Positions 1-64,000 of a stretch of DNA of 64,000 bases are shown here, piece after piece. The position numbers and the translations under genes were made by a program. Within the stretch, counting starts at the first letter, position 1, and the number at the start of each line of letters is the position of its first letter. Under the pieces are notes generated by a model. The model was not told the origin of the DNA and ran no database searches. It saw nothing but the letters and a program-made list of their open reading frames with translations. The stretch is from Sporosarcina koreensis (GTDB taxonomy: Bacteria > Bacillota > Bacilli > Bacillales_A > Planococcaceae), in assembly GCF_001531445.1 (NCBI RefSeq), contig NZ_LQYA01000007.1, positions 53,275 to 117,274 of the forward strand. Direction: 5' to 3'.

Positions 1-650
1 AAGTCGTATCGGTCGTGTAAGCGGTAGCTTTCCAACTCATCTTTCGTCACAATATACGGTCCGATGGAAGTAGCGGCATCCTTACCTTTGGCTGGACCAA
101 GTCCGACTTGCATTTCCTGCATCTGTAAGTCTCGGGCAGACCAATCGTTAAAGATTGTGTATCCGAAAATATAGTCATCTGCTTCAGCGGCTTTGATATT
201 CTTTCCCTGTTTGCCGATGACTGCTGCAATTTCGAGTTCGTAATCGAACATTTTGCAATTCGGAGGTATCTCGATTGTTTGATTTGGCCCGTGAATGGAT
301 TGGTGGTTGGTAAAATAGAAAACCGGAATCTTATACCATTCAGGGTGAATGGTAAGACCGCTCTTTTTGGAAGCGTTCAGCAAGTGGTCTTCGAAAGCCA
401 TAAAATCTCGAATACTTGAAGGATCCTCCAGTGGTGCCAAGAGTTCCACTTCATTAATCGAAAACCCATTTTGCTGTTTGCCGGCTAACTGTTGTAATTC
501 ACGCATATTGTCTACACTTAATTTGATAAGCGCAGACATTGTATCTGGAAGGTTTCCACCGCTGCATTCTGCTATCGAATAGACTGTTTGTCCTTCAATC
601 CAGCCAGCTTGCGCTTGTTGGTGCGGCGCTTTAAACGTGACGAGTTTCAT
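1..650 (-). CDS. Fumarylacetoacetate hydrolase family protein (C-terminus outside window)
   Basis: About 216 N-terminal residues are visible; the gene runs off the left edge. The start is an ATG at 650 preceded by GAAAGGAA. The protein carries the FAA-hydrolase fold signature: a metal-ligand stretch DYELEIAAVIGK, then GYTIFNDWSARDLQ and GLGPAKGKD. Family members cleave or hydrate C-C bonds in 2-oxo or acylpyruvate-type acids using a divalent metal. It follows the symporter gene by 21 bases on the same strand, so it is probably the last or a late gene of the operon with the cyclase-family hydrolase. The substrate is not predictable from sequence; degradation of an aromatic or heterocyclic acid is the inference from the neighbours. 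Confidence 0.88.
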   Translation of the reverse strand, partial: MKLVTFKAPHQQAQAGWIEGQTVYSIAECSGGNLPDTMSALIKLSVDNMRELQQLAGKQQNGFSINEVELLAPLEDPSSIRDFMAFEDHLLNASKKSGLTIHPEWYKIPVFYFTNHQSIHGPNQTIEIPPNCKMFDYELEIAAVIGKQGKNIKAAEADDYIFGYTIFNDWSARDLQMQEMQVGLGPAKGKDAATSIGPYIVTKDELESYRLHDRYD

Positions 651-671
651 ACTTGTCATTCCTTTCGAGAA

Positions 672-2663
672 TTAATGTACTGCATGCAGCTCTTCAGCCA
701 CAGTTGGAGAACTGGTGTATTTCTTTAAAATATCTTTTCCAGACGTGCTAAGGCTTACTTTTCTTCTCCATAAACCGGATTCGACTAGAAACCCTTGCTT
801 AATGAGCTTTGAAAGAATAGCAGATGCTTTTAACGAGTCAAAGTTGTTTTCCTGGAGATGTTTATTCAACAGGACAAAACCGCTCTCTAACTTCTCAAGG
901 AATAAATAATCTTCTTCTGTCAGTTGATCGCTGGCAAACTTGCCTCCCATTTCCTTTAAATAGAGATGAGGAGAAACGTTTGATGGAATATAGAATGTGT
1001 AAAATCCTGGACCTGAATATTTGCGTCTACGGATTACATGTTGCTTGTCTAGATCTTCGATAATTTTGTTGCTTATAGAAGAATCTACACCTAGCATGTC
1101 ACTAATTTCCGCCATCGTATTGTAACCGTAATGAATGAGTGTCAATACTTCTTTCTCATCATCTGATAACGAAGTCGGAAGACGGAGATCTTCATTCCAA
1201 TTCTTCTTTGTATAATAATCCGACTCACTCATCAAACTCACAACTACAGTCGTAATAACCGTAACTGCTAGACCGACAACACCAACATGAGTGTATTGAC
1301 CTAGGGGGATCAGTTTGGTCAAGTCAAGAATTGTAAAGAGGGCTGTCGCCGAGATTCCGAAAACCGCGCCATAAAAAGCGCCCTTTTTCGTTGTACCTTT
1401 CCACCACATGCCTAAGAAGACGAGAATGGATGGTGCACCGAGCCAAGCCGTGGAGAAGGCGAATAGATAGAGCGGTCCGCCAGGGTAGAAGCATAATGCC
1501 CAAACAATCAGCCCTAGCCCTAATGTGATGACTTTTGAAGGTAACGTTAATTCTTTAGAAGTTGCATTCGGCCGATAGTAACGTTGGTAAAGATCACGTA
1601 CCGCCGTACTGGAAGCTCCAATAAGAGCTGTGGTTGAAGTTGATATTGATGCAGCCAATGCACCAAGTAGAGCAAAAGCGGCGACGACGATTGGCAGCGC
1701 CTTCAAAACAACTCCAAATGCCGCCATTGGGTCAACGGTTCCGTATGGAAGGAACTGATCTCCCATGGCAGATCCTGCATACAAGCCTGTTAACGCTAAA
1801 ATCAAGATAGGAACGAATACTAGGAGCAGTGCGCCAAAAACGAATGAAAGCTTAGCAGTCCGCTCACTTCGAGTCGATGAAACGCGTAGCCAGTAGTAAT
1901 TGTTGCCCCACACAAGGAAACAGGCGAATAAGATGATGAAAGTCAAACCACTTGGATATTGAAAAGAGAGTAACGGCAACTGTCCACCTGCTATTCCACT
2001 CGTCCAGTAGCTTCCATTCCCAGGCCAATTACTTCCTATGAAATCAAACCCGCCAAACTTGGAGATAATCGTAATGAGCATAACGGGTAAAGCGATTAGG
2101 CCAATACACATTTGAATGAAATCTGTCAGTGTAACTGCCCAAAATCCGCCGATATACGTAAATAGAAGGAACATCGCAAAAATGACAGACAATGTGCCGA
2201 TCAGCGACCATCCTGTAAAGCTTGTTGTTACAATTGCCATGGACATAACGTTATTTGCCATAATGCCCAGCAAGCCCAGTATTGTCGCAATCGTCACTAG
2301 CGTTCTAGTTCTCTTGTCGAAACGCATTTCTAGCCATTCGGATAAAGTATGTGCTCCGGATCGGCGAATATATGGAGCGAAAAAAAGTCCATAGAGCGCA
2401 AGGCCGCCTATTCCGTATATGACGCCGAAGCCGAAAGAGCCCCAGAAACCAGTTAAAATTGCGAGACCTGGTCCTAGTGTAATAATAGTTCCGGCAAAAC
2501 CGATTGCGGCGACCCCGAAAATATTCACAAGCAATCCAATTTCTCGACCAGCGATAAAATAGTCATTTGAACCGGTAACCCATTTTCTAGTTACCCATCC
2601 CCCTAATAAAAGAACTACTACAAATGCTGCGAAAAAGATTAAGAAAACACCATTGAAGCCCAT
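672..2663 (-). CDS. Sodium:solute symporter with C-terminal winged-helix-like extension
   Basis: This 663-residue protein has about 13 hydrophobic segments over residues 1-490 with SSS-family features, for example the serine-rich stretch AASISTSTTALIGASSTAVRDLY. It should couple Na+ to uptake of an organic acid or similar solute in the membrane. The ATG at 2663 is preferred over 2669 because GGGGAGG would abut the latter. The unusual part is residues about 499-663, a hydrophilic tail: the first half (DDEKEVLTLIHYGYNTMAEI.., then SNKIIEDLDKQHVIRRR) looks like a winged-helix unit and the second half (SAILSKLIKQGFLV.., SGKDILKKY) like another. No stop or frameshift separates the tail from the transporter. 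It lies 14 bases after the hydrolase gene. Confidence 0.9.
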   Translation of the reverse strand: MGFNGVFLIFFAAFVVVLLLGGWVTRKWVTGSNDYFIAGREIGLLVNIFGVAAIGFAGTIITLGPGLAILTGFWGSFGFGVIYGIGGLALYGLFFAPYIRRSGAHTLSEWLEMRFDKRTRTLVTIATILGLLGIMANNVMSMAIVTTSFTGWSLIGTLSVIFAMFLLFTYIGGFWAVTLTDFIQMCIGLIALPVMLITIISKFGGFDFIGSNWPGNGSYWTSGIAGGQLPLLSFQYPSGLTFIILFACFLVWGNNYYWLRVSSTRSERTAKLSFVFGALLLVFVPILILALTGLYAGSAMGDQFLPYGTVDPMAAFGVVLKALPIVVAAFALLGALAASISTSTTALIGASSTAVRDLYQRYYRPNATSKELTLPSKVITLGLGLIVWALCFYPGGPLYLFAFSTAWLGAPSILVFLGMWWKGTTKKGAFYGAVFGISATALFTILDLTKLIPLGQYTHVGVVGLAVTVITTVVVSLMSESDYYTKKNWNEDLRLPTSLSDDEKEVLTLIHYGYNTMAEISDMLGVDSSISNKIIEDLDKQHVIRRRKYSGPGFYTFYIPSNVSPHLYLKEMGGKFASDQLTEEDYLFLEKLESGFVLLNKHLQENNFDSLKASAILSKLIKQGFLVESGLWRRKVSLSTSGKDILKKYTSSPTVAEELHAVH

Positions 2664-2677
2664 GGTCATCCTCCCCT

Positions 2678-3439
2678 TTATTCGAAAATGGCGACTGGTC
2701 TTGCCCAGCCGGCACTTCCGTCTTTGACCTTGATAGGAAATGCAGCAACTTTGAATCCGTGTTTTCTAGGTAACTGATCTAAGTTTGCAAGTTTCTCAAT
2801 TTGGCAATACTCCGCCTCTTTGCCGACATAATGGGCAGCCCATAAAATGTCTTCCCGTGGATTTTCTCGAAAATGCTGTGCTTGGAGAGGAAGCGGAATG
2901 TCCCAACCCCATGCATCGATGCCCATGACTTTAATACCTTTATCAATAAGCCATCTAGTTGCATTCGCTGACACTCCGGCATGGCAAAATGCATATTCAT
3001 CATCGTAATACTTCTTATCGGCATCAGTGCGAACGAGTACGATGTCGAAAGGTTGTAGTTCATAATTCATTTCAACTAGCTTTTCTTTGAAGTCTTCGAC
3101 CTGCAGTTCATATCCCGCCGCTTTATCACTGAAATCAAAGACTACGCCATTTCCGTAAAACCATTCAACTGGCAGTTCATCAATCGTCCTGGATTTCTTA
3201 CCTGCTGTCATATCGGCATAATGCCAAGGCGCATCTACATGGGTACCAGTATGGGTCGTTAAAGTTACGGTTTCGACAGCCCATGCTTTGCTGTCAGGGA
3301 AGTTCTCTTTCTCCAAACCTAAAATAGCTGCAGCTTGTTCAGCTCCCTTTTCATGTGTCTCATATTCAATTGTTGGTGGAAAAGGTTCTTTCGCATTACT
3401 GTCCATCGGTACACTTAAATCGATAATTTGAGCTCCCAC
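2678..3439 (-). CDS. Cyclase family metal-dependent hydrolase (kynurenine formamidase / isatin hydrolase-like)
   Basis: The signature HTGTHVDAPWH is present (H63, H67, D69, H73 from the chosen start), the Mn/Zn-binding motif of the cyclase superfamily that includes kynurenine formamidase and isatin hydrolase. These enzymes open amide or imide bonds of aryl or heterocyclic compounds. I chose the GTG at 3439, because AAAGGGG lies 8 bases upstream; this gives 253 residues, normal for the family, whereas an ATG at 3541 would add 34 residues and overlap the TrmB gene. It sits between the regulator and the symporter on the same strand. The exact substrate is unknown; kynurenine, isatin or another cyclic amide are options. 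Confidence 0.85.
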   Translation of the reverse strand: MGAQIIDLSVPMDSNAKEPFPPTIEYETHEKGAEQAAAILGLEKENFPDSKAWAVETVTLTTHTGTHVDAPWHYADMTAGKKSRTIDELPVEWFYGNGVVFDFSDKAAGYELQVEDFKEKLVEMNYELQPFDIVLVRTDADKKYYDDEYAFCHAGVSANATRWLIDKGIKVMGIDAWGWDIPLPLQAQHFRENPREDILWAAHYVGKEAEYCQIEKLANLDQLPRKHGFKVAAFPIKVKDGSAGWARPVAIFE

Positions 3440-3537
3440 TCTCAAAACCCCTTTCGAAATTGGACTAATATAAAAACGGCCAACGATCCTCCTTTCTCCC
3501 CCTTTTTTATAATTAACGATAAATCGGTGATACCTTC

Positions 3538-4344
3538 TCAAAAAATATCTAAAAGCCCTCCAAAATTTTCACCATATTTAGCTGCTAATTCATCATGGAA
3601 GTGGTTCACAACTTGATTGATATAAATATCGTGTCGAATATAGTTGAGCGTAGTACGCGTTAACGCTGTATGACTGGATATAATGGCATGTGCATTTCCT
3701 TCAGCAGAATGAAGTATAAAGACACTTTTTTCATCTAATACACATGAAAGTTCTCCCGTATGCCTGCGGTCGGAGAATTCACCTTGGTGATGGGTGAAAT
3801 GTAACCATGGAATCTTCTTTTCAGTGCCATCGAATAGAATGGAGATTACTCGAACCCCCTTCTTAAACGCTTCAAGTAAGTCATCCCATAAAAGCTCCAA
3901 TTCACTGTTCCAGCAACTAAGGTAAATTGTTTGTTCTGTAGATTGGATCATATTCCTTAAAGAATCAATGGAAGATACATATCCATCCAAATGATAAAGT
4001 TCCGACCAATCTGGTTTCATCTGATTGGAGATCACTTTAAATTGGCTTTCCATAAAAGCGGTATCGTTTTGGAAGTCCAATTCTATCTTTCGTAATAGCT
4101 CCTTATAAGGAAGGGGAGAATATAATTTTTTAGTTGTATAATTGCCGTCTAAAACCGGAAAGACTACTTCTTTTTCACACATTCGATTTAGATTTTCGTA
4201 CACTTTCGGACTAGGAACGCCCGATTTAATAGCGATTTCATTTCCGTTTAATGGATTAGATTGTAATAAAGCAACATAGATTTTAGCTTCATATTCCGTA
4301 AATCCATATCTTTTTAGAGTTGAGTTTGTTTTGTCAATATTCAT
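3538..4344 (-). CDS. TrmB family transcriptional regulator
   Basis: The protein has 268 residues. The N-terminal about 75 residues form a TrmB-type winged helix (LKRYGFTEYEAKIYVALLQ, then GVPSPKVYENLNRM), and the rest resembles the sugar/ligand-binding C-terminal TrmB domain with YLSCWNSELELLWDDLLEAFKKGV. Start ATG 4344 has AGGTGA at good spacing; an upstream in-frame ATG at 4374 lies inside the promoter palindrome and is rejected. It is the first gene of the minus-strand operon with the hydrolase, symporter and FAA enzyme, and probably controls it and itself in response to the substrate. Ligand unknown. Confidence 0.88.
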   Translation of the reverse strand: MNIDKTNSTLKRYGFTEYEAKIYVALLQSNPLNGNEIAIKSGVPSPKVYENLNRMCEKEVVFPVLDGNYTTKKLYSPLPYKELLRKIELDFQNDTAFMESQFKVISNQMKPDWSELYHLDGYVSSIDSLRNMIQSTEQTIYLSCWNSELELLWDDLLEAFKKGVRVISILFDGTEKKIPWLHFTHHQGEFSDRRHTGELSCVLDEKSVFILHSAEGNAHAIISSHTALTRTTLNYIRHDIYINQVVNHFHDELAAKYGENFGGLLDIF

Positions 4345-4361
4345 TTTTATCACCTGGATTA

Positions 4362-4390
4362 ATATTACTACCATGGTTGTAGTAAGTCAA
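4362..4390 (-). promoter_or_regulatory. Promoter with palindromic operator for the TrmB operon
   Basis: On the minus strand there is a -35 TTGACT (4385-4390), a 17-base spacer and a -10 TAATAT (4362-4367). The spacer is occupied by an inverted repeat with 7-base arms TTACTAC (4365-4371) and GTAGTAA (4379-4385). A repressor bound here would block the polymerase. The adjacent TrmB protein is the natural candidate. The placement is seen in sequence; the regulator is inferred. Confidence 0.6.
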
Positions 4391-4788
4391 TTAGAATTTT
4401 CCGCTTATTTGAATTATAAGGTCGAAAATAAACTTTGAAAGTGTGTAGGAGGCTTTTGAATAAACAAACAAAGCGCCAAAATCACATTCAATCCGTAAAT
4501 GGGTGAATGTGGCTTGACGCTTTCTTTTATTTCAATTATTTTCCTGATCGAAAATTCATTTCATACTGCCTGCCATTATCGACAAACAACAGCAATTGGT
4601 AGAATATTCTCCGTGCCAGGGCCTGGGGAGCAATTTACTTTATCGATTCTTGTCCTCGATTATAGTGTCATTATGGGAATTACACTTTTCTATAGGGCGC
4701 TATTCATATCAGTCGTCTTAATCATCTTAATCATTGGCATTCTTTACGGGTTCTTGGATCAAGCGGCAAGGAACCATCCCCGCCACCA
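4391..4788. other. Intergenic region, about 400 bases, no convincing gene
   Basis: This region lies between the TrmB promoter and the end of the LuxR gene. It holds the hairpin at 4470-4523 and a plus-strand open frame (4499-4846) whose middle is hydrophobic (around 4673-4770). That frame has no ribosome binding site and runs 58 bases into the opposite-strand LuxR gene, so I do not call it. It could be the remnant of a small membrane protein. Confidence 0.4.
4470..4523. terminator. Hairpin, possible bidirectional terminator
   Basis: An interrupted inverted repeat: AAAGCG...CACATTCA (4470-4490) pairs with TGAATGTG...CGCTTT (4504-4523). T-rich tracts follow on both strands. It could end transcription from the LuxR gene about 270 bases away. 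Confidence 0.45.
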
Positions 4789-7302
4789 TCATTTATATTT
4801 TAGAAGAATCGCCTTAGAGCGTGAATCCACCCCTATTTTACTGTAAATGGAGGTCAGATAGACGCGTACTGTTCCTTCCGATAAGAAAAGCTGTTCTGCA
4901 ATTTCCCGATTGGTGATGCCGTCTGCTAATAGGTTGTAGACTTCTTTTTCCCTTGGTGTGAGCAAGTGATGTACTTGGTTTTCTTCGAGTGTGCTTTCAA
5001 TGATTTGAAAGTGATCTAGATAATGCGTGGAAATGGAGCTTCGTAATCTTTCATCCTTTTTATGCAGTTGGCGGATTTTATTCAGTAACGGATAGATTTC
5101 CTCCTCATCTAAAAATGTACGAATATAGTAATAGGGGGCGGCTGCTTTCAATGCTTCCTGTAATGTATTGAGCGCCATTTCCGTATCGCCTAGTCTTTCA
5201 TGGCAAATTGCTTCTAAAACGGTTGCTTCGATAATTGTTGCGATTTGCATCTCTTGCAAGGCTTTCGTTTTTGTTTGAATCAAAATGCCTAAGGCGCTGT
5301 CGGGTTGTTGTTTCGTCAGCAGAAGCCGAGCACGGACGAGCATCCAGAAAGGGTGGCTAGACTTTTCTGCTTGTAATTCTTTTTCTGCATTTACAATGTC
5401 GCCATCTGCTATATGACAAGCGGCTTGCATGATGCTCAATGTTGTAAGCCAATGCTTTTCGGTGACCAATTCTTTCGCCTGCGTAAGTAAGGCGAGCGCG
5501 GATGTGATTTTTTTTTCGGCTACATAGATTTTCGACTGCAATACATACATCGGGATGAATATGCCGGGGTCTTGGAGTTCGTGTCCCTGTTGCATCGCAA
5601 CGGCAAGCTCTCCTTTTGCGTAATCCAATAGATTGCGCTCATATAAGGATTCAGCGGAAGTTCCATAGGAATAGGCCGCAATCCCTCTTGTTTGATAAAA
5701 CGGCTTGCGAAAAATTTCTGCGATTGCGATGCCATCTTCCATAGATGGCATTTTGCCTTTTGAGCCAATGCTTGTCCTCAATAATTTATATTCGAAAATA
5801 TTGAAACGCATATGAACCTTATCCCATCGAGATGGTATATCTCCATTGTTGAGCTGTTTTTCAACGATAGCTTTTGCTGTTTGCAAGTCTCCGCCGGCGG
5901 AGACGATCGCCATTGCTTTCGCATGCTCGTAAAGGAACACCAATGCTGCATGTTCTTCCTTCTGCATCCACTGATCAGTGATTTCCCGGGTTTCGAGTTC
6001 CTGCATTAGTGAATTTGCAGTATCGGTATCTAATGATGACATCGACGCAATGACGCCAATGACAAGAAATTCATAAGGGACCGCGTCGTGGTGAGCGCGC
6101 AATTGATGCAACCATCTCAAGAAGGTTGAGATTCGTCCTGAAGTAAAGAACGAAACTAGATGCTCGGAAATCCAAGACACCGCTACGTCATAAAGACTGT
6201 ATTGCAAGGAGAGTTCGATTGCTGCGGTGATATCCCCTCGTTTATACAGCACGAATGCAGTTTCTTCTATTAAAATAGAAACTTCATCAGCCATTAAGCG
6301 CCTTTTGATTTCTGATCGTAAAGCTTCCGCAAATAAATGATGATAGCGGAAGACAGGGGTATTTGATTGGAGACGGATGATGAATAATCCTTTTTCTACT
6401 AATGATTCAAGCAACTGATAGCTGTCTGTCCTGTTTGTAAGTTCATTGCAGAGGGAGGGCTCCAATTCACGAATCAAAGATGTACGTAAGAGGAATTCTT
6501 GGGTGGATGTTGGGAGCGGGACCATGATTTCCTGCAGTAAAAAGTCGAATATAGTTGAACGCGAAGTGTCGGCCCAATCCTCCGGAAATCCGTGGTTGGG
6601 CGTCAGACATGCCAACTGGAGTCCGGCAATCCAACCTTCCGTCTTTTTTAACATAAGACCTAACTGGGCTTGATCTGGCAAAGGTAAGTTTTTCATGGAG
6701 TAAAACTGCTGCAGCTCTTGGCGTGTAAATCGTAGTTGTGAGGCATCAAGTTCATATACCCATTGCTTAGCATGCCATTTCGCGATGGGCAAGTGTAACT
6801 CTGTCCGAGTGGATATATAAAGATGTACATGCTCCGGTGACTGTTCGATCAATTTCGTCATCATTTGGTGAATAACTGCGTTTTCAATAAGGTGGTAATC
6901 GTCAAACACGATATGTAATAGCTTGTCTGTACCCATCATTTCATGAATAAAGGATTCAATCAGAAAGTCATTCCCCGCATTGTCGGAGGCATGCAAAAGT
7001 GGGGCTAATGCCTGATCGATATCCAATTGGCACGCTTTCGAAACAGCGTGAAAAACATATGCCCAAAAGCGGGATGAATCGTTGTCAGAAGGGTCGATGG
7101 CTAGATAGGCGATCTGATCGTGTTGCAAGGTTTTTAGCCATTGACTAAGCAGCGTTGTTTTCCCATAGCCTGCAGGAGCCCGTAGAATGGTCACTTTTTT
7201 GAATATGCCATTATGAAATTTGTTATGCAATCTCGTCCTGTTAACGCTATCCGAAAGGGGTTGTGGTAACGTTGTTTTTGCAGCAAGAAGAACCGTCGTC
7301 AT
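4789..7302 (-). CDS. MalT-like LuxR family transcriptional regulator (LAL type)
   Basis: This 837-residue protein is a large ATP-binding LuxR regulator. Residues 41-52 carry a Walker A motif (RAPAGYGKTTLL) and about 40 residues past residue 100 is a Walker B-like IVFDDYH, typical of the STAND ATPases. The middle is helical TPR-like repeats. The last 60 residues are a LuxR helix-turn-helix (LTPREKEVYNLL, NREIAEQLFLSEGTVRVYL). Family members oligomerise on ATP and inducer binding and activate transcription. Start ATG 7302 has AAGGAGGG 5 bases upstream. The protein is a clear paralogue of the product at 19637-22192, with many identical stretches. It is monocistronic. Target and inducer unknown. 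Confidence 0.92.
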   Translation of the reverse strand: MTTVLLAAKTTLPQPLSDSVNRTRLHNKFHNGIFKKVTILRAPAGYGKTTLLSQWLKTLQHDQIAYLAIDPSDNDSSRFWAYVFHAVSKACQLDIDQALAPLLHASDNAGNDFLIESFIHEMMGTDKLLHIVFDDYHLIENAVIHQMMTKLIEQSPEHVHLYISTRTELHLPIAKWHAKQWVYELDASQLRFTRQELQQFYSMKNLPLPDQAQLGLMLKKTEGWIAGLQLACLTPNHGFPEDWADTSRSTIFDFLLQEIMVPLPTSTQEFLLRTSLIRELEPSLCNELTNRTDSYQLLESLVEKGLFIIRLQSNTPVFRYHHLFAEALRSEIKRRLMADEVSILIEETAFVLYKRGDITAAIELSLQYSLYDVAVSWISEHLVSFFTSGRISTFLRWLHQLRAHHDAVPYEFLVIGVIASMSSLDTDTANSLMQELETREITDQWMQKEEHAALVFLYEHAKAMAIVSAGGDLQTAKAIVEKQLNNGDIPSRWDKVHMRFNIFEYKLLRTSIGSKGKMPSMEDGIAIAEIFRKPFYQTRGIAAYSYGTSAESLYERNLLDYAKGELAVAMQQGHELQDPGIFIPMYVLQSKIYVAEKKITSALALLTQAKELVTEKHWLTTLSIMQAACHIADGDIVNAEKELQAEKSSHPFWMLVRARLLLTKQQPDSALGILIQTKTKALQEMQIATIIEATVLEAICHERLGDTEMALNTLQEALKAAAPYYYIRTFLDEEEIYPLLNKIRQLHKKDERLRSSISTHYLDHFQIIESTLEENQVHHLLTPREKEVYNLLADGITNREIAEQLFLSEGTVRVYLTSIYSKIGVDSRSKAILLKYK

Positions 7303-7421
7303 TTTTTCCCTCCTTGTATAATTATATAATAGTAGGCTATAATTACCTGCTATTCCTTACTTTACACTTCCATCAATTTGTTGTCTACATGCTATTCTTG
7401 AAGGTCTGTCTCAAAAAACGG

Positions 7422-7446
7422 AAAAAAGAGCCCGTGGATCGGCTCT
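7422..7446 (-). terminator. Rho-independent terminator of the response regulator gene
   Basis: Read on the minus strand, AGAGCC (7446-7441) pairs with GGCTCT (7432-7427), followed by TTTTTT. It lies 26 bases past the stop of the response regulator gene. Confidence 0.75.
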
Positions 7447-7471
7447 CTGTTGTCATCTACCTATCACGCTA

Positions 7472-8125
7472 TCAAACAGGCAGATCAAACTGGTATTGCA
7501 CTAATCCAGTCTCGTTTGCATAAAGTGCGGCCCGTGTGCGGTCGCCAAGACAAAGCTTGGCCAAGATTTGGCTGACATGTTTCTTTACTGTGTGCTCCGT
7601 AATGAACAGGCTGCTGGCAATTTGTTTATTGGAGAATCCCATCCCTAACTTTTCCAATACTTCCTTTTCCTTCACGGTCAATTGTTCGAGTGGATGGTTG
7701 TCTACTAGCGGCTCCCTCTGTGACTGGATCAGCAAATCAATCATATCGGGATCATAATACTTCCTTCCCCGCTGAATCAGATGAAGGGCGTAAATAAGTT
7801 CGTCGGGATCTGCTTGTAACGAAATGAAGCCATCGACACCCATTTTCCTTGCATGATTAAACAGGAGAAGGTCCTGTAAATCGGTCAAGATTGCAAATTT
7901 GCAGGCAACATTGAGCCGCTTCGCTTCAGCGATTACTTCCAATCCGCTTTCGTGCCCTAACTTGAAATCGATAATCAGCAAATCGGGTTGTTCTTTTCTA
8001 AGTAACTGAAGCGATTCTTGCTTATTTTTTGCTTCTCCAACCACGTCGAACCCGCTTGGCAATGACAGGGTCAGGACGAGCCCTTTGCGAATGAGCAGTT
8101 GATCATTAGCCAATACAATTTTCAT
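7472..8125 (-). CDS. NarL/FixJ-type response regulator with degenerate receiver
   Basis: The protein has 217 residues: receiver domain (1-115) and LuxR-type helix-turn-helix (about 147-205; LTVKEKEVLEKLGMGFSNKQIA, ITEHTVKKHVSQIL). The phospho-acceptor Asp53 (LIIDFKLGH) and switch Thr81 are present, but the acidic pair at 7-8 is N-D rather than D-D, and the conserved lysine after the fourth strand (normally GYLLK) is replaced (GFISL, Leu103). No histidine kinase gene is adjacent, although a partner could lie elsewhere. Phosphorylation may be weak or unusual. Start ATG 8125; the gene is followed by its own terminator. Target genes unknown. Confidence 0.88.
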   Translation of the reverse strand: MKIVLANDQLLIRKGLVLTLSLPSGFDVVGEAKNKQESLQLLRKEQPDLLIIDFKLGHESGLEVIAEAKRLNVACKFAILTDLQDLLLFNHARKMGVDGFISLQADPDELIYALHLIQRGRKYYDPDMIDLLIQSQREPLVDNHPLEQLTVKEKEVLEKLGMGFSNKQIASSLFITEHTVKKHVSQILAKLCLGDRTRAALYANETGLVQYQFDLPV

Positions 8126-8288
8126 CGATAAAAGCCCCCTCCCTTAAAACATAGGAACATTAAAAATGCCACGATGAAACAGGGGCGGTTGCACCACTGA
8201 CTCCCTATATCCAAGGTGCCCACATAAAGGATATAGTTCATCGTCTCCTATGTACGTATTTTTCTTATAGGTTGATATTGCATTGAAA

Positions 8289-8420
8289 AGGGATTCCACT
8301 TCAGGCGGACGCTTTCCGAGGGCACGGCTTCAGCCTCCTCACTTCGCTACGCTTCGTTCCGGGGTCTTCTGCTCGTGCTGGTCCCGCTGGAGTCGCCGCC
8401 TTACGCCCCAATCCCAGAGA
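8289..8420. repeat. GC-rich dispersed intergenic repeat (candidate)
   Basis: A block of markedly higher GC than its surroundings, beginning near GGATTCCACTTCAGGCGGAC and ending near GTCGCCGCCTTACGCCCC. It resembles a class of roughly 130-base intergenic elements seen many times in Bacillales genomes. Only one copy is in this window, so its repeated nature is recalled, not shown here. Confidence 0.45.
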
Positions 8421-8502
8421 AATGTGAAACTTTTCAATACATTCCATCTAAGTATTCGCAATCCTTACATTTAGTATAGGGACGTCTTTGAATGTTGAAT
8501 AC

Positions 8503-8517
8503 TGAGGAATGTTAATA
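8503..8517. promoter_or_regulatory. Short motif shared with 19593-19607
   Basis: TGAGGAATGTTAATA occurs here, upstream of the response regulator gene, and identically at 19593-19607, upstream of the SLH/NHL protein gene. A 15-base exact match in two AT-rich intergenic regions suggests a shared regulatory site, but chance or common origin is possible. Confidence 0.3.
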
Positions 8518-8565
8518 TTCATAAATTCTGTTTGTTTCATGAACATTCCACGCGCGATAATGAGC

Positions 8566-8617
8566 ACAAAAAGCCTCTTGTATACTTGTGTCATGCGACT
8601 GACGTATACAAGAGGCT
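8566..8617 (-). terminator. Strong terminator of the ATPase-hypothetical unit
   Basis: Perfect 14-base arms: AGCCTCTTGTATAC (8572-8585) and GTATACAAGAGGCT (8604-8617), followed on the minus strand by TTTTTG. It lies 33 bases past the stop of the gene at 8650-9093. Confidence 0.85.
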
Positions 8618-8649
8618 ATTCCTGGTTCTATTCATATCAGCAGCTCAAA

Positions 8650-9093
8650 TCATCTGCCGTTCAGTATGGTAATTTTTTTTGTTTCATCTTCTGTTTCTAG
8701 CGGTAATTCCGTAATTGTCCAGTTTTGTGAGAGGAACTGCTTCAGCGTTTCTAACTCACTCTCACTCACTTTCAACTGTTTCATGCCCTCATCTGTCAAC
8801 GAGTAATCTTTCCCGGCGGTTTTTTTGAATTTCAATTCCAAAAGCCCTTGAAGCCCTCTTATGGTAATGAACTTCACTTGATATCCTTCCGTTAGAATGG
8901 ATGTAAATGCATTTTTATCTTGCTGATAAAGTGAAATCAAATCACCATAACTATAATTCGGATTGATGCGTACCCAAGAGCTGCTGTCCCCTTGCTCGAG
9001 CTGAGTTAGCAGCTCCTCATTTGATATGCCATTGCTGCGTAGTGTTTCAATCATATACGCTTCCATTAATGTAACTTTATTAGTAGTCCCCAT
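8650..9093 (-). CDS. Hypothetical protein, co-transcribed with dual ABC ATPase
   Basis: I do not recognise this 147-residue protein. The ATG at 9093 is preferred (GGGAGG 7 bases upstream) over an ATG at 9150 that would overlap the ATPase gene. It is soluble, with no signal peptide or membrane segment. The first 40 residues are helical and the region near residues 80-130 (IRGLQGLLELKF.., YSLTDEGMKQLKVSESELETLKQFL) has a weak winged-helix look. It starts 32 bases after the ATPase stop and ends at a strong terminator, so it belongs to the same transcript. It may serve the divergent transporter as a regulator or accessory factor; this is inference from position only. Confidence 0.7.
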   Translation of the reverse strand: MGTTNKVTLMEAYMIETLRSNGISNEELLTQLEQGDSSSWVRINPNYSYGDLISLYQQDKNAFTSILTEGYQVKFITIRGLQGLLELKFKKTAGKDYSLTDEGMKQLKVSESELETLKQFLSQNWTITELPLETEDETKKITILNGR

Positions 9094-9125
9094 CCCGCAT
9101 CCTCCCAAGTCTATGTAATTGCTTA

Positions 9126-10862
9126 TTAGTTGACGGGCATTGCTACCCAATGTCCTTTTGAAATCTCCACAAACTCCGATTGTTGTAATCGGTATTTATC
9201 TGTTTCATGTTGCTCATCCATCATGACTCGCTTTTTCTTTGCCTCAACCTTTGGATCAGGAATCGGGATTGCAGCTAACAGCGACTTAGTATATGGGTGC
9301 TGTGGATTTGAATAAAGCTCTTCGCTTTCCGCCAGTTCAACTATTTTGCCGGCATACATAACCGCCACTCGGTCACTAATATGCTTTACCATGGACAAAT
9401 CATGGGCGATAAACAAATAAGTCAAGCCCAATCGGTGTTGAAGATCTTCTAACAAGTCTACAACTTGCGACTGGATGGAAACGTCAAGCGCAGATAAAGG
9501 CTCATCACACACAATGAACTTAGGTTCCACTGCGAGTGCGCGTGCAATACCTATCCGTTGCCGCTGACCACCCGAGAATTCGTGAGGATATCGCATTGCA
9601 TGCGATGGCAAGAGTCCTACCATATCTAAAAGCTCTTCAACTCTTTTCCTACGTTGTGCTTTACTGCCGCTCAGCCCGTGTATATCGAGGGCCTGACCGA
9701 TAATATCCAACACTTTAAACCGCGGATTCAGTGATGAATAAGGATCTTGGAAAATGAGTTGCATATGGCGTCTCATTGTTTTCATTTCACTTTTAGACAA
9801 ACGATTGATCGCCATCCCTTGGTAGAGTACATCGCCATCCGTCGGTTCATTCAATCGTAAGATCGCTCTACCTGTCGTTGACTTTCCAGACCCTGACTCT
9901 CCCACAAGGCCAAGTGTCTCGCCAGGTTGAATATGGAAACTAATATTGTCAACGGCCTTCAACAACTTTCCCTTTCCTAAATCAAAATGTTGTTTAAGTG
10001 ACTTTACTTCAATAAGAGGCGTATTGCTGGTATCTGTCATGATCAATGGCGTGCGTTTAGGCTTCTTCTTCTCATGTAATTTTGGAAGTGAATTTAGTAG
10101 TTTCAGTGTATACGGGTGCTTCGGACTCTCGAAAATCTCCTCAGTTGTTCCAGTCTCAACAATTTCTCCGCTCTTCATGACAACAACACGGTCGCACATT
10201 CCAGCGACTACACCCAAATCATGGGTGATCAGAATAATGGATGTGCCGAAACGCTTTTGCATATCCTTCATCAAATTTAAAATTTGTGCTTGTATTGTTA
10301 CGTCCAATGCTGTTGTAGGTTCATCCGCGATTAACAAAGTCGGACGGCAAGCAAGTGCAATTGCAATCATGACGCGTTGCAGCATGCCACCTGAAAACTC
10401 ATGAGGGAATTGATTATATCGAGTCTCCACATCCCGGATTCCCACAAGTTTCAAGATTTCGAGCACTTGCACTTTAGCTTCTTTCTTTGACAGTTTCTGA
10501 TGTTTAATTAAACTTTCAGCAATTTGTTTTCCTATTCTTATTGTTGGGTTCAGTGAGGTCATCGGGTCTTGGAAGATCATACTTATATCGCGGCCGCGTA
10601 TGCTTTCCATTTCCTTCTCTGTTTTAGCACCCAAATTTTCACCAAGAAAATTAATGTCCCCGTTTTTCATATGTGAAGGCGGTGAGGGTAATATCCGCAT
10701 TATACTTCGAGCCGTGACACTTTTACCGCTTCCCGACTCTCCTACGATTCCTAATGTTTCACCCTTTTTAACTTCAAAACTAACGCCTCGAACTGCGTCG
10801 AATTCCTCATCTCTGGTCTGAAAAGAGACGTGCAGATCCTTCACTGTTAATATTATTTCCAA
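9126..10862 (-). CDS. Dual ABC transporter ATPase, fused DppD-DppF type
   Basis: Two complete nucleotide-binding domains in one 578-residue chain. Each has Walker A GESGSGKS, signature LSGG-like motifs (FSGGMLQRV and FSGGQRQRI) and Walker B (LLIADEP, FIVCDEP). The order is that of OppD then OppF. Such fusions (GsiA/YejF type) energise peptide, glutathione or nickel importers with permeases like those encoded divergently from 10979. A TTG start at 10862 with GGTGG upstream is chosen; an ATG at 10922 would add 20 residues of non-family sequence. It is divergently transcribed from the permease genes across about 116 bases and followed by the hypothetical gene. Confidence 0.92.
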   Translation of the reverse strand: MEIILTVKDLHVSFQTRDEEFDAVRGVSFEVKKGETLGIVGESGSGKSVTARSIMRILPSPPSHMKNGDINFLGENLGAKTEKEMESIRGRDISMIFQDPMTSLNPTIRIGKQIAESLIKHQKLSKKEAKVQVLEILKLVGIRDVETRYNQFPHEFSGGMLQRVMIAIALACRPTLLIADEPTTALDVTIQAQILNLMKDMQKRFGTSIILITHDLGVVAGMCDRVVVMKSGEIVETGTTEEIFESPKHPYTLKLLNSLPKLHEKKKPKRTPLIMTDTSNTPLIEVKSLKQHFDLGKGKLLKAVDNISFHIQPGETLGLVGESGSGKSTTGRAILRLNEPTDGDVLYQGMAINRLSKSEMKTMRRHMQLIFQDPYSSLNPRFKVLDIIGQALDIHGLSGSKAQRRKRVEELLDMVGLLPSHAMRYPHEFSGGQRQRIGIARALAVEPKFIVCDEPLSALDVSIQSQVVDLLEDLQHRLGLTYLFIAHDLSMVKHISDRVAVMYAGKIVELAESEELYSNPQHPYTKSLLAAIPIPDPKVEAKKKRVMMDEQHETDKYRLQQSEFVEISKGHWVAMPVN

Positions 10863-10915
10863 TTCGATTCCACCGCCATTTATTTTAATCTTAATAGTGT
10901 TTTTAAAAATATAAC

Positions 10916-10944
10916 TTGTCACTAACTTCAGATTATACTATTAT
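10916..10944 (+). promoter_or_regulatory. Probable promoter of the permease-binding protein operon
   Basis: TTGTCA (10916-10921), 17-base spacer, TATTAT (10939-10944), placed 35 bases before the first permease start and in the divergent intergenic region. Confidence 0.5.
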
Positions 10945-10978
10945 GTGTATTATTAATCAATGAGAAAGAGGGAGAGAC

Positions 10979-12424
10979 ATGGAGGTAAAAGCATCTACCA
11001 GAGATGGTAATCGGTTGTTATGCATAATGCAGAATTCTTACGACAAGATGCATCAAAGAAATTCCTATAATTGTATAATAATGATTTTAGGACTTCCGGT
11101 TCACTTATTCCTGTTTATGTTTTATGTATGGAGAAAGAGGGACAATACATACTCTTCTTTACTTGAGGATAGTAAAAGGTCTCTTGCGGATGAAGGTTTT
11201 AAAGAGAAATTACGGCTTGAATTTAGGAACCAGTTGATTCGAAAATGTGAATTTTTTGGACAGCATGTCAACGAATCAGAACTGGAAAAACAGGTGGAAA
11301 ATTTAGCGGAAGAACGATTTCTAAAAATAGCACGGGAGAAGACGGATAAAAGGTTGCTAAAAGAAGGGAAAACGAAATCGAGTTACTCGAATTTCTTCCG
11401 TTCGTTACTTTCACAACCGCTTTTCTTTTTCTTGACATTACTTCCAGGCTTGCTGATGTATCTATTTATCTTCATGTATAGTAATCCATTTGTTAAGTAT
11501 GTATTCGAACGACTGGTAATCAGTGTTTTCGTCGTCATTGGTGTTGTAATCCTTGTGTTTTCTATTTTGTATATATCACCATTTGAACCTGCCGCCAATA
11601 TAATTGGTGAAACGGCGACGCCAGAACAAATTTCAGCTTTCAACCGATTACATGGCCTTGATTTACCTTACCTTGCGCAATTATGGGAGGCGATCAAAGG
11701 GATTGTCACGTTTGATTTGGGTGCATCCTACGCAGGCAATGAAGATGTCATTACGAGCATTGCGAAAAAGTTCCCGATTACGTTGATCATCTCATTGTTA
11801 TCGTTAGTCATGGCTGTACTGATCGCAGTACCTATCGGAATTATTTCGTCCACAAAACCAAATTCTTTTTTTGATTATACATTTATGTTTATTGCCTTAC
11901 TCGGTTTGTCGATCCCCAACTTTTGGCAAGGGTTAATATTCATTTTGAACTTTTCGATTAAATTACAGTGGTTGCCTGCTACTTACAATCCACAAAATTG
12001 GTTATCCGTGATCATGCCGATTATAGTCCTCGGAACAGCATTAACAGCATCCGTCAGTAGAATGACTCGCTCATCCATGCTGGAGATTATTAATGAAGAC
12101 TATATCATCACGGCAAAAGCGAAAGGTTTAAATAAACGGCAAGTGCTGTGGAAGCATGCCGTTGGTAATGCAATGATTCCTGTCATTACTGTCATCGGCC
12201 TGCTATTCGGTGGGATGCTCGGTGGTGCTGCTGTAACAGAGAAGGTTTTCAATATTAGTGGTATCGGCAGCTATATTGTAGATAAGCAGTTTATTCCTGA
12301 TATTCCAAGTATTTTGGGCGGGGTTGTCTACGTGGCTATCACCATTTCACTAATCAATGTAATTATTGACATTTTGTATGCATACCTTGATCCGAGAATT
12401 CGTTCGAAGATTAAACAATACTAA
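10979..12424 (+). CDS. ABC transporter permease, OppB type, with long N-terminal extension
   Basis: The 481-residue protein has an ordinary OppB-like core from about residue 172 (VKYVFERLVISVFVV.., and the EAA loop EDYIITAKAKGLNKRQVLWKHA). Before it lie about 170 extra residues: a membrane segment near 34-50, a charged helical stretch about 52-140, then a second membrane segment about 146-167. OppB proteins normally start at the core and have about 310 residues. The extension is in frame from an ATG at 10979 with GAGGGAG upstream, so it looks translated. The protein should form the membrane channel with the next gene's product. Confidence 0.87.
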   Translation: MEVKASTRDGNRLLCIMQNSYDKMHQRNSYNCIIMILGLPVHLFLFMFYVWRKRDNTYSSLLEDSKRSLADEGFKEKLRLEFRNQLIRKCEFFGQHVNESELEKQVENLAEERFLKIAREKTDKRLLKEGKTKSSYSNFFRSLLSQPLFFFLTLLPGLLMYLFIFMYSNPFVKYVFERLVISVFVVIGVVILVFSILYISPFEPAANIIGETATPEQISAFNRLHGLDLPYLAQLWEAIKGIVTFDLGASYAGNEDVITSIAKKFPITLIISLLSLVMAVLIAVPIGIISSTKPNSFFDYTFMFIALLGLSIPNFWQGLIFILNFSIKLQWLPATYNPQNWLSVIMPIIVLGTALTASVSRMTRSSMLEIINEDYIITAKAKGLNKRQVLWKHAVGNAMIPVITVIGLLFGGMLGGAAVTEKVFNISGIGSYIVDKQFIPDIPSILGGVVYVAITISLINVIIDILYAYLDPRIRSKIKQY

Positions 12425-12437
12425 AGTAGGTGCAATG

Positions 12438-13979
12438 ATGACACAAATAGAAATGGAGAATAAGCAGGCTTTAAAGCCGAAGTCACAAATGAAGTCTGAT
12501 CATAAGAAAATATTGAAGCTGTCGCCTGAATATACACAATCCAGTTTTGCTTGGATAACGTCTCTAGCACTTACGATTGTTTTTTTGCTCAACTGCTTCG
12601 ATTTTTCAACAAAGACCATTAAGCCATTCGCATTTAGTGCATTTCTGGCATACAGCCTTTTCACTTTGATTCAGATCGGGCTTACAGTAGCCATACGAAA
12701 AGATATTCTAACGAGCGGAACCATAAGAAAAACGACTAGAAAACTAGGTTTCATACAACTATTAGGCGTCTTCACAGGGAATGTCTTTGTTGTTTCGTTT
12801 GCATTCAATGTAATTAAAGAGAAAAAGACTCCGGAGTATATGTTTGCGGTCTATATGGTGATGACCCAATTTTTTATTATTGCAATATCCTCTTTGAATT
12901 TGTTTAAACCGTATGTTTCGAATACATTTTTACTAGCCATGACCCTATTAGTAGCTATTTTAGTGTTCCAGCTAGCGGCAACGTTATTAGTCGCCAAGCA
13001 CGTAACGAATCAAAGCACTAAGCGTTGGATGACATGGATTGCGATTCCGCTCATTCTAACAGCGGCAACCGGAAACCTGTTTGCGCTCATACTAGGATAC
13101 GGCTTGCTAATGAAGGGAAGAAGTAATGATTTATCGAGGATCGATAAATGGGATACGATGTGGGGGAAAATAACAAGAAATACTACGGCGACATTAGGGT
13201 TGTTCTTTATCATATTTATGTTCTCCATATCAGTTTGCAGCAACTTCACTTTCGATTACAGTATGGCGGTCGAAAACAACTATAGTGCGCTTCTTCAACC
13301 GCCAAGCATCAGCTATCCGCTTGGAACAGATGATTTCGGAAGGGATTTATTCACCAGAATTATTTTTGGAGCAAGAATATCCTTAGTCGTCGGTTTCATT
13401 TCGACGATCATTCCAGCAGTTGTTGGTGGAGCACTTGGTGCAATTGCAGGTTATTATGGCCATCGCACAGATAATATCGTCATGCGTTTACTCGATGTGC
13501 TATATGCGGTACCAGGAATATTGTTAGCGATTGCCATCATCGCTGCTTTTGGAGCGAATATTACGAACTTGATCATCGCATTAAGTGTTGGTTCCATTCC
13601 AACCTACGCCAGAACGATGAGGGCGAACGTCCTTATGGTTTCAAATTACCAGTTTGTTGAATCTGCCCGTGCGCTCGGTTCAAGCGACCTTTCAATTATC
13701 TTCAGGCAGGTTATACCGAATTCCCTAGCCCCGATGATCGTAAAGGCTACGTTAACAATTGGCGGCGCGGTCATAGCCACAAGCAGTTTAAGCTATCTTG
13801 GACTTGGTGTAGAACCCCATATTCCAGAATGGGGGAATATATTGAAGTTAGGAAGTACGTATCTTGAAACGCATTCTTATTTAGCGATTTATCCCGGGCT
13901 TGCCATTATAGCACTCGTGTTGTCCTTCAACTTCTTAGGTGACGGGCTTCGTGATGCAATGGATCCAAAGCTGGATTAA
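12438..13979 (+). CDS. ABC transporter permease, OppC type, with multi-spanning N-terminal extension
   Basis: The protein has 513 residues. The conserved OppC part begins near residue 245 and shows the PLGTDDFGRDLF motif (294-305) and the EAA loop (VESARALGSSDLSIIFRQVIPN). Residues 1-240 contain about six hydrophobic segments not present in standard OppC proteins of about 300 residues. The ATG at 12438 is chosen (AGG 7 bases upstream); the neighbouring ATG at 12435 is equally possible. The gene follows the OppB-type gene by 13 bases. Both permeases having extensions suggests a specialised subfamily in which the extensions may pack together. Confidence 0.87.
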   Translation: MTQIEMENKQALKPKSQMKSDHKKILKLSPEYTQSSFAWITSLALTIVFLLNCFDFSTKTIKPFAFSAFLAYSLFTLIQIGLTVAIRKDILTSGTIRKTTRKLGFIQLLGVFTGNVFVVSFAFNVIKEKKTPEYMFAVYMVMTQFFIIAISSLNLFKPYVSNTFLLAMTLLVAILVFQLAATLLVAKHVTNQSTKRWMTWIAIPLILTAATGNLFALILGYGLLMKGRSNDLSRIDKWDTMWGKITRNTTATLGLFFIIFMFSISVCSNFTFDYSMAVENNYSALLQPPSISYPLGTDDFGRDLFTRIIFGARISLVVGFISTIIPAVVGGALGAIAGYYGHRTDNIVMRLLDVLYAVPGILLAIAIIAAFGANITNLIIALSVGSIPTYARTMRANVLMVSNYQFVESARALGSSDLSIIFRQVIPNSLAPMIVKATLTIGGAVIATSSLSYLGLGVEPHIPEWGNILKLGSTYLETHSYLAIYPGLAIIALVLSFNFLGDGLRDAMDPKLD

Positions 13980-14004
13980 ACGAATCAATTTTAGGAGGGA
14001 TTTT

Positions 14005-15822
14005 ATGTTGAAAAGGTTTTTGGTGCCGATTGTATTAGTAGTTGTTCTTGTTATGTCGGGATGTGTCAAAACAAAATCAGATGTTGAAGAAGGTGCGAAG
14101 CCCGGGAACGACGGGAAAAAAGATCTATCCAAAGTGCAAGTGGAACTTCTTGGGATGAGTAGTGGAGAGTCCGATTTAAACATTGTCCGTGACCAACTAG
14201 TGAAAAACGGATTTGATGTGAAACTTAATTTGCAACCGGATTATGGTAGTTTCAAAGCACAACAAGATGCTGGCAACTATGATATCGCATTGTCGGGATG
14301 GACGACTGTTACAGGGAACCCTGATTATGCAGTTCGTTCACTCTTTAAAACAGGCGGAGATTACAGCATCATGTCCGATTCCGAAATCGACAGTCTTATT
14401 GACCAAGCAGGTACTGAGACGCCTGATGAATACCAAGCTACTTATAAGAAATTTGAGGAACGTCTAGTATTTGACAAAGCATATATTGTTCCGCTTTATA
14501 CTTCGTATAAAACACAAGCAGTGAACAAGGATATCTTGAATTTAGATTCAGTTCGACTCTCTAAATCGCGTTCCCTTCCATGGGAAGAAATCGAATTCAA
14601 TGATGCATCCAAAAATGCAACGGATCCTTTGGTTTTGTCACAATCGATGTCTACATTAACGTCACTTGATCCCATTAAAGGGAATGACGGATCGATTAAT
14701 ATCATTAATACAAATATGCATGTACGTTTAGTGAATCTGACAGATGATGATCAAATCACCTCTGAAGGCTCCCTATCGCTTAACCATAGTATCGCAGAAG
14801 GTAATTCAGAGTATTACTTCTTGCTGAGGGATGATATCAATTTTGCCAAAGTAGACAGTAAAAAAGCTGTCGACTCTGGCGAACGGGTAGGGGCAGATGA
14901 CGTTATCTTTACGTTAAATCGCGCTAAAGACAAAGACTCTGTACCTGATCACCGCACATACACTCTTCATGAACATATTAAAGATATTGAAGTCATTACA
15001 GATTTAGGTTCACTTGAAACGATCAAGCAATCCGGAAGTGACGAAACGGTTAAAGCGGCACTGGAAAAAGGGCTTGGCAATACAATCAATTCTCTCGTGG
15101 ATGATAAAACGAAAGCAAATAGTGAAGAAGGAATGTACCAAGTCGTAAAAATAACAACAACAGAGCCGTTCCCACAAGTGTTAAATTATTTGGCGCACCA
15201 ATCTGCGGGTATCGTTTCAAAGAAGCAAGTGGAAAGCATCAATACATTCGATGTCGCATCATTTGATGTCAATAAAGACATTCCTTATGGCGATCAAAAT
15301 ACTGTAACAGAAGGCAGCCAGTACAATAATACGTTATACACGAGCGGCCCTTACATTTTGATTTCTAAAAATGACTACGAAGCGGAGTTCCAAAAGAACC
15401 CGGGGTATATGACAGGAACGAAACACGAGCCGAAGATTTCAAATGTGACAATGCGTTTTATAAAAGACCCGGACAGCACACTTGCAGCACTTAGAAATAA
15501 TGAAATCCATTTATTTTACGCTGTACCCGAAACTAAATACGATGTGGTAGAAAGCGATAGTAAACTGTCATTACAAAGCATTGAGAGTAATGCAGTCAGC
15601 TATTTGCTCTTCAATACGAAGAACCGAGAAGTCTCAGAAAGTGAAGATCTCCGAAAAGCAATTCTATACACAATTAATCAAGACGACTTCATCAGCTTTT
15701 ACAAAGGAAATAAAACCAAAGCGTTCTCAACTTTAAGCCCAATCGTCAAAACAGGTAATGAACTTGTGGCTGATCCAGCAAAAGCAAAAGAATTTTTGAA
15801 CAAGTATCAGGAAACTAAATAA
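14005..15822 (+). CDS. Substrate-binding lipoprotein, SBP family 5, circularly permuted
   Basis: This 605-residue lipoprotein (lipobox VMSGC, Cys20) is the extracytoplasmic receptor of the transporter. The order of its segments is reversed. Residues 41-180 match the C-terminal part of family-5 binding proteins (VQVELLG.., NYDIALSGWTTVTGNPDY, DSLIDQAGTE.., IVPLYTSY). Residues about 208-605 match the normal N-terminal and middle part (DPLVLSQSMSTLTSLDP, GADDVIFTLNRAKD, TSGPYILI, DLRKAILYTIN) and end at DPAKAKEFLNKYQ, the helix that in normal proteins leads into the segment found here at residues 41-180. The start ATG has AGGAGGG upstream. A convergent terminator follows. Ligand unknown; peptide or metal chelate is likely. 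Confidence 0.88.
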   Translation: MLKRFLVPIVLVVVLVMSGCVKTKSDVEEGAKPGNDGKKDLSKVQVELLGMSSGESDLNIVRDQLVKNGFDVKLNLQPDYGSFKAQQDAGNYDIALSGWTTVTGNPDYAVRSLFKTGGDYSIMSDSEIDSLIDQAGTETPDEYQATYKKFEERLVFDKAYIVPLYTSYKTQAVNKDILNLDSVRLSKSRSLPWEEIEFNDASKNATDPLVLSQSMSTLTSLDPIKGNDGSINIINTNMHVRLVNLTDDDQITSEGSLSLNHSIAEGNSEYYFLLRDDINFAKVDSKKAVDSGERVGADDVIFTLNRAKDKDSVPDHRTYTLHEHIKDIEVITDLGSLETIKQSGSDETVKAALEKGLGNTINSLVDDKTKANSEEGMYQVVKITTTEPFPQVLNYLAHQSAGIVSKKQVESINTFDVASFDVNKDIPYGDQNTVTEGSQYNNTLYTSGPYILISKNDYEAEFQKNPGYMTGTKHEPKISNVTMRFIKDPDSTLAALRNNEIHLFYAVPETKYDVVESDSKLSLQSIESNAVSYLLFNTKNREVSESEDLRKAILYTINQDDFISFYKGNKTKAFSTLSPIVKTGNELVADPAKAKEFLNKYQETK

Positions 15823-15827
15823 CATAA

Positions 15828-15867
15828 AAAACAGGAGATACGGAAAATAAACCCGATCTCCTGTTTT
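15828..15867. terminator. Bidirectional terminator
   Basis: Arms AAAACAGGAGAT (15828-15839) and ATCTCCTGTTTT (15856-15867) form a perfect stem. T-runs follow on both strands, fitting its place between convergent genes. Confidence 0.85.
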
Positions 15868-15917
15868 ATTGTCTTCATTGAGACAGCTGTTTTGAATGGT
15901 AGTAGTGGAGAAATGAT

Positions 15918-17774
15918 TTATTGAAATAGTAAGCTGTCTGTAGTTGTTGGGATTATGTCGGATAAGGATTCAGACTCCGGTATTGTAATGTTGATTAGAT
16001 TGCTGATTGCAGCTGGATTGTCGTCACCCTTTCTTCTGAATTCGACAAATAGTTCATACTCCGTATTCGCTTGCAGTGTCGTTAAGGTTGCGCTTGTGTT
16101 TTCGAAATCAATGTCTTCGGATGTTTGCCAAACTGGTTCGTAATTTGCAAAAACACGGATATCATCATATTCTTCAGGGTTTTCCCATGATAAAATGACC
16201 GTTGTGCCTGATACTTCGACTGTGATGTTAACTAAAGGTAGTTTTTCGAGATTCTGGATAGCCATTAAGATGGCAGCTGTTTTCTCGATTTTCTCTGCAT
16301 CTGTTTCTTCTGGCATCTCCATCGCTTCATAAAGTGCCTCCTGGCTATCCATTGTGTAGAAGTACCAGTAGTCTGGCGGTATGCTATCGAATGCGGCGGC
16401 TAGTTTTTCGTCAATGGTCTGGCTAGGTGGCTCCGGATTTGGCTCCGGTTCTGGTTCCGGATCTGGCTTTGGACCTGGCTCCGGGTCTGGTGTCGGAGTT
16501 GGTTCCGGCCTTGTGACTGGACTCGAATCAGGCTCAGGTGTTGGGACAGGGGTTGGTTTAGATTGCCCTTCCGCTCTTTTTGCTGCTTCGTCCTGTCGTT
16601 GTCTTTCCGCCTCTTGTTTCCGTAAAGCTTCAGTGAATGCGTTACGTTCACTCTCGCTGATTTGAGCACTAAATGCTTCCTCTGCACGACGCTTGGCTTC
16701 TTCTGCCGCTTTTCTCTGCTGTTCAATTTGTAGTTCTCGTTTCTCCTGCAATCTTTGCAGAAGCTGCTGTTCTCTATTTTGCTGTTCCTCTCTCTTTTTT
16801 TGCATTTCTTCCGCTTGCTGCTTGCGCAATTGTTCCAAGCGATTACGCATTTCTATCTCAGCCGTGCTTAATTGCCATTCCTCAACAATTTCATTCAGCC
16901 TAAGCAATTCTTCGGGAATGGGGCTACCTGATTCCACCGCTTTACTTGCAATGAGCGAAAGCAAACCTTTCAACCTTTTTTCCATTTCACGCAACTCGTC
17001 GGCCGTAGCTGCTGAATCGGGAGAGGGTACATTGCTTTCCATATTTTGTTTCAATTCTTCGACGAGTCGCTCATTTTCCCGATCGATCTTCTCTTTATTC
17101 TTAAGCAACTGTTCCATAATATGTGAGTTTCGGATGGCATCCGATCCGTTTAAATTGGCCGGTTCTATATAGTCATCTAGATTTGGAATGCCAGGTTGCA
17201 TATGAAGTTGTTGCGCTGGTAAGATCGGAACGGGCAAATTATTTGTTCCTTCATTATTTGACGCATTCACAATGCCCGATGCGACAAAAATAGATGTGTT
17301 TGAGTTGGCAGGGTCAACTTGGACGAAAAAATTCGTCCCTTTCGCAGCAATATGCTGTCCAGGCGTATTGACTTCGAAAATATCCCCCGTTTTTCTGTCC
17401 GGATTGGCACTGGCCAGCACGAGGCCTGACCAAACAGTAAGTCTCGTGACCGCATTTCCGGACTCTTTGCGCAGATCGGCCAGGACGAGTCTTGCATTCT
17501 CAGCGATGGTCAATTCGTCTTGCGTATCCTCTATCCGTAGGCTGATGCTGGCAAAAGCATCAGTCGCCACAAGGTCGCCTTCCTGCAATGTCATCTCTGG
17601 ATAAGCCCGCACCGACAAATGTCCGCCTGCTTTTGTTATCCAAACGGTGCCCCTCACATCGCCAATTGTTGCAGACCGATTAGTTGCAGCTTTGACAGGT
17701 TGTCCTACTCCCGACAGTAAAAGGATGACTGCTAATAAGCTAGCAAACCATTTTGTGAAACAGTTTGTTTTCAT
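15918..17774 (-). CDS. Secreted FecR-domain protein with coiled coil and proline-rich spacer
   Basis: The 618-residue protein has a signal peptide (residues 1-30) and a FecR-like domain (about 36-185; GDVRGTVWITKAGG, EGDLVATDAFASISLRI, NTPGQHIAAKGTNFFV). A long charged coiled coil rich in Q, E, K and R covers about 215-400. A PEP/PDP-type proline-glutamate spacer follows (about 405-450), then a fibronectin III-like domain (about 520-605; LSWENPEEYDDI, ANTEYELFVEF). FecR domains of this type occur in envelope proteins unrelated to iron signalling. The start ATG 17774 overlaps the stop of the SLH/NHL gene by 4 bases, so translation is coupled. It probably acts outside the cell as a surface or matrix component. 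Confidence 0.82.
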   Translation of the reverse strand: MKTNCFTKWFASLLAVILLLSGVGQPVKAATNRSATIGDVRGTVWITKAGGHLSVRAYPEMTLQEGDLVATDAFASISLRIEDTQDELTIAENARLVLADLRKESGNAVTRLTVWSGLVLASANPDRKTGDIFEVNTPGQHIAAKGTNFFVQVDPANSNTSIFVASGIVNASNNEGTNNLPVPILPAQQLHMQPGIPNLDDYIEPANLNGSDAIRNSHIMEQLLKNKEKIDRENERLVEELKQNMESNVPSPDSAATADELREMEKRLKGLLSLIASKAVESGSPIPEELLRLNEIVEEWQLSTAEIEMRNRLEQLRKQQAEEMQKKREEQQNREQQLLQRLQEKRELQIEQQRKAAEEAKRRAEEAFSAQISESERNAFTEALRKQEAERQRQDEAAKRAEGQSKPTPVPTPEPDSSPVTRPEPTPTPDPEPGPKPDPEPEPEPNPEPPSQTIDEKLAAAFDSIPPDYWYFYTMDSQEALYEAMEMPEETDAEKIEKTAAILMAIQNLEKLPLVNITVEVSGTTVILSWENPEEYDDIRVFANYEPVWQTSEDIDFENTSATLTTLQANTEYELFVEFRRKGDDNPAAISNLINITIPESESLSDIIPTTTDSLLFQ

Positions 17775-19489
17775 TTTTCTGTCCCTCTTTCAAATGTAAG
17801 TTGATAGATGCGATTGTCTTCGTTATCCGCTATAAATACATTTCCGTTAGAATCTGTAGTTATACTGACTGGATTTTTAAACCCGTTTGAAATTGTCCTA
17901 ACTTTTCCATCCTTGAAAGAACGGACCGATTTATTGACACTGTCTGCAATTAATAACCCATGTGTTTCAGAATAGGATAATCCTTTCGGAAAGTTGAATG
18001 CTGCATTGTCAGCAGGTCCGTCCATAAGATTTCCAGTTGTATAAAGGAGCCCCGGTTTTGGTGCTGCATACTTTCCGGCGATTGTGGAAACTGTATTTTC
18101 TGCGAAGTCGATATACCGGATCAATTGATTGCCAGAGTCACTTACAAATAAGTTTCCTTTTGAGTCGATGGCCAGCCCTGATGGTTCGTTGAATTTTGCA
18201 TCTTCCAGCAAACCATCCTGAAAGTCGCCCGCCCATTCAACAACACCTGGAGTTATTTGCACGATCCGATCGGATGGGGTATTCAGTGTAGTTACATTGC
18301 CATCCACTGTGATTTTGCGGATGACGTGATTCAATGTGTCCGCAACGAATAGTGTTCCGTTTTTGTCTATTACGATTGATTGCGGGGAATGGAACCGTGC
18401 GTCTTCGCCTGTGCCATCTTCATTTCCAACTAAACCATTACCTGCAATCGTACTTACTTGCCCGTCGATGCCAATTTTTCGGATTGCATGATTGAGCGTG
18501 TCTGCAATGAATACATTCCCTTCGGCGTCAACTGCAATTCCAGTAGGACTTTGAAAAAATGACCTTTCTTTGTCACCATCGTAAAGACCCCCAAGTGGCA
18601 AACCAGAATCATCGATTTCCAATGTCATGCCTGCAAAAGTAGTCACTTCCTCATTTTGGACTTTCCTAATTAAATGATTTTCGCTGTCTACAATTAACAA
18701 TGAACCATCTTGTGAAATCGCCATTCCGGCAGGGGCACGGAACGAGGCGCTTATTGCCCTGCCATCTGCATACGCAAAATAGCTGTTACCCGCAAACAGG
18801 ATTTTGTCTATCAATATTTCTTTATCTTGAATTGTCACGGCTGCACTTTTCGCGAGAAATGATGCAAGCTGTCCCTGTGTTATTACTTCTTTGGGTTGGA
18901 AGTAGGGCGCGGATGGGTCGATAATGTTGAAGTAGTCAAGGATATCAATGAAAGGGCGGGCCTCTGCCTTTGCTTGACCGTGATCAGCTACGGTACTCTT
19001 AAAATCTTGGTCGCGGATGTAGGAGGTGAAATCTATGTTGTGTATAGCATGGTAGGCTCGTCCTAAAACAATTGCCGTATTTTCTCGGGTCATCCTTTCT
19101 TGAGGATTCAAATTGCCATCTGGTGAACCTATAATGATTCCGTAATCTTTCAGCATGGCGGCATATTGTAACAGCTCGTCATGGGACGAAAATGTCAGGT
19201 CTGAAAATCTTGGCTTTGATTTGTAGTCATGGGGTATTTGGAAATCGAGTGTTTCAAGCCATTTTCCCATTATCATGATTACATCTGCTCGTGTTAATGG
19301 TTGGTCCGGTCTGAAGGTACCATCGGAATAGTCTTTGATAATGCCTGTTTGTAAAAGTGCATGGATGGCCTCCTCTTGTGAATCATCAATCGTATCTGAA
19401 AACCCCGCTCCCTCTGCCGGAGCTGCTGCAACGTATGGCAAAAGTAAAGCCGAAGTTGCGAAAAACATGAAATTCTTTTTATTGCTCAA
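17771..19489 (-). CDS. S-layer homology and NHL-repeat surface protein
   Basis: A TTG start at 19489 with AGGAGG 8 bases upstream gives 572 residues beginning with a signal peptide (cleavage near residue 25-30). Three SLH motifs follow (about 29-78, 95-146, 163-215; for example DYSDGTFRPDQPLTRAD), which anchor proteins to pyruvylated cell-wall polymer. From about residue 250 there are repeated NHL units of the type PxGIAVDAEGNVFIADTLNHAIRK, likely a beta-propeller used for binding. It is co-transcribed with the FecR-domain gene. The nearest regulator is the MalT-like protein encoded just upstream. Function beyond surface attachment and binding is not predictable. Confidence 0.87.
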   Translation of the reverse strand: MSNKKNFMFFATSALLLPYVAAAPAEGAGFSDTIDDSQEEAIHALLQTGIIKDYSDGTFRPDQPLTRADVIMIMGKWLETLDFQIPHDYKSKPRFSDLTFSSHDELLQYAAMLKDYGIIIGSPDGNLNPQERMTRENTAIVLGRAYHAIHNIDFTSYIRDQDFKSTVADHGQAKAEARPFIDILDYFNIIDPSAPYFQPKEVITQGQLASFLAKSAAVTIQDKEILIDKILFAGNSYFAYADGRAISASFRAPAGMAISQDGSLLIVDSENHLIRKVQNEEVTTFAGMTLEIDDSGLPLGGLYDGDKERSFFQSPTGIAVDAEGNVFIADTLNHAIRKIGIDGQVSTIAGNGLVGNEDGTGEDARFHSPQSIVIDKNGTLFVADTLNHVIRKITVDGNVTTLNTPSDRIVQITPGVVEWAGDFQDGLLEDAKFNEPSGLAIDSKGNLFVSDSGNQLIRYIDFAENTVSTIAGKYAAPKPGLLYTTGNLMDGPADNAAFNFPKGLSYSETHGLLIADSVNKSVRSFKDGKVRTISNGFKNPVSITTDSNGNVFIADNEDNRIYQLTFERGTEK

Positions 19490-19544
19490 TTTAGCTTCCT
19501 CCTTTTGTCGATAGACTCTAATTCTTGTGGTAGTAGGTTCAGAA

Positions 19545-19581
19545 AACCACACCTACCCTTACTGTAAAGGGAGATGTGGTT
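19545..19581 (-). terminator. Probable terminator of the MalT-like regulator gene
   Basis: An imperfect stem on the minus strand: AACCACATCTCCCTT (19581-19567) with AAGGGTAGGTGTGGTT (19560-19545), followed by TTCTG. The U-tract is short. It lies 56 bases past the regulator's stop. Confidence 0.55.
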
Positions 19582-19592
19582 ATATACTATAT

Positions 19593-19607
19593 TGAGGAAT
19601 GTTAATA
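19593..19607. promoter_or_regulatory. Short motif shared with 8503-8517
   Basis: Second exact copy of TGAGGAATGTTAATA, followed 7 bases later by a partial copy (TTGAGGATG). It lies between the MalT-like gene and the SLH/NHL gene. Candidate binding site for one of the LuxR-type proteins; unproven. Confidence 0.3.
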
Positions 19608-19636
19608 GTTATTGAGGATGATCTGATTGCATTTGC

Positions 19637-22192
19637 TCATAACTCCCGTTCTCTCGCGAATAGAACGGCCTGTGTTCGTGAATTTACACCAAGTTTTTGA
19701 TAGATATTTGTTAAATATACACGCACGGTACCTTCTGTCAGCCCCAACTCGCTGGCAATTTCAATATTAGAAGCACCGCTAGATAGTAGTATAAGGACTT
19801 TCCGTTCGCTTAGTGTTAGCATCTTTAGGGCGGGATCCTGCTCCTCTTCCTCTGGAACACTCTCTAACAAATGCTCTACGTAAGCTAGGGGGACCGTATC
19901 CCATACATCCCGATGCTCCCTTTTACGTTTTTTTACATATTTCCTTAGTAATGAAGGTACTTCGGGTTCATCAAGAAACGTGCGTACATAGCCGTATAGG
20001 GATCCATGCTCTAACGCTTCGTGCAGTGCCGGTAGTGCAGTATCCGCATTTAGCAGTTTCATTTGACAGATCGCCTCAAGTACTGCAGCTTCCACAATTG
20101 TTGAAATTTGACCTTCCGAGAGTGCTTTCTCTTTTACTTGGATTACAATCCTTATCGCATCTTCCAGTAATCCTTTTGCTATCAAGATCCGCGTATGCAC
20201 AAGCAGCCATAACGGATTTCCAGACTGGACACTTTCATTCGTCATCTTGTAGAGTGCCTGCTCGGCTTCTCTTGCACTTCCTTCCAATAAAAGATACTGC
20301 GCTTTGACAGCATATACATTAGTAGACCAATGCCAATCCTTCACCATATCGATTGTATAATCAAGCAGGGCATGCGCTTGGACAAACTGTCTTCTTGTTA
20401 CATAGATACGGCTTTTCATTATATACATCGGGACGAATAAACCCGGATTTTGGAAGCGATGACCGTATCGAAGCGCTTCTTCCAACTCAGGCAATGCGTC
20501 ATCTATCTGGTTTTTTTCATAGAGTGTTTCTGCTCGCAGTCCGTAGCTGAAACCCGTCATGTTTTGATCTTTATAGGCGGATGTCCGGAACAGCTCATAA
20601 AAAGGAAGCACCTTTTCATCGGGCCACAGCTTCCCCAAGGAGCCGATGCTTGTCCGGAGAAGCTTGGGCTCGACGCGATTATATTGTACGGGAATTCCAT
20701 CCCATTTGGAGTTGACAAGTCCGCCTTTCAGTTTCTCGCGCATCAGCTCAATCGCTTCTTCAAGATTTCCGCCGCCCGCAAACAGCACATACACTTTCAC
20801 CGTCACCCAGCCGCGCGAAACGATTTTATACACAGGCTGGTCCATCCACTGATCGGTTTCATGCCTATTTGCCAAGCTCTCAATCACTTGACTTGCAGAT
20901 TCCCATTTTCCTGATAACGCCAATGTAAATGCATACATCACGAGTGTTTCGGGATGTAGGGGACAATCAGCCCGCTGCAACGTCCGTATCCATCGGATGA
21001 AAGTTGATGTTTGGCCCGAGAAGAAAAGTTCCACAATATGTATATGAATCCAAGCTTCCGCGTCTGCATAGGAATGTCCGTTCAACGCAAGTTCAATTGC
21101 GGAATGAATATCTCCTAATTCATACAAAATCGTGGCGGCTTTTTTGTATATGGAAGTAATCATTTCTTGAGAGTACCGTTTTCTGAGCTCTGCCTGCAAG
21201 ATATCGGTAAACAAATGATGATAGCGGAATACGGACGTAGCTGTATGCAGCCGAATTATAAATAGCCCGTTCTTTTCAAGTTCCAGCAGCATTTCCTCGC
21301 TATCCGAACGATGGGTAAGCGCGTCACAAACTGCGGGCTCAAGCTGATGCAAAATTGACGTGGTGATCAGGAAGTCTTGTGTGGACTGCGGAAGCCGTGA
21401 GAGGATTTCTTTTAAGAAGATATCGGAGATGAATGCATGGCTTTCAGTAAATGAATTCATCTTCCAATTATCCTTAGAAGAAGCTTCCATAGAAAGGCCG
21501 GCCAATTGAATACCAGCTGCCCAGCCCTCTGTTTTTGCAAGGATTCGTTGAAGCTGCTCATCGTCCTTGATGACAAGTTTTCTCATTTCATAGTAGCGTG
21601 CAGTCTCTTCGATGGTGAAGAGAAGTTCCTCCATATTGATTTCGGTAAGCCACCCCTTGACTGCCCATTTGTATATGGGAAGAGATGAATCAGCGCGGCT
21701 CGCTATGTACACATGTACATGTCCTGGCAGGTAATCGATGAATCGTGTCATCATTTCATGGATTCGCTCATTGTTGATCAAGTGATAGTCATCCAGGACA
21801 ATACGGATTGTTACTTGCACTGCCATTAGTTCATTCAAAAAGGAGTCGACGAGCATGTCCAAAGGAAGCTGGGGCTGGGACTGCAATAATGACGATAACT
21901 TTCTATCCATATCCCCTTGAAGACTGTCTGACACGGCTCTTATTACATACTTCCAAAATCGAATCGGATCACTATCCGCTTCATCCAATGACAGCCATGC
22001 AATCCAATCCTCTGATAGATTGGCCCACTGGCTTAGCAAAGTTGTCTTGCCATATCCAGCTGGGGCACGCACAATCGTCAACTTTGACCGTTCACGTTGC
22101 TTTAGCAAATCCATTAACGGTCTTCTTTCAATCGCCTCCTTCGACACGGTAGGCACAGTTATTTTTGAACGCAGCAAAACCGACTGCATCAT
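19637..22192 (-). CDS. MalT-like LuxR family transcriptional regulator (LAL type), second copy
   Basis: This 851-residue paralogue of the protein at 4789-7302 has the same layout: Walker A RAPAGYGKTTLL (about residues 42-53), IVLDDYHLINNERIHEMM, a long helical repeat region, and a C-terminal LuxR helix-turn-helix (LSERKVLILLSSGASNIEIA, LTEGTVRVYLTNIYQKLGV). It is predicted to be an ATP-dependent activator. The start is one of two adjacent ATGs (22192 or 22189) after AGGTGAGG. It lies directly upstream of the SLH/NHL and FecR-domain genes on the same strand, separated by about 150 bases including a hairpin. It therefore may control these surface proteins, which is inference. Confidence 0.92.
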   Translation of the reverse strand: MMQSVLLRSKITVPTVSKEAIERRPLMDLLKQRERSKLTIVRAPAGYGKTTLLSQWANLSEDWIAWLSLDEADSDPIRFWKYVIRAVSDSLQGDMDRKLSSLLQSQPQLPLDMLVDSFLNELMAVQVTIRIVLDDYHLINNERIHEMMTRFIDYLPGHVHVYIASRADSSLPIYKWAVKGWLTEINMEELLFTIEETARYYEMRKLVIKDDEQLQRILAKTEGWAAGIQLAGLSMEASSKDNWKMNSFTESHAFISDIFLKEILSRLPQSTQDFLITTSILHQLEPAVCDALTHRSDSEEMLLELEKNGLFIIRLHTATSVFRYHHLFTDILQAELRKRYSQEMITSIYKKAATILYELGDIHSAIELALNGHSYADAEAWIHIHIVELFFSGQTSTFIRWIRTLQRADCPLHPETLVMYAFTLALSGKWESASQVIESLANRHETDQWMDQPVYKIVSRGWVTVKVYVLFAGGGNLEEAIELMREKLKGGLVNSKWDGIPVQYNRVEPKLLRTSIGSLGKLWPDEKVLPFYELFRTSAYKDQNMTGFSYGLRAETLYEKNQIDDALPELEEALRYGHRFQNPGLFVPMYIMKSRIYVTRRQFVQAHALLDYTIDMVKDWHWSTNVYAVKAQYLLLEGSAREAEQALYKMTNESVQSGNPLWLLVHTRILIAKGLLEDAIRIVIQVKEKALSEGQISTIVEAAVLEAICQMKLLNADTALPALHEALEHGSLYGYVRTFLDEPEVPSLLRKYVKKRKREHRDVWDTVPLAYVEHLLESVPEEEEQDPALKMLTLSERKVLILLSSGASNIEIASELGLTEGTVRVYLTNIYQKLGVNSRTQAVLFAREREL

Positions 22193-22558
22193 CTTTCCTC
22201 ACCTTTCTTCCAATCTGCTACGTACTAGTTTCTATAAAGCTCAGCATTCTCCTCTATTTTTCGATCTGCGAAAGCTACTTTCTTTTGGCTATTCATACAA
22301 TCAAAAACGACTAGCAACTCTTTCATTTGTCTGATCAGACTTGTCGGTTACTACTATTTGGATACTTGATGAGACGTGTTATTATGATCTATAAATTTTA
22401 CTAGTAGCAATTTCCATGTGGAATTGTATTTAGAATGCCATTTTCGAATGTAGCTTTTTAGTCGAGCTGTTGAAGTCCGAAGAAGCCAACAATTAATTTG
22501 ATTGTTGGCTTCTTCATTATTTTAAAAGTTAGTTTCTGATATGAATCTTCACGTATTA
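22193..22558. other. Intergenic region between LuxR and TetR genes
   Basis: About 366 AT-rich bases. They hold the promoter area of the MalT-like gene at the left, for which I see no clear -35/-10, and the hairpin at 22479-22515. No supported gene. Confidence 0.5.
22479..22515. terminator. Hairpin near the end of the TetR gene
   Basis: Perfect 15-base arms GAAGAAGCCAACAAT (22479-22493) and ATTGTTGGCTTCTTC (22501-22515). The plus-strand side is followed by ATTATTTT; the minus side has no T-run. It lies 44 bases past the TetR stop and probably terminates that transcript. Confidence 0.55.
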
Positions 22559-23152
22559 TTACTTCTTTAATATACCATTTAAAAATATATCTCTAAAATA
22601 ATGATCTTTAATTTTTTGCCTCTCTTCAAAGTCAGTAATATTATGCTCACGAAAGTAATTGTGGATCGTAAACATTGAAGTGGTAAATAAATAAAAGACA
22701 AAATCTAAATTCAAATCCTCTTTCAGCTTATTGGCATTTTTATACTCCATTAGTTCTTCACCTAAAAAGGAATGTAGCTTTTTACTATACTCGCCAAAGT
22801 AAAATTTCTGCATAACAAGCATCGGAACGTTGTACCAAGTTTCATTAAATTCTACTTCTTCCTCGGTGCACACATCCTCTATCGGAATGATTCTATCACT
22901 AAATAAAATATCTTGATCGAGTTCTTTTTGTTTCATCATGTACTTCATCTCTACTTCGGTAAAAAAATGTAAATATAAATCCTCTTTATCATAAAAATAT
23001 TGATAAAAACTTCCGATAGAAATATCAGATTTTCTTGCTATTTCTCTAATATGTACCTCTTCATAGTCCATATTGATAAATATTTCATAGGTCGCTTTAC
23101 GAATCCTCTCCTTTTTTTCATCTGACAAATTGTAATACGTTTGCTTAGGCAT
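22559..23152 (-). CDS. TetR/AcrR family transcriptional regulator
   Basis: The 197-residue protein has an N-terminal TetR helix-turn-helix (KATYEIFINMDYEEVHIREIARKSDISIG.., then SFYQYFYDKEDLY, residues about 20-65) and a variable helical ligand domain. Start ATG 23152 with GGAGGG upstream. It is transcribed divergently from the Opp-type operon at 23301, and the intergenic region holds a 20-base palindrome. It probably represses its own gene and possibly the transporter operon, released by an unknown ligand. Confidence 0.9.
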   Translation of the reverse strand: MPKQTYYNLSDEKKERIRKATYEIFINMDYEEVHIREIARKSDISIGSFYQYFYDKEDLYLHFFTEVEMKYMMKQKELDQDILFSDRIIPIEDVCTEEEVEFNETWYNVPMLVMQKFYFGEYSKKLHSFLGEELMEYKNANKLKEDLNLDFVFYLFTTSMFTIHNYFREHNITDFEERQKIKDHYFRDIFLNGILKK

Positions 23153-23171
23153 ATTTTCCCTCCGAAATGAC

Positions 23172-23191
23172 TGATATAAAATATTATATCA
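23172..23191. promoter_or_regulatory. Probable TetR operator
   Basis: Inverted repeat TGATATAA (23172-23179), 4-base centre, TTATATCA (23184-23191). It includes a minus-strand TATAAT (23183-23188) that could be the -10 of the tetR gene, so binding would cause autorepression. Confidence 0.6.
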
Positions 23192-23210
23192 AAGATTCTA
23201 AAAATAGTTA

Positions 23211-23239
23211 TTGACATGAAAATTTGTGCTTGATATGAT
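23211..23239 (+). promoter_or_regulatory. Promoter of the Opp-M14 operon
   Basis: Consensus TTGACA (23211-23216), exactly 17 bases, then TATGAT (23234-23239), about 60 bases before the first permease start and 20 bases from the palindrome. Confidence 0.7.
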
Positions 23240-23300
23240 TCAAATTATAATATGAACAGGTTCACATTGAAAGAAAAATATTGTAAAAGGTGGGGGTAAG

Positions 23301-24263
23301 ATGAAAAAGTACGTTACAAAACGAGTGCTTATGGGTGTGCTGACAATTTTCGTAGTCTTCACGATAAATTTTCTCATCATACGATTAGCCCCAGGAAGCC
23401 CGATCTCTACAATAATGGGGAAAGACAACGACGATCCACTATTACGAGCTGCCTTGGAAGCAAAATACGGTTTTGATCAACCGCTAATATTACAGTATTT
23501 CATTTATCTAAAAAACGCGTTCTCTGGCGATTTAGGGTTGTCCATTATTTACAATAAAGAGGTTTTGTCCATCATTTCGGAAAGACTTCTGCCAACGCTC
23601 TTATTAGTTTTGACAGCAGCCTTACTAGCTGTTGTGATCGGAACTTTTATGGGCATGTATGCAGCAAAGCACGAAGGTTCGAGAGTGGATGTGTTCTTTT
23701 CCGGCATTTCGTATATGTTCAACTCAATGCCGGCCTTTTGGTTAGGACTCATATTGATTATCATCTTTTCTTCCGTATTAGGCTTGTTGCCCTCCTACGG
23801 GATGATTAATTCTCGAACATCGTTAACCGGTGTGGACTATTACCTCGATGTCATACGACATATGATTCTTCCGGTAAGTACATTGGTGCTTGTCGAAATT
23901 CCAATTTATTTCCGCATTGCCAAATCTTCAATCGTCCAAACGTTGAACGAAGATTTCATCGTAACGTTGAAAGCTACTGGTATGAGTGAAAGAAAGATTT
24001 TCAATAAATATGTACTTCGAAATGCGATTTTACCTACCATCACAATTTTTGGTATCTCAATGGGGTATTTGATCACAGGGGTTGCCTTGATTGAAATTGT
24101 ATTTGCGTGGCCGGGGACGGGAGATCTTATGCTGACCGCCATTAACCAAAGAGATTATCCGACTTTGATGGGGATTTATTTGATCATGTCAGTTTCTGTC
24201 GCTCTCGTGATGGTGGTCGTTGATATTATCTACGCTACATTGGATCCGCGAATCAGATTTTAA
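23301..24263 (+). CDS. Oligopeptide-type ABC transporter permease, OppB family
   Basis: The 320-residue protein has six predicted membrane segments and the typical start KKYVTKRVLMGVLTIFVVFTINFLIIRLAPGSP. The EAA loop is NEDFIVTLKATGMSERKIFNKYVLRNAILP, the contact site for the ATPase. It pairs with the next gene's product to form the channel. Start ATG at 23301 after AAAGGTGGGGG. First gene of an operon with OppC, OppD, OppF, the binding protein and an M14 peptidase-like enzyme. Uptake of a peptide or peptide-like compound is likely. Confidence 0.93.
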   Translation: MKKYVTKRVLMGVLTIFVVFTINFLIIRLAPGSPISTIMGKDNDDPLLRAALEAKYGFDQPLILQYFIYLKNAFSGDLGLSIIYNKEVLSIISERLLPTLLLVLTAALLAVVIGTFMGMYAAKHEGSRVDVFFSGISYMFNSMPAFWLGLILIIIFSSVLGLLPSYGMINSRTSLTGVDYYLDVIRHMILPVSTLVLVEIPIYFRIAKSSIVQTLNEDFIVTLKATGMSERKIFNKYVLRNAILPTITIFGISMGYLITGVALIEIVFAWPGTGDLMLTAINQRDYPTLMGIYLIMSVSVALVMVVVDIIYATLDPRIRF

Positions 24264-24278
24264 AGGGGGGATGTAATC

Positions 24279-25169
24279 ATGGTGACGTCAAAGAAGGGTT
24301 TGTATGTAGGAAGAAATGAAAACAAGAAATTCAATAGGACTTTATTGAAAATAAAAAGCGATACGGAATTGAAGTTTGGATTAACCGGGTTAACCATTTT
24401 AGTATTTGTCGCTGTATTTGCTTCATTGCTTGTTCCGTTCGATCCTTATTTTTTCGGTCCTGATATTTTAAATAAACTCGGTGAGAATCAGCATATTTTA
24501 GGCACGAACCACCTTGGCCAAGATATATTCAGCATGATTATTTACGGGGTGCGAACGTCTCTCATGGTTGCTGTCGGTTCTGCCTTGATATCAGCGGTTA
24601 TCGGTATATTGATAGGTGGGATTGCCGGATATTTTGGTGGGAAGATAGATTTAGTCATTACGGAATGCATCAATGCTTTCATGATGGTGCCGACATTCTT
24701 CCTCATCCTTTTAATCATTGCTCTTTTTGACAGCAGCATCACAAATGTCATGATTGTCATCGGTTTAACGACTTGGCCGAGCAATGCGAAATTGATAAGG
24801 GCCCAAGCTCTTTCCATTCGGGAACGGACATATGTAAAAAGTGCAGTTGCCATGGGAGAGACGAATTTACAGATTCTATTCAAATACATTATTCCGAACG
24901 GCATCTTTCCTGTTTTGGCAAATACGACAATTGGTATGTCCAATGCCATTTTGACGGAAGCGAGCTTAAGCTTTTTAGGTTTAGGCGATCCGAATGTCAT
25001 TAGCTGGGGTCAAATGATTTTTATGGGGAAACAGTATTTGACTTCGGCTTGGTGGATTTCAACATTTGCGGGAGTCGCAATTGTCTTCACGGTAACGGTC
25101 TTCTACTTGTTGGGGGATGGGCTGAATCATGTGTTAGATCCTAAGCATAAATCCAGAAAGGGTGCTTAA
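24279..25169 (+). CDS. Oligopeptide-type ABC transporter permease, OppC family
   Basis: The 296-residue protein has an N-terminal cytoplasmic segment, one membrane helix, then the OppC core with the motif ILGTNHLGQDIFSMIIYG, equivalent to the usual LGTDxxGRD, with Asn-His in place of Asp and Gln in place of Arg. The EAA loop is KSAVAMGETNLQILFKYIIPN. Start ATG 24279 after AAGGGGGGATG. It follows OppB by 15 bases and partners with it in the membrane. Confidence 0.93.
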   Translation: MVTSKKGLYVGRNENKKFNRTLLKIKSDTELKFGLTGLTILVFVAVFASLLVPFDPYFFGPDILNKLGENQHILGTNHLGQDIFSMIIYGVRTSLMVAVGSALISAVIGILIGGIAGYFGGKIDLVITECINAFMMVPTFFLILLIIALFDSSITNVMIVIGLTTWPSNAKLIRAQALSIRERTYVKSAVAMGETNLQILFKYIIPNGIFPVLANTTIGMSNAILTEASLSFLGLGDPNVISWGQMIFMGKQYLTSAWWISTFAGVAIVFTVTVFYLLGDGLNHVLDPKHKSRKGA

Positions 25170-25170
25170 A

Positions 25171-26187
25171 TTGGACAAAGTTCTGGAACTTAAAGATTTC
25201 AATGTCACGTATAAAAATAAAAGCAAAAAAGTGTATGCAGTGAAAGACATAAATTTAGTCATTAACAAAGGTGATTCGCTAGGAATCGTTGGGGAATCTG
25301 GTTCCGGAAAATCGACTTTAGCGATGGCGTTATTGCGGCTATTGCCTGAAAAGAATACTGACATTAACGGAAGCTCGAATTTTGCCAATATGGATTTAGT
25401 CCAGGCGAGTGAAAAAGAATTAAAAGAAATCCGGTGGAAGGAATTATCCGTTGTTTTTCAAAAATCGATGAATGCGCTAAGTCCAGTTCACCGGATTGGA
25501 GAACAAATAGAAGATATTTATAGGGTGCATAAACCAAATGCACGGAAGGATGAAATACTTGACCGGATCAAAGCTTTACTGAAATTAGTCAATCTCTCAG
25601 ATAGGGTCATTAAGATGTACCCGCATGAATTATCAGGTGGAATGCTGCAAAGGGTTGCCATCGCAATCAGTTTGATACATGACCCGAAGCTCTTAATAAT
25701 GGATGAAGCAACTACTGCGCTGGATGTCGTTACACAAGGGCAAATTCTTGCGGAAATCGTGAAGATGGAACAAACATTGGATGTTACGCGAATTATGATA
25801 ACCCATGATATTTCTGTCGTTGCAACGACTTGCAATAAAATCGCAGTTTTATATGCCGGGGAGCTGATGGAGGTCGGGTATGTCAAGGATATTTTAAAAG
25901 ATCCGAAACACCCCTATACAAAGGGCTTACTAGCATCTATCCCATCTTTAAGCGGAGAAAAGGAAACGCTGACTGGCATACCAGGTCATTTGCCTGATCT
26001 CTCCCAAAAATACGAGGGATGCATTTTCGCACCAAGATGCAAGTTCGCTATGGAGCAATGTGAAAAAAGTAAGCCTTCCGAAGTGCAGTTGTCGGCTGAA
26101 AATCGTGTTTGGTGTCATCTATATTCACATCTTGATAGAGATGAACAGCTGGAGAGCAGAGAAGATCTAGTGGAGGTGAACAGATAG
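25171..26187 (+). CDS. Oligopeptide ABC transporter ATPase, OppD family
   Basis: The 338-residue ATPase has Walker A GESGSGKST, signature LSGGMLQRVAIAI and Walker B LLIMDEATTALDV. The C-terminal oligopeptide-type extension has a conserved cysteine cluster (CIFAPRCKFAMEQC, and WCHL), probably binding an iron-sulfur cluster as in this family. Start TTG 25171 lies 1 base after the OppC stop with AAAGGGTG at good spacing; the in-frame GTG at 25162 would overlap the binding site. It energises import with OppF. Confidence 0.92.
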   Translation: MDKVLELKDFNVTYKNKSKKVYAVKDINLVINKGDSLGIVGESGSGKSTLAMALLRLLPEKNTDINGSSNFANMDLVQASEKELKEIRWKELSVVFQKSMNALSPVHRIGEQIEDIYRVHKPNARKDEILDRIKALLKLVNLSDRVIKMYPHELSGGMLQRVAIAISLIHDPKLLIMDEATTALDVVTQGQILAEIVKMEQTLDVTRIMITHDISVVATTCNKIAVLYAGELMEVGYVKDILKDPKHPYTKGLLASIPSLSGEKETLTGIPGHLPDLSQKYEGCIFAPRCKFAMEQCEKSKPSEVQLSAENRVWCHLYSHLDRDEQLESREDLVEVNR

Positions 26188-27180
26188 GTGGAAGCGAAAA
26201 AGTCGTTTGTGAAAATCAATAATATTTCCATGTGGTATCCACAAAAAAATAAAACATTGTCGCAAGTGTTCAAAAAAGAACAGCAATGGGTGAAGGCAGT
26301 GGATAACGTATCACTTGAATTGGCCAAGGGAGAGATTTTAGGCGTAATCGGCGAAAGTGGCTGCGGCAAATCGACTTTGGGAAGAGCGTTAGCGAGATTG
26401 GAAAATCCCACGCAAGGCGATGTGTTTATCAACGATATTTCAACACAAAACCTAATCAAAGAGGATCAAAGGAAGTTCAGAAGAACCGTCCAGATTGTAT
26501 TTCAAAATCCCTTTGATACATTCACTCCACGGGACACGATTGAAAAAATATTAATGAGACCGCTTAAACTGCATGGGATTGAAAAAAACGATGAGGAAAG
26601 GAGGAAAAAGTGCATTGACCTATTGGAGTCGGGAGGGCTGAAACCAGCAGAGGAAATTATGAAAAGATATCCTCATGAACTATCTGGAGGGCAATTGCAG
26701 AGGATTTCCATCTTACGTTCCATGCTATTTAATCCTCAATTTATAATAGCGGATGAACCTGTTTCGATGTTGGATGTTTCGGTAAGGGCGGAAATCATTA
26801 ATATGCTATTAACATTAAGCCGGGAAAATGATGCAACTGTCGTTTTCATTAGCCATGACATAGCTCTCACAAGATATATTTCAGATAAAATTGCTGTCAT
26901 GTACTTAGGAAAAGTGATTGAATATGGAGATTGTGAAACGATTATTAATCGTCCTCAACATCCTTATACGCAAGCATTGATTTCGAATACGGCTTCAATC
27001 GATCCCGATGAAGAAAGAGAAATCATTAAAGTGGAGGGGGAGCCACCAACCCCTGTGAATCCGGGGCCTGGTTGCTATTTTGCACCGCGGTGCTTTAAAG
27101 CGACGGAAAATTGTTTTAAACAGTATCCGGAAACAGTCGAGTTCGAATCGGGGCATTTCGTCAGCTGTTCAGAGATTTAA
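26188..27180 (+). CDS. Oligopeptide ABC transporter ATPase, OppF family
   Basis: The 330-residue ATPase starts at a GTG directly after the OppD stop codon, with GGAGGTGA upstream. Walker A is GESGCGKST, signature LSGGQLQRISI, Walker B FIIADEPVSMLDV. The C-terminus has the cysteine-containing oligopeptide extension (CYFAPRCFKATENC). It forms the heterodimer with OppD. The substrate is set by the binding protein encoded next. Confidence 0.92.
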   Translation: MEAKKSFVKINNISMWYPQKNKTLSQVFKKEQQWVKAVDNVSLELAKGEILGVIGESGCGKSTLGRALARLENPTQGDVFINDISTQNLIKEDQRKFRRTVQIVFQNPFDTFTPRDTIEKILMRPLKLHGIEKNDEERRKKCIDLLESGGLKPAEEIMKRYPHELSGGQLQRISILRSMLFNPQFIIADEPVSMLDVSVRAEIINMLLTLSRENDATVVFISHDIALTRYISDKIAVMYLGKVIEYGDCETIINRPQHPYTQALISNTASIDPDEEREIIKVEGEPPTPVNPGPGCYFAPRCFKATENCFKQYPETVEFESGHFVSCSEI

Positions 27181-27231
27181 TCTAATTCTAGTTTTTATTG
27201 ACTAAAAATTCAAAATAGGGGTGTTGGTAGT

Positions 27232-28800
27232 ATGAAAAAGAGAATGTTTGCTTCGATTTTTTTCAGTCTATTGGTAGCTATTTTTGTTGCGGGCTGTTCG
27301 GATTCCGGTGCCTCAAGCTCAGGAGGGGATGGTGAGAATGTTCTTATTGTAAGGGCAACAGGTGATCCGATGTCCTTTAACCCGGATACAACAGCTGATG
27401 ATAATGCATATGCGATTGTGCAGAACTTGTTTAACCGGCTTGTGAAGCTAGACGCTTCTAAACAAGTTATCCCGGATCTTGCGAAGGATTGGGAGGTTAG
27501 TGAGGATGGATTGGCAATTACCTTCTATTTAAATGAAAACGCCAAATGGCATGACGGTGAGCCGGTCACGAGTGAAGATGTAAAATATACATTCGAAACG
27601 ATCCAAGCGAACAAAACGTATTACTTCAGCTCTAGATTAGAAATTGTTGATTCGATTGAAACGCCGGATGATCATACGGTTGTCTTTCATATGAAGTCCC
27701 CGGATGTGTCATTCATAGCGGATCTCGGTTGGTATGCAACGTTTATCCTGCCTGAACATGTTTTTAACACGGATGTGTCATGGGAAGATAATGCTGCATC
27801 GAAGGAACCGATTGGGTCGGGGCCATTCAAGTTTGGAGAGTTTAAGCAAGGTGTGAACGTAACTTTGGTGCCGAACGAAGATTATCATGAAGGGAAACCG
27901 AAGATTGATAAATTAGTGTTCTCCATTATTCCAGATGAGCAAACAGCTATTCAAGCATTGATCAATGGAGAAATCGATGTGTTTGAAAATGTCCCTTCAT
28001 CCAGCGTAGAGCAATTAAAGAGCAGAGATAATGTTCGACTGGAGCTTAATGAATACCCATCACCTGCAAGAATTATTTTCAACCTGACAAAAGAAGAAGT
28101 GGCGGATGTCAACGTCAGACAAGCAATTGCAACAGCTATCGATAAGGAAGAAATATCGAAAAAAGTGTATAGCGGCATTCAGAAGCCTGAATATAGCATG
28201 TACCCTTCTTTGATTGACTGGGCGGCGAATACGGAAGATACCTCACCTGAATTCAATATTGAAAAGGCGGAGCAAATCCTTATAGATGCAGGTTATGAAA
28301 AGGATGCAAACGGATTTTACGTTTCAGGAATTCCATTGGAAGTATTCGAAGGCAGCGGTTATCCCGACATGGCTAATCTTATGAAAGCGACATTGGCAAA
28401 GGCGGGAATCGGCATAGATATTAAAGTGAGCGAATTTAATGCATGGAACCAAAAGATAACTGTGGATAAAAACTTTGTACTGGAATTGCAAGGCGGATTT
28501 ATGGGGCCAGACCCTGCTGCTTTGGCAAAAAGATATGGCACTGGAGTAGGCAGCAACTATGGAGCATATAGCAATTCTAAATTTGATGAATTGACGAAAA
28601 AAGCGGCTTCCACGGGTGACCAAGAATTAAGAGCTCAATACTATAAAGAAGCTCAGGCGATCTTAGCTGAAGACTTGCCATTCATCCCGATCGTTACATT
28701 TGCAGGATACGATGCGAATAATAGCTCGTTCGTCAACTTGCCAATTGATGGAGCTGGTAAATGGGGATGGGCAGAGTATACGTTTACAGAACGTAAATAA
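27232..28800 (+). CDS. Peptide-type ABC transporter substrate-binding lipoprotein, SBP family 5
   Basis: This 522-residue lipoprotein (lipobox FVAGC, Cys22) has the normal segment order of family 5: SFNPDTTADDNAYAIVQNLFNRL near the N-terminus, then WHDGEPVTSEDVKYTFE, GSGPFKFGEF, VRQAIATAIDKEEI and NIEKAEQILIDAGY, then the C-terminal part (NLMKATLAKAGIGIDIKV, GPDPAALAKRYG, FDELTKKAAST, LPFIPIV). It serves as an internal reference that the protein at 14005-15822 has these blocks in permuted order. It captures the substrate for the permeases encoded upstream. Residues suggest an organic or peptide ligand, not a specific one. Confidence 0.93.
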   Translation: MKKRMFASIFFSLLVAIFVAGCSDSGASSSGGDGENVLIVRATGDPMSFNPDTTADDNAYAIVQNLFNRLVKLDASKQVIPDLAKDWEVSEDGLAITFYLNENAKWHDGEPVTSEDVKYTFETIQANKTYYFSSRLEIVDSIETPDDHTVVFHMKSPDVSFIADLGWYATFILPEHVFNTDVSWEDNAASKEPIGSGPFKFGEFKQGVNVTLVPNEDYHEGKPKIDKLVFSIIPDEQTAIQALINGEIDVFENVPSSSVEQLKSRDNVRLELNEYPSPARIIFNLTKEEVADVNVRQAIATAIDKEEISKKVYSGIQKPEYSMYPSLIDWAANTEDTSPEFNIEKAEQILIDAGYEKDANGFYVSGIPLEVFEGSGYPDMANLMKATLAKAGIGIDIKVSEFNAWNQKITVDKNFVLELQGGFMGPDPAALAKRYGTGVGSNYGAYSNSKFDELTKKAASTGDQELRAQYYKEAQAILAEDLPFIPIVTFAGYDANNSSFVNLPIDGAGKWGWAEYTFTERK

Positions 28801-28842
28801 AAGTGGACTGACGATAAAAATACAGATTAACGGGAGGAAACT

Positions 28843-30243
28843 ATGAATAAAATCTTTGAAGAGGTTGTACAAAATATCCCCAATTACACGGAGTTTTTGA
28901 CTGTGGACGAAATGGATGCAAGCAGCCGTAAACTAGCTGAGGAGTATCCTAACGCTGTAGATTTATTTGAAATCGGCCGTACACGAGAGAACCATCCGTT
29001 GTATTGCTTGAAAATCGGGGAAGGGTCAAAAAATGCACTTATGTTTGGCCTCCCGCATCCCAATGAACCAATTGGCGCCATGATGCTGGAATACTTTTCT
29101 CGGGAGCTGGCCTCGAATGAAACATTGAGAAATGAGCTTGATTATACGTGGTATATCATCAAGGCGTGGGATGCAGATGGAACAAAGTTGAATGAAGGCT
29201 GGTTCAAAGGTCCATTTACTTTATACAATTACGCAAGAAACTTTTTCAGACCTGCCGGACATCAGCAAGTAGATTGGACGTTTCCGATTGAATACAAAAA
29301 ACTGAATTTCAATGATTCCATACCGGAAACAACGGCGATGATGGAATTGATCGACAGAATTAAACCTGAATTCATTTACTCATTGCATAACGCGGGGTTC
29401 GGCGGTGCTTATTGGTATATCACCCATGAAACAAGCGAGGTCTATGATGAATTGCGCCAAACAGCAATAAAACACGGTGTCCCCCTTAGTTTAGGGGAGC
29501 CTGAAGCGCCTTTTTGCGAGGCGTATTCTCCGGCGATTTATCAAAGTTTAGGGATTCGTCAAAACTATGATTACCTCGAAAAATACGGCGTGGAAAACCC
29601 GCAGGAACATATCAATGTAGGGACATGCAGTGCGGATTATGCCATGGAGAAGTATGACAGTTTCACTTTACTGACAGAGCTGCCCTATTTCTATGATGAA
29701 AGAATAAAAGATTTATCAGAATCTGCTATCAGCAGGCAAGAGGCTGTTCTTAAAAGCCTGGCGTTCTCAGAGGAATCCGATGCATTCATTCTACAAACAT
29801 TGGAAGACATAAAAGAATGTACAAGCAAGGATAACCCTTTCCGTTTAGCATTGGAAGCATTCACTGACAATAAAGAAGGAAATGCTGCCACAAGAGAAAT
29901 GGTGCTTGCAGACCCTACATTTGCTAGAAAAGCGACTGTCGCCGAGGAGTTCGACAACTTGCTCGTATCTAAGTTTTATAAGATGTTGTCTTACGGGATG
30001 CTGGTACGATTGAGCGAATCGGAATTAACAAAGCTGAAAGCGAATCCTGAAGTAGATGCAGAGAAAAAGGCAGAATTGGAAAGAACTTATGAAACTGCCT
30101 TGGCACATTTGAAAGAACTTAGCGATAGGCTGGAAAAAGAGATTAATTATCAAGTCGTGCCTATTCAAAAGCTTGTAGCAATCCAATTGGAATGCGGCCT
30201 GATCTTGGCAGATCATTTTCAAAAAAATAAAGTCACTAAATAA
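28843..30243 (+). CDS. M14-family zinc carboxypeptidase-like protein
   Basis: The 466-residue protein has no signal peptide, so it is cytoplasmic. M14 metal-site features: HPNE (His72, Glu75), second zinc histidine in SLHNAG (His182), and a Glu279 (LLTELPYF) in place of the catalytic glutamate. The C-terminal about 170 residues are helical and extra to the core domain. It follows the binding-protein gene by 42 bases, so the operon likely imports a peptide or amide and this enzyme removes a C-terminal residue or deacylates it. Start ATG 28843 with GGGAGG upstream. Confidence 0.85.
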   Translation: MNKIFEEVVQNIPNYTEFLTVDEMDASSRKLAEEYPNAVDLFEIGRTRENHPLYCLKIGEGSKNALMFGLPHPNEPIGAMMLEYFSRELASNETLRNELDYTWYIIKAWDADGTKLNEGWFKGPFTLYNYARNFFRPAGHQQVDWTFPIEYKKLNFNDSIPETTAMMELIDRIKPEFIYSLHNAGFGGAYWYITHETSEVYDELRQTAIKHGVPLSLGEPEAPFCEAYSPAIYQSLGIRQNYDYLEKYGVENPQEHINVGTCSADYAMEKYDSFTLLTELPYFYDERIKDLSESAISRQEAVLKSLAFSEESDAFILQTLEDIKECTSKDNPFRLALEAFTDNKEGNAATREMVLADPTFARKATVAEEFDNLLVSKFYKMLSYGMLVRLSESELTKLKANPEVDAEKKAELERTYETALAHLKELSDRLEKEINYQVVPIQKLVAIQLECGLILADHFQKNKVTK

Positions 30244-30298
30244 GATTTCGCTATCGGAAATTGTTAAAGGAAAGCGACTCTCTGTTGGAATGTCAATG

Positions 30299-30334
30299 AA
30301 GGCCTTGATGCATGTGAAAATGCGTCAGGCCTTT
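30299..30334 (+). terminator. Terminator after the M14 gene
   Basis: AAGGCCTTGATGCAT pairs with ATGCGTCAGGCCTTT (two mismatches), followed by a short T-rich tract. It ends the TetR-linked Opp operon. Confidence 0.75.
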
Positions 30335-30381
30335 CATCTTAATTCGGCAGGAATATACATTGACTTGAAGGAGGTAGAAAC

Positions 30382-31329
30382 ATGGTGGATCCACAGGTAG
30401 AAGAGGTTTTGAGCAGGCAAGCTAATTCAGGAAATGATTCAACGGAAACAACGTCTGTTGCTGAAGCGAGAAGAATGTTTTCGGAATCTCGAACTAACTT
30501 TAAGGAAATAGTGAAAGAAGTTGCGTCAGTTACAGATGTAGTGCTAGATAGTCCTAACGGCAAGATACCGATTCGAATATATACACCTGAGGGCAATGGG
30601 CCATTTCCTGTACTAGTCTTCTTTCATGGTGGCGGTTTTGTTCTTGGCGATTTAAATACGACACATAATATTTGCAATTACCTAGCGAATGGTGCTGAAT
30701 GTATCGTTGTATCTGTCGATTATAGATTAGCACCTGAGCATAAGTTCCCTGCAGCTGTTGAAGATGCATACTTTGCAACACAGTGGGTCGAGGAGAATGC
30801 TTATACTTTTATGGGTGACCCGTCACGAATTGCTGTAGGCGGGGAAAGTGCAGGGGGTAATTTAGCAGCGGTTGTATCGATAATGGCTAGGGAGAATAAA
30901 ACCCCAGCTTTAAAATTCCAATTACTTATTTATCCATGTGTACAATTTGGGATGGAAACAAAGTCAATGATTGAGTGTGGCGAAAAATATAATTTAACCG
31001 TCAGTGAAATGAAATGGTTTGGTGATCATTATTTCTCAGATAAGAGCCAAATGACAAACATATTCGCTTCACCGCTGCTTGCTGAAAACTTGGAAGGCCT
31101 TCCTCCGGCACTAGTCATCACAGCAGAATTTGATCCCCTTCGAGATGAAGGAGAAGAGTATGCCGATCGGTTGGCTTCTTCTGGTGTTCCGGTAAGAAAA
31201 AAATGCTACCCAGGAATGGTTCATAGCTTTTTTAACTATTCGGGTGAAGTGGATCAAAGTCAAATTGCGTTGGATAAAACGGTTATGGAGCTACGAGAAA
31301 TTTTTTATTCATCAGTAATGAAAAGCTAA
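30382..31329 (+). CDS. Alpha/beta hydrolase, hormone-sensitive lipase family esterase
   Basis: The 315-residue protein shows the HSL oxyanion motif HGGG (residues 82-85) and the catalytic serine in GESAGG (Ser156). Asp251 (EFDPLRDE) and His281 (GMVHSFF) complete a catalytic triad, and YRLAPEHKFPAAVED is typical of the family. It hydrolyses short acyl esters in the cytoplasm; the natural substrate is unknown. Start ATG 30382 after AAGGAGG. It lies 15 bases before the PaiB-like gene, with which it is likely co-transcribed. Confidence 0.92.
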   Translation: MVDPQVEEVLSRQANSGNDSTETTSVAEARRMFSESRTNFKEIVKEVASVTDVVLDSPNGKIPIRIYTPEGNGPFPVLVFFHGGGFVLGDLNTTHNICNYLANGAECIVVSVDYRLAPEHKFPAAVEDAYFATQWVEENAYTFMGDPSRIAVGGESAGGNLAAVVSIMARENKTPALKFQLLIYPCVQFGMETKSMIECGEKYNLTVSEMKWFGDHYFSDKSQMTNIFASPLLAENLEGLPPALVITAEFDPLRDEGEEYADRLASSGVPVRKKCYPGMVHSFFNYSGEVDQSQIALDKTVMELREIFYSSVMKS

Positions 31330-31344
31330 TGAGATAGGAAAGTA

Positions 31345-31971
31345 GTGATACCTATTTATATTCCAGAATACTACAAGGAAATGGATTTAAATAGATTGGT
31401 GGCGTTTATGAAGGAATTTGATTTTGCTACGATAATCAGTAGTGTTGATCAAAAGCCCATTGCGACTCACTTGCCATTTCTTATAGAACAAAAAGGTGAC
31501 ATGGTAGAGATTACAAGCCATATGGCGAGAGCCAATGAACAATGGAAAAGCTTTAACGAAACTGAAGAAGTTCTTATTATATTTCAGGGGCCTCATAGCT
31601 ATATATCCCCAAAATTTTATGATAGCAACAAAAGCGTCCCTACTTGGAACTACGCTTCTGTTCATGTGTATGGAACTCCGTATATCGTGACGGAGGATAG
31701 TTCAACGTTTGATTTATTGAAAAAGACCATTGTGAATTACGAGCCAAGCTTTGAACATGCATATAACCAAATCCCGATGGAGCATAAAAGTAAATTAGTG
31801 AAGGAACTAGTTGGGTTTGGAATACACGTCACAAAAATTGAAGGTGCCTTTAAGCTCAATCAGGATAAATCAACACAAGAGCAAGAAAGAATAGCAAAAG
31901 CTTTGTTGCGTAGTGAAGACAACACAATCTCAGGAATTGGGAAATTAATGAGAGAAAACCTTGGTTTGTAA
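31345..31971 (+). CDS. PaiB-like FMN-binding protein
   Basis: The 208-residue protein begins IPIYIPEYYKEMD and contains PTWNYASVHVYGTP, both hallmarks of the PaiB/FMN-binding split-barrel family. In Bacillus subtilis PaiB is linked to negative control of protease and sporulation genes; here only the fold is supported. GTG start at 31345 with AGGAAAG upstream. It may act with the upstream esterase; relation unclear. Confidence 0.88.
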   Translation: MIPIYIPEYYKEMDLNRLVAFMKEFDFATIISSVDQKPIATHLPFLIEQKGDMVEITSHMARANEQWKSFNETEEVLIIFQGPHSYISPKFYDSNKSVPTWNYASVHVYGTPYIVTEDSSTFDLLKKTIVNYEPSFEHAYNQIPMEHKSKLVKELVGFGIHVTKIEGAFKLNQDKSTQEQERIAKALLRSEDNTISGIGKLMRENLGL

Positions 31972-32015
31972 ATAAAAGGGTTGTCGAGCAACTATAAAAT
32001 CATAATAGAAAGGAG

Positions 32016-32045
32016 CCAATCAGATTATCTCTGGTTGGTTTTTTG
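32016..32045 (+). terminator. Terminator after the PaiB-like gene
   Basis: Arms CCAATCAG (32016-32023) and CTGGTTGG (32031-32038) with one G-T pair, followed by six T. Confidence 0.8.
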
Positions 32046-32220
32046 TTGCGAATAACACTCTAACTAAGCTCATTATCTAACAACCAACCATACAGTCATA
32101 CCATCTGAAGTAATCTCGTATAATACTGTAGAGTTAGATTTGAAATAATCTTTACATTATTTGAAATGTATGATACTTTTTATTTAGTCATAGACTATGA
32201 TTAAAAGGAGGAAAGGGAAA

Positions 32221-33702
32221 ATGGCGTTTCTTGATTGGGGTGCAGTTGCTTTATTCTTTGTTGTCATGGTAGCGATTGGTTTATGGTCTTACAAAAAAGT
32301 CAGTGGTTCAGAAGACTTTTTTGTGGCTGGGGGGAAGCTTCCTTGGTGGTTGTCGGGGATTTCACATCACGTTTCAGGTTACAGTGGGGCAGTATTTGTA
32401 GCATATGCAGGACTGGCCTACACGCATGGTTTTAGCATCTATATTTGGTGGGCAGTTACAATCACCATTGCAGTAATTGTAGGCGCATTTACTTTGGCGC
32501 CTAGATGGGCCAGGCTACGGATCAATTATAATATCGAGTCTCCTACTGAATACTTGTCAACTCGTTATAATGTGCCGACTCAGCAGTTAATGGCTTGGTG
32601 TGGAGTGCTATTGAAATTGTTTGACGTAGGAGCGAAGTGGGCCGCCATTGGCATTTTACTTAACATCTTTACGGGAATGCCAATTATTTATGGGATTATC
32701 GCTTCAGGGGTTGTTTCTTTAATCTACATTACGATTGGTGGGCTATGGGCGGATGTGTGGACAGACTTCGCACAGTTTATCGTCCAGATTGTGGCGGGGC
32801 TTGTCATGTTTTTCGTAGTTATGAATCTATTAGGCGGGCCGAGCTCGCTAACGGGCATTTGGGAGCAACTGCCAAAGGAAAATTCCGATCTATTCAGAGA
32901 TCCTTATACGGTCTGGTATGTATTCTTCTACTTCTTTGTTGTGTTTTTGAGCTATAACGGAGGTACTTGGAATTTGGCTACGCGCTATATTTCTTCACCT
33001 TCGGGTAAGGATGCAAAGAAGAGTGGTATTTTATCGGGTGCTCTGTATCTCATCTGGCCATTGTTTTTGTTCTTCCCTATGTGGGCAGCGCCTATCATCA
33101 TGCCAGGTTTAAGTGACCCGACACAATCTTACGGATTAATGGCTCAAGAATTGTTGCCGGCAGGCTTAGTCGGTTTGGTGCTAGCAGGATTGTTTGCGGC
33201 AACTATGTCGATGACGTCCTCAGATGCAAATACGATATCAGCAGTTATTACCCGTGATATTCTGCCAGTGATGTCTGCTAAATATAAGGGGATGTCACAA
33301 AAAGAATCACTTAGAATTGCTCGCATAACGACGTTCACTTTTACATTCGTTACATTAATTATCGGAATTCAAGCTGAAAGTTTTGGAGGCGTGTTGGGGT
33401 TGATCATCTCCTGGTTTGGTGCATTAATCGGTCCGATTTCCATTCCGATGTTGTTGGGGCTATTTCCACAATTCAAGCATTCTGATTCCAAAGCGGCGAT
33501 TTCCTCTATACTTGCTGGTTTAGCTACAATTGTTATTACTAAATACTTTGTGACAGTGCCTTTGTCATTATCCGTCGGTCTTCCTGTGCTTGTTTCTGGA
33601 ATCGTTTACATCGGCATGGGGCTTTTAAATCGAAAAACTCCAGTTGCGCCTGAAGTAGAGGCTTTGATTGCTGCAGTAAGCACTGACGAACAAAAAGCGT
33701 AA
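32221..33702 (+). CDS. Sodium:solute symporter family transporter
   Basis: The 493-residue SSS transporter has about 13 hydrophobic segments and typical SSS patterns (KVSGSEDFFVAGGKLPWWLSG.., later ATMSMTSSDANTISAVITRDI). It lacks the soluble extension seen in the protein at 672-2663. The ATG at 32221 has AAAGGAGG upstream; an ATG 24 bases earlier precedes the ribosome binding site. It is the first gene of the amino sugar and uronate operon and probably imports its substrate with Na+. Confidence 0.92.
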   Translation: MAFLDWGAVALFFVVMVAIGLWSYKKVSGSEDFFVAGGKLPWWLSGISHHVSGYSGAVFVAYAGLAYTHGFSIYIWWAVTITIAVIVGAFTLAPRWARLRINYNIESPTEYLSTRYNVPTQQLMAWCGVLLKLFDVGAKWAAIGILLNIFTGMPIIYGIIASGVVSLIYITIGGLWADVWTDFAQFIVQIVAGLVMFFVVMNLLGGPSSLTGIWEQLPKENSDLFRDPYTVWYVFFYFFVVFLSYNGGTWNLATRYISSPSGKDAKKSGILSGALYLIWPLFLFFPMWAAPIIMPGLSDPTQSYGLMAQELLPAGLVGLVLAGLFAATMSMTSSDANTISAVITRDILPVMSAKYKGMSQKESLRIARITTFTFTFVTLIIGIQAESFGGVLGLIISWFGALIGPISIPMLLGLFPQFKHSDSKAAISSILAGLATIVITKYFVTVPLSLSVGLPVLVSGIVYIGMGLLNRKTPVAPEVEALIAAVSTDEQKA

Positions 33703-33717
33703 GGAGATGTTTACACC

Positions 33718-34950
33718 ATGGGGTACGAGGAGATAAAGCAATTTTACACTACACAATTAAACACGAGCTTCATCCCTTATTGGGAAACGAAAATAGATTT
33801 CCAGTACGGTGGTGTTTTCTCTTGTATCCAAAATGATGCCGATGAGATTGTAAGTCAAGACAAATATATATGGTCTCAAGGAAGATTTTTATGGATTGCA
33901 AGTAAGCTATTAGAGAAAAAAGAACGGTATGTATTGAACGGCAAATGGGAAGATGCCGCAGAAAAGACTTATACCTTTTTACGGAAAAATGCTGTAATGA
34001 CAAACGGTCACATCGTCAATGCAGTAGCGAAAGATGGAACGCATTTGGAAGACGAGATGGACAATAGTATTTTCGCAGATTGTTTTTATGTCCTTGGCTG
34101 TAATGCATATGCGCAGTTTACAAAGGATAGTGCAATCTATGAACATGCAAAAAGTGTATATAAGCAGATTAAGAGAAGAATAGAGGAAGATACATTTCAA
34201 TCAGAACCTTATCCTATTCCTAAAGGATTTCAATCCCACTCTATTCCAATGATATTGATTAATGTCACCGATGAGCTCTATAGCTCATCGGTGCAATTCA
34301 ACGATCCTGAAAGCGAACAGATCAGGGAGCATGTTAAATTGCTGTTTCTGCAAATCACCCAGAAGCACATTAAAGAAAAAAGGATTGTTGAAATGATGCC
34401 GAATCATTCCGAAGATGAGGACACGTTGCTCTATCGGCATATCAATCCGGGTCACACATTGGAGTGTCTTTGGTTTTTAAACGAAGCTCTACAGCATTTT
34501 CCGAATGAGGAAAAAAAGGCACTTTCACATGAATTTATACGGTTGATAAAAGATACAGTGGAAATTGGCTGGGATCAGCAATTCGGTGGATTGTTTCGTT
34601 TCGTCGATGAAACGGGGGGGATTCCAAAAGGAAGATGTATTGATGACCGTTTTGAGCAATTAATCTTGGATACATGGGATACAAAGCTATGGTGGCCGCA
34701 TTCTGAAGCTCTTTATACTGTATTACTTTACAGTATCCAATCTGACGATGAAGAGTTAGAACGATGGTATGAGAAAATAGAAAAATATTGTTTTGAAATT
34801 TTCCCTTCCCCGGATGGGCTTGAATGGATTCAAATACGCAGCCGTGCGGGCGAACCGGTTCGAAAGACGGTTGCATTGCCTGTAAAAGATCCATTTCATA
34901 TTATGCGTAACTTCATTAAGATCATCGACTTGGTTGAAGGAGTACAGTAA
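33718..34950 (+). CDS. N-acylglucosamine 2-epimerase (AGE) family protein
   Basis: The 410-residue protein is a full-length AGE-superfamily (alpha/alpha)6 barrel. Features include HINPGHTLECLW and the late WWPHSEALYTVLL, which carry family-conserved histidine and tryptophan residues. Members epimerise N-acylglucosamine to mannosamine forms, or act on other sugars, at C2. In this operon it would convert the imported sugar to a form used by the NagA/NagB-like enzymes; the exact sugar is inferred. A perfect inverted repeat lies inside the gene at 34266-34293. The stop overlaps the next start by one base. Confidence 0.88.
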   Translation: MGYEEIKQFYTTQLNTSFIPYWETKIDFQYGGVFSCIQNDADEIVSQDKYIWSQGRFLWIASKLLEKKERYVLNGKWEDAAEKTYTFLRKNAVMTNGHIVNAVAKDGTHLEDEMDNSIFADCFYVLGCNAYAQFTKDSAIYEHAKSVYKQIKRRIEEDTFQSEPYPIPKGFQSHSIPMILINVTDELYSSSVQFNDPESEQIREHVKLLFLQITQKHIKEKRIVEMMPNHSEDEDTLLYRHINPGHTLECLWFLNEALQHFPNEEKKALSHEFIRLIKDTVEIGWDQQFGGLFRFVDETGGIPKGRCIDDRFEQLILDTWDTKLWWPHSEALYTVLLYSIQSDDEELERWYEKIEKYCFEIFPSPDGLEWIQIRSRAGEPVRKTVALPVKDPFHIMRNFIKIIDLVEGVQ

Positions 34951-36170
34951 TGCGGTTGACCGTTAAGGAAATCGATATTACCCCTTCTACACCAATCAGC
35001 TTGGCCGGTTTCGCACATCGAGATACCTATACGGAAACTGTATATGCTCCCATTCTTTTGAAAATGTTTTATTTTACGGATGATAAAAATCAGTTTCTAT
35101 TGTTCGTTGCGGACTTGATTTGGTGGGATGATCAATTTGTTGAAGATATGAGTGTCAAGATAAGCAAGGATATTGGTATCGATGCAAATAATATTTGTTT
35201 CCATGCGACTCACAATCATTCAGGACCCCAAACCTCGAACAAGTTTAGTAAGGAGCTCGGGATTTTGGATGAAGGGTATATAAAGTATTTATATAACACA
35301 ATCCTGAGAAATACGCATGAATTGCTAATGAAAATCGGCGAGCTAGTAACGGTCAAAGTATACAAGGGTTACTCTGACATAGGTATTTATCGAAGGAAGA
35401 AGCACGAAGGTCAAATCTTGATGAAGCCAAATGAAGATATACCTAACGATTCTGAGCTTACATTCATCGCTTTTATCGGTATGGATGAATCGATGAAGGG
35501 AGGTTTGATTCACTTCGCATGCCATCCTACAAGTACCGACATAAATGAAATTTCGAGCGAGTTCATAGGGGCATGTTGCCGAAAAGTAAGTAACCGTTTC
35601 AATGGAGTGCCTGTTGCTTTCTTACAAGGTTTCACAGGAGATATCCGGCCAAATCTCGTGGCAAATGGCGATTTCTTCAGGGGAACCGCACTCCATATGG
35701 AAGAACTGGGCGAACGATTGGCGGAGGATGTCATTCGAATCATGGCTAATCCCTCACAAAGATTCACAAATTTTACGTTGACGAGTTCGATGGATTCGTT
35801 GCCATTGTATTTTGACGAGTCCCATGATGGACATCCTGCTTCTGAAATGCTCGATGAATGGCGGAGTTTAAAACTCCAAAAGTTCATGCTTAATGATCAA
35901 TTAGTCTTTTTGTTTTGTAACGCTGAAATGGTACAGTCCTACGGATTATTCGCCAAGCAATACGGTCAGTTTGTATTGCCCGTCGGCTATAGCAACGGGA
36001 TGATCGGTTATGTCGCGAATGATTGCCAATTACGGAATGGTGGTTATGAGGCTGAACAGTTTATCAACTATTTTAATTTGAAGGGAAAACTTAGGGCTGG
36101 AAGCGAAGTGTTGATCAAGATACAACTGAAAAAGATTATGGAAGAGGTGCACAATGAAAGCGATATTTGA
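34950..36170 (+). CDS. Neutral/alkaline ceramidase-like protein, N-terminal type
   Basis: The 406-residue protein starts with VKEIDITPSTPISLAGF and contains the zinc-site-like THNHSGPQ and the stretch FACHPTST, both characteristic of the neutral/alkaline non-lysosomal ceramidase N-terminal domain. No signal peptide is visible, so it is cytoplasmic and presumably an amidase on a small N-acyl or lactam-like substrate rather than a membrane ceramide. Its place between AGE epimerase and NagB-like genes suggests N-acyl cleavage of an amino sugar derivative. The end overlaps the next gene by 17 bases. Confidence 0.82.
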   Translation: MRLTVKEIDITPSTPISLAGFAHRDTYTETVYAPILLKMFYFTDDKNQFLLFVADLIWWDDQFVEDMSVKISKDIGIDANNICFHATHNHSGPQTSNKFSKELGILDEGYIKYLYNTILRNTHELLMKIGELVTVKVYKGYSDIGIYRRKKHEGQILMKPNEDIPNDSELTFIAFIGMDESMKGGLIHFACHPTSTDINEISSEFIGACCRKVSNRFNGVPVAFLQGFTGDIRPNLVANGDFFRGTALHMEELGERLAEDVIRIMANPSQRFTNFTLTSSMDSLPLYFDESHDGHPASEMLDEWRSLKLQKFMLNDQLVFLFCNAEMVQSYGLFAKQYGQFVLPVGYSNGMIGYVANDCQLRNGGYEAEQFINYFNLKGKLRAGSEVLIKIQLKKIMEEVHNESDI

Positions 36171-36921
36171 AGGAAGAACAGATCAACTAGAGTATAAAGT
36201 ATTTAATAACAGAGAGGGAATGGGTGCTTATTCCGCATCCGTCGCAGCAAAGAAAATCCTAGATGTATTGAAGGAAAAGGAAGAGGTGCGGATCATATTT
36301 GCTTCTGCCCCTTCTCAAAATGAGTTTATGAAACATTTGACTGCTGTAGAAGAAATAGATTGGTCTCGAGTCGTAGGCTTCCATATGGACGAATACATCG
36401 GCCTTCCGGAGGATTCCGATCAGTGGTTCAAAAATTACATTGAATCACATTTGTTCGCTAAAGTGTCTATGAAAATGTTTCATTTCATCGACGGGACAAA
36501 AGATCCCGAAGCGATGATAGAAGAGTATGGATTATTATTAGCTGAAAATCCGATTGATCTTGTCTGTTTGGGTGTTGGAGAGAATGGACATATCGCATTC
36601 AATGATCCACCAGTAGCGGACTTTGACGATCCCTTTCCAATAAAGAAAGTGGAACTGGACCAATTCAGCCGACAACAGCAAGTTAATGACGGTTGCTTCG
36701 AAACTTTGGAGAAAGTGCCGACACATGCACTCACACTTACGATTCCTACTCTACTGAGAGGAGACATGATGGTATGTACCGTCCCGGGAGCCACCAAGCG
36801 TTCGGCAATCAAGAAAGTATTAAATGACCCAATATCAACAGATTGCCCAGCTACAATTTTACGGACCCATGGCAATGCTTACTTAGTAATGGATAAGGGT
36901 GCCTATGGAGACTTCCAATGA
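36154..36921 (+). CDS. Glucosamine-6-phosphate deaminase family protein, NagB-like
   Basis: The 255-residue protein has the NagB/RpiA/DevB fold with HMDEYIGL (Asp79) and GVGENGHIAFNDPP. In NagB the latter motif is usually GxGxDGHIAFNEP; here the first Asp is Asn144 and the Glu is Asp151, while His146 is retained. These changes occur at active-site positions, so specificity or rate may differ from ordinary GlcN-6-P deaminase. The natural reaction would be GlcN-6-P to fructose-6-P plus ammonia. It overlaps the ceramidase-like and NagA-like genes, so translation is coupled. Confidence 0.85.
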   Translation: MKAIFEGRTDQLEYKVFNNREGMGAYSASVAAKKILDVLKEKEEVRIIFASAPSQNEFMKHLTAVEEIDWSRVVGFHMDEYIGLPEDSDQWFKNYIESHLFAKVSMKMFHFIDGTKDPEAMIEEYGLLLAENPIDLVCLGVGENGHIAFNDPPVADFDDPFPIKKVELDQFSRQQQVNDGCFETLEKVPTHALTLTIPTLLRGDMMVCTVPGATKRSAIKKVLNDPISTDCPATILRTHGNAYLVMDKGAYGDFQ

Positions 36922-38072
36922 GGGTAATTCAAGGAAACCTATTGGGTGGCGGTAATCGTTCGGTAGAGATAACCGTTGCCGATGGGCTAATAAAAGAAAT
37001 TGTAGCTATTGAGTATGATAGTTCGCTGTCCTATATTACACCGGGGTTAGTTGATTTACAGGTGAATGGTTATATGAACATTGATTTTAATAATGAACCG
37101 TTGTCGCCGGAAGAGTGGAGAACGATTACTCGTGAATTATCTAAGAACGGTGTGACGACATTCTATCCGACTATCATTACAAATAGCATTATTAATTTGC
37201 AACGGATATTTGAAGGGAATTTGGAGTCGTTGAAAAAAGAACCCGATGTACTGAAATACATTGGAGGGTTCCATTTAGAAGGCCCTTATTTATCCGATGA
37301 AGATGGTCCAAGGGGAGCGCATGATAGGGAATTTATCAAAAAGCCTGATTGGGAAGAATTTAAGTTGCTTCAGCAAAAAGCAGAAGGATTAATAAAAATC
37401 ATTACTTTGTCTCCTGAATGGGAGGAGTCAGAGGCTTTTATACAAAATGCTGCCAAGTCAGGAGTAAAAGTTGCTATCGGTCATACTGCATCCACTACCG
37501 ACCAAATTAAGAAAGCGGTCCAGTCAGGGGCTACGTTTTCAACCCACTTAGGGAACGGTGCCCACTTACAGTTACCCCGCCATCCGAATTACATTTGGGA
37601 TCAGCTGGCCGAAGAAAAATTATGGGCTACAGTAATAGCTGATGGATATCACCTCCCGGAAAATGTATTGCGTGTTATCAAGGAAGTAAAGAAGGACAAG
37701 ATGGTGCTTATAAGCGACAGTGTCGCTTTAGCCGGAATGCCGGCAGGGGATTATCAAACAGCAGTTGGCGGTGAAGTGACTCTTACGCAAGAGGGACGTT
37801 TGCATTTGAAAGGAAATCCCGCTCTTCTCGCGGGGGCCGCCCAAAGTCTTTGGGAAAGTATACAACAGTACGTTGATAATGGGATTGGCAGCATGATAGA
37901 TGCGATACGGAGAGGGTCAGTTTTACCTTCGGATCTAATGGGATTGCCACAAAAAGAAGGTCTATCAATTGGTGCCCCTGCGGACCTTTTGAAGATACGT
38001 GTGGATGATGGCGGTTGGAAAATTGAATCAGTCTACAAATATGGGGAACGGGTGAGTTCATGTCTACCTTAA
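36918..38072 (+). CDS. N-acetylglucosamine-6-phosphate deacetylase family protein, NagA-like
   Basis: The 384-residue amidohydrolase has the NagA pattern: PGLVDLQVNGYMNIDFN at the N-terminus, the HLEGPYLS motif, GHTAST, THLGNGAH, ADGYHLP and a late ISDSVALAGMPAG with the catalytic aspartate. It removes the acetyl group from GlcNAc-6-P or a related sugar phosphate. The start overlaps the NagB-like stop by 4 bases. Together with NagB and the SIS protein it forms an amino sugar branch of the operon. Confidence 0.9.
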   Translation: MRVIQGNLLGGGNRSVEITVADGLIKEIVAIEYDSSLSYITPGLVDLQVNGYMNIDFNNEPLSPEEWRTITRELSKNGVTTFYPTIITNSIINLQRIFEGNLESLKKEPDVLKYIGGFHLEGPYLSDEDGPRGAHDREFIKKPDWEEFKLLQQKAEGLIKIITLSPEWEESEAFIQNAAKSGVKVAIGHTASTTDQIKKAVQSGATFSTHLGNGAHLQLPRHPNYIWDQLAEEKLWATVIADGYHLPENVLRVIKEVKKDKMVLISDSVALAGMPAGDYQTAVGGEVTLTQEGRLHLKGNPALLAGAAQSLWESIQQYVDNGIGSMIDAIRRGSVLPSDLMGLPQKEGLSIGAPADLLKIRVDDGGWKIESVYKYGERVSSCLP

Positions 38073-38815
38073 TGATGCAATACTATGAGGAGATTACTAA
38101 GTATTTGCAAGAGATAACGACCGATGAACAGGAAAATATAGTAAACGCGGCTAAAGTTTTAGCCGACCATATTAAAAAGGATAAAATCTTCTTCGTGTAT
38201 GGTCCCGGCGGACATTCCAACTTAGCCGCCCAAGAGGTCTTTTTCAGGGCAGGTGGTTTAATGCATGCGAGTGCCATTTTGGATGAAGGTACGTTGCTTA
38301 GCGGCGGAGCCCTTCGATCAATGGCTATTGAACGCACACCAGGTTACGGCCGGATTGTTATCAATGATTATGGTGTTGATAAGGGAGACTTGCTGATCAT
38401 TGTAAATGCCTATGGAATAAATACAGCTACTATTGACGCCGCACTTGAAGCGAAGTTGAGGGGAGCTTTTGTCATAAGTGTAAGCTCTCATGGTCATGCA
38501 ACCGAGACACCAGATAATCATCCAGCTCGCCATCCATCCAAATCAAATCTTCATGACCTCGCTGATATCAGTATCGATTCAAAGGTGAAGGTGGGAGATG
38601 CGGTCATGACAATTGAAGGCCAAGAGCAAAAGGTAGGCGCGATTTCCACTTTCGTCAATGCTTTCATATTAAATAGTGTAGTCATCGAAGCTGTACAAAT
38701 TCTGGCGAATGATGGGATCAGTCCACCGATATGGAAAAGTGGAAATGCCATAGGCGGGGATGAATGGAATAACCAATTTATCGCAAAATTCAAAGGGGAA
38801 ATAAAAAAACTATAA
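38060..38815 (+). CDS. SIS-domain protein
   Basis: The 251-residue protein carries a SIS sugar-phosphate isomerase domain (FFVYGPGGHSNLAAQEVFFRAGG, then GDLLIIVNAYGINTATIDAALEAKLRGA). It resembles UPF0309-type SIS proteins that bind phosphosugars. Start ATG 38060 overlaps the NagA-like stop by 13 bases. A role in isomerising or sensing an amino sugar phosphate is likely, but the reaction is not proven. Confidence 0.87.
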   Translation: MSTLMMQYYEEITKYLQEITTDEQENIVNAAKVLADHIKKDKIFFVYGPGGHSNLAAQEVFFRAGGLMHASAILDEGTLLSGGALRSMAIERTPGYGRIVINDYGVDKGDLLIIVNAYGINTATIDAALEAKLRGAFVISVSSHGHATETPDNHPARHPSKSNLHDLADISIDSKVKVGDAVMTIEGQEQKVGAISTFVNAFILNSVVIEAVQILANDGISPPIWKSGNAIGGDEWNNQFIAKFKGEIKKL

Positions 38816-38868
38816 AAATCATATATAATGGAAGGGAGTTGGTTCATTAACAGTTAGGAGAGCAAACG

Positions 38869-40011
38869 ATGATAAAAGGCACTGGTCTATTACGGGAAAA
38901 AAATAAAAGAACGTTATTGTCTCATGTTCGAAAGCTCGGAGAAACATCAAGACAAGAATTAGTGAAGCTAATGAACGTGAGTAAAAATACTGTATCACTT
39001 ATCGTAGAAGACATGATAAAAGAAAATATTCTCGTTGAAAAAGGAATTAAGGAGCCGGGGAGGAAAGGACGTCCCAGAATACGGATTCAAATTAATCGGG
39101 ACAATTTCCTGGCGGTTGGTTTTTCTGTCAGCAAATACAATCTCCATTATATTGTGGTCAATTATTACGGGGAACAGGTGGAGCAAAATACTTTTACAGT
39201 CGACGGTTCATCATCAGACCTTGTGGTGGCTATGATTTATGATATAGCAGAAAATCTTATTCAGCGTTATAAAACGCTTATCGGCATTGGAATTGGTATA
39301 CCAGGGATAGTGGACGTGGATCGGAAAATCGTCTTGACGTCTACTCCTTTAAACTGGCGTGATGTGACATTTACTAAGTTCGAACAAATCGGTGTACCTG
39401 TCCACCTTCACAATAGCGTAAATATGGGAGCCTTGGATGCTATTAATAGGAACGGGTTTACAGAGGGGGAAGAGACGTTTTATGTCCGCATTGGCGAAGG
39501 AGTAGGCGGAGCGTACATCTATGAGAATGACATACTAAATGGAGCAAGTTGGACTGCTGGAGAGATTGGCCACTTATCTATTGAAGCTACAACTGAGCGT
39601 TGCAGATGTGGCCAATTTGGTTGTCTGGAAATGTTAATCAATCATGTGTCGTTCCTAGATAAGCTGCAGCATACCGAATACCGAATTCCTAAAGCAAGGG
39701 AGAATATTACGTTCGCGGAGGAGTTGCTTCATTCCGGGCAGATTCAAAAAATTGTTGAACAATATGGATGTTATTTAGGAAAAGCAATTGTCCAAATCAT
39801 CCATATTATAAACCCAAAATATATTTTAATTGATTCGTCATATAATGCATTCCCACAGTTTGTCGATGCTTGTAGCAAAACGGTGCGGCAAAATGCATTG
39901 GAAGCATCCATCCAGAATATGACGATAACGTATGAGAAAAAACGAAGTCAACTTTACAGGGGTGCTGCACTTTATTCAATCTTACATTACGAGCAGCTGT
40001 TTGATCATTAA
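38869..40011 (+). CDS. ROK family transcriptional regulator (NagC/XylR-like)
   Basis: The 380-residue protein has an N-terminal winged helix (RQELVKLMNVSKNTVSLIVEDMIKE, residues about 25-50) and a ROK sugar-kinase-like domain with the zinc motif CRCGQFGC and GEIGHLSIE. NagC-type ROK proteins repress amino sugar genes and respond to sugar phosphates. It starts 53 bases after the SIS gene and before the uronate genes, so it probably controls the whole block. Start ATG 38869 with a modest ribosome binding site TTAGGAGAG. Confidence 0.9.
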   Translation: MIKGTGLLREKNKRTLLSHVRKLGETSRQELVKLMNVSKNTVSLIVEDMIKENILVEKGIKEPGRKGRPRIRIQINRDNFLAVGFSVSKYNLHYIVVNYYGEQVEQNTFTVDGSSSDLVVAMIYDIAENLIQRYKTLIGIGIGIPGIVDVDRKIVLTSTPLNWRDVTFTKFEQIGVPVHLHNSVNMGALDAINRNGFTEGEETFYVRIGEGVGGAYIYENDILNGASWTAGEIGHLSIEATTERCRCGQFGCLEMLINHVSFLDKLQHTEYRIPKARENITFAEELLHSGQIQKIVEQYGCYLGKAIVQIIHIINPKYILIDSSYNAFPQFVDACSKTVRQNALEASIQNMTITYEKKRSQLYRGAALYSILHYEQLFDH

Positions 40012-40034
40012 TTGTAATTGGGGAGGGATTGGCT

Positions 40035-41090
40035 TTGCAGATGAGCTTTAGGTGGTACGGGGAAGGGGATCCGATCAGCCTAACCGACATTAAACAAATT
40101 CCTAATATGACAGGTATCGTAACCGCTATATACGACATTCCCGCAGGCGAGGTATGGCCTGTAGAACGTATAAAGGAATTAAAAAAAGCTGTTGAAAAGG
40201 AAGGCATGGAGATTGCAATTATAGAAAGTGTACCAGTGCACGAAGATATTAAGATGGGTGCAGCAAAGAGAGATCATTGGATTGCGAATTACCAACAAAC
40301 CATCCGTAATTTGGCTTCTGTTGGCATAAACCGCATTTGTTATAACTTTATGCCAGTATTTGATTGGACAAGAACCTCGTTATCCGCTCCACTGTCAGAC
40401 GGCTCGAATTCTTTGGCGTATGATGAAAAAGTGGCGGGGAATATAGATCCGCTTAGTGGAGAACTCGTTTTGCCAGGTTGGGATCTATCTTATCAGATCG
40501 ACGATTTGCGAAGGATCATGGATATATATAAGGATATGCCGGAACAACAGCTATTCGATAACTTGATCTACTTTTTGGAGAAGATAATACCGGTTGCGGA
40601 TGAAGAGAAAGTGTATATGGCGATACATCCTGATGATCCGCCATGGTCGATTTTCGGATTACCCCGAGTCGTTATAAATAAGGATTCTATTGCAAAAATT
40701 ATAAGCAGCGTGGACAGCAAATATAATGGCATTACGTTTTGTACAGGTTCATATGGAGCTGATCGGAACAATGAACTATGTGAAATGATTGAGGCGGCAA
40801 AAGGAAGAATACACTTTGTCCATGCCAGAAATATTAAATGGACAGGGGAGAAATCATTCCAGGAAACTTCCCATTTATCAAGGGATGGTTCGCTTGATAT
40901 GGTAGCCATCCTTAAGAAGTTGGTCGAAGTTTCGTTTGATGGTCCTATTCGACCTGATCATGGCAGGATGATATGGGGTGAGAAGGGGCGACCTGGATAT
41001 GGTTTATATGACCGCGCTTTGGGGGCCACTTATCTTAATGGGATTTTAGATACGATTTACCACCATACTGAGGAAGGTGTTGAATCATGA
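40035..41090 (+). CDS. uxuA: Mannonate dehydratase
   Basis: The 351-residue protein has UxuA hallmarks: start MSFRWYGEGD, IPAGEVWPVERIKELK, NFMPVFDWTRT, HPDDPPW and FCTGSYGAD. It dehydrates D-mannonate to 2-keto-3-deoxygluconate. A TTG at 40035 (GGAGGG 8 bases upstream) fits the family start better than the TTG at 40029 or the ATG at 40041. The stop overlaps the next gene by 4 bases. It begins the hexuronate half of the cluster. Confidence 0.93.
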   Translation: MQMSFRWYGEGDPISLTDIKQIPNMTGIVTAIYDIPAGEVWPVERIKELKKAVEKEGMEIAIIESVPVHEDIKMGAAKRDHWIANYQQTIRNLASVGINRICYNFMPVFDWTRTSLSAPLSDGSNSLAYDEKVAGNIDPLSGELVLPGWDLSYQIDDLRRIMDIYKDMPEQQLFDNLIYFLEKIIPVADEEKVYMAIHPDDPPWSIFGLPRVVINKDSIAKIISSVDSKYNGITFCTGSYGADRNNELCEMIEAAKGRIHFVHARNIKWTGEKSFQETSHLSRDGSLDMVAILKKLVEVSFDGPIRPDHGRMIWGEKGRPGYGLYDRALGATYLNGILDTIYHHTEEGVES

Positions 41091-41920
41091 CATTAGATTG
41101 TAATTTCTCGAAAGAGGTTGTTGTAGTAACAGGTGGCAGCGGTGTCATTGGCAGCACCATATGCAGGAAACTGGCAGAGTTAGGTGCGAGCGTTGCGATT
41201 TTGGCAAGAAACAAAGATAAGATTGAGAGTTTGGTTCATGATATTAGAAATTTGGGTGGTAACGCTCAAGGCTACTCTGTCGACGTTTTGGATGTGGATC
41301 GATTGCATGAAGTGAAAATGAGGATTGAACAAGACCTCGGTGAATGTACGATATTGATTAATGGTGCAGGCGGAAATAATCCAAAGGCAACGACATCTGA
41401 TGAATTTTTCAGTGTGGAACAAACTGAAAGGGATTTCTTTCAGTTAGACGGAGAAGCGGTCGGTCATCTGTTTGACTTGAATTTCTTAGGAACACTGCTG
41501 CCAACTCAAGTCTTTGCACAGGGCATGGCCAAACGTCAAAAGGGCACGATATTGAATATCTCATCAATGAATGCTTACACACCATTAACGAAAATACCTG
41601 CTTACAGTGGCGCTAAAGCCGCCATCAGCAATTTTACGCAGTGGCTGGCCGTTTATTTTTCAAAATCAAACATAAGAGTCAACGCGATTGCACCAGGTTT
41701 TTTTCTTACGGAACAAAACCATTCTTTGCTAATAAAGGAAGACGGAGAGTTGTCTCAGAGGGCAGAAAAAATAATAGGTCAAACTCCAATGGGACGTTTT
41801 GGCGAACCGGAAGAACTACTTGGAGCTATCATTTGGTTGCTGAATGAACGGGCTTCAAGTTTTGTCACAGGCGTAGTCATTCCGATTGATGGGGGTTTTT
41901 CAGCATATAGCGGAGTTTAG
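41087..41920 (+). CDS. SDR-family D-mannonate oxidoreductase (fructuronate reductase)
   Basis: The 277-residue short-chain dehydrogenase has TGGSGVIG near the N-terminus (NAD(P) binding) and the catalytic SxxxxxxxxxxxYxxxK arrangement (ISSMNAYTPLTKIPAYSGAK). Its place directly after uxuA matches the Bacillus SDR-type mannonate oxidoreductase (YjmF/UxuB replacement), which reduces fructuronate to mannonate. It is not the larger Escherichia coli type. Start ATG 41087. Function by context is good but the substrate could also be another ketouronate. Confidence 0.85.
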   Translation: MTLDCNFSKEVVVVTGGSGVIGSTICRKLAELGASVAILARNKDKIESLVHDIRNLGGNAQGYSVDVLDVDRLHEVKMRIEQDLGECTILINGAGGNNPKATTSDEFFSVEQTERDFFQLDGEAVGHLFDLNFLGTLLPTQVFAQGMAKRQKGTILNISSMNAYTPLTKIPAYSGAKAAISNFTQWLAVYFSKSNIRVNAIAPGFFLTEQNHSLLIKEDGELSQRAEKIIGQTPMGRFGEPEELLGAIIWLLNERASSFVTGVVIPIDGGFSAYSGV

Positions 41921-41930
41921 GAGGAGTACC

Positions 41931-42569
41931 ATGCAACGCTACCATACACTGAACAAGTTAATCGATTCAAAACTAACAGTTGTCATTCGCGGTCAATCGG
42001 TTGAAGAGAGCGAGATAATTTGCGAAGCCTGTATCGCTGGAGGCATTAAATCGTTAGAAGTGACATTCACGATACCAAATGCTACACAATTACTTTTAGA
42101 ATTGAAGAAAAAACATCCAGATGTTTTAGTAGGTGCTGGAACTGTTTTGGATAGTGAAACAGCCCGAACAGCAATCATTGCGGGAGCGGAATTTATCGTT
42201 AGTCCATCGTTTGATAAGAAGGTTGCTAAGCTTTGTAATAGGTATGGAATCACTTACATACCAGGTTGCATGACAATCAATGAAATCGTTGACGCCTTGC
42301 AATATGGTGTATCGCTCGTGAAATTGTTCCCTGCTGACGAGTATAAGCCGTCCTTCATTAAAATTGTGCAAGGGCCGCTCCCACATGTCTTGATCATGCC
42401 TACTGGCGGTGTGAATATTGATAACGTTACGGATTGGCTTGAGGCGGGTGCTGCAGTAGTAGGGGTAGGTGGAGAAATCACTAGGCCGATAAAAGAAAAT
42501 AATAGGGAACAAATTACACTGAACGCCCAAAATTTCCTGACAGAGATTGAAGGTCATCGACATGGGTAG
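41931..42569 (+). CDS. KDPG aldolase (2-keto-3-deoxy-6-phosphogluconate aldolase)
   Basis: The 212-residue protein has the class I aldolase residues: Glu43 (SLEVTFTIPNA), GAGTVLD, PGCMT, Schiff-base Lys131 (VKLFPA) and PTGGV. It splits KDPG to pyruvate and glyceraldehyde-3-phosphate. ATG 41931 has AGGAGG upstream; an earlier in-frame ATG lies in the SDR gene. It sits 10 bases after the SDR stop and overlaps the KDG kinase gene by 8 bases. Confidence 0.93.
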   Translation: MQRYHTLNKLIDSKLTVVIRGQSVEESEIICEACIAGGIKSLEVTFTIPNATQLLLELKKKHPDVLVGAGTVLDSETARTAIIAGAEFIVSPSFDKKVAKLCNRYGITYIPGCMTINEIVDALQYGVSLVKLFPADEYKPSFIKIVQGPLPHVLIMPTGGVNIDNVTDWLEAGAAVVGVGGEITRPIKENNREQITLNAQNFLTEIEGHRHG

Positions 42570-43563
42570 GGTAGTAGCTTTCGGAGAGGTTTTAATGCGG
42601 TTAACGCCGCCTGACCACAGGCATATTAGCCAAACCGATTGTTTAAACGTACATTTTGGTGGAGCTGAAGCGAATGTCATGGTCAATCTATCCAACCTCG
42701 GGCATGATGTGCGTCTGCTGACTTCTTTACCGGGCCATTCGGTAGGGGATGCAGCGATGAAACATCTACAAGCCCACCGAGTCGATACTTCATTTATTCA
42801 ACGAATAGATGGAAGACTTGGCATCTATTATTACGAATCTGGCTATTCACTTAGACAGGCGAAGGTCATTTATGATCGGCATAGCTCTAGCATCCAGTTG
42901 TTAGATGAAGAGATGATCAATTGGGACTTGCTGTTGGAAAATGTCCAGTTGTTTCATCTGACGGGCATCACCCTCGCTCTTGGACCGGTCGTCCGGCAGA
43001 TTGCTCTTAGAGCCCTCGAGGAAGCGAAGAAGCGGAATATCTCTGTAAGCTTTGATTTCAACTACAGAAGCGCTCTATGGTCAATTGAAGAAGCGAAGAT
43101 TGAATTTCAAAAGGTCTTGCCATACGTGTCGATTTGTTTTGCGGGATACAAAGACTTTCGTGCCAGTTTGGACATGGAGGGACCTGAAGAGTTCGACGAA
43201 GAAGAGCTGAAGGGCTTCTTTAAACTCGCAGCTGATCGTTACGGAATGAGAGCTATTGCATGCACGAATCGCGTCGTCCACCAATCAAACGATCACCAGC
43301 TGCAAGGATTCCTATATATGGATGGTGTAACAGTTCAAACTAAATCCTTCCGTTTTGCCATCGTTGACCGGATCGGCGGAGGTGATGCATTCGCTAGCGG
43401 AATATTGCACGGCTTGTTAATCAAGAAAACCGCAGAAGAAACGGTCCAGTTCGGAACAGGCTTAGCCATTTTGAAACATTTTGTCTCAGGGGACGTGAGT
43501 ACGTATACCGGACATGATGTAGAACGCTTTATCAACTCTCCGGGTGTGGATGTCCTTCGATGA
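42562..43563 (+). CDS. kdgK: 2-keto-3-deoxygluconate kinase, PfkB family
   Basis: The 333-residue kinase opens with VVAFGEVLMRLTPP, shows GGAEANVMVNLSNLG and the C-terminal PfkB signature DRIGGGDAFASGI with the catalytic aspartate. It phosphorylates KDG to KDPG, feeding the aldolase. ATG 42562 has AAGGT at good spacing and overlaps the aldolase stop. Its last about 70 bases recur in degraded form at 49698-49770, which brackets the following segment. It is the last gene of this cluster and is followed by a strong terminator. Confidence 0.92.
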   Translation: MGRVVAFGEVLMRLTPPDHRHISQTDCLNVHFGGAEANVMVNLSNLGHDVRLLTSLPGHSVGDAAMKHLQAHRVDTSFIQRIDGRLGIYYYESGYSLRQAKVIYDRHSSSIQLLDEEMINWDLLLENVQLFHLTGITLALGPVVRQIALRALEEAKKRNISVSFDFNYRSALWSIEEAKIEFQKVLPYVSICFAGYKDFRASLDMEGPEEFDEEELKGFFKLAADRYGMRAIACTNRVVHQSNDHQLQGFLYMDGVTVQTKSFRFAIVDRIGGGDAFASGILHGLLIKKTAEETVQFGTGLAILKHFVSGDVSTYTGHDVERFINSPGVDVLR

Positions 43564-43616
43564 ATAGCAAAGGAGATCGTGCCGAAAGGGAGAGCTAAGC
43601 ATATGAAGTTATATCG

Positions 43617-43675
43617 CGTCAAACGCTGAGGCCAGTCCTGAATTTTGTACAACGTCAAACCGCTACTGAATTTTT
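43617..43675. repeat. Imperfect direct repeat, possible insertion-sequence end
   Basis: CGTCAAACGCT...CTGAATTTT (about 43617-43645) is followed by CGTCAAACCGCTACTGAATTTTT (43653-43675). Two related units just before the terminator recall the repeated ends of IS21-type elements, but no transposase is present. Low-confidence remnant. Confidence 0.3.
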
Positions 43676-43726
43676 ACTCTTGGAGGACAACCATTTAAAC
43701 ATTTGGTTGTCCTCCAAGAGTCTTTT
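43676..43726 (+). terminator. Strong terminator after kdgK
   Basis: Perfect 18-base arms: ACTCTTGGAGGACAACCA (43676-43693) and TGGTTGTCCTCCAAGAGT (43704-43721), then CTTTTAATT. Ends the sugar operon. Confidence 0.88.
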
Positions 43727-44045
43727 AATTGTAAAAGTGCTGCCAATCCTCGAATAGCAAAATGTTGTAAATCTCACCCCTAAGCCCACCAATTATTGGG
43801 TGCTTTATAGTGGAGTTTTCGATGACCTGAAATTGATCAAGTTTACGCATTGTATCCTGTACCGTTGCTACTGAGTACCCGGTGATGTCCCCAATTACTT
43901 GGTATATCTAATGGGGCTGCCCCATTCGTAATTCATCCAGGACAATAAAACCCCTCAACTGGCGATTAACAAAATAAAAATAGCTTAAAAATACGTCTCC
44001 TCCACCAACTTGTCCATCACTCCATTGAAATACCTCGGCAAGTTA
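43725..44045 (-). pseudogene. Degraded regulator-like gene remnant
   Basis: On the minus strand one frame reads LAEVFQWSDGQVGGGDVFLS.. to LDELRMGQPH, then an in-frame TAG, then IYQVIGDITGYSVATVQDTMRKLDQFQV.. to WQHFYN and a stop at 43725. A TAA also lies just upstream of LAEVF. The part GYSVATVQDTMRKL looks like a DNA-recognition helix, so this is likely a winged-helix regulator remnant with nonsense mutations. I cannot name the family. Confidence 0.5.
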
Positions 44046-44137
44046 CGGATTGCCATCCAGCAAGGTCGATCTCATGTTAGATTGCAAAATTCAATAGAAT
44101 GATAAGTGTAAAAACACATTATTATCTAAATTTTATA

Positions 44138-44166
44138 TTGAACTGGGATACAGTATGTTATATACT
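44138..44166 (+). promoter_or_regulatory. Promoter of the GntR-TRAP operon
   Basis: TTGAAC (44138-44143), 17 bases, TATACT (44161-44166). The spacer contains ATACAGTAT (44148-44156), a short palindrome that could be a GntR site. The GntR start is 20 bases downstream. Confidence 0.6.
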
Positions 44167-44186
44167 TTGAAAAAGGAGAATGAATT

Positions 44187-44849
44187 ATGAAAAAGATTAA
44201 TAATCCTCTGATCCGAGAAAGCGCTTTCTTGGAACTGCGTAAAATGATTTTGTCGAAAGTAATCAAGGCTGGTGAAAAATTGAATGAAAAGGAGTTGGCG
44301 GAACAGTTAGGGGTGAGCAGAACACCAGTGCGAGAAGCTCTGCACAAATTGGAGCTTGAAGGGCTTGTAGAGATTTTCCCTAGAAGGTATTGCCTTGTAA
44401 AGGGTGTTACACATGAATGTATTAGAGAAATCCATTTAATTCGACTGCAGCTTGAACCGGTTGCTGCTTATCATGCGGTGGACAATTTATCGGAAGATGA
44501 TTTGAAGACATTGAATAATTTGGTGAATCAGTCGAAATTCTTTGCCGAACGAAATGATATCCCGGGGATTATGAGTACAAATGATGAGTTTCATAGAATC
44601 ATCAATGAAGCTTCGCAATTACCGAGAATCATTTCAATTCTCGATAATATGCATGATTATGTTGAGTCGTTCCGATTTTCATTCATGTCCCGTTCCGACC
44701 TGGCACAACGATCGCTTGATGAACATAGTGAGATTTTAGAAGCATTAATGAGACGAGATAAGGAATTGACGAAGTCACTTGTAAGCAAACATTTGCATGG
44801 CATTACTGAATATGAAGAAGTTGTTTTGGAAGATATGAATGACGATTGA
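44187..44849 (+). CDS. GntR family transcriptional regulator, FCD type
   Basis: The 220-residue protein has a winged helix (NEKELAEQLGVSRTPVREALHKLELEGLV, about residues 35-63) and an FCD helical ligand domain with metal-site histidine and aspartate pattern (TNDEFHRIINEA, DEHSEILEAL). FCD-type GntR proteins usually repress carboxylate catabolism genes and respond to the substrate. It leads the operon with dctPQM and the racemase-like gene, so it probably controls it. Start ATG 44187 with AAAGGAG upstream. Confidence 0.92.
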   Translation: MKKINNPLIRESAFLELRKMILSKVIKAGEKLNEKELAEQLGVSRTPVREALHKLELEGLVEIFPRRYCLVKGVTHECIREIHLIRLQLEPVAAYHAVDNLSEDDLKTLNNLVNQSKFFAERNDIPGIMSTNDEFHRIINEASQLPRIISILDNMHDYVESFRFSFMSRSDLAQRSLDEHSEILEALMRRDKELTKSLVSKHLHGITEYEEVVLEDMNDD

Positions 44850-44875
44850 CTAGTCAAAATTGGGGAGGAAATGAC

Positions 44876-45901
44876 ATGATGTTCAAACAAAAAAATCGTC
44901 TAGGGGTGTTGTCGTTTCTGCTGGTATTGACCCTTATCTTATCCGCTTGTTCAAGTGGTAAAGGAGAAGCAGGATCTGTAGGTAAACCGACGACGTTAAC
45001 GTTTGCTTATGAGCTTCCAGAAGCTCATCCATGGGGTGTGGGAGCAGCGGAGTTCAAAAAGATTGTCGAAGAAAAAACGAATGGTGATATTAAAATTGAG
45101 CTATACGGAAACGGTTCTTTGGCAGGTTCGGGAAGGGAAATTCAAGAGGGAGCGAAAATCGGAACAATTGATATCGGTATCTCTTCAACCCCGATGGCAC
45201 AGCTGAATCAATACCAAGACATCTTTTCCCTTCCCTATATATTCAGTTCGCGTGAAGAAGCCTGGAAAGTGCTCGATGGTCCGGTTGGTGATCGAGTCGG
45301 GAAAAAACTAAGTGAACATAATTTAGTGCATTTGGCATATTGGGAAGATGGATTCAGACAGATTACGAACGACAAGCATCCGATTGACAGTCTAGAAGAT
45401 TTTAAAGGGCTGCGCATTCGAGTTCCGGAGAGTGATGTAAGAATTGAGACATTTAAATCGCTAGGGGCAAGCCCGCTTCCTATGGCTTGGTCGGAAGTGT
45501 TTACAGCACTCCAGCAAGGAACAATCGAAGGGCAGGAAAACCCATTGTCCGTAGTAAGCAGTTCTTCATTTTATGATGTGCAAAAGTACTTGACGATTTC
45601 CAATCACGTCTATTCCCCGGCAACCCTATTTATTAATCAAAACAAGTGGGATGCATTAAGCGAGGAACAGCAAAAGATTATTATAGAGGCGGCTAATGCA
45701 GGTAGGGATATAAATCGGAAATTAAATAAAGAGCAAGATGCTGAAATGGTGAAAGATCTTGAGGAGAAAGGCATGGAAGTCACAGTACTTGAAGATGTCC
45801 AGCCGTTCCGGGAAGCGACTAAATCCGTATGGGATAATGTCGGTAAATCGATCGGTGGAGACGCACAGGAAATAATTGATGAAATAACGTCAAGCCAATA
45901 A
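44876..45901 (+). CDS. TRAP transporter substrate-binding lipoprotein, DctP family
   Basis: The 341-residue protein has a lipobox LILSACSSG (Cys25) and a DctP domain: AYELPEAHPWGVGAAEFKKI, GTIDIGISS, LPYIFSSREEAWKVLDG, LRIRVPESDVRIETFKSLGASPLPMAWSEVFTALQQGTIEGQENP. It binds an organic acid outside the cell and hands it to the DctQM membrane part. Two ATGs (44876 and 44879) follow GGGAGG. In a Gram-positive it must be lipid-anchored, as seen. Confidence 0.93.
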   Translation: MMFKQKNRLGVLSFLLVLTLILSACSSGKGEAGSVGKPTTLTFAYELPEAHPWGVGAAEFKKIVEEKTNGDIKIELYGNGSLAGSGREIQEGAKIGTIDIGISSTPMAQLNQYQDIFSLPYIFSSREEAWKVLDGPVGDRVGKKLSEHNLVHLAYWEDGFRQITNDKHPIDSLEDFKGLRIRVPESDVRIETFKSLGASPLPMAWSEVFTALQQGTIEGQENPLSVVSSSSFYDVQKYLTISNHVYSPATLFINQNKWDALSEEQQKIIIEAANAGRDINRKLNKEQDAEMVKDLEEKGMEVTVLEDVQPFREATKSVWDNVGKSIGGDAQEIIDEITSSQ

Positions 45902-45917
45902 TAAGGGTAGTGATACT

Positions 45918-46427
45918 ATGAGAAAAATTAAAACATCCATTCACCATATTATTAAATATATGAATATAACGGTAATGTTTTCAATGTTTTCGATTTTAAT
46001 AATTCAAGTATTTACCCGGAAGTTTTTAAATGATCCTCTTTCTTGGCCAGAGGAATTGTCATTAGTGGCCATGATATGGATTACCTTTTTCGGAGCCTAC
46101 CAATGTACGGTCGAAGGAAGCCACTTGAAAATGGATTTGCTGCAAGACAGATTAGTAGGCAAGCAGAAGACGATAGTGGCAATTCTTTCGAAATGTATTG
46201 TCATCTGGTTTTTAGTTGTCACCTGTTATTGGGGATTTGATTTCATTCAGCAGGCTGGAAAGACAAAAATGCCTGTTTCTGGAATTCCGATGTGGGTGCC
46301 GTATTGGATTATTTGGACAAGTTTCTTTCTGATGATGATTGACTATGTCATTCAAATTATCACGCATGTAAAAGAATTAATAGGATCCAAAAAGGCGGAG
46401 GAGGATGAAAAATGCTCCCCATCTTGA
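45918..46427 (+). CDS. TRAP transporter small membrane subunit, DctQ family
   Basis: The 169-residue protein has four hydrophobic segments and DctQ features (WPEELSLVAMIWITFFGAYQCTVEGSHLKMDLL). It partners with DctM to form the Na+-driven importer. The stop overlaps the DctM start by 16 bases. Start ATG 45918. Confidence 0.92.
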   Translation: MRKIKTSIHHIIKYMNITVMFSMFSILIIQVFTRKFLNDPLSWPEELSLVAMIWITFFGAYQCTVEGSHLKMDLLQDRLVGKQKTIVAILSKCIVIWFLVVTCYWGFDFIQQAGKTKMPVSGIPMWVPYWIIWTSFFLMMIDYVIQIITHVKELIGSKKAEEDEKCSPS

Positions 46428-47692
46428 TGCTCATTTCAATTTTGTTATTACTTGCATTAGGCGTACCGATTGCATTTTCACTAGGGATAACTGCAGTGCT
46501 CTTTTTAATCCTGTATTCAGATATTCCGCTGGTACTCATTATCCAACAAGTGTATTTAGGAACGAATAGTTTTCCTTTATTGGCAATCCCCTTGTTCATG
46601 CTTGCAGGGTCTTTGATGAACCATGGTGGAATTTCAAATAGGCTGATCAACTTCGCATTATCTATCATTGGAATGGTCCGTGGTGGGCTTGGAATGGTGA
46701 ATGTCCTCGCATCCGTATTCTTTGGTGCAATTACCGGAACTTCAGCAGGAGCAAGTGCAGCAGTCGGCCAAATAATGATACCCGCCATGAAAGAAAAAGG
46801 ATACTCGCCGAGCTTTTCGGCAGCTGTGACATCTGCCGGTTCATCACTTGGCATCATTATCCCGCCAAGTGTCCCGATGATCCTTTATGGTTCGATATCC
46901 GGGTTATCAGTTGCGAGCTTGTTTTTAACTGGTATTCCTATTGGAATCGGGATTGCTATAGGGTTTTTGATTGTAGTCTATATCATTTCTGCAAAGAAAA
47001 AATATGACTTTAAAGAAGAGCCTTTTTCATGGGGGTTGATCTTTAGAACTTTTATTAGTGCACTGCCTGCGCTGCTTGTCCCGGTCGCAATTATGGGTGG
47101 CATATTGACAGGGTTTGCAACCCCTACCGAATCTGCTGCCATTGCGGTCATTTGCGGAATCGTTGCAGGGATTATCTACAAGCAATTGACGTGGAAAGGT
47201 TTTATTCAAGCGTTAAATGAAAGTGTCATTAATACAGCACTTGTCATGTTGATTGTAGCCACCGCGAAAATATTGGGATTCTCATTTTCAGCGCTCGGTA
47301 TCGGGCAAATGATGATGGAACCGCTGTTGAAGTTTTCGGACAACCCAATAATGCTTATGCTCATTGCCAGTTTAATTTTGTTCATCGGAGGGTTTATCTT
47401 CGATGGCACGGTCATGGTTTTAGTCATTGTTCCCTTATTTTTGCCACTCGTCGAAGCGACTGCAATTGATCCGTTGCAATTTGCGATGGTAGTCATTATT
47501 GTTTGGGCAATCGGACAGCAAACGCCTCCAGTTGCAAGCGGGCTATACATTACGACAGCAATCGCACAGGTAAGCATGCTCCAAGTGAGTCGGTACAATA
47601 TCTGGTTTATCCTTGTGTTCTTTGTAGCATTAATCGGAATGATCTTCATTCCAGATGTCATGCTTTATATACCAAAGATGATTATTCCATAA
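46412..47692 (+). CDS. TRAP transporter large membrane subunit, DctM family
   Basis: The 426-residue protein has about 12 hydrophobic segments and DctM motifs (FPLLAIPLFMLAGSLMNHGG, GAITGTSAGASAAVGQIMIPAM, IIIPPSVPMILYG, PTESAAIAVICG). It is the transport subunit that couples Na+ to carboxylate uptake. A second, degraded DctM C-terminus lies downstream at 48853-49008. Confidence 0.94.
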   Translation: MLPILMLISILLLLALGVPIAFSLGITAVLFLILYSDIPLVLIIQQVYLGTNSFPLLAIPLFMLAGSLMNHGGISNRLINFALSIIGMVRGGLGMVNVLASVFFGAITGTSAGASAAVGQIMIPAMKEKGYSPSFSAAVTSAGSSLGIIIPPSVPMILYGSISGLSVASLFLTGIPIGIGIAIGFLIVVYIISAKKKYDFKEEPFSWGLIFRTFISALPALLVPVAIMGGILTGFATPTESAAIAVICGIVAGIIYKQLTWKGFIQALNESVINTALVMLIVATAKILGFSFSALGIGQMMMEPLLKFSDNPIMLMLIASLILFIGGFIFDGTVMVLVIVPLFLPLVEATAIDPLQFAMVVIIVWAIGQQTPPVASGLYITTAIAQVSMLQVSRYNIWFILVFFVALIGMIFIPDVMLYIPKMIIP

Positions 47693-47714
47693 TAAGAAAA
47701 GAGGAGAATGGGAA

Positions 47715-48722
47715 ATGAATTTCACAAATGTCATTCAAACAATTGACACACACACGTACGGGGAACCAACACGTATTATTAACGGGGGATTGCTTAAATT
47801 AAAAGGAAATACGGTCGCTGAACAGCGCGATTATATGGCGGAGCATTACTCATGGTATCGCGATGCTCTTATTCAGGAGCCGAGAGGGCACCGAGATATG
47901 TTCGGCGCTGTGCTGCTGCCGCCGCTCCAGGATGGCGTCGACTTTGGCGTCATCTACATGGACAATGCAAACTTTTTAAATATGTGCGGTCATGCAACGA
48001 TTGGAGTTGCAACAGCAATTGTTGAAACAGGACTCGTCCAACCGACCGGGGAAGTGACCGAGCTCGTTCTCGAAACACCGGCAGGTCTTGTATATCCGCG
48101 GGTCAAAATGGAAAATAATCGCGTAACATCGGTGACATTCAAAAACGTACCAGGGTTTCTTGAAAAACGGGATGTTATTATAGATGCTGGAGAGTTGGGT
48201 GAAATTAAAGTTGACATCAGCTTTGGCGGCAACTACTTTGCATGGGTTGATATCGATCAATTGAATGAAACAATTCATGTTTCTAATGGTTCCAAGCTTA
48301 AAGCGATGGCGAAAATAATTAAGGAAGAAGTCAATAAAGCCGTCAAGGTTCAGCATCCAACTAAACCATATATCGACTATATCGACATCGTTACGTTCTA
48401 CGGGAAACCGACTGTTCCAGGAGCAACATATAAAAACGTCCATATCTTTAGTGAAAATCAAGCGGACCGTTCTCCTGGGGGAACAGGCACGACTGCAATG
48501 GTGTCAAGAATGGTTGGAAGAGGAGAACTTGAAATCGACGAAGAAGTGGTTTGCGAAGGATTTGTCGGCGGGAAATTCTACGGAAAAGCGATTGAGACAG
48601 TCATGTTAGGCGACCAGGAAGCTTATATTACAGAAGTCACCGGTTCGGCTTTCATTTCAGGGTTTAATAATATCCTTATTGATCCGAATGATCCGTTTAA
48701 GCATGGGTTTATGGTGGATTGA
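47715..48722 (+). CDS. Proline racemase family protein lacking second catalytic cysteine
   Basis: This 335-residue member of the proline racemase/hydroxyproline epimerase superfamily has the first catalytic Cys91 in NMCGHATIG. The second position, Cys in racemases and epimerases (SPCGTGT) and Thr in the trans-3-hydroxyproline dehydratase type, is Gly255 here (DRSPGGTGTT). A classical two-base racemisation is therefore unlikely. A dehydratase or other one-base reaction on a hydroxyproline-like acid is an inference. It is co-transcribed with the TRAP transporter and GntR gene, which would import and sense the substrate. Start ATG 47715. Confidence 0.87.
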   Translation: MNFTNVIQTIDTHTYGEPTRIINGGLLKLKGNTVAEQRDYMAEHYSWYRDALIQEPRGHRDMFGAVLLPPLQDGVDFGVIYMDNANFLNMCGHATIGVATAIVETGLVQPTGEVTELVLETPAGLVYPRVKMENNRVTSVTFKNVPGFLEKRDVIIDAGELGEIKVDISFGGNYFAWVDIDQLNETIHVSNGSKLKAMAKIIKEEVNKAVKVQHPTKPYIDYIDIVTFYGKPTVPGATYKNVHIFSENQADRSPGGTGTTAMVSRMVGRGELEIDEEVVCEGFVGGKFYGKAIETVMLGDQEAYITEVTGSAFISGFNNILIDPNDPFKHGFMVD

Positions 48723-48805
48723 GGGCAAAAACTTGGAGGAAGACCATTACCTATGCGTAATACCACGTGATAATAAACTATAACTTGTATTTGAAACAGT
48801 AATGA

Positions 48806-48839
48806 AGTTAGCCGCGGTGGTCAGCGGCTGACTTTTTTT
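48806..48839 (+). terminator. Terminator after the racemase-like gene
   Basis: Arms AGTTAGCCGC (48806-48815) and GCGGCTGACT (48824-48833, one G-T pair), followed by seven T. Confidence 0.8.
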
Positions 48840-48852
48840 ATCTTCGAACCTT

Positions 48853-49008
48853 CATGAATTTGTTACCGCCACCATTGGTAAAATAACAGTTCCTAAAATG
48901 TTTAAATATCTTGTGCCGCAAATTATTATTCTCATCATTATCTTACTAGTCATTACCTACTTACCAGAATTGATATTGTTCCCGGTAAATTTGTTAAGTG
49001 GTGGATAA
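48853..49008 (+). pseudogene. Remnant of a second TRAP DctM C-terminus
   Basis: An open stretch without start encodes HEFVTATIGKITVPKMFKYL.. then VPQIIILIIILLVITYLPEL and LFPVNLLSGG before TAA (49006-49008). The pattern of a final membrane helix followed by LP-type ending is that of DctM proteins. Upstream parts are absent, so this is a gene fragment. Suggests another transporter once stood here. Confidence 0.5.
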
Positions 49009-49045
49009 ATAAACAGTAAGATTTTGTGGAAATGGAGGCATCAAT

Positions 49046-49420
49046 GTGTCTAGACCGCAAATAGAATTTATTAATTACCAAAACATAAGGCCGGAAATAA
49101 TCGAGGGATCAGTAAAAGGCTTATCACAAAGAGTTATTTCACAGGATGCAGAAGTGGGGGATTTGGTCCGGATACTAGAATTTGCTTCTGGAACTGACAC
49201 TTCTCCGAATGGTGTCCAGGTTTATGACTATTGGGAAGAAATATACATCATCGCCGGTTCGGTAATCGGTTTAACGTTAAATCAGGAATTCACAAAAAGG
49301 ATGGTAGCTTCTCGGCCGCCCGGAATGAAGCATGGACCCTAGAAGTCCGTACATGGTTGTACAATGTTTGAGGTTCGTTATTATAAAAATCTAGATAACA
49401 GGAATCGACGAATGTTGTGA
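49046..49420 (+). pseudogene. Cupin-family gene interrupted by an in-frame stop
   Basis: A GTG start at 49046 (GGAGG upstream) opens a cupin-like protein (YDYWEEIYIIAGSVIGL, RPPGMKHGP). A TAG at 49340-49342 interrupts it; the same frame continues past the stop with KSVHGCTMFEVRYYKNLDN to TGA at 49418-49420. The motif HGP-x-x-S-x-x-GC-x-x-FEVRYY is typical of the cupin family's second strand, so the TAG replaces one codon, likely Tyr or another aromatic. Either a recent pseudogene or a truncated 98-residue product. Confidence 0.6.
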
Positions 49421-49456
49421 AGTCTAACAGTTAGAATTTATACGACGCAGCTAATT

Positions 49457-49506
49457 GGCTGGTGTGAAGACGGTATGGAACCGTGCTCATGCTAGCCTGT
49501 TTTTTT
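49457..49506 (+). terminator. Imperfect hairpin with T-run
   Basis: GGCTGGTGTGAAGACGGT (49457-49474) pairs imperfectly with ACCGTGCTCATGCTAGCC (49480-49497), then a run of seven T after one G. Probable terminator of the cupin transcript. Confidence 0.6.
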
Positions 49507-49548
49507 GGTTGGTATGTTTGTGATTCACTTCGTAGTTGACGAATAATT

Positions 49549-49590
49549 CCCCAATAATCAACACTTCATTATTGGTTAGGGGCTTTCTTT
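49549..49590 (+). terminator. Weak hairpin with T-rich tract
   Basis: CCCCAATAAT (49549-49558) pairs with ATTATTGG-TTA-GGGG (49568-49582), with a bulge, followed by CTTTCTTT. Possible weak terminator. Confidence 0.35.
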
Positions 49591-49697
49591 ATGTGATGAA
49601 TTTTATATTATTTCCGCGAGATGCAATGCTAATAAGCAAGGACAATGATTATAAAATTATTGTCACACTCTTATTTTCGTATGCTCGCTCATAAACT

Positions 49698-49770
49698 TTT
49701 GTCTCAGGGGATGTGAGTACATGATGTAGAACGCTTTATCAACTCTCCGGTTGGGGATGTCTTTCGATGA
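49698..49770 (+). pseudogene. Degraded second copy of the kdgK 3' end
   Basis: These bases match the last about 70 bases of kdgK (43491-43563), with an 11-base deletion after GTGAGTAC and a few substitutions; for example ATGATGTAGAACGCTTTATC is identical. The deletion shifts the frame, so it is non-coding. It lies about 6.2 kb downstream in the same orientation and makes a direct repeat around the GntR-TRAP segment. Confidence 0.75.
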
Positions 49771-50171
49771 TTATCGAGGAAAGCCAACAGCAATTATCAA
49801 AGATGTGCTTTACAAATCTTATACTGCAGAAGAATTTCTGCAGCGGCGCAATGAAACGCAACGCACGTAGTTCGCAACACATTCAAATCAAGGAGCAACG
49901 CAAAGAATCACAATCGTAACAAAATGAATCGTTCCCAGTCAGCCTTTCTTATGATTAAACAGAACTGTGGATATCTTTGACAGATCCGTTAGTGACTTGT
50001 ATCCTATTTGTTAACGACAGGGACTGTTGGGATTATTGTAGAAGCGGTATTTACAAAATCAAGCGATGGACTCTACTATAAAAACCTCCTCAGCAAGTTC
50101 ATATTGCTAAGGAGGTTGGTATTTTTTACTACGGGCTGCTCAAAGTATACGGATTCCGGATTGCGGCAAAA
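49771..50171. other. Intergenic remnant region before the GntR gene
   Basis: About 400 bases. One plus-strand stretch (about 49778-49870) encodes GKPTAIIKDVLYKSYTAEEF.. to NETQRT and a stop, but has no start and I do not recognise it. The rest has no supported gene except the terminator hairpin at 50083-50127. It looks like decayed coding DNA. Confidence 0.5.
50083..50127. terminator. Bidirectional terminator near the GntR gene end
   Basis: Perfect 14-base complement except one position: AACCTCCTCAGCAA (50083-50096) and TTGCTAAGGAGGTT (50104-50117). T-runs occur on both strands (ATTTTTT on plus; TTTTTATAG on minus). It ends the minus-strand carboxylate operon 45 bases past the GntR stop. Confidence 0.8.
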
Positions 50172-50873
50172 TTACTCAAGACCACTTTCACCTAAATAGG
50201 ATAGCGCTTTAATCGTACTTTGTAAACTCCGTTGAATATGATGCCTCATACTCTCTTCGGCAGCAATTTCATTTCCTTCTGAGATATGTTTCAATATCGC
50301 TTCGTGCTCTTCGACAGGTGTGATCGATGGGTATTTCGGATCTTTGTACGCACCAATTCGGCGATATCTAGCGATTCTGCTTTTGATTTGGAATAGTGTA
50401 TATACGGCAGTTCGATTGTCGCTATGTAGCTCCAATATATTATGGAATTCATTGCCGTATCTGACGACATCCACTTGCCGATGATTTTCGGCAGCATGTC
50501 TCATAAGGAGCATGATATCTTGTAGCCGTTGTATGATTTCTGTTCTTGATGGATCTTTGGTAATATTGATCGTAGCCAGCCGCGCGATCAGCCCTTCCAT
50601 CATTTCACGTACAAGGAAGGTGTCTTCTGCCTCTTTGATTGAAAGGGGGGCGACGTGGATTCTTCCAGTCGTTTTTTTGACGACGATGCCTTCCAGTTCC
50701 AGACGGTAAAGGGCTTGGCGCAATGGAGTCCTGCTGACATTCAAATCGGCGGAAAGTGTTTCTTCCACGAGATGCAGGTTAGGTCCATACTCCATTTCTA
50801 AAATCTTTTCTTTTATCTTTTCGTAAACCGTATCAATCGTCGAGTTTCTACTCCTCTTCACATCCATAGCCAA
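50172..50873 (-). CDS. GntR family transcriptional regulator, FCD type
   Basis: The 233-residue protein has a GntR winged helix (VEETLSADLNVSRTPLRQALYRLELEGIV) and an FCD ligand domain (GNEFHNILELHSDN, EEHEAILKHI). A TTG start at 50873 has AGGTGA 7 bases upstream; an ATG 6 bases later is the alternative. It is the last gene of the minus-strand operon with tctCBA, the AbrB halves, PrpF-like and PrpB-like genes. It likely binds the GntR-type palindrome at 57201-57220 and responds to the carboxylate. Confidence 0.9.
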   Translation of the reverse strand: MAMDVKRSRNSTIDTVYEKIKEKILEMEYGPNLHLVEETLSADLNVSRTPLRQALYRLELEGIVVKKTTGRIHVAPLSIKEAEDTFLVREMMEGLIARLATINITKDPSRTEIIQRLQDIMLLMRHAAENHRQVDVVRYGNEFHNILELHSDNRTAVYTLFQIKSRIARYRRIGAYKDPKYPSITPVEEHEAILKHISEGNEIAAEESMRHHIQRSLQSTIKALSYLGESGLE

Positions 50874-50918
50874 CCAACTGTCACCTGCCTTCTAAATTTG
50901 CTATGAGATTCGTAATTA

Positions 50919-51827
50919 TCACTTGTATAAATCATCCAAGATGGTTTTGGAAATGCTCTCATCTAATTCCTCGTACCTATTATACAATATCGTATCATAT
51001 AATTCTTTCCTCGTTTGCATTTTAGACAAAAAATCGGCTTGTGTCCCTTTCTCATAAATGCCTTCATACAAAGACTCAATCGCTTTTGCAGCGACGCGCA
51101 GAGATGTAACAGGATAGATGACCATTTTGTAACCCATTTCTTCAAATTGGTCGGCTGTGATCATCGGAGTGCGACCAAATTCCGTCATATTGGCGAGCAA
51201 CGGCAATTTGGTTTCGTTATAGAATTGAATGAATTCCTCTTCGGTTGTCATTGCTTCAGGAAAAATGATATCCGCTCCAGCCTCAAAATACCGCTTAGCT
51301 CTTTCTATTGCTGAATCCATACCTTCTACACCTTTGGCATCCGTTCTTGCTACGATAACCAAATCGTTATCCGCTTTTCGCGCTGCTTTTATTTTCTGCA
51401 CCATTTCCTCAGTTGGTACGAGTTTCTTACCATTCAGGTGGCCGCATTTTTTCGGCAAATCCTGATCCTCGATTTGAATGGCAGCTGCACCGGCCTCAAC
51501 CATTTCGTAAACAGTACGCGTTACACTTAACACACTGCCGTACCCTGTATCCACATCCACCAACATTGGCATCCCTGTCGCGCGGACAATTTCACGTGTA
51601 CGGTTTGTCAATTCTGTCAATGTTATGATTCCTAAGTCTGGCATCCCGAGACTGGCTGTCAAAGCGGCTCCGGATAAATAAATCGTCTCAAAACCGGCTT
51701 TCTGGGCTAATAAAGCTGCCAAGGCGTCGTGGGCACCCGGAACTTTTATAATTCCATTGTCTCTTTCTAGTAATGTTCTTAATTCCGTAATAGGGTGTTG
51801 TCTTTTTTCCCGTACCAACCAACTCAT
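50919..51827 (-). CDS. Isocitrate lyase/PEP mutase family protein, methylisocitrate lyase-like (PrpB)
   Basis: The 302-residue protein has the lyase motifs DVDTGYG (91-97), IEDQDLPKKCGH (119-130; catalytic Cys128) and ARTDAKG. This is the signature of 2-methylisocitrate lyase and of 2,3-dimethylmalate or oxaloacetate-forming relatives. It splits a branched tricarboxylic or dicarboxylic acid into pyruvate or similar plus a second acid. The neighbouring PrpF-like protein and TTT transporter suggest uptake and breakdown of a methylated di- or tricarboxylate. No PrpC or PrpD lies nearby. Confidence 0.9.
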   Translation of the reverse strand: MSWLVREKRQHPITELRTLLERDNGIIKVPGAHDALAALLAQKAGFETIYLSGAALTASLGMPDLGIITLTELTNRTREIVRATGMPMLVDVDTGYGSVLSVTRTVYEMVEAGAAAIQIEDQDLPKKCGHLNGKKLVPTEEMVQKIKAARKADNDLVIVARTDAKGVEGMDSAIERAKRYFEAGADIIFPEAMTTEEEFIQFYNETKLPLLANMTEFGRTPMITADQFEEMGYKMVIYPVTSLRVAAKAIESLYEGIYEKGTQADFLSKMQTRKELYDTILYNRYEELDESISKTILDDLYK

Positions 51828-51872
51828 AATTTTTCTCCTCCATAGTGTATCTCGTCGTTGTTATTGGACTAT

Positions 51873-53012
51873 TTAGTTGGGGACGAAAATTCTTCCGTCC
51901 ATCAATCTTCTCACTGTTCTTTCAAGGCCAACCGTTTCAACCAAGTCCGAGCAAGTCTTTTTGCGCACATGTATTTCAGCTATCCCTTCAGGATGGCCAA
52001 TACGTACAATCCCTTCATTAATGTTCTTGTCCAATGTACTCGCTTCGTAAGGAATTGTTCCTTTTAGTAAGCATGCGGCTGCCAAGTTGAATAACCCGCT
52101 AACCGCAAATGTCCGATGCATTTTATTCATGGAGATCATTCGTGCAATAATATCAATTTCTTCTCTTCTGATCAGTTTTCCATTGGATGTCATATAATCC
52201 TGTGGCGGGGCAACGTAAGCAATTTTGGGGATTGCAGTATAAGTTGTTCTCGCGAGCTCAACTGAAGGGGCTAGTTTGGATTTCACTGCCACAAGTTCAC
52301 GGATTAGTTCCAATGATGGTAAAACAGAGCCGCTGCGCGTTACCTCATCATTGCTCTCAGATCCGTTTAATGAAAAGTCTTCCGCTGTTACGAAGACGAA
52401 AGGGTTTACAATATCAAGAAAGGAATAACGAAAAGAAATCCCATTCACGCTTTCTGTCCCGATTTTACCCAGAGGTAATGTTTCGCCTGTTTTTCCGCCG
52501 CCAGGGTCGATAATGTCCACTTTGTATTTTGATCCGCTAGACTTGATACCGGAAATGTGGAAATCACCGTTCACTTTAGCCAGTCCATTCTCAAGAGGGA
52601 CATTGATCCGGATTTTTTTATGGACATTCGTGCTCCATGCTGTAATGACGATCTCTGATGCAGAGGGGTCTACGTGAACAAGTTCCTCATCCACAGCAAA
52701 CGCACCTACAGCCGCCATCAAGTTGCCGCAAGTCCCTTCATAATCGACCGTATCAGTACCTATCCCTAATTGTACAAAGGTATACAATATATCGATGCCT
52801 GGTCTATCGCTTTTATCAATAATGACCACTTTGCTAGTATGGGAGGTTCCTCCGCCTAATCCATCAACATGGGACACATCTTCTGATCCTACACTCTTGA
52901 GAAAGATTCTTTTTCTTATTTCTTCGTTATGAGGAAGATTTTTTTCATGAAAAAATAACCCACGACTTGTTCCGCCTCGGTAAACAACGCAAGGAATTGT
53001 AAATTGACTCAT
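51873..53012 (-). CDS. PrpF-like isomerase (AcnD-accessory / 4-oxalomesaconate tautomerase family)
   Basis: The 379-residue protein of the PrpF family (diaminopimelate epimerase fold) has VYRGGTSRGLFF near the N-terminus, SHTSKVVII with Lys61, and YEGTCGNLMAAVGAF with Cys95, the residues implicated in catalysis in family members. They isomerise the double bond of methylaconitate, oxalomesaconate or methylitaconate. Pairing with the PrpB-like lyase and TctABC transporter fits an imported unsaturated tricarboxylate. Start ATG 53012. 45 bases separate it from the lyase gene. Confidence 0.9.
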   Translation of the reverse strand: MSQFTIPCVVYRGGTSRGLFFHEKNLPHNEEIRKRIFLKSVGSEDVSHVDGLGGGTSHTSKVVIIDKSDRPGIDILYTFVQLGIGTDTVDYEGTCGNLMAAVGAFAVDEELVHVDPSASEIVITAWSTNVHKKIRINVPLENGLAKVNGDFHISGIKSSGSKYKVDIIDPGGGKTGETLPLGKIGTESVNGISFRYSFLDIVNPFVFVTAEDFSLNGSESNDEVTRSGSVLPSLELIRELVAVKSKLAPSVELARTTYTAIPKIAYVAPPQDYMTSNGKLIRREEIDIIARMISMNKMHRTFAVSGLFNLAAACLLKGTIPYEASTLDKNINEGIVRIGHPEGIAEIHVRKKTCSDLVETVGLERTVRRLMDGRIFVPN

Positions 53013-53027
53013 TCACACACCTCATTT

Positions 53028-53516
53028 TTATAATAGTAATGTAATAATCGTTGGCAATATCGTGACTAGCAATGAGACCCTGAACAAATGTATTAGCATA
53101 ACAGTCTGTGTATCTGCTCCAAACTCATCTGCGATTGTAGATGCCTCGCTCATACCAGCAGGAATACTACCGCAAATTGCGGTAATCCAATCAATTTGAA
53201 AATACTTCGATAGCAGTAATGCAAATAAAAAGGCCGTCAATAAATGTGCAACTGCAGCAAGGATGCCGGGAATAAGTAAATCCAGCAAATAGGGGAATTG
53301 CTCATGGTTCATTTTCAGTCCAACAAAACCGCCAATCACCATTTGCACACTTTGTTTTTTATTTTTGGATAGGGGAGCGGCACCCATGCCAAGGATTTGC
53401 GCAATTGCAATGGCCAGAAAACTTCCGATGAGAATACCGATAGGAAGTTTAAGAATATATCCGATCAATGCGCCGATGGAGGCGATTGCGATAAGTAGAA
53501 AGGGTTTCATCTTCAT
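53028..53516 (-). CDS. AbrB family membrane protein, half-size (second half)
   Basis: The 162-residue protein has about five hydrophobic segments and resembles one repeat of AbrB-type (putative ammonia monooxygenase) membrane proteins, with ITAICGSIPAGMSEASTIADEFGAD. Normal AbrB proteins have about 350 residues made of two such repeats. This gene and the next together encode both repeats as separate, overlapping frames (4 bases). Each repeat has its own start, so the split looks natural. Role in transport near the TTT system is possible. Confidence 0.82.
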   Translation of the reverse strand: MKMKPFLLIAIASIGALIGYILKLPIGILIGSFLAIAIAQILGMGAAPLSKNKKQSVQMVIGGFVGLKMNHEQFPYLLDLLIPGILAAVAHLLTAFLFALLLSKYFQIDWITAICGSIPAGMSEASTIADEFGADTQTVMLIHLFRVSLLVTILPTIITLLL

Positions 53517-54034
53517 AATTCAAGTCCCTGCTTTTTACTTACACTCCATTTCAACAGGCTTTTGAAAGACAGCATAATAATAAGGAAGCGAATCAAATGG
53601 ACGATTACAACAATCTGTGTATCACTTTGTACAGAATCCGATAGCGTGATCATCTCCGCCAACCCGCCTGGCGCAACTGCTATGAGGCCGGTAATAAAAG
53701 TCGTTATGCCGAAGTAATGGAAAACTATATTCACTAGCAATGCTGTAAGTATGCTACCAATACCAACGATCAGGAAAGCGGCAAGTCTTTTGATTGGCAG
53801 ATTCAAAATATCTTTCTTAAAATGTAAGCCAATCATCGTTCCAAGGGCAATCTGGGTCGCTATCCGAAGGAGGGGGGACACGTCGTTTAATTCGACCGTT
53901 CCTAGTATCTTGAACCCTCCAACGAAAAGCATAGCACCAAGTAAAGCGCCGGCCGGGAGCTTCAGCCGCAGACCAATTCTTCCACCGATATATGATAGTA
54001 GAATGAACAGTAACGAATCCCAAAATATTGACAT
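53513..54034 (-). CDS. AbrB family membrane protein, half-size (first half)
   Basis: The 173-residue protein has about five hydrophobic segments and the repeat motif LIAVAPGGLAEMITLSDSVQSDTQIVVIVHLIRF, matching the other half. Together the two would form the equivalent of a full AbrB protein, perhaps as a heterodimer. It follows the TctA gene by 17 bases and overlaps the other half by 4 bases. Start ATG 54034. Confidence 0.82.
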   Translation of the reverse strand: MSIFWDSLLFILLSYIGGRIGLRLKLPAGALLGAMLFVGGFKILGTVELNDVSPLLRIATQIALGTMIGLHFKKDILNLPIKRLAAFLIVGIGSILTALLVNIVFHYFGITTFITGLIAVAPGGLAEMITLSDSVQSDTQIVVIVHLIRFLIIMLSFKSLLKWSVSKKQGLEL

Positions 54035-54051
54035 GCATAGATCATCCCAAT

Positions 54052-55563
54052 TTAGTTAGTTTGCTGTTTTTTCTTTCCGTATCGTTCCATTAAAATTGGT
54101 GTCAGTACTCCAATAATTGTGATGATAATTAAAATCAAACTTACTGGACGCTCAATAAATGCCAGCATTGTATTCTCTCCATGCAATTGCACACTTCGTA
54201 GAAGTTCCTTGTCCGCAATTGGCCCTAAAATTAAACCGAGGACAACTGCAATAATTGGATATTTATTTTTTCGTAAATACCACCCAATTAACCCGAAGAT
54301 GAATACTAAGAATGCGTCAAAAATCATATTTCGTACCGCAAATGATCCAATCAAAGCAAAAGTGATGATGATGGGCACTAATATGTTGTTTGGAATGTTA
54401 ATAATTTTTCCTGCAAGCATCGCGATAATTGCTCCAACGACGAGCAACAAGATAACTTGAATCACGACAGAGAAAATGATGCCATAGAGTACTTCACTAT
54501 TGTCAATGAACAATCGCGGTCCAGGAACCCATCCTTGCATAATGATTGCACCTAACAACATCGCTGTTGAAGCGCTTCCGGGGATTCCGAGAACGAGCAT
54601 CGTAGCTAATGCGCCGCCTTCGGACGCATTGTTTGCGGATTCCGCAGCGACGAGTCCTTCTTCACTGCCTTTTCCGAATTCCGCCTTCTTTTTCGAGAAT
54701 CTTTTTGCTTCGTTATAACTGACAAGGCTTGCAATTGTTGATCCCGCCGCAGGCAAAGCACCGATGAAGACTCCGATGGAACCTGAACGAAGAAGGTTGA
54801 ATGGATACTTATATACTCTTTTAATTCCCGACAGAATCTGAGATGAATAACTTTGCTCAATAACCCCTTCTTGCTTATTTGATACATATTTCTTATCCGC
54901 TAAAACAAAAAGCTCAGACACGGCAAATAAGCCTATTAATGCAGGGATCATCGGAATACCGTCAAGTAGCTGAACATTGCCGAATGTACCACGCATTGCA
55001 CCCGTACTCGTCATTCCAACAGTGCCTAGCAATATACCGAATAATCCACCATAGATTGATTTGATAAAGCCTCCTTCTTGGATAGACGAAATGATAGTTA
55101 GACCAAAGACCGCAATGATAAACATCTCTGTTGGACCAAATTTCAATGCAAAAGATGCAAGTGGTTGAATAATGATCAGTAGCACAATGGCTCCAATTAA
55201 CCCACCGGTAGAAGAGGCACCAATTGCAAGCCCCAAAGCTTTTCCGGATAATCCTCTTTTCGTCATTGCGTACCCATCTAGCGTAGTAGCAACCGCTGCC
55301 GGAGATCCAGGTGTATTAATAAGGATAGCTGTAATGGCTCCTCCAAATAGTCCACCCGTATAAATGGAAATCAGAAAGACGAAAGCAGGTAACGGGTCCA
55401 TTGTAAAAGTCAGTGGAAGCATTAAGGCTATTCCTAAAGAACCTGTCAACCCGGGGATTGCACCTAAAGTGACCCCGAATGCCAATCCGACGATAATGAG
55501 AAGGAAGTTGGACCAACTCATAAATAAGGAGATACCTTCAAGCAATGTATTCCAATCTATCAT
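54052..55563 (-). CDS. Tripartite tricarboxylate transporter large subunit, TctA family
   Basis: The 503-residue protein has about 12 membrane segments and the TctA motifs GLAFGVTLGAIPGLTGSLGIALMLPLTF, GGAITAILINTPGSPAAVATTLDGYAM and ALPAAGSTIASLVSYNEAKRFS. With TctB and the binding protein TctC it imports carboxylates such as citrate by ion coupling. The TctB stop is directly adjacent to its start. Confidence 0.94.
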   Translation of the reverse strand: MIDWNTLLEGISLFMSWSNFLLIIVGLAFGVTLGAIPGLTGSLGIALMLPLTFTMDPLPAFVFLISIYTGGLFGGAITAILINTPGSPAAVATTLDGYAMTKRGLSGKALGLAIGASSTGGLIGAIVLLIIIQPLASFALKFGPTEMFIIAVFGLTIISSIQEGGFIKSIYGGLFGILLGTVGMTSTGAMRGTFGNVQLLDGIPMIPALIGLFAVSELFVLADKKYVSNKQEGVIEQSYSSQILSGIKRVYKYPFNLLRSGSIGVFIGALPAAGSTIASLVSYNEAKRFSKKKAEFGKGSEEGLVAAESANNASEGGALATMLVLGIPGSASTAMLLGAIIMQGWVPGPRLFIDNSEVLYGIIFSVVIQVILLLVVGAIIAMLAGKIINIPNNILVPIIITFALIGSFAVRNMIFDAFLVFIFGLIGWYLRKNKYPIIAVVLGLILGPIADKELLRSVQLHGENTMLAFIERPVSLILIIITIIGVLTPILMERYGKKKQQTN

Positions 55564-56055
55564 TTATAGAACCCCCTCAATTAGGATGCCTATTGGCAAT
55601 GGGATACCCAATAAAATATCGAAAAATAGGTAAAGCAATCCAGTAGCGATAATTGAAAAGATAATGGGAAACAACCTAGATTTCGTACCCAGAATCCACA
55701 TAAGTGCTGGAAGAAATAGGATCGTTGAAATGATAAAACCAATGTAATTCAATAAAATTAGGTATATCATGACGGATATCATAAAGAACCCAACTTTTTT
55801 CGTAAGTCTATAAGAATCGCCGTCTCCTTCAACTTCTTCCGAATCGTGAATAGTTTTCTTAGCTTCGCGGATCTCCTGCCAAATAATGATCGGATAAAGG
55901 ATGACCATAATCCAGAATACAGGGCTGATCAATAACCGATCGTGCGGATTCTTTAAATCTTTCACATCAAAGAAATAGATAACAGCTAGTATAAGAATTG
56001 ATGTCGCGACGATGATTCGGTGAATGAAAGGACCATTCGAAAATGTTTTTTGCAA
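55564..56055 (-). CDS. Tripartite tricarboxylate transporter small subunit, TctB family
   Basis: This 163-residue, four-helix membrane protein of the TctB family stands in the usual order between TctC and TctA. A TTG start at 56055 with AGGGGGTG upstream is chosen because an in-frame GTG at 56064 would overlap that site. Sequence conservation is low, as usual for TctB; position supports the call. Confidence 0.85.
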   Translation of the reverse strand: MQKTFSNGPFIHRIIVATSILILAVIYFFDVKDLKNPHDRLLISPVFWIMVILYPIIIWQEIREAKKTIHDSEEVEGDGDSYRLTKKVGFFMISVMIYLILLNYIGFIISTILFLPALMWILGTKSRLFPIIFSIIATGLLYLFFDILLGIPLPIGILIEGVL

Positions 56056-56113
56056 AACTTGCACCCCCTAGTGCGTGCTGAAGGGACAGGTTACCATCCC
56101 TTCAACCCTGTTC

Positions 56114-57139
56114 TTAATTGTTGTTCAGAACGTCCTTATAATCATTTAAAAGACTATGCAAGGATTGGTTAAGTTCGTCACTTTCCTCAGGTCCACGGTA
56201 TTCACTGACAGCTTCCGCGTTAATATCCTTAATGAATTGTTGGTACTCAACACTTTCATAAACAGTTTGATATGCTTTGGAAAGTTGGTCGAATAATTCC
56301 GGATGCTTTTCTTTTAATGAACTATGTGTCGCCAAGAAACGGACAGACCCCACTTTTGGCACTTCTACATTGTAAGGTTTCAATGCTTCATTGATCGGCT
56401 CTGCATCTGGCCATAAATCCATTACTTCGTCAGAAGCAACCGCCAAGACCCGGACATTATCCGCAATTGCATTATCACCTAAGGCATTTCCAATCATAAA
56501 GTCAACATGATTACCCAATAGCGCATTACGCATTTCACCGCCGCCGTCATAAAAGACAGGATTCAACTGGATGCCAAGCTTGTCCTCTAGTAAGACGCCT
56601 GTTAGGTGGAGCGGCCCGCCGTGAACTGTCGAGTAACTCAATTTCCCTGGATTGTCGCTCGCATATTCAATCAAATCGCCGAACGTTTGAAACTGTGAAT
56701 CTTTTGGAACAGTAATCGTAACCGGATCGAACTGTTCAATATTCACCATTGAAAAATCGTCGATATCATAGCCCGCATCTTGTAGTAAAATACTTGCGCT
56801 CAAATACAACTGTGTTCCACCGAACAGGACAGAACCATCGTCTTTCGAATTCACAAATATCGTTGTCCCCACTTGTGTCGCTGCTCCAGGCCGGTTGTCA
56901 ATTGTAATCTTCGTATCCAATTCCTTCTCAAGCGACTTTGCAATCACACGCATCATGCTATCCAAACTGCCGCCAGCATCAAATGGCAAAATTAATGTCG
57001 TATTTCGATGTGGCCACTTTTCATCCTCTTTTTTCGATGCCACGGCCTTGGAACCGTTTTCATTAGAACCACAACCGACCAATGCAAGCATTAAAACAAG
57101 CAACATACTTAAGAAAATACCCCTACGCTTAAAACCCAT
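56114..57139 (-). CDS. Tripartite tricarboxylate transporter substrate-binding lipoprotein, TctC family
   Basis: The 341-residue lipoprotein has a lipobox LALVGCGSNE and TctC (Bug-type) features: LILPFDAGGSLDSMMRVIAKSLEKEL, NRPGAATQVGTTIFVNSKDDG. It captures a carboxylate outside the cell. Of two in-frame ATGs (57145 and 57139), the latter has the better distance to AGGAGG. It is the first gene of the operon, with the GntR-type palindrome about 60 bases upstream. Confidence 0.92.
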   Translation of the reverse strand: MGFKRRGIFLSMLLVLMLALVGCGSNENGSKAVASKKEDEKWPHRNTTLILPFDAGGSLDSMMRVIAKSLEKELDTKITIDNRPGAATQVGTTIFVNSKDDGSVLFGGTQLYLSASILLQDAGYDIDDFSMVNIEQFDPVTITVPKDSQFQTFGDLIEYASDNPGKLSYSTVHGGPLHLTGVLLEDKLGIQLNPVFYDGGGEMRNALLGNHVDFMIGNALGDNAIADNVRVLAVASDEVMDLWPDAEPINEALKPYNVEVPKVGSVRFLATHSSLKEKHPELFDQLSKAYQTVYESVEYQQFIKDINAEAVSEYRGPEESDELNQSLHSLLNDYKDVLNNN

Positions 57140-57200
57140 ATCCATTCTCCTCCTAGTTGTATTGATAGAAAATTTCTAATTACACGATAAACAATATCAT

Positions 57201-57220
57201 ATTGTATACAATTGTACAAT
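57201..57220. promoter_or_regulatory. GntR-type operator upstream of the tct operon
   Basis: ATTGTATACAAT (57201-57212) overlaps ATTGTACAAT (57211-57220); both are perfect palindromes. This form is common for FCD-type GntR regulators. The gene at 50172-50873 in the same operon is the likely binder. Confidence 0.6.
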
Positions 57221-57260
57221 ATGAAATTTAGGATGCTTGAAATTCGTTTTGCTAGTGTCT

Positions 57261-57416
57261 GTCTCGTGCCTGTGCAGAGCACTACTCAGTTTATTCACTA
57301 CAACTGTATATTGTTGAAATGGAAAATCCGACCTAGTCGTTATTGGTTAGATTTTCATTGAATATTCATACCGAACGATGAATTACCATAAATACGTGAT
57401 GCACAGGCACCAAGAC
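57261..57416. repeat. Inverted-repeat-bounded segment, MITE-like
   Basis: GTCTCGTGCCTGTGCA (57261-57276) is the inverse of TGCACAGGCACCAAGAC (57400-57416) apart from one bulged base. The 123-base interior has no gene. Small non-autonomous elements and REP-like sequences with such ends occur in Bacillales. Rest of the 57140-57548 gap holds the operator at 57201-57220 and no supported gene. Confidence 0.4.
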
Positions 57417-57548
57417 AATGTCCATCACCCCTTAAAAATACCTAGTTAAATGTTTTTAAAAATATTCGTGCAATTAGTGGTGAGCATGATAGAATTAATT
57501 CAAAGTACGGAAATCAGAAAAATTCAACACTGGAAAGGATGAATGTAA

Positions 57549-58865
57549 TTGAGCCAATGGGGAAAATTTGAAGCATTCGTTGAAGAGCTTATGGAAACCG
57601 AGCAAATACCGGGTGTAGCGGTCGCGCTTTCTGAAAATGGGAAGATTATTTACAAAAAAGGCTTTGGGAAAAGTGATGTAGAAACCAATGAGCCTGTCAC
57701 GGCAGAAACGATTTTTGGGATCGCCTCGGTTACAAAATCATTCACTGCGCTTGCTATTATGAAGCTGGTGGAGGAAGGAAAGTTACAGCTGGATGATGCG
57801 GTTACTGTGTATCTTCCCAATTTTCGATTGAGTGGTTATGACAATATTGAAGATATCAAGATCCATCATCTTCTATCCCACACATCAGGAATTGCGACGA
57901 TGAAAAGGATGGAACAATTAAATGGATTTGAAGAACATCTTTGCTATATAAATGAAATCGAACGAACCTGCTTGGGGAAACCTGGGGAGTATATTTGCTA
58001 TAACAATGATATGTTTCTGCTTCTCGGCGCGATTATTGAAAAGGTAACTGGAGAAAATTATCAGGATTTTATTCATAAGCTGCTATTGGACCCTTTGAAG
58101 ATGAATCGAACAACTTACAGTCTTCGGGAATTACATAACTTTGAAAATGTAACGATGCCCTATATTTTAGAAGACGGAAAAGTAGTAGCGTGTGAGTGGC
58201 CAACTTTAGGGAACTATGCAGTCGGCGGTGGCATTCGATCCACGGTGACTGATTTGCTTCAGTATGGAAACGTATTTGTCGGCGCGCTTGAAAAGGAATT
58301 AATCGGGCAATCATATCTTTCAAAAATGGCAGAACCTGTTCATCGCATAAGTGGCAATAGCTTTTATGGATATGGTCTACAAACGACTCCTCATTATTCC
58401 GGTGTGACTGTAGTCGAACATGGTGGGGGCCAACCGGGTGTATCGTCCAACTTCGGCTTCATTCCTGAGCGAGGAATTGTAGCAGCCGTCTTAACAAATA
58501 GGAGTGATGTAAGTGCAAATGCCATTTGGCTTGCAGCCATTAATACCGCGCTGGATCTGCCGATTGTTCAAAAGCGAAGTACAGAGCAGTACTATGACAT
58601 AAATCCGAAACAGCTCCAGCGCATGGTCGGCACATACCGATCGGGAGAGGGAACCGAAGTTGACATCTCTTTGGAACATCAAACGATAACGGCAACTGTT
58701 TCAGGTAAGACCTATGAACTTCGAGCTAGTGATGAAAGAACTTTGGTTTTGCTGCCTATTGAAAAGCCGATACGTTTCTTTTTTGATGGAGAAAACGATG
58801 CATGGGCAATTTTCCTAGGGCTTCGAATGTTGGTGAGAAGCACAAGTCTTGCATCTGTAAGATAA
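57549..58865 (+). CDS. Serine hydrolase, class C beta-lactamase-like family
   Basis: The 438-residue protein has the SxxK motif SVTK (Ser60, Lys63), a YxN equivalent (CYNND) and HGGGQPG in place of KTG, typical of the beta-lactamase/D-Ala carboxypeptidase/esterase group. The C-terminal about 100 residues form a lipocalin-like domain common in this family. No signal peptide is seen, so it appears cytoplasmic. A TTG start at 57549 with AAAGGATG upstream. It may hydrolyse a peptide or amide imported by the downstream transporter; this is inference. Not evidence of drug resistance by itself. Confidence 0.88.
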   Translation: MSQWGKFEAFVEELMETEQIPGVAVALSENGKIIYKKGFGKSDVETNEPVTAETIFGIASVTKSFTALAIMKLVEEGKLQLDDAVTVYLPNFRLSGYDNIEDIKIHHLLSHTSGIATMKRMEQLNGFEEHLCYINEIERTCLGKPGEYICYNNDMFLLLGAIIEKVTGENYQDFIHKLLLDPLKMNRTTYSLRELHNFENVTMPYILEDGKVVACEWPTLGNYAVGGGIRSTVTDLLQYGNVFVGALEKELIGQSYLSKMAEPVHRISGNSFYGYGLQTTPHYSGVTVVEHGGGQPGVSSNFGFIPERGIVAAVLTNRSDVSANAIWLAAINTALDLPIVQKRSTEQYYDINPKQLQRMVGTYRSGEGTEVDISLEHQTITATVSGKTYELRASDERTLVLLPIEKPIRFFFDGENDAWAIFLGLRMLVRSTSLASVR

Positions 58866-58941
58866 GAACACGTAAAAGAACATTGCACTTAAGGTATGAA
58901 AATAATGACTAGTCATCTAGCGGCCTGGAGGATTGATTGGA

Positions 58942-60243
58942 TTGAAGATTCGTTTAGGTGTTATTGGGCCTTATGACTCGATTGAGATTGTAAAAAAAGC
59001 AGTGATGGAATTTGATGAAATCACACTTCTGCCTTTTCCGTATGAAGAGATGGAAGAGACGGAAAAAATTATATTGGAAAACAGGAGATTTGTGGACCAA
59101 TGGTTTTTTTCTGGGCAAGCTCCCTATTACTATGCCGTTACAAATGACTTGATTCGAGAAGAAGAAGGCAGTTTTGCACCTTTGAACAGTAATAGTATTT
59201 ATAAGACGCTTTTGGAGGCGCAGTTACAGGAGAAGAAAGTTTTCAAAAGCATCAGTCTCGATACAGTACAGGAGACTGAAGTCGAAATTAAGGGATCTAA
59301 CATGTCAATGGAGCTTCATACGTTTCCATATAGCGGGTATTTGCCGATACAGGATATTATTGATTTTCATCTGAAGTTATACCGTGAAGGAAAAGTGGAG
59401 GTAGCAGTCACATGTGTGAAGACGGTGTATAACACATTGAAGGAACTGGGAATTCCATGCTACCGGGTAGCCCCGGATATTATTGCGGTCCGGTTGATTA
59501 TCCAGTATTTGAAGCAAAGAGGCGTATCCCAATGGTATCGAAAAGCGCAAATTGCAATTCTTGGAGTTGAAATCTTTCAATCGGATTGGGAAGGGCAGTA
59601 CTCCTATAAAATAAAATATCAGGAATTGGAACTGAAAAAATTACTGCTGAATTATTCCGAACGGATTAATGGATCGTTTGTGGAAATCGGGGATGGACGT
59701 TATTTTATCTATACGACCAGAGGAGAGGTTGAGCTCCAATTGAATGAAGACTCTCTTTTTAAACTGATCGAGAGGACTGATTTGCAGAGTAAATTGCATA
59801 TCCGTATTGGTTTGGGATATGGTGCCACCTCATTGGAGGCGGAGCAGAATGCTCGTTTAGCGACACAATACGCGAGGGCAAAGAAGGAACAAAGTATTGT
59901 CATTATGGATGAGAATAAAAAGGTTACAGAATATGGCGGAGATGAAAAGCCGCTATCGTATAAAAACCGGATGTTGAGCGAAGAGTGGAATGAAATGTTG
60001 AGAGAGGCTACTATTAGTCCTGCAACAGTTGATAGGATTCAATCGATGGCTCTTCATTACAAGAAAACGCAGCTTACCTCAAAAGAGCTTGCTTTGTGGT
60101 TGAATAGCACTGAGCGTAATGCGAGAAGGATTTTGACGGAATTAGAAAGTGTTGAGTTAGCCAAAGTTGTTGGTGAAGAACAATCGGGACAACGAGGAAG
60201 ACCTCGGAAGGTTTATGAATTGCAGTTCATGGAAGATGAATAA
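58942..60243 (+). CDS. Transcriptional regulator with GTP-cyclohydrolase-III-like domain
   Basis: The 433-residue protein has an N-terminal sensor-like region (about 1-190), a palm-type domain with IRIGLGYGATSLEAEQNARLA (about 287-307) recalling GTP cyclohydrolase III and GGDEF/nucleotide-cyclase folds, and a C-terminal winged helix (LTSKELALWLNSTERNARRI, about 378-397, then GQRGRPRKVYEL). The catalytic residues of the cyclohydrolase are not clear, so a ligand-sensing role is more likely. A TTG start at 58942 lies about 10 bases past GGAGG. It is encoded just upstream of the amidohydrolase and transporter and probably controls them through the motif ATTAACGGAATG. Confidence 0.75.
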   Translation: MKIRLGVIGPYDSIEIVKKAVMEFDEITLLPFPYEEMEETEKIILENRRFVDQWFFSGQAPYYYAVTNDLIREEEGSFAPLNSNSIYKTLLEAQLQEKKVFKSISLDTVQETEVEIKGSNMSMELHTFPYSGYLPIQDIIDFHLKLYREGKVEVAVTCVKTVYNTLKELGIPCYRVAPDIIAVRLIIQYLKQRGVSQWYRKAQIAILGVEIFQSDWEGQYSYKIKYQELELKKLLLNYSERINGSFVEIGDGRYFIYTTRGEVELQLNEDSLFKLIERTDLQSKLHIRIGLGYGATSLEAEQNARLATQYARAKKEQSIVIMDENKKVTEYGGDEKPLSYKNRMLSEEWNEMLREATISPATVDRIQSMALHYKKTQLTSKELALWLNSTERNARRILTELESVELAKVVGEEQSGQRGRPRKVYELQFMEDE

Positions 60244-60264
60244 TAGGTTTCAACTGACTACGTT

Positions 60265-60321
60265 ACTAATATCCGCTAACAATCGATATTCATTGATTGT
60301 TGCCGATGTTAGTATTTTTTT
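60265..60321 (+). terminator. Terminator after the regulator gene
   Basis: ACTAATATCCGCTAACAATC (60265-60284) pairs with GATTGTTGCCGATGTTAGT (60295-60313) with a bulge, then TATTTTTTT. Confidence 0.8.
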
Positions 60322-60336
60322 ATTTGATTGAGTGTA

Positions 60337-60380
60337 TTGACAATTTAGTAAATCAGAATTATCATTAACGGAATGATAAT
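60337..60380 (+). promoter_or_regulatory. Promoter with overlapping operator of the amidohydrolase gene
   Basis: TTGACA (60337-60342), 17 bases, TATCAT (60360-60365). The -10 lies in an inverted repeat ATTATCATT (60358-60366), 5 bases, AATGATAAT (60372-60380). The core ATTAACGGAATG (60364-60375) recurs at 61852-61863. A repressor site for the adjacent regulator is likely. Confidence 0.65.
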
Positions 60381-60428
60381 GGATAATTTCCTTTAATAGT
60401 CACTGATATTCAGAAAGTGGGTTGTAGT

Positions 60429-61754
60429 ATGACTGAACATAAAACTTCTGCATTCGTAAGTGATGTAATACCTATGATGGTAAAATGGCGCCGCGATTTT
60501 CATAAATATGCGGAACCTGGTTGGTTGGAATTCAGATCGGCATCCAATATAGCGAATAGACTTGAAGCATTTGGCTTTACCATTCAAGCAGGGAAGGAAG
60601 TCATCAATTCCGACTATCGTATGGGCGTGCCTTCATCGAAAATAATATCTGAACATGAAGCGCTTGCGCTTGCAGAAGGTGCGGATGAAAAATGGATGCG
60701 CTTCTTTGCTGGAGGATATACCGGTATTGTTGGAACAATCCATGCGAAGCGGCCTGGACCTGTTATTGGTATCCGGTTTGACATGGATGCCCTTAACATC
60801 CAGGAAAGCTCCGATTCGAGCCATCTCCCTGTTGCAAATGGATACGCTTCCATTCATGAAGGTGTGATGCACGCTTGTGGCCATGATGCTCATATGTCAA
60901 TCGGCTTGGCAGTGGCAAAATATATTTCGGATCATCGAGATGAATTGGCTGGGACTTATAAATTGATTTTCCAGCCTGCTGAAGAAGGGGTTCGTGGTGC
61001 GAAGTCAATGGTTGCGGCGGGTGTCGTGGACGATATTGATATTTTCCTAACATCTCATGTTGGTATTGGTGTCGATCTTGGAACGGTTGTCAGCGGCATT
61101 AATAATTTTCTTGCTACGACAAAATTCAATGTAGTTTTCAACGGTAAAGCATCACATGCAGGCGGATCTCCGGAAGAAGGGAGAAACGCATTACTGGCTG
61201 CGTCTTCCGCTACTCTGAATCTTCATGGTATTCCTAGACATAGCAGAGGGCAATCACAAATAAATGTAGGAAAGTTGCATTCGGGATCGGGAAGAAACAT
61301 TATCCCATCAACAGCTGCAATGGAAGTGGAAACACGTGGAGAAACGACGGAAATCAATGAGTACATGATGACGAAGGCTACCAAAATTATTAGAGGAGCC
61401 GCGGAAATGTACGAAGTCGATTATGAAATTGATATTGTCGGGGCAGCAAAGACAAGTTGTTCGAGCGAGCAATTAAAAACCTACATACATGACTCTTTAA
61501 GGAATGTAAAAGGTGTCGACAAAGTTTTGGATCGCGCACCCTTTCCGATCGGGTCTGAAGATGCCACATATATGATGAATAAAGTAATTGAACAAGGCGG
61601 TCTTGCTTCGTATATGATTTTCGGAACTACGCTTGCTGCAGGCCATCATCATGAAAAGTTTGACATCGATGAAGAAGTGATGGGAATCGGTTTAGCTTCG
61701 TATATAGGAATACTTGAAGGAATTGAATGTAGTGGTTTTCAAAAAATTCGATAA
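60429..61754 (+). CDS. M20-family amidohydrolase, AbgA-like
   Basis: The 441-residue dinuclear metallopeptidase of the M20/amidohydrolase group has HACGHDAHM, QPAEEGVRGAKSM, GSEDATYMM and AGHHHEKFD, giving the metal ligands. The long N-terminal part before the first metal site (GVPSSKIISEHEALALAEGA) matches aminobenzoyl-glutamate hydrolase subunit A rather than short IAA-amino acid hydrolases. It cleaves an N-acyl amino acid or aminobenzoyl-glutamate-like amide in the cytoplasm. ATG 60429 is chosen; a GTG at 60417 lies in the ribosome binding region. It stands before the third Opp-type transporter. Confidence 0.88.
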   Translation: MTEHKTSAFVSDVIPMMVKWRRDFHKYAEPGWLEFRSASNIANRLEAFGFTIQAGKEVINSDYRMGVPSSKIISEHEALALAEGADEKWMRFFAGGYTGIVGTIHAKRPGPVIGIRFDMDALNIQESSDSSHLPVANGYASIHEGVMHACGHDAHMSIGLAVAKYISDHRDELAGTYKLIFQPAEEGVRGAKSMVAAGVVDDIDIFLTSHVGIGVDLGTVVSGINNFLATTKFNVVFNGKASHAGGSPEEGRNALLAASSATLNLHGIPRHSRGQSQINVGKLHSGSGRNIIPSTAAMEVETRGETTEINEYMMTKATKIIRGAAEMYEVDYEIDIVGAAKTSCSSEQLKTYIHDSLRNVKGVDKVLDRAPFPIGSEDATYMMNKVIEQGGLASYMIFGTTLAAGHHHEKFDIDEEVMGIGLASYIGILEGIECSGFQKIR

Positions 61755-61838
61755 ATTGGACTGATCATTCTGAAACTTCGAGAGGCGAAATTTCATTGAA
61801 ATAAATCAAAAAAACTGAAGACTTTATAAAAAAGCTGT

Positions 61839-61895
61839 GATAATATTAGTAATTAACGGAATGTTTAAGGAAAATAACCTTAATAATTACTAATA
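61839..61895 (+). promoter_or_regulatory. Regulatory region with large inverted repeat before the opp genes
   Basis: A possible -10 GATAAT (61839-61844) is followed by TATTAGTAATTA (61844-61855) and its exact inverse TAATTACTAATA (61884-61895), 28 bases apart, with AAGG/CCTT nested between. The element ATTAACGGAATG (61852-61863) matches the promoter of the amidohydrolase gene. The -35 (TGAAGA, 61816-61821) is weak. Confidence 0.5.
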
Positions 61896-61938
61896 AGTTC
61901 AAGATACTGTGTTTATCTTTTGAAAGAAGGTGCTGTGT

Positions 61939-62865
61939 TTGTACATTGTTAAACGTCTAATAGGAATGTTATTAACGATCTGGATTATAGCGACCCTGAC
62001 TTTTATCGTGATGAAGTTTATTCCAGGAGATCCGTTTGCTTCTGATGCGGATGTTTTTCCAGAAGAAGTGCTAGAAAATTTACGGGCGGCTTATAACTTA
62101 GACAAGCCGGTTCCTGTTCAGTACATCCTGTACATGAAAGATCTAATTACGTTAGATTTAGGAACTTCAATAGTTTCTGATACACGCTCAGTGAATCAAA
62201 TCATTGGTTCAGGCATGGCTGCATCTGCAACAGTCGGCCTTTTGGCAATGGCAATAGCGCTCTTTTTCGGAATATTGCTAGGGGTAGTGGCTGCCATTAA
62301 TCATAATAAGGTGATTGATTATATGTCTATGATTATAGCGATTATTGGTATTTCGATTCCGAACTTCCTTTTGGCTCCACTTCTCATCAAGATTTTTGCG
62401 GTGGATTTGCATCTTCTACCAGTTGCGTCATGGGGAAGCTGGAAGCATGCTATACTTCCGGCGCTTGCACTATCAACGACTCCACTTGCTGTGGTGGCAC
62501 GTTATACTCGCTCGAGTATGTTAGATGTTTTGAATCAAAACTATATGAAAACAGCAGATGCCAAAGGATTATCTACATATAAAATTGTCTTTGAGCATGG
62601 TATTCGAAACGCCATACTTCCAGTAATAACATTCATTGGGCCACTGTTTGTTTCCTTAATTACCGGGACCTTTGTAATTGAAAAGATATTTGCGATTCCA
62701 GGAATAGGAAGATATTTTGTCGACAGCATTTTCAATCGTGACTACCCCGTTATCATGGGAACGACGGTATTTTACAGCGTACTATTAGTTGTCATTTTGT
62801 TCTTGATAGATGTGTCATATCGCTTCATTGACCCGAGAATCAAGCTTACAAGTAAGGAAGGATGA
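61939..62865 (+). CDS. Oligopeptide-type ABC transporter permease, OppB family
   Basis: The 308-residue protein is of normal OppB length and starts YIVKRLIGMLLTIWIIATLTF with FIPGDPF in the usual place; the EAA loop is NYMKTADAKGLSTYKIVFEHGIRNAILP. A TTG at 61939 after AAGGTG is preferred over a GTG at 61930. First gene of the third transporter of this type in the window; its ATPase follows the OppC gene. Confidence 0.92.
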   Translation: MYIVKRLIGMLLTIWIIATLTFIVMKFIPGDPFASDADVFPEEVLENLRAAYNLDKPVPVQYILYMKDLITLDLGTSIVSDTRSVNQIIGSGMAASATVGLLAMAIALFFGILLGVVAAINHNKVIDYMSMIIAIIGISIPNFLLAPLLIKIFAVDLHLLPVASWGSWKHAILPALALSTTPLAVVARYTRSSMLDVLNQNYMKTADAKGLSTYKIVFEHGIRNAILPVITFIGPLFVSLITGTFVIEKIFAIPGIGRYFVDSIFNRDYPVIMGTTVFYSVLLVVILFLIDVSYRFIDPRIKLTSKEG

Positions 62866-62866
62866 C

Positions 62867-63811
62867 ATGATGAATAAACAAGCAGAACAAGAATTATTTC
62901 GCGCCGTTGATCTTGATCAATATGATAATGAAAACGTTTTCCGCCCAAGTTTAAGCGTTTGGAAGGAAACAGTCATCAATATAGTAAAGAATAAGTTGGC
63001 ACTTTTAGGTTTGACGTTACTTTTGCTGATCGTGTCATTGGCAATTGTAGGACCCATGATGGCACCATACTCCGGATCCGAACAGAACTTACTGAATGCG
63101 AATGTTGAACCGTCCAAAGAACATTGGTTTGGAACGGATGATCTCGGTCGGGATGTGTGGGTGAGAACATGGTTAGGGGCTAGGGTTTCCTTAACGATTG
63201 GCTTTGCGGCTGCTCTCATCGACTTGATTCTTGGTTTAATCGTTGGAGGCATTTCTGGTTACATGGCTGGTAGAGGTAAAAGAGGTGACCGTATTGATGG
63301 GTTGCTTATGAGATTGGTAGAGATTCTATACGGCATACCTTACTTGCTCCTCGTTATCTTGTTGATGGTTGTTATGGAGCCAGGGATTACGACAATTATT
63401 ATCGCGCTTTCTGTAACTGGCTGGGTTGGCATGGCACGAATCGTACGTGGTCAAATATTGCAATTGAAATCACAAGAGTATATTAAGGCAGCAGAAAAAC
63501 TAGGAACGAGTACATCCAAAATCATCACTCGTCATTTATTGCCAAACACAATGGGGATTATTATTGTCAACCTTACATTTACGATCCCTTCAGCTATATT
63601 CGCAGAGTCTTTCTTAAGTTTTATCGGCTTAGGCGTACAAGCACCGATCGCTAGTTGGGGAACAATGGCAAATGACGCATTGGGCGTTATTTTAAGTGGG
63701 CAATGGTGGCGCCTGTTTTTCCCAGGGTTGATGATTTCCCTTACAATGTTTGCCTTCAATGCATTCGGTGATGGATTGCAAGATGCCTTGGACCCTAGAG
63801 CACGTAAATAA
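62867..63811 (+). CDS. Oligopeptide-type ABC transporter permease, OppC family
   Basis: The 314-residue protein has the OppC motif WFGTDDLGRDVWVRTWLGARVSLTIG and the EAA loop KAAEKLGTSTSKIITRHLLPN. One of two adjacent ATGs (62867 or 62870) after GGAAGG is the start. It lies one base after the OppB stop. It forms the channel with the OppB protein; the substrate is unknown but is probably the source of the AbgA-like enzyme's amide. Confidence 0.92.
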   Translation: MMNKQAEQELFRAVDLDQYDNENVFRPSLSVWKETVINIVKNKLALLGLTLLLLIVSLAIVGPMMAPYSGSEQNLLNANVEPSKEHWFGTDDLGRDVWVRTWLGARVSLTIGFAAALIDLILGLIVGGISGYMAGRGKRGDRIDGLLMRLVEILYGIPYLLLVILLMVVMEPGITTIIIALSVTGWVGMARIVRGQILQLKSQEYIKAAEKLGTSTSKIITRHLLPNTMGIIIVNLTFTIPSAIFAESFLSFIGLGVQAPIASWGTMANDALGVILSGQWWRLFFPGLMISLTMFAFNAFGDGLQDALDPRARK

Positions 63812-63862
63812 TGTCCAAAGAATAAATAGAGTTGAAAATAGAGTGAACTGGTAGGTGTTTGT

Positions 63863-64000
63863 ATGACCCGTTTATTGGAAGTTAGAAATCTAGGCGTGAA
63901 TTTCAAAACATATGGCGGTGAAGTTAAGGCGGTTCGGGATGTTTCATTTCATGTTAATAAAGGGGAAATCGTGGCTATCGTTGGTGAAAGTGGCAGTGGG
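63863..64000 (+). CDS. Oligopeptide-type ABC transporter ATPase (partial, runs off right edge)
   Basis: The first 46 residues are visible: [14 protein letters not shown].., then a start of Walker A IVGESGSG at the window edge. This matches the N-terminus of OppD-type ATPases, perhaps a fused OppD-OppF. ATG 63863 has GTAGGTG upstream. It continues the operon with the two permeases. Confidence 0.88.

What the first reader, a model, noticed from the sequence alone, without database searches (positions are those of the whole stretch)
14005..15822. Circularly permuted family-5 substrate-binding lipoprotein
Blocks that lie at the C-terminus of normal family-5 binding proteins (VQVELLG, NYDIALSGWT, DSLIDQA, IVPLYTS) are at residues 41-180, straight after the lipobox. 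The normal N-terminal blocks follow, and the protein stops at the AKAKEFLNKY helix, exactly where the missing segment should begin. The ordinary protein at 27232-28800 shows the usual order. No frameshift or duplication is needed. The new N-terminus would place the lipid anchor on a different side of the binding cleft and could change the docking geometry to the extended permeases.
Basis: partly seen in the sequence, partly recalled or inferred. Interest (0 to 1): 0.88.

Follow-up and report, generated by a model that had tools for sequence, protein, structure and literature searches.

The report
Naturally rewired nutrient-catching surface protein
This bacterial surface protein, which likely catches glutathione-like peptides for a membrane importer, carries the usual last third of its family at the front; two other protein families are cut in the same loop and likely arose separately, and the change is predicted to keep the normal two-lobed shape while moving the membrane anchor to the other lobe.

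Summary
Confirmed. The 605-aa lipoprotein at 14005-15822 (CP1) is a circularly permuted family-5 (cluster C) substrate-binding protein. Against a profile of 41 ordinary relatives it scores 133.6 bits as written and 199.3 when rotated to start at residue 201, then covering nearly the whole profile. In 79 of 80 fetched loci it sits in one module with a divergent double ATPase and two permeases. Following it led further: a second permuted family (CP2, Thermaerobacter and others) nests among ordinary-order sisters 48-60% identical; a third (CP3) is 86-90% identical to an ordinary Dethiobacter protein; a fourth (CP4) is cut elsewhere. CP1-CP3 are cut in the same loop. The one natural precedent found in print is TpMglB-2, of another fold class. 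Gene order and a 40-41% identical relative beside a ggt gene point to the GisABCD type, so glutathione uptake is the likely job. Predicted structures support one compact fold. Ligand, docking and the effect of the moved lipid anchor are untested; that CP1 arose apart from CP2 is probable, not certain.

The parts
14005..15822 (+). circularly permuted family-5 substrate-binding lipoprotein (CP1), 605 aa
13993..13999 (+). ribosome-binding site AGGAGGG
   Evidence: sequence
14005..14064 (+). signal peptide and lipobox, residues 1-20 (Cys20)
   Evidence: Cys20 invariant in the 34 sequences aligned
14134..14601 (+). moved block, residues 44-199, equal to the C-terminal third of ordinary family-5 proteins
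14602..15819 (+). residues 200-605, equal to the N-terminal two thirds of ordinary proteins; ends at the helix before the break
12366..13979 (+). permease C: Opp/Dpp-type core from about residue 261 with a ~240-residue membrane extension in front (start codon as listed; a later ATG at 12435 is likely)
10979..12424 (+). permease B: core from about residue 172 with a ~170-residue extension
9126..10922 (-). divergent ATPase with two fused nucleotide-binding domains (GsiA-like)
27232..28800 (+). ordinary-order family-5 protein used as internal control

Best explanation
The gene encodes a circularly permuted family-5 substrate-binding lipoprotein that likely captures glutathione or a similar small peptide for the ABC importer encoded beside it and is predicted to fold into the usual two lobes. 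Shown: the chain starts in a loop of the C-lobe (DppA 368-373), runs through the rest of that lobe and the ordinary C-terminus straight into the ordinary N-terminus, and stops at the helix before the break. Shown: it belongs to a conserved module of divergent double ATPase, permease B, permease C and this protein. Predicted: one compact two-lobed body, so that capture, docking on the permeases and ATP-driven release would follow the Dpp scheme. Inferred: because signal peptide and lipobox stay at the front of the gene, the lipid anchor now holds the C-lobe, at a point away from the cleft, in place of the N-lobe. Inferred origin: tandem duplication of an ordinary gene, fusion across the old C- and N-termini, and loss of the first copy's N-part and the last copy's C-part. 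Likely ligand: glutathione or its disulfide, by kinship to the staphylococcal GisABCD importer.
For: Permuted order. Fold: models of P0002 (pLDDT 82.2, pTM 0.80) and of the CP2 protein P0123 (93.5, 0.88), whose residues 207-605 and 188-517 match the first 320-345 or so residues of solved relatives. Conservation: the 120 homologues listed (of 1436 found) are 72% identical or more over 96-100% of the query; all four genes in one order in 79 of 80 loci, the 80th having only 828 bases before the match. Permutation as a real event: the five ordinary-order sisters of CP2 that I checked, CP2 nested among them; CP3 against Dethiobacter, 89.8% and 86.2% for the two swapped parts with the signal peptide (82%) left in place. 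Function: GisABCD has gisA divergent from gisBCD-ggt, nine predicted membrane passes in GisB and GisC and a lipoprotein GisD (PMC10355420, passages); the staphylococcal-type relative in G424 (40-41% identical over its length) is followed by a ggt gene; 13 of 13 genomes with the module have a ggt gene somewhere, against 85 of 138 without it (Fisher p 0.004, not corrected for kinship).
Against: No solved structure; the structure aligner is order-bound, so packing of the moved block is supported by sequence and pTM, not by superposition. ggt is next to the module only in G424 among the 13 genomes, not in the window, and ggt is common in the class (98 of 151). The bond between the G424/L199 protein and GisD rests on organism, gene order and neighbours; I had no accession for GisD. 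In G424 the permease C frame is only 393 aa, so its extension is much shorter than here. Nickel-type and glutathione-type curated models match similarly weakly (61.3 and 50.1 bits, far below cut-off). No ligand residue was identified.
Confidence: 0.8

Rival explanations
1. Two separate units: an independent N-terminal domain fused to a family-5 protein that has lost its C-terminal third.
For: Pfam sees two stretches rather than one; the structure aligner placed only residues from about 182 on.
Against: The front block matches the missing third, not some other domain; in ordinary-order sisters of CP2 and CP3 the same block sits at the end; residues 537-605 would lack the rest of their lobe without it (inference); pTM 0.80 and 0.88.
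Confidence: 0.03
2. One ancient permutation gave all the permuted families, with later returns to the ordinary order.
For: CP1, CP2 and CP3 are cut in the same loop; with fewer ordinary relatives the joint clade CP1+CP2 was not rejected (AU p 0.074).
Against: With the CP2 sisters added the joint clade is rejected (p 0.008; p 0.027 with more divergent CP1 members); CP1+CP3 p 0.0007 and CP3+CP4 p 0.0009; CP3 is 86-90% identical to an ordinary protein; CP4 has a different cut. CP1 is a long branch, so its place is the least sure; CP1+CP2 together with the ordinary sisters is not rejected (p 0.49). CP2 against CP3 was judged by the tree alone.
Confidence: 0.12
3. The importer carries another ligand: a metal chelate, an opine or an ordinary oligopeptide.
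For: Best curated matches are nickel-type and glutathione-type at low score; ggt is not beside the module in the window; the window's genome has two copies of the binding protein, which could differ in ligand.
Against: The DppA residues that hold both ends of a dipeptide (R383, D436) are absent (they are absent from most ordinary proteins too, R383 being kept in 3 of 44), as is the partner R42 of the permease scoop; the nearest characterised system by architecture imports glutathione.
Confidence: 0.4
4. Assembly artefact or decaying gene.
For: None found for the window's gene; the CP3 gene lies at the start of its contig.
Against: Conserved full length in many genera, including a complete chromosome (L077); binding protein better conserved than its permeases (median of best segments 73.1% against 61.1% and 63.1%); CP3 has an identical copy on a different contig in another data set, though perhaps from the same organism.
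Confidence: 0.01

Closest known systems
TpMglB-2 (Tp0684), 'Type Ic / cluster Bc' binding proteins (PMC4990184, passages read)
   Same: Natural circular permutation of an ABC-importer binding lipoprotein, found in treponemes and Gram-positives; two-lobed fold and ligand closure kept.
   Different: Cluster B sugar-binding fold; the first three strands of the N-lobe move to the end. Here the fold class is family 5 (cluster C) and the cut is in the C-lobe.
GisABCD glutathione importer of Staphylococcus aureus (PMC10355420 and PMC12510641, passages read)
   Same: Divergent ATPase, two permeases with extra membrane passes, lipoprotein last; a staphylococcal-type relative is 40-41% identical over its whole length and permuted in the same way.
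   Different: ggt follows gisD there and not here; the staphylococcal-type permease C is shorter. The held main text of neither paper contains 'permut'.
DppA/DppABCDF of E. coli (PMC12136057, passages read)
   Same: Homologous binding protein, permeases and ATPases.
   Different: Ordinary order; dipeptide-holding R383 and D436 and scoop R42 not kept in CP1; permeases not lengthened.
GsiB-type glutathione binding proteins
   Same: CP3 and CP4 arise inside a family several of whose members are named glutathione ABC transporter binding proteins by their sources; the GsiB/YliB structure 1uqw ranks first for CP2, with others within 1 Z unit.
   Different: E. coli GsiB (1uqw) has the ordinary order; the names are annotations, not tests.

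Membership tests
SBP_bac_5 / family-5 (cluster C) binding proteins | Pfam PF00496 match above the curated cut-off | tested here: met
   137.1 bits against a cut-off of 32.4
SBP_bac_5 / family-5 (cluster C) binding proteins | two-lobed fold of the family | tested here: inconclusive
   Model pTM 0.80; residues 207-605 superpose on DppA 1-342, but the moved block could not be superposed by an order-bound aligner
SBP_bac_5 / family-5 (cluster C) binding proteins | ordinary N-to-C order of the blocks | tested here: not met
Type Ic / cluster Bc (TpMglB-2) | cluster B sugar-binding fold, break in the N-lobe | tested here: not met
   Only PF00496 matched in Pfam; break in the C-lobe
GisABCD-type importer | ATPase gene divergent from two permeases and a binding lipoprotein | tested here: met
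   79 of 80 loci
GisABCD-type importer | permeases with extra membrane passes (nine predicted in GisB and GisC) | tested here: met
   481 and 537 aa, 9 and 11 hydrophobic windows by a simple hydropathy count, no dedicated predictor used
GisABCD-type importer | binding protein related over its whole length to GisD | tested here: inconclusive
   40-41% identity to a staphylococcal-type protein that sits in the gis gene order; GisD itself not held under its own accession
gisABCD-ggt locus | ggt directly downstream | tested here: not met
   Downstream gene is a FecR/fn3 protein on the other strand; ggt lies elsewhere in the genome
GisABCD-type importer | imports glutathione and glutathione disulfide | not testable with these tools
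   needs binding or uptake assays
DppA-type dipeptide binding proteins | Arg383 and Asp436 (precursor numbering) that hold the dipeptide ends | tested here: not met
   gap and Val in the three CP1 proteins aligned; gap and Ala in the four CP2 proteins aligned

The most novel reading that the evidence does not exclude
One surface loop in the C-lobe of family-5 binding proteins is a natural permutation hot spot: nature has cut and re-joined these proteins there at least three times, plus once at the hinge, each time moving the membrane tether (or signal peptide) from the N-lobe to the C-lobe while keeping a working importer, and the glutathione-binding protein GisD of Staphylococcus aureus is one of them.
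Probability: 0.65. Interest if true: 0.85.

Novelty: new variant of a known kind. Interest (0 to 1): 0.74.

Why it matters
Here are several natural circular permutations in one protein family, one of them (CP3) with an ordinary-order relative still 86-90% identical, so that the steps of a permutation may be read almost fresh. They offer a natural test of whether it matters which lobe of a binding protein is tied to the membrane, and ready-made permutation sites for biosensor design. The swapped order may also be why curated models score this protein so low. If the GisD link holds, an already studied nutrient importer has an unnoticed rewired receptor.

Tried and rejected
Looked for other conserved neighbours that would name the ligand: beyond the four genes no gene cluster reached more than 18 of 80 loci. 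Looked for a domain in the permease extensions: no Pfam match above cut-off, weak hits only. Single origin of CP1 and CP2: not rejected in the first tree, rejected once ordinary sisters were added. Close ordinary-order sister of CP1: none seen in 398 phylum genomes at E 1e-10, where besides permuted genes only three weak partial matches of 27-32% appeared, nor in 151 class genomes at E 1e-30. In some searches at most three candidates per genome were scored, at most eight, so the counts of permuted genes are lower bounds and the absences are weak. CP4 in genomes: none in 398; it is known here only from 13 of the 119 proteins listed after P0243. The PF00496 scan of 61 genomes was cut by the output at E about 1e-79; within the rows shown the only matches ending near profile 280 were three CP2 genes, so it is no census. 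One further CP2-like hit (L174, G205) is cut by its contig end and was not counted. VIA rows list only chains with the N-terminal two thirds aligned; absence of other folds proves nothing. Paper searches for a permuted family-5 or cluster C protein (of which 67 and 80 listed only part of what they found) and for GisD showed no title or abstract start reporting one; the library lacks most subscription journals, and supplementary files were not searched.

Full report
The observation. The frame 14005-15822 is one uninterrupted gene for a 605-residue lipoprotein with a good ribosome site and a lipobox. Its only Pfam family at E 0.001 is SBP_bac_5, in two stretches; in the genome-wide scan profile positions 276-366 lie upstream of positions 11-282 in the same frame. 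Among PDB sequences the best match, 5u4o, aligns in two swapped pieces. I then built a profile from 41 ordinary family-5 proteins of seven genomes, leaving three out as controls, and scored rotations in steps of five residues of five permuted proteins and the three controls. P0002 goes from 133.6 bits (profile 26-338 of 506) to 199.3 bits (35-490) when it is made to start at residue 201; the four other permuted proteins behave alike; two controls are best unrotated and the third is 0.6 bits better starting six residues earlier. This is a circular permutation at sequence level.

A conserved module. The 120 homologues listed, of 1436 found, are 72% identical or more over 96-100% of the query; they include near-identical copies of the window's own. 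A scan of one genome per species found 287 stretches that encode a relative; of the 80 loci kept, 79 have ATPase (-), permease B (+), permease C (+) and the binding protein (+) in that order, and the 80th (L012) has only 828 bases before the match. By best segment the binding protein is better conserved (median 73.1% to the window's) than permease B (61.1%) and C (63.1%), less than the ATPase (77.9%). No other neighbour is shared by more than 18 of 80 loci. The permease C extension and this binding protein were found in the same 13 of 151 genomes of the class, weakly so for the extension in G424. The window's genome holds a second copy, 67% identical, next to a second permease C.

More permuted families. 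The phylum sample of 398 genomes gave proteins collinear with P0002 at about 23% identity in four genomes of one genus; two of these match named Thermaerobacter records. Used as a query, one of them (P0123) found a large family: the 120 best hits all align over 98-100% of the query in one piece at 57% identity or more. Of the 398 genomes, 24 carry such a collinear gene (L150-L173), a lower bound because at most three candidates per genome were scored. Further hits of about 49-60% covered only the second part; the five that I checked (L175-L179) are ordinary-order sisters, with the two parts swapped at 56-60% and 48-57%. In trees CP2 lies inside these sisters: CP2 plus all four sisters used 100/100 in both trees, CP2 plus three of them, without L177, 100/97 and 99/96, CP2 alone 92/78 and 99/98 (in one search the bootstrap had not settled). 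So the ordinary order came first. One more collinear hit, G370 at 30% identity, is a third family, CP3. Its protein, held also as P0243, is 89.8% and 86.2% identical, in swapped parts, to an ordinary Dethiobacter alkaliphilus protein, and its first 33 residues are 82% identical to the same signal peptide. Of the 119 other hits of that search, 103 are ordinary, 3 partial and 13 permuted with another cut (CP4, e.g. P0252, which begins just after the first hinge strand). On E. coli DppA (precursor numbering) CP1, CP2 and CP3 are all cut between about 368 and 373, CP4 between 298 and about 303. Likelihood tests reject joint clades CP1+CP2 (p 0.008 and 0.027), CP1+CP3 (0.0007) and CP3+CP4 (0.0009); before the sisters were added CP1+CP2 was not rejected (0.074), and CP1+CP2+sisters is not rejected (0.49). 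CP1 sits on a long branch, so I call three independent events firm (CP2, CP3, CP4; CP2 against the others by the tree alone) and the fourth, CP1, probable.

How it likely works. The importer is an Opp/Dpp-type system: binding protein, two permeases, fused ATPase. In DppABCDF the permease scoop enters the cleft and E41-R42 touch DppA R383 and D436, which hold the dipeptide ends (PMC12136057, passages). CP1 lacks both residues, as do most of the ordinary proteins aligned (R383 is kept in 3 of 44), and its permease B lacks R42 while keeping E41 in the 14 rows aligned, a sample of the 76 long homologues. An ordinary dipeptide held in the DppA way is therefore unlikely. The nearest characterised system is GisABCD: gisA divergent from gisBCD-ggt, nine predicted passes in GisB and GisC, a lipoprotein GisD, and the authors' conclusions that GisABCD is an importer and that GisABCD-Ggt is required for use of glutathione disulfide (PMC10355420, passages); a later paper that used a gisD mutant finds growth on glutathione disulfide solely dependent on Gis (PMC12510641, passages). 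Genome G424 carries the module at 40-49% identity with a ggt gene next, though its permease C frame is only 393 aa. An S. aureus record has the same order and its binding-protein start is in permuted order; G424 and that record are 78% identical in DNA over 2.8 kb. That these are gis genes is inferred from organism, order and neighbours. If right, mutants in print already show that a permuted binding protein of this kind works. All 13 module genomes have a ggt gene somewhere, against 85 of 138 others, a weak point because kinship is not corrected for and ggt is adjacent only in G424.

The anchor. The break lies at the start of the strand that leads, about ten residues later, to the position of R383 at the cleft; the start of that strand is therefore the end away from the cleft (inferred). 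Lipobox and signal peptide stay at the front, so the tether moves from the N-lobe to the C-lobe. Whether this changes docking is unknown. CP3 stands beside permeases of ordinary length and in the two CP2 loci only the permease cores match, so lengthened permeases do not seem to be needed for a permuted protein; and some CP2 proteins have signal peptides without a lipobox Cys in the alignment (e.g. P0130, P0178), so a lipid tether is not the reason for the permutation in general.

Known or new. A natural permuted binding protein is in print for cluster B (TpMglB-2). The searches listed under Tried and rejected showed none for family 5. Hence: new variant of a known kind, with a recurrence that I have not seen described.

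Noticed in passing
window 10979-11488 and 12366-13145: N-terminal membrane extensions of permease B (~170 aa) and C (~240 aa), without Pfam match above cut-off; in a class sample the C extension was found only in genomes that also have the permuted binding protein (13 and 13 of 151).
   Followed up: partly
G000 contig C185 1280-3079 (L082): Second copy of the permuted binding protein (67% identical) behind its own permease C, in the window's own genome.
   Followed up: no
P0252, P0259, P0260, P0262, P0264, P0268, P0272, P0279, P0287, P0290-P0293: Family-5 proteins, mostly from metagenomic sources, permuted at a second site right after the first hinge strand, so that the C-lobe comes first.
   Followed up: partly
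L180 (G370 contig 8, 2-1543): Apparently very recent permutation, 86-90% identical to an ordinary Dethiobacter protein; the gene lies at the contig start, so a duplicated remnant upstream would be missed.
   Followed up: partly
L199 (NZ_CP077929.1): S. aureus plasmid record holds an inverted duplication of the importer region that cuts the binding-protein gene; looks like an assembly hairpin.
   Followed up: no
L026 and L043: Arthrobacter and 'Bacillus subtilis' records carry the binding protein at 72% identity to the window's; contamination or a wrong species label is possible.
   Followed up: no
window 15918-17774 (-): Neighbouring gene for a FecR/fn3 protein with a proline-rich repeat; best NCBIfam matches are spirochaete lipoprotein models far below cut-off.
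   Followed up: no
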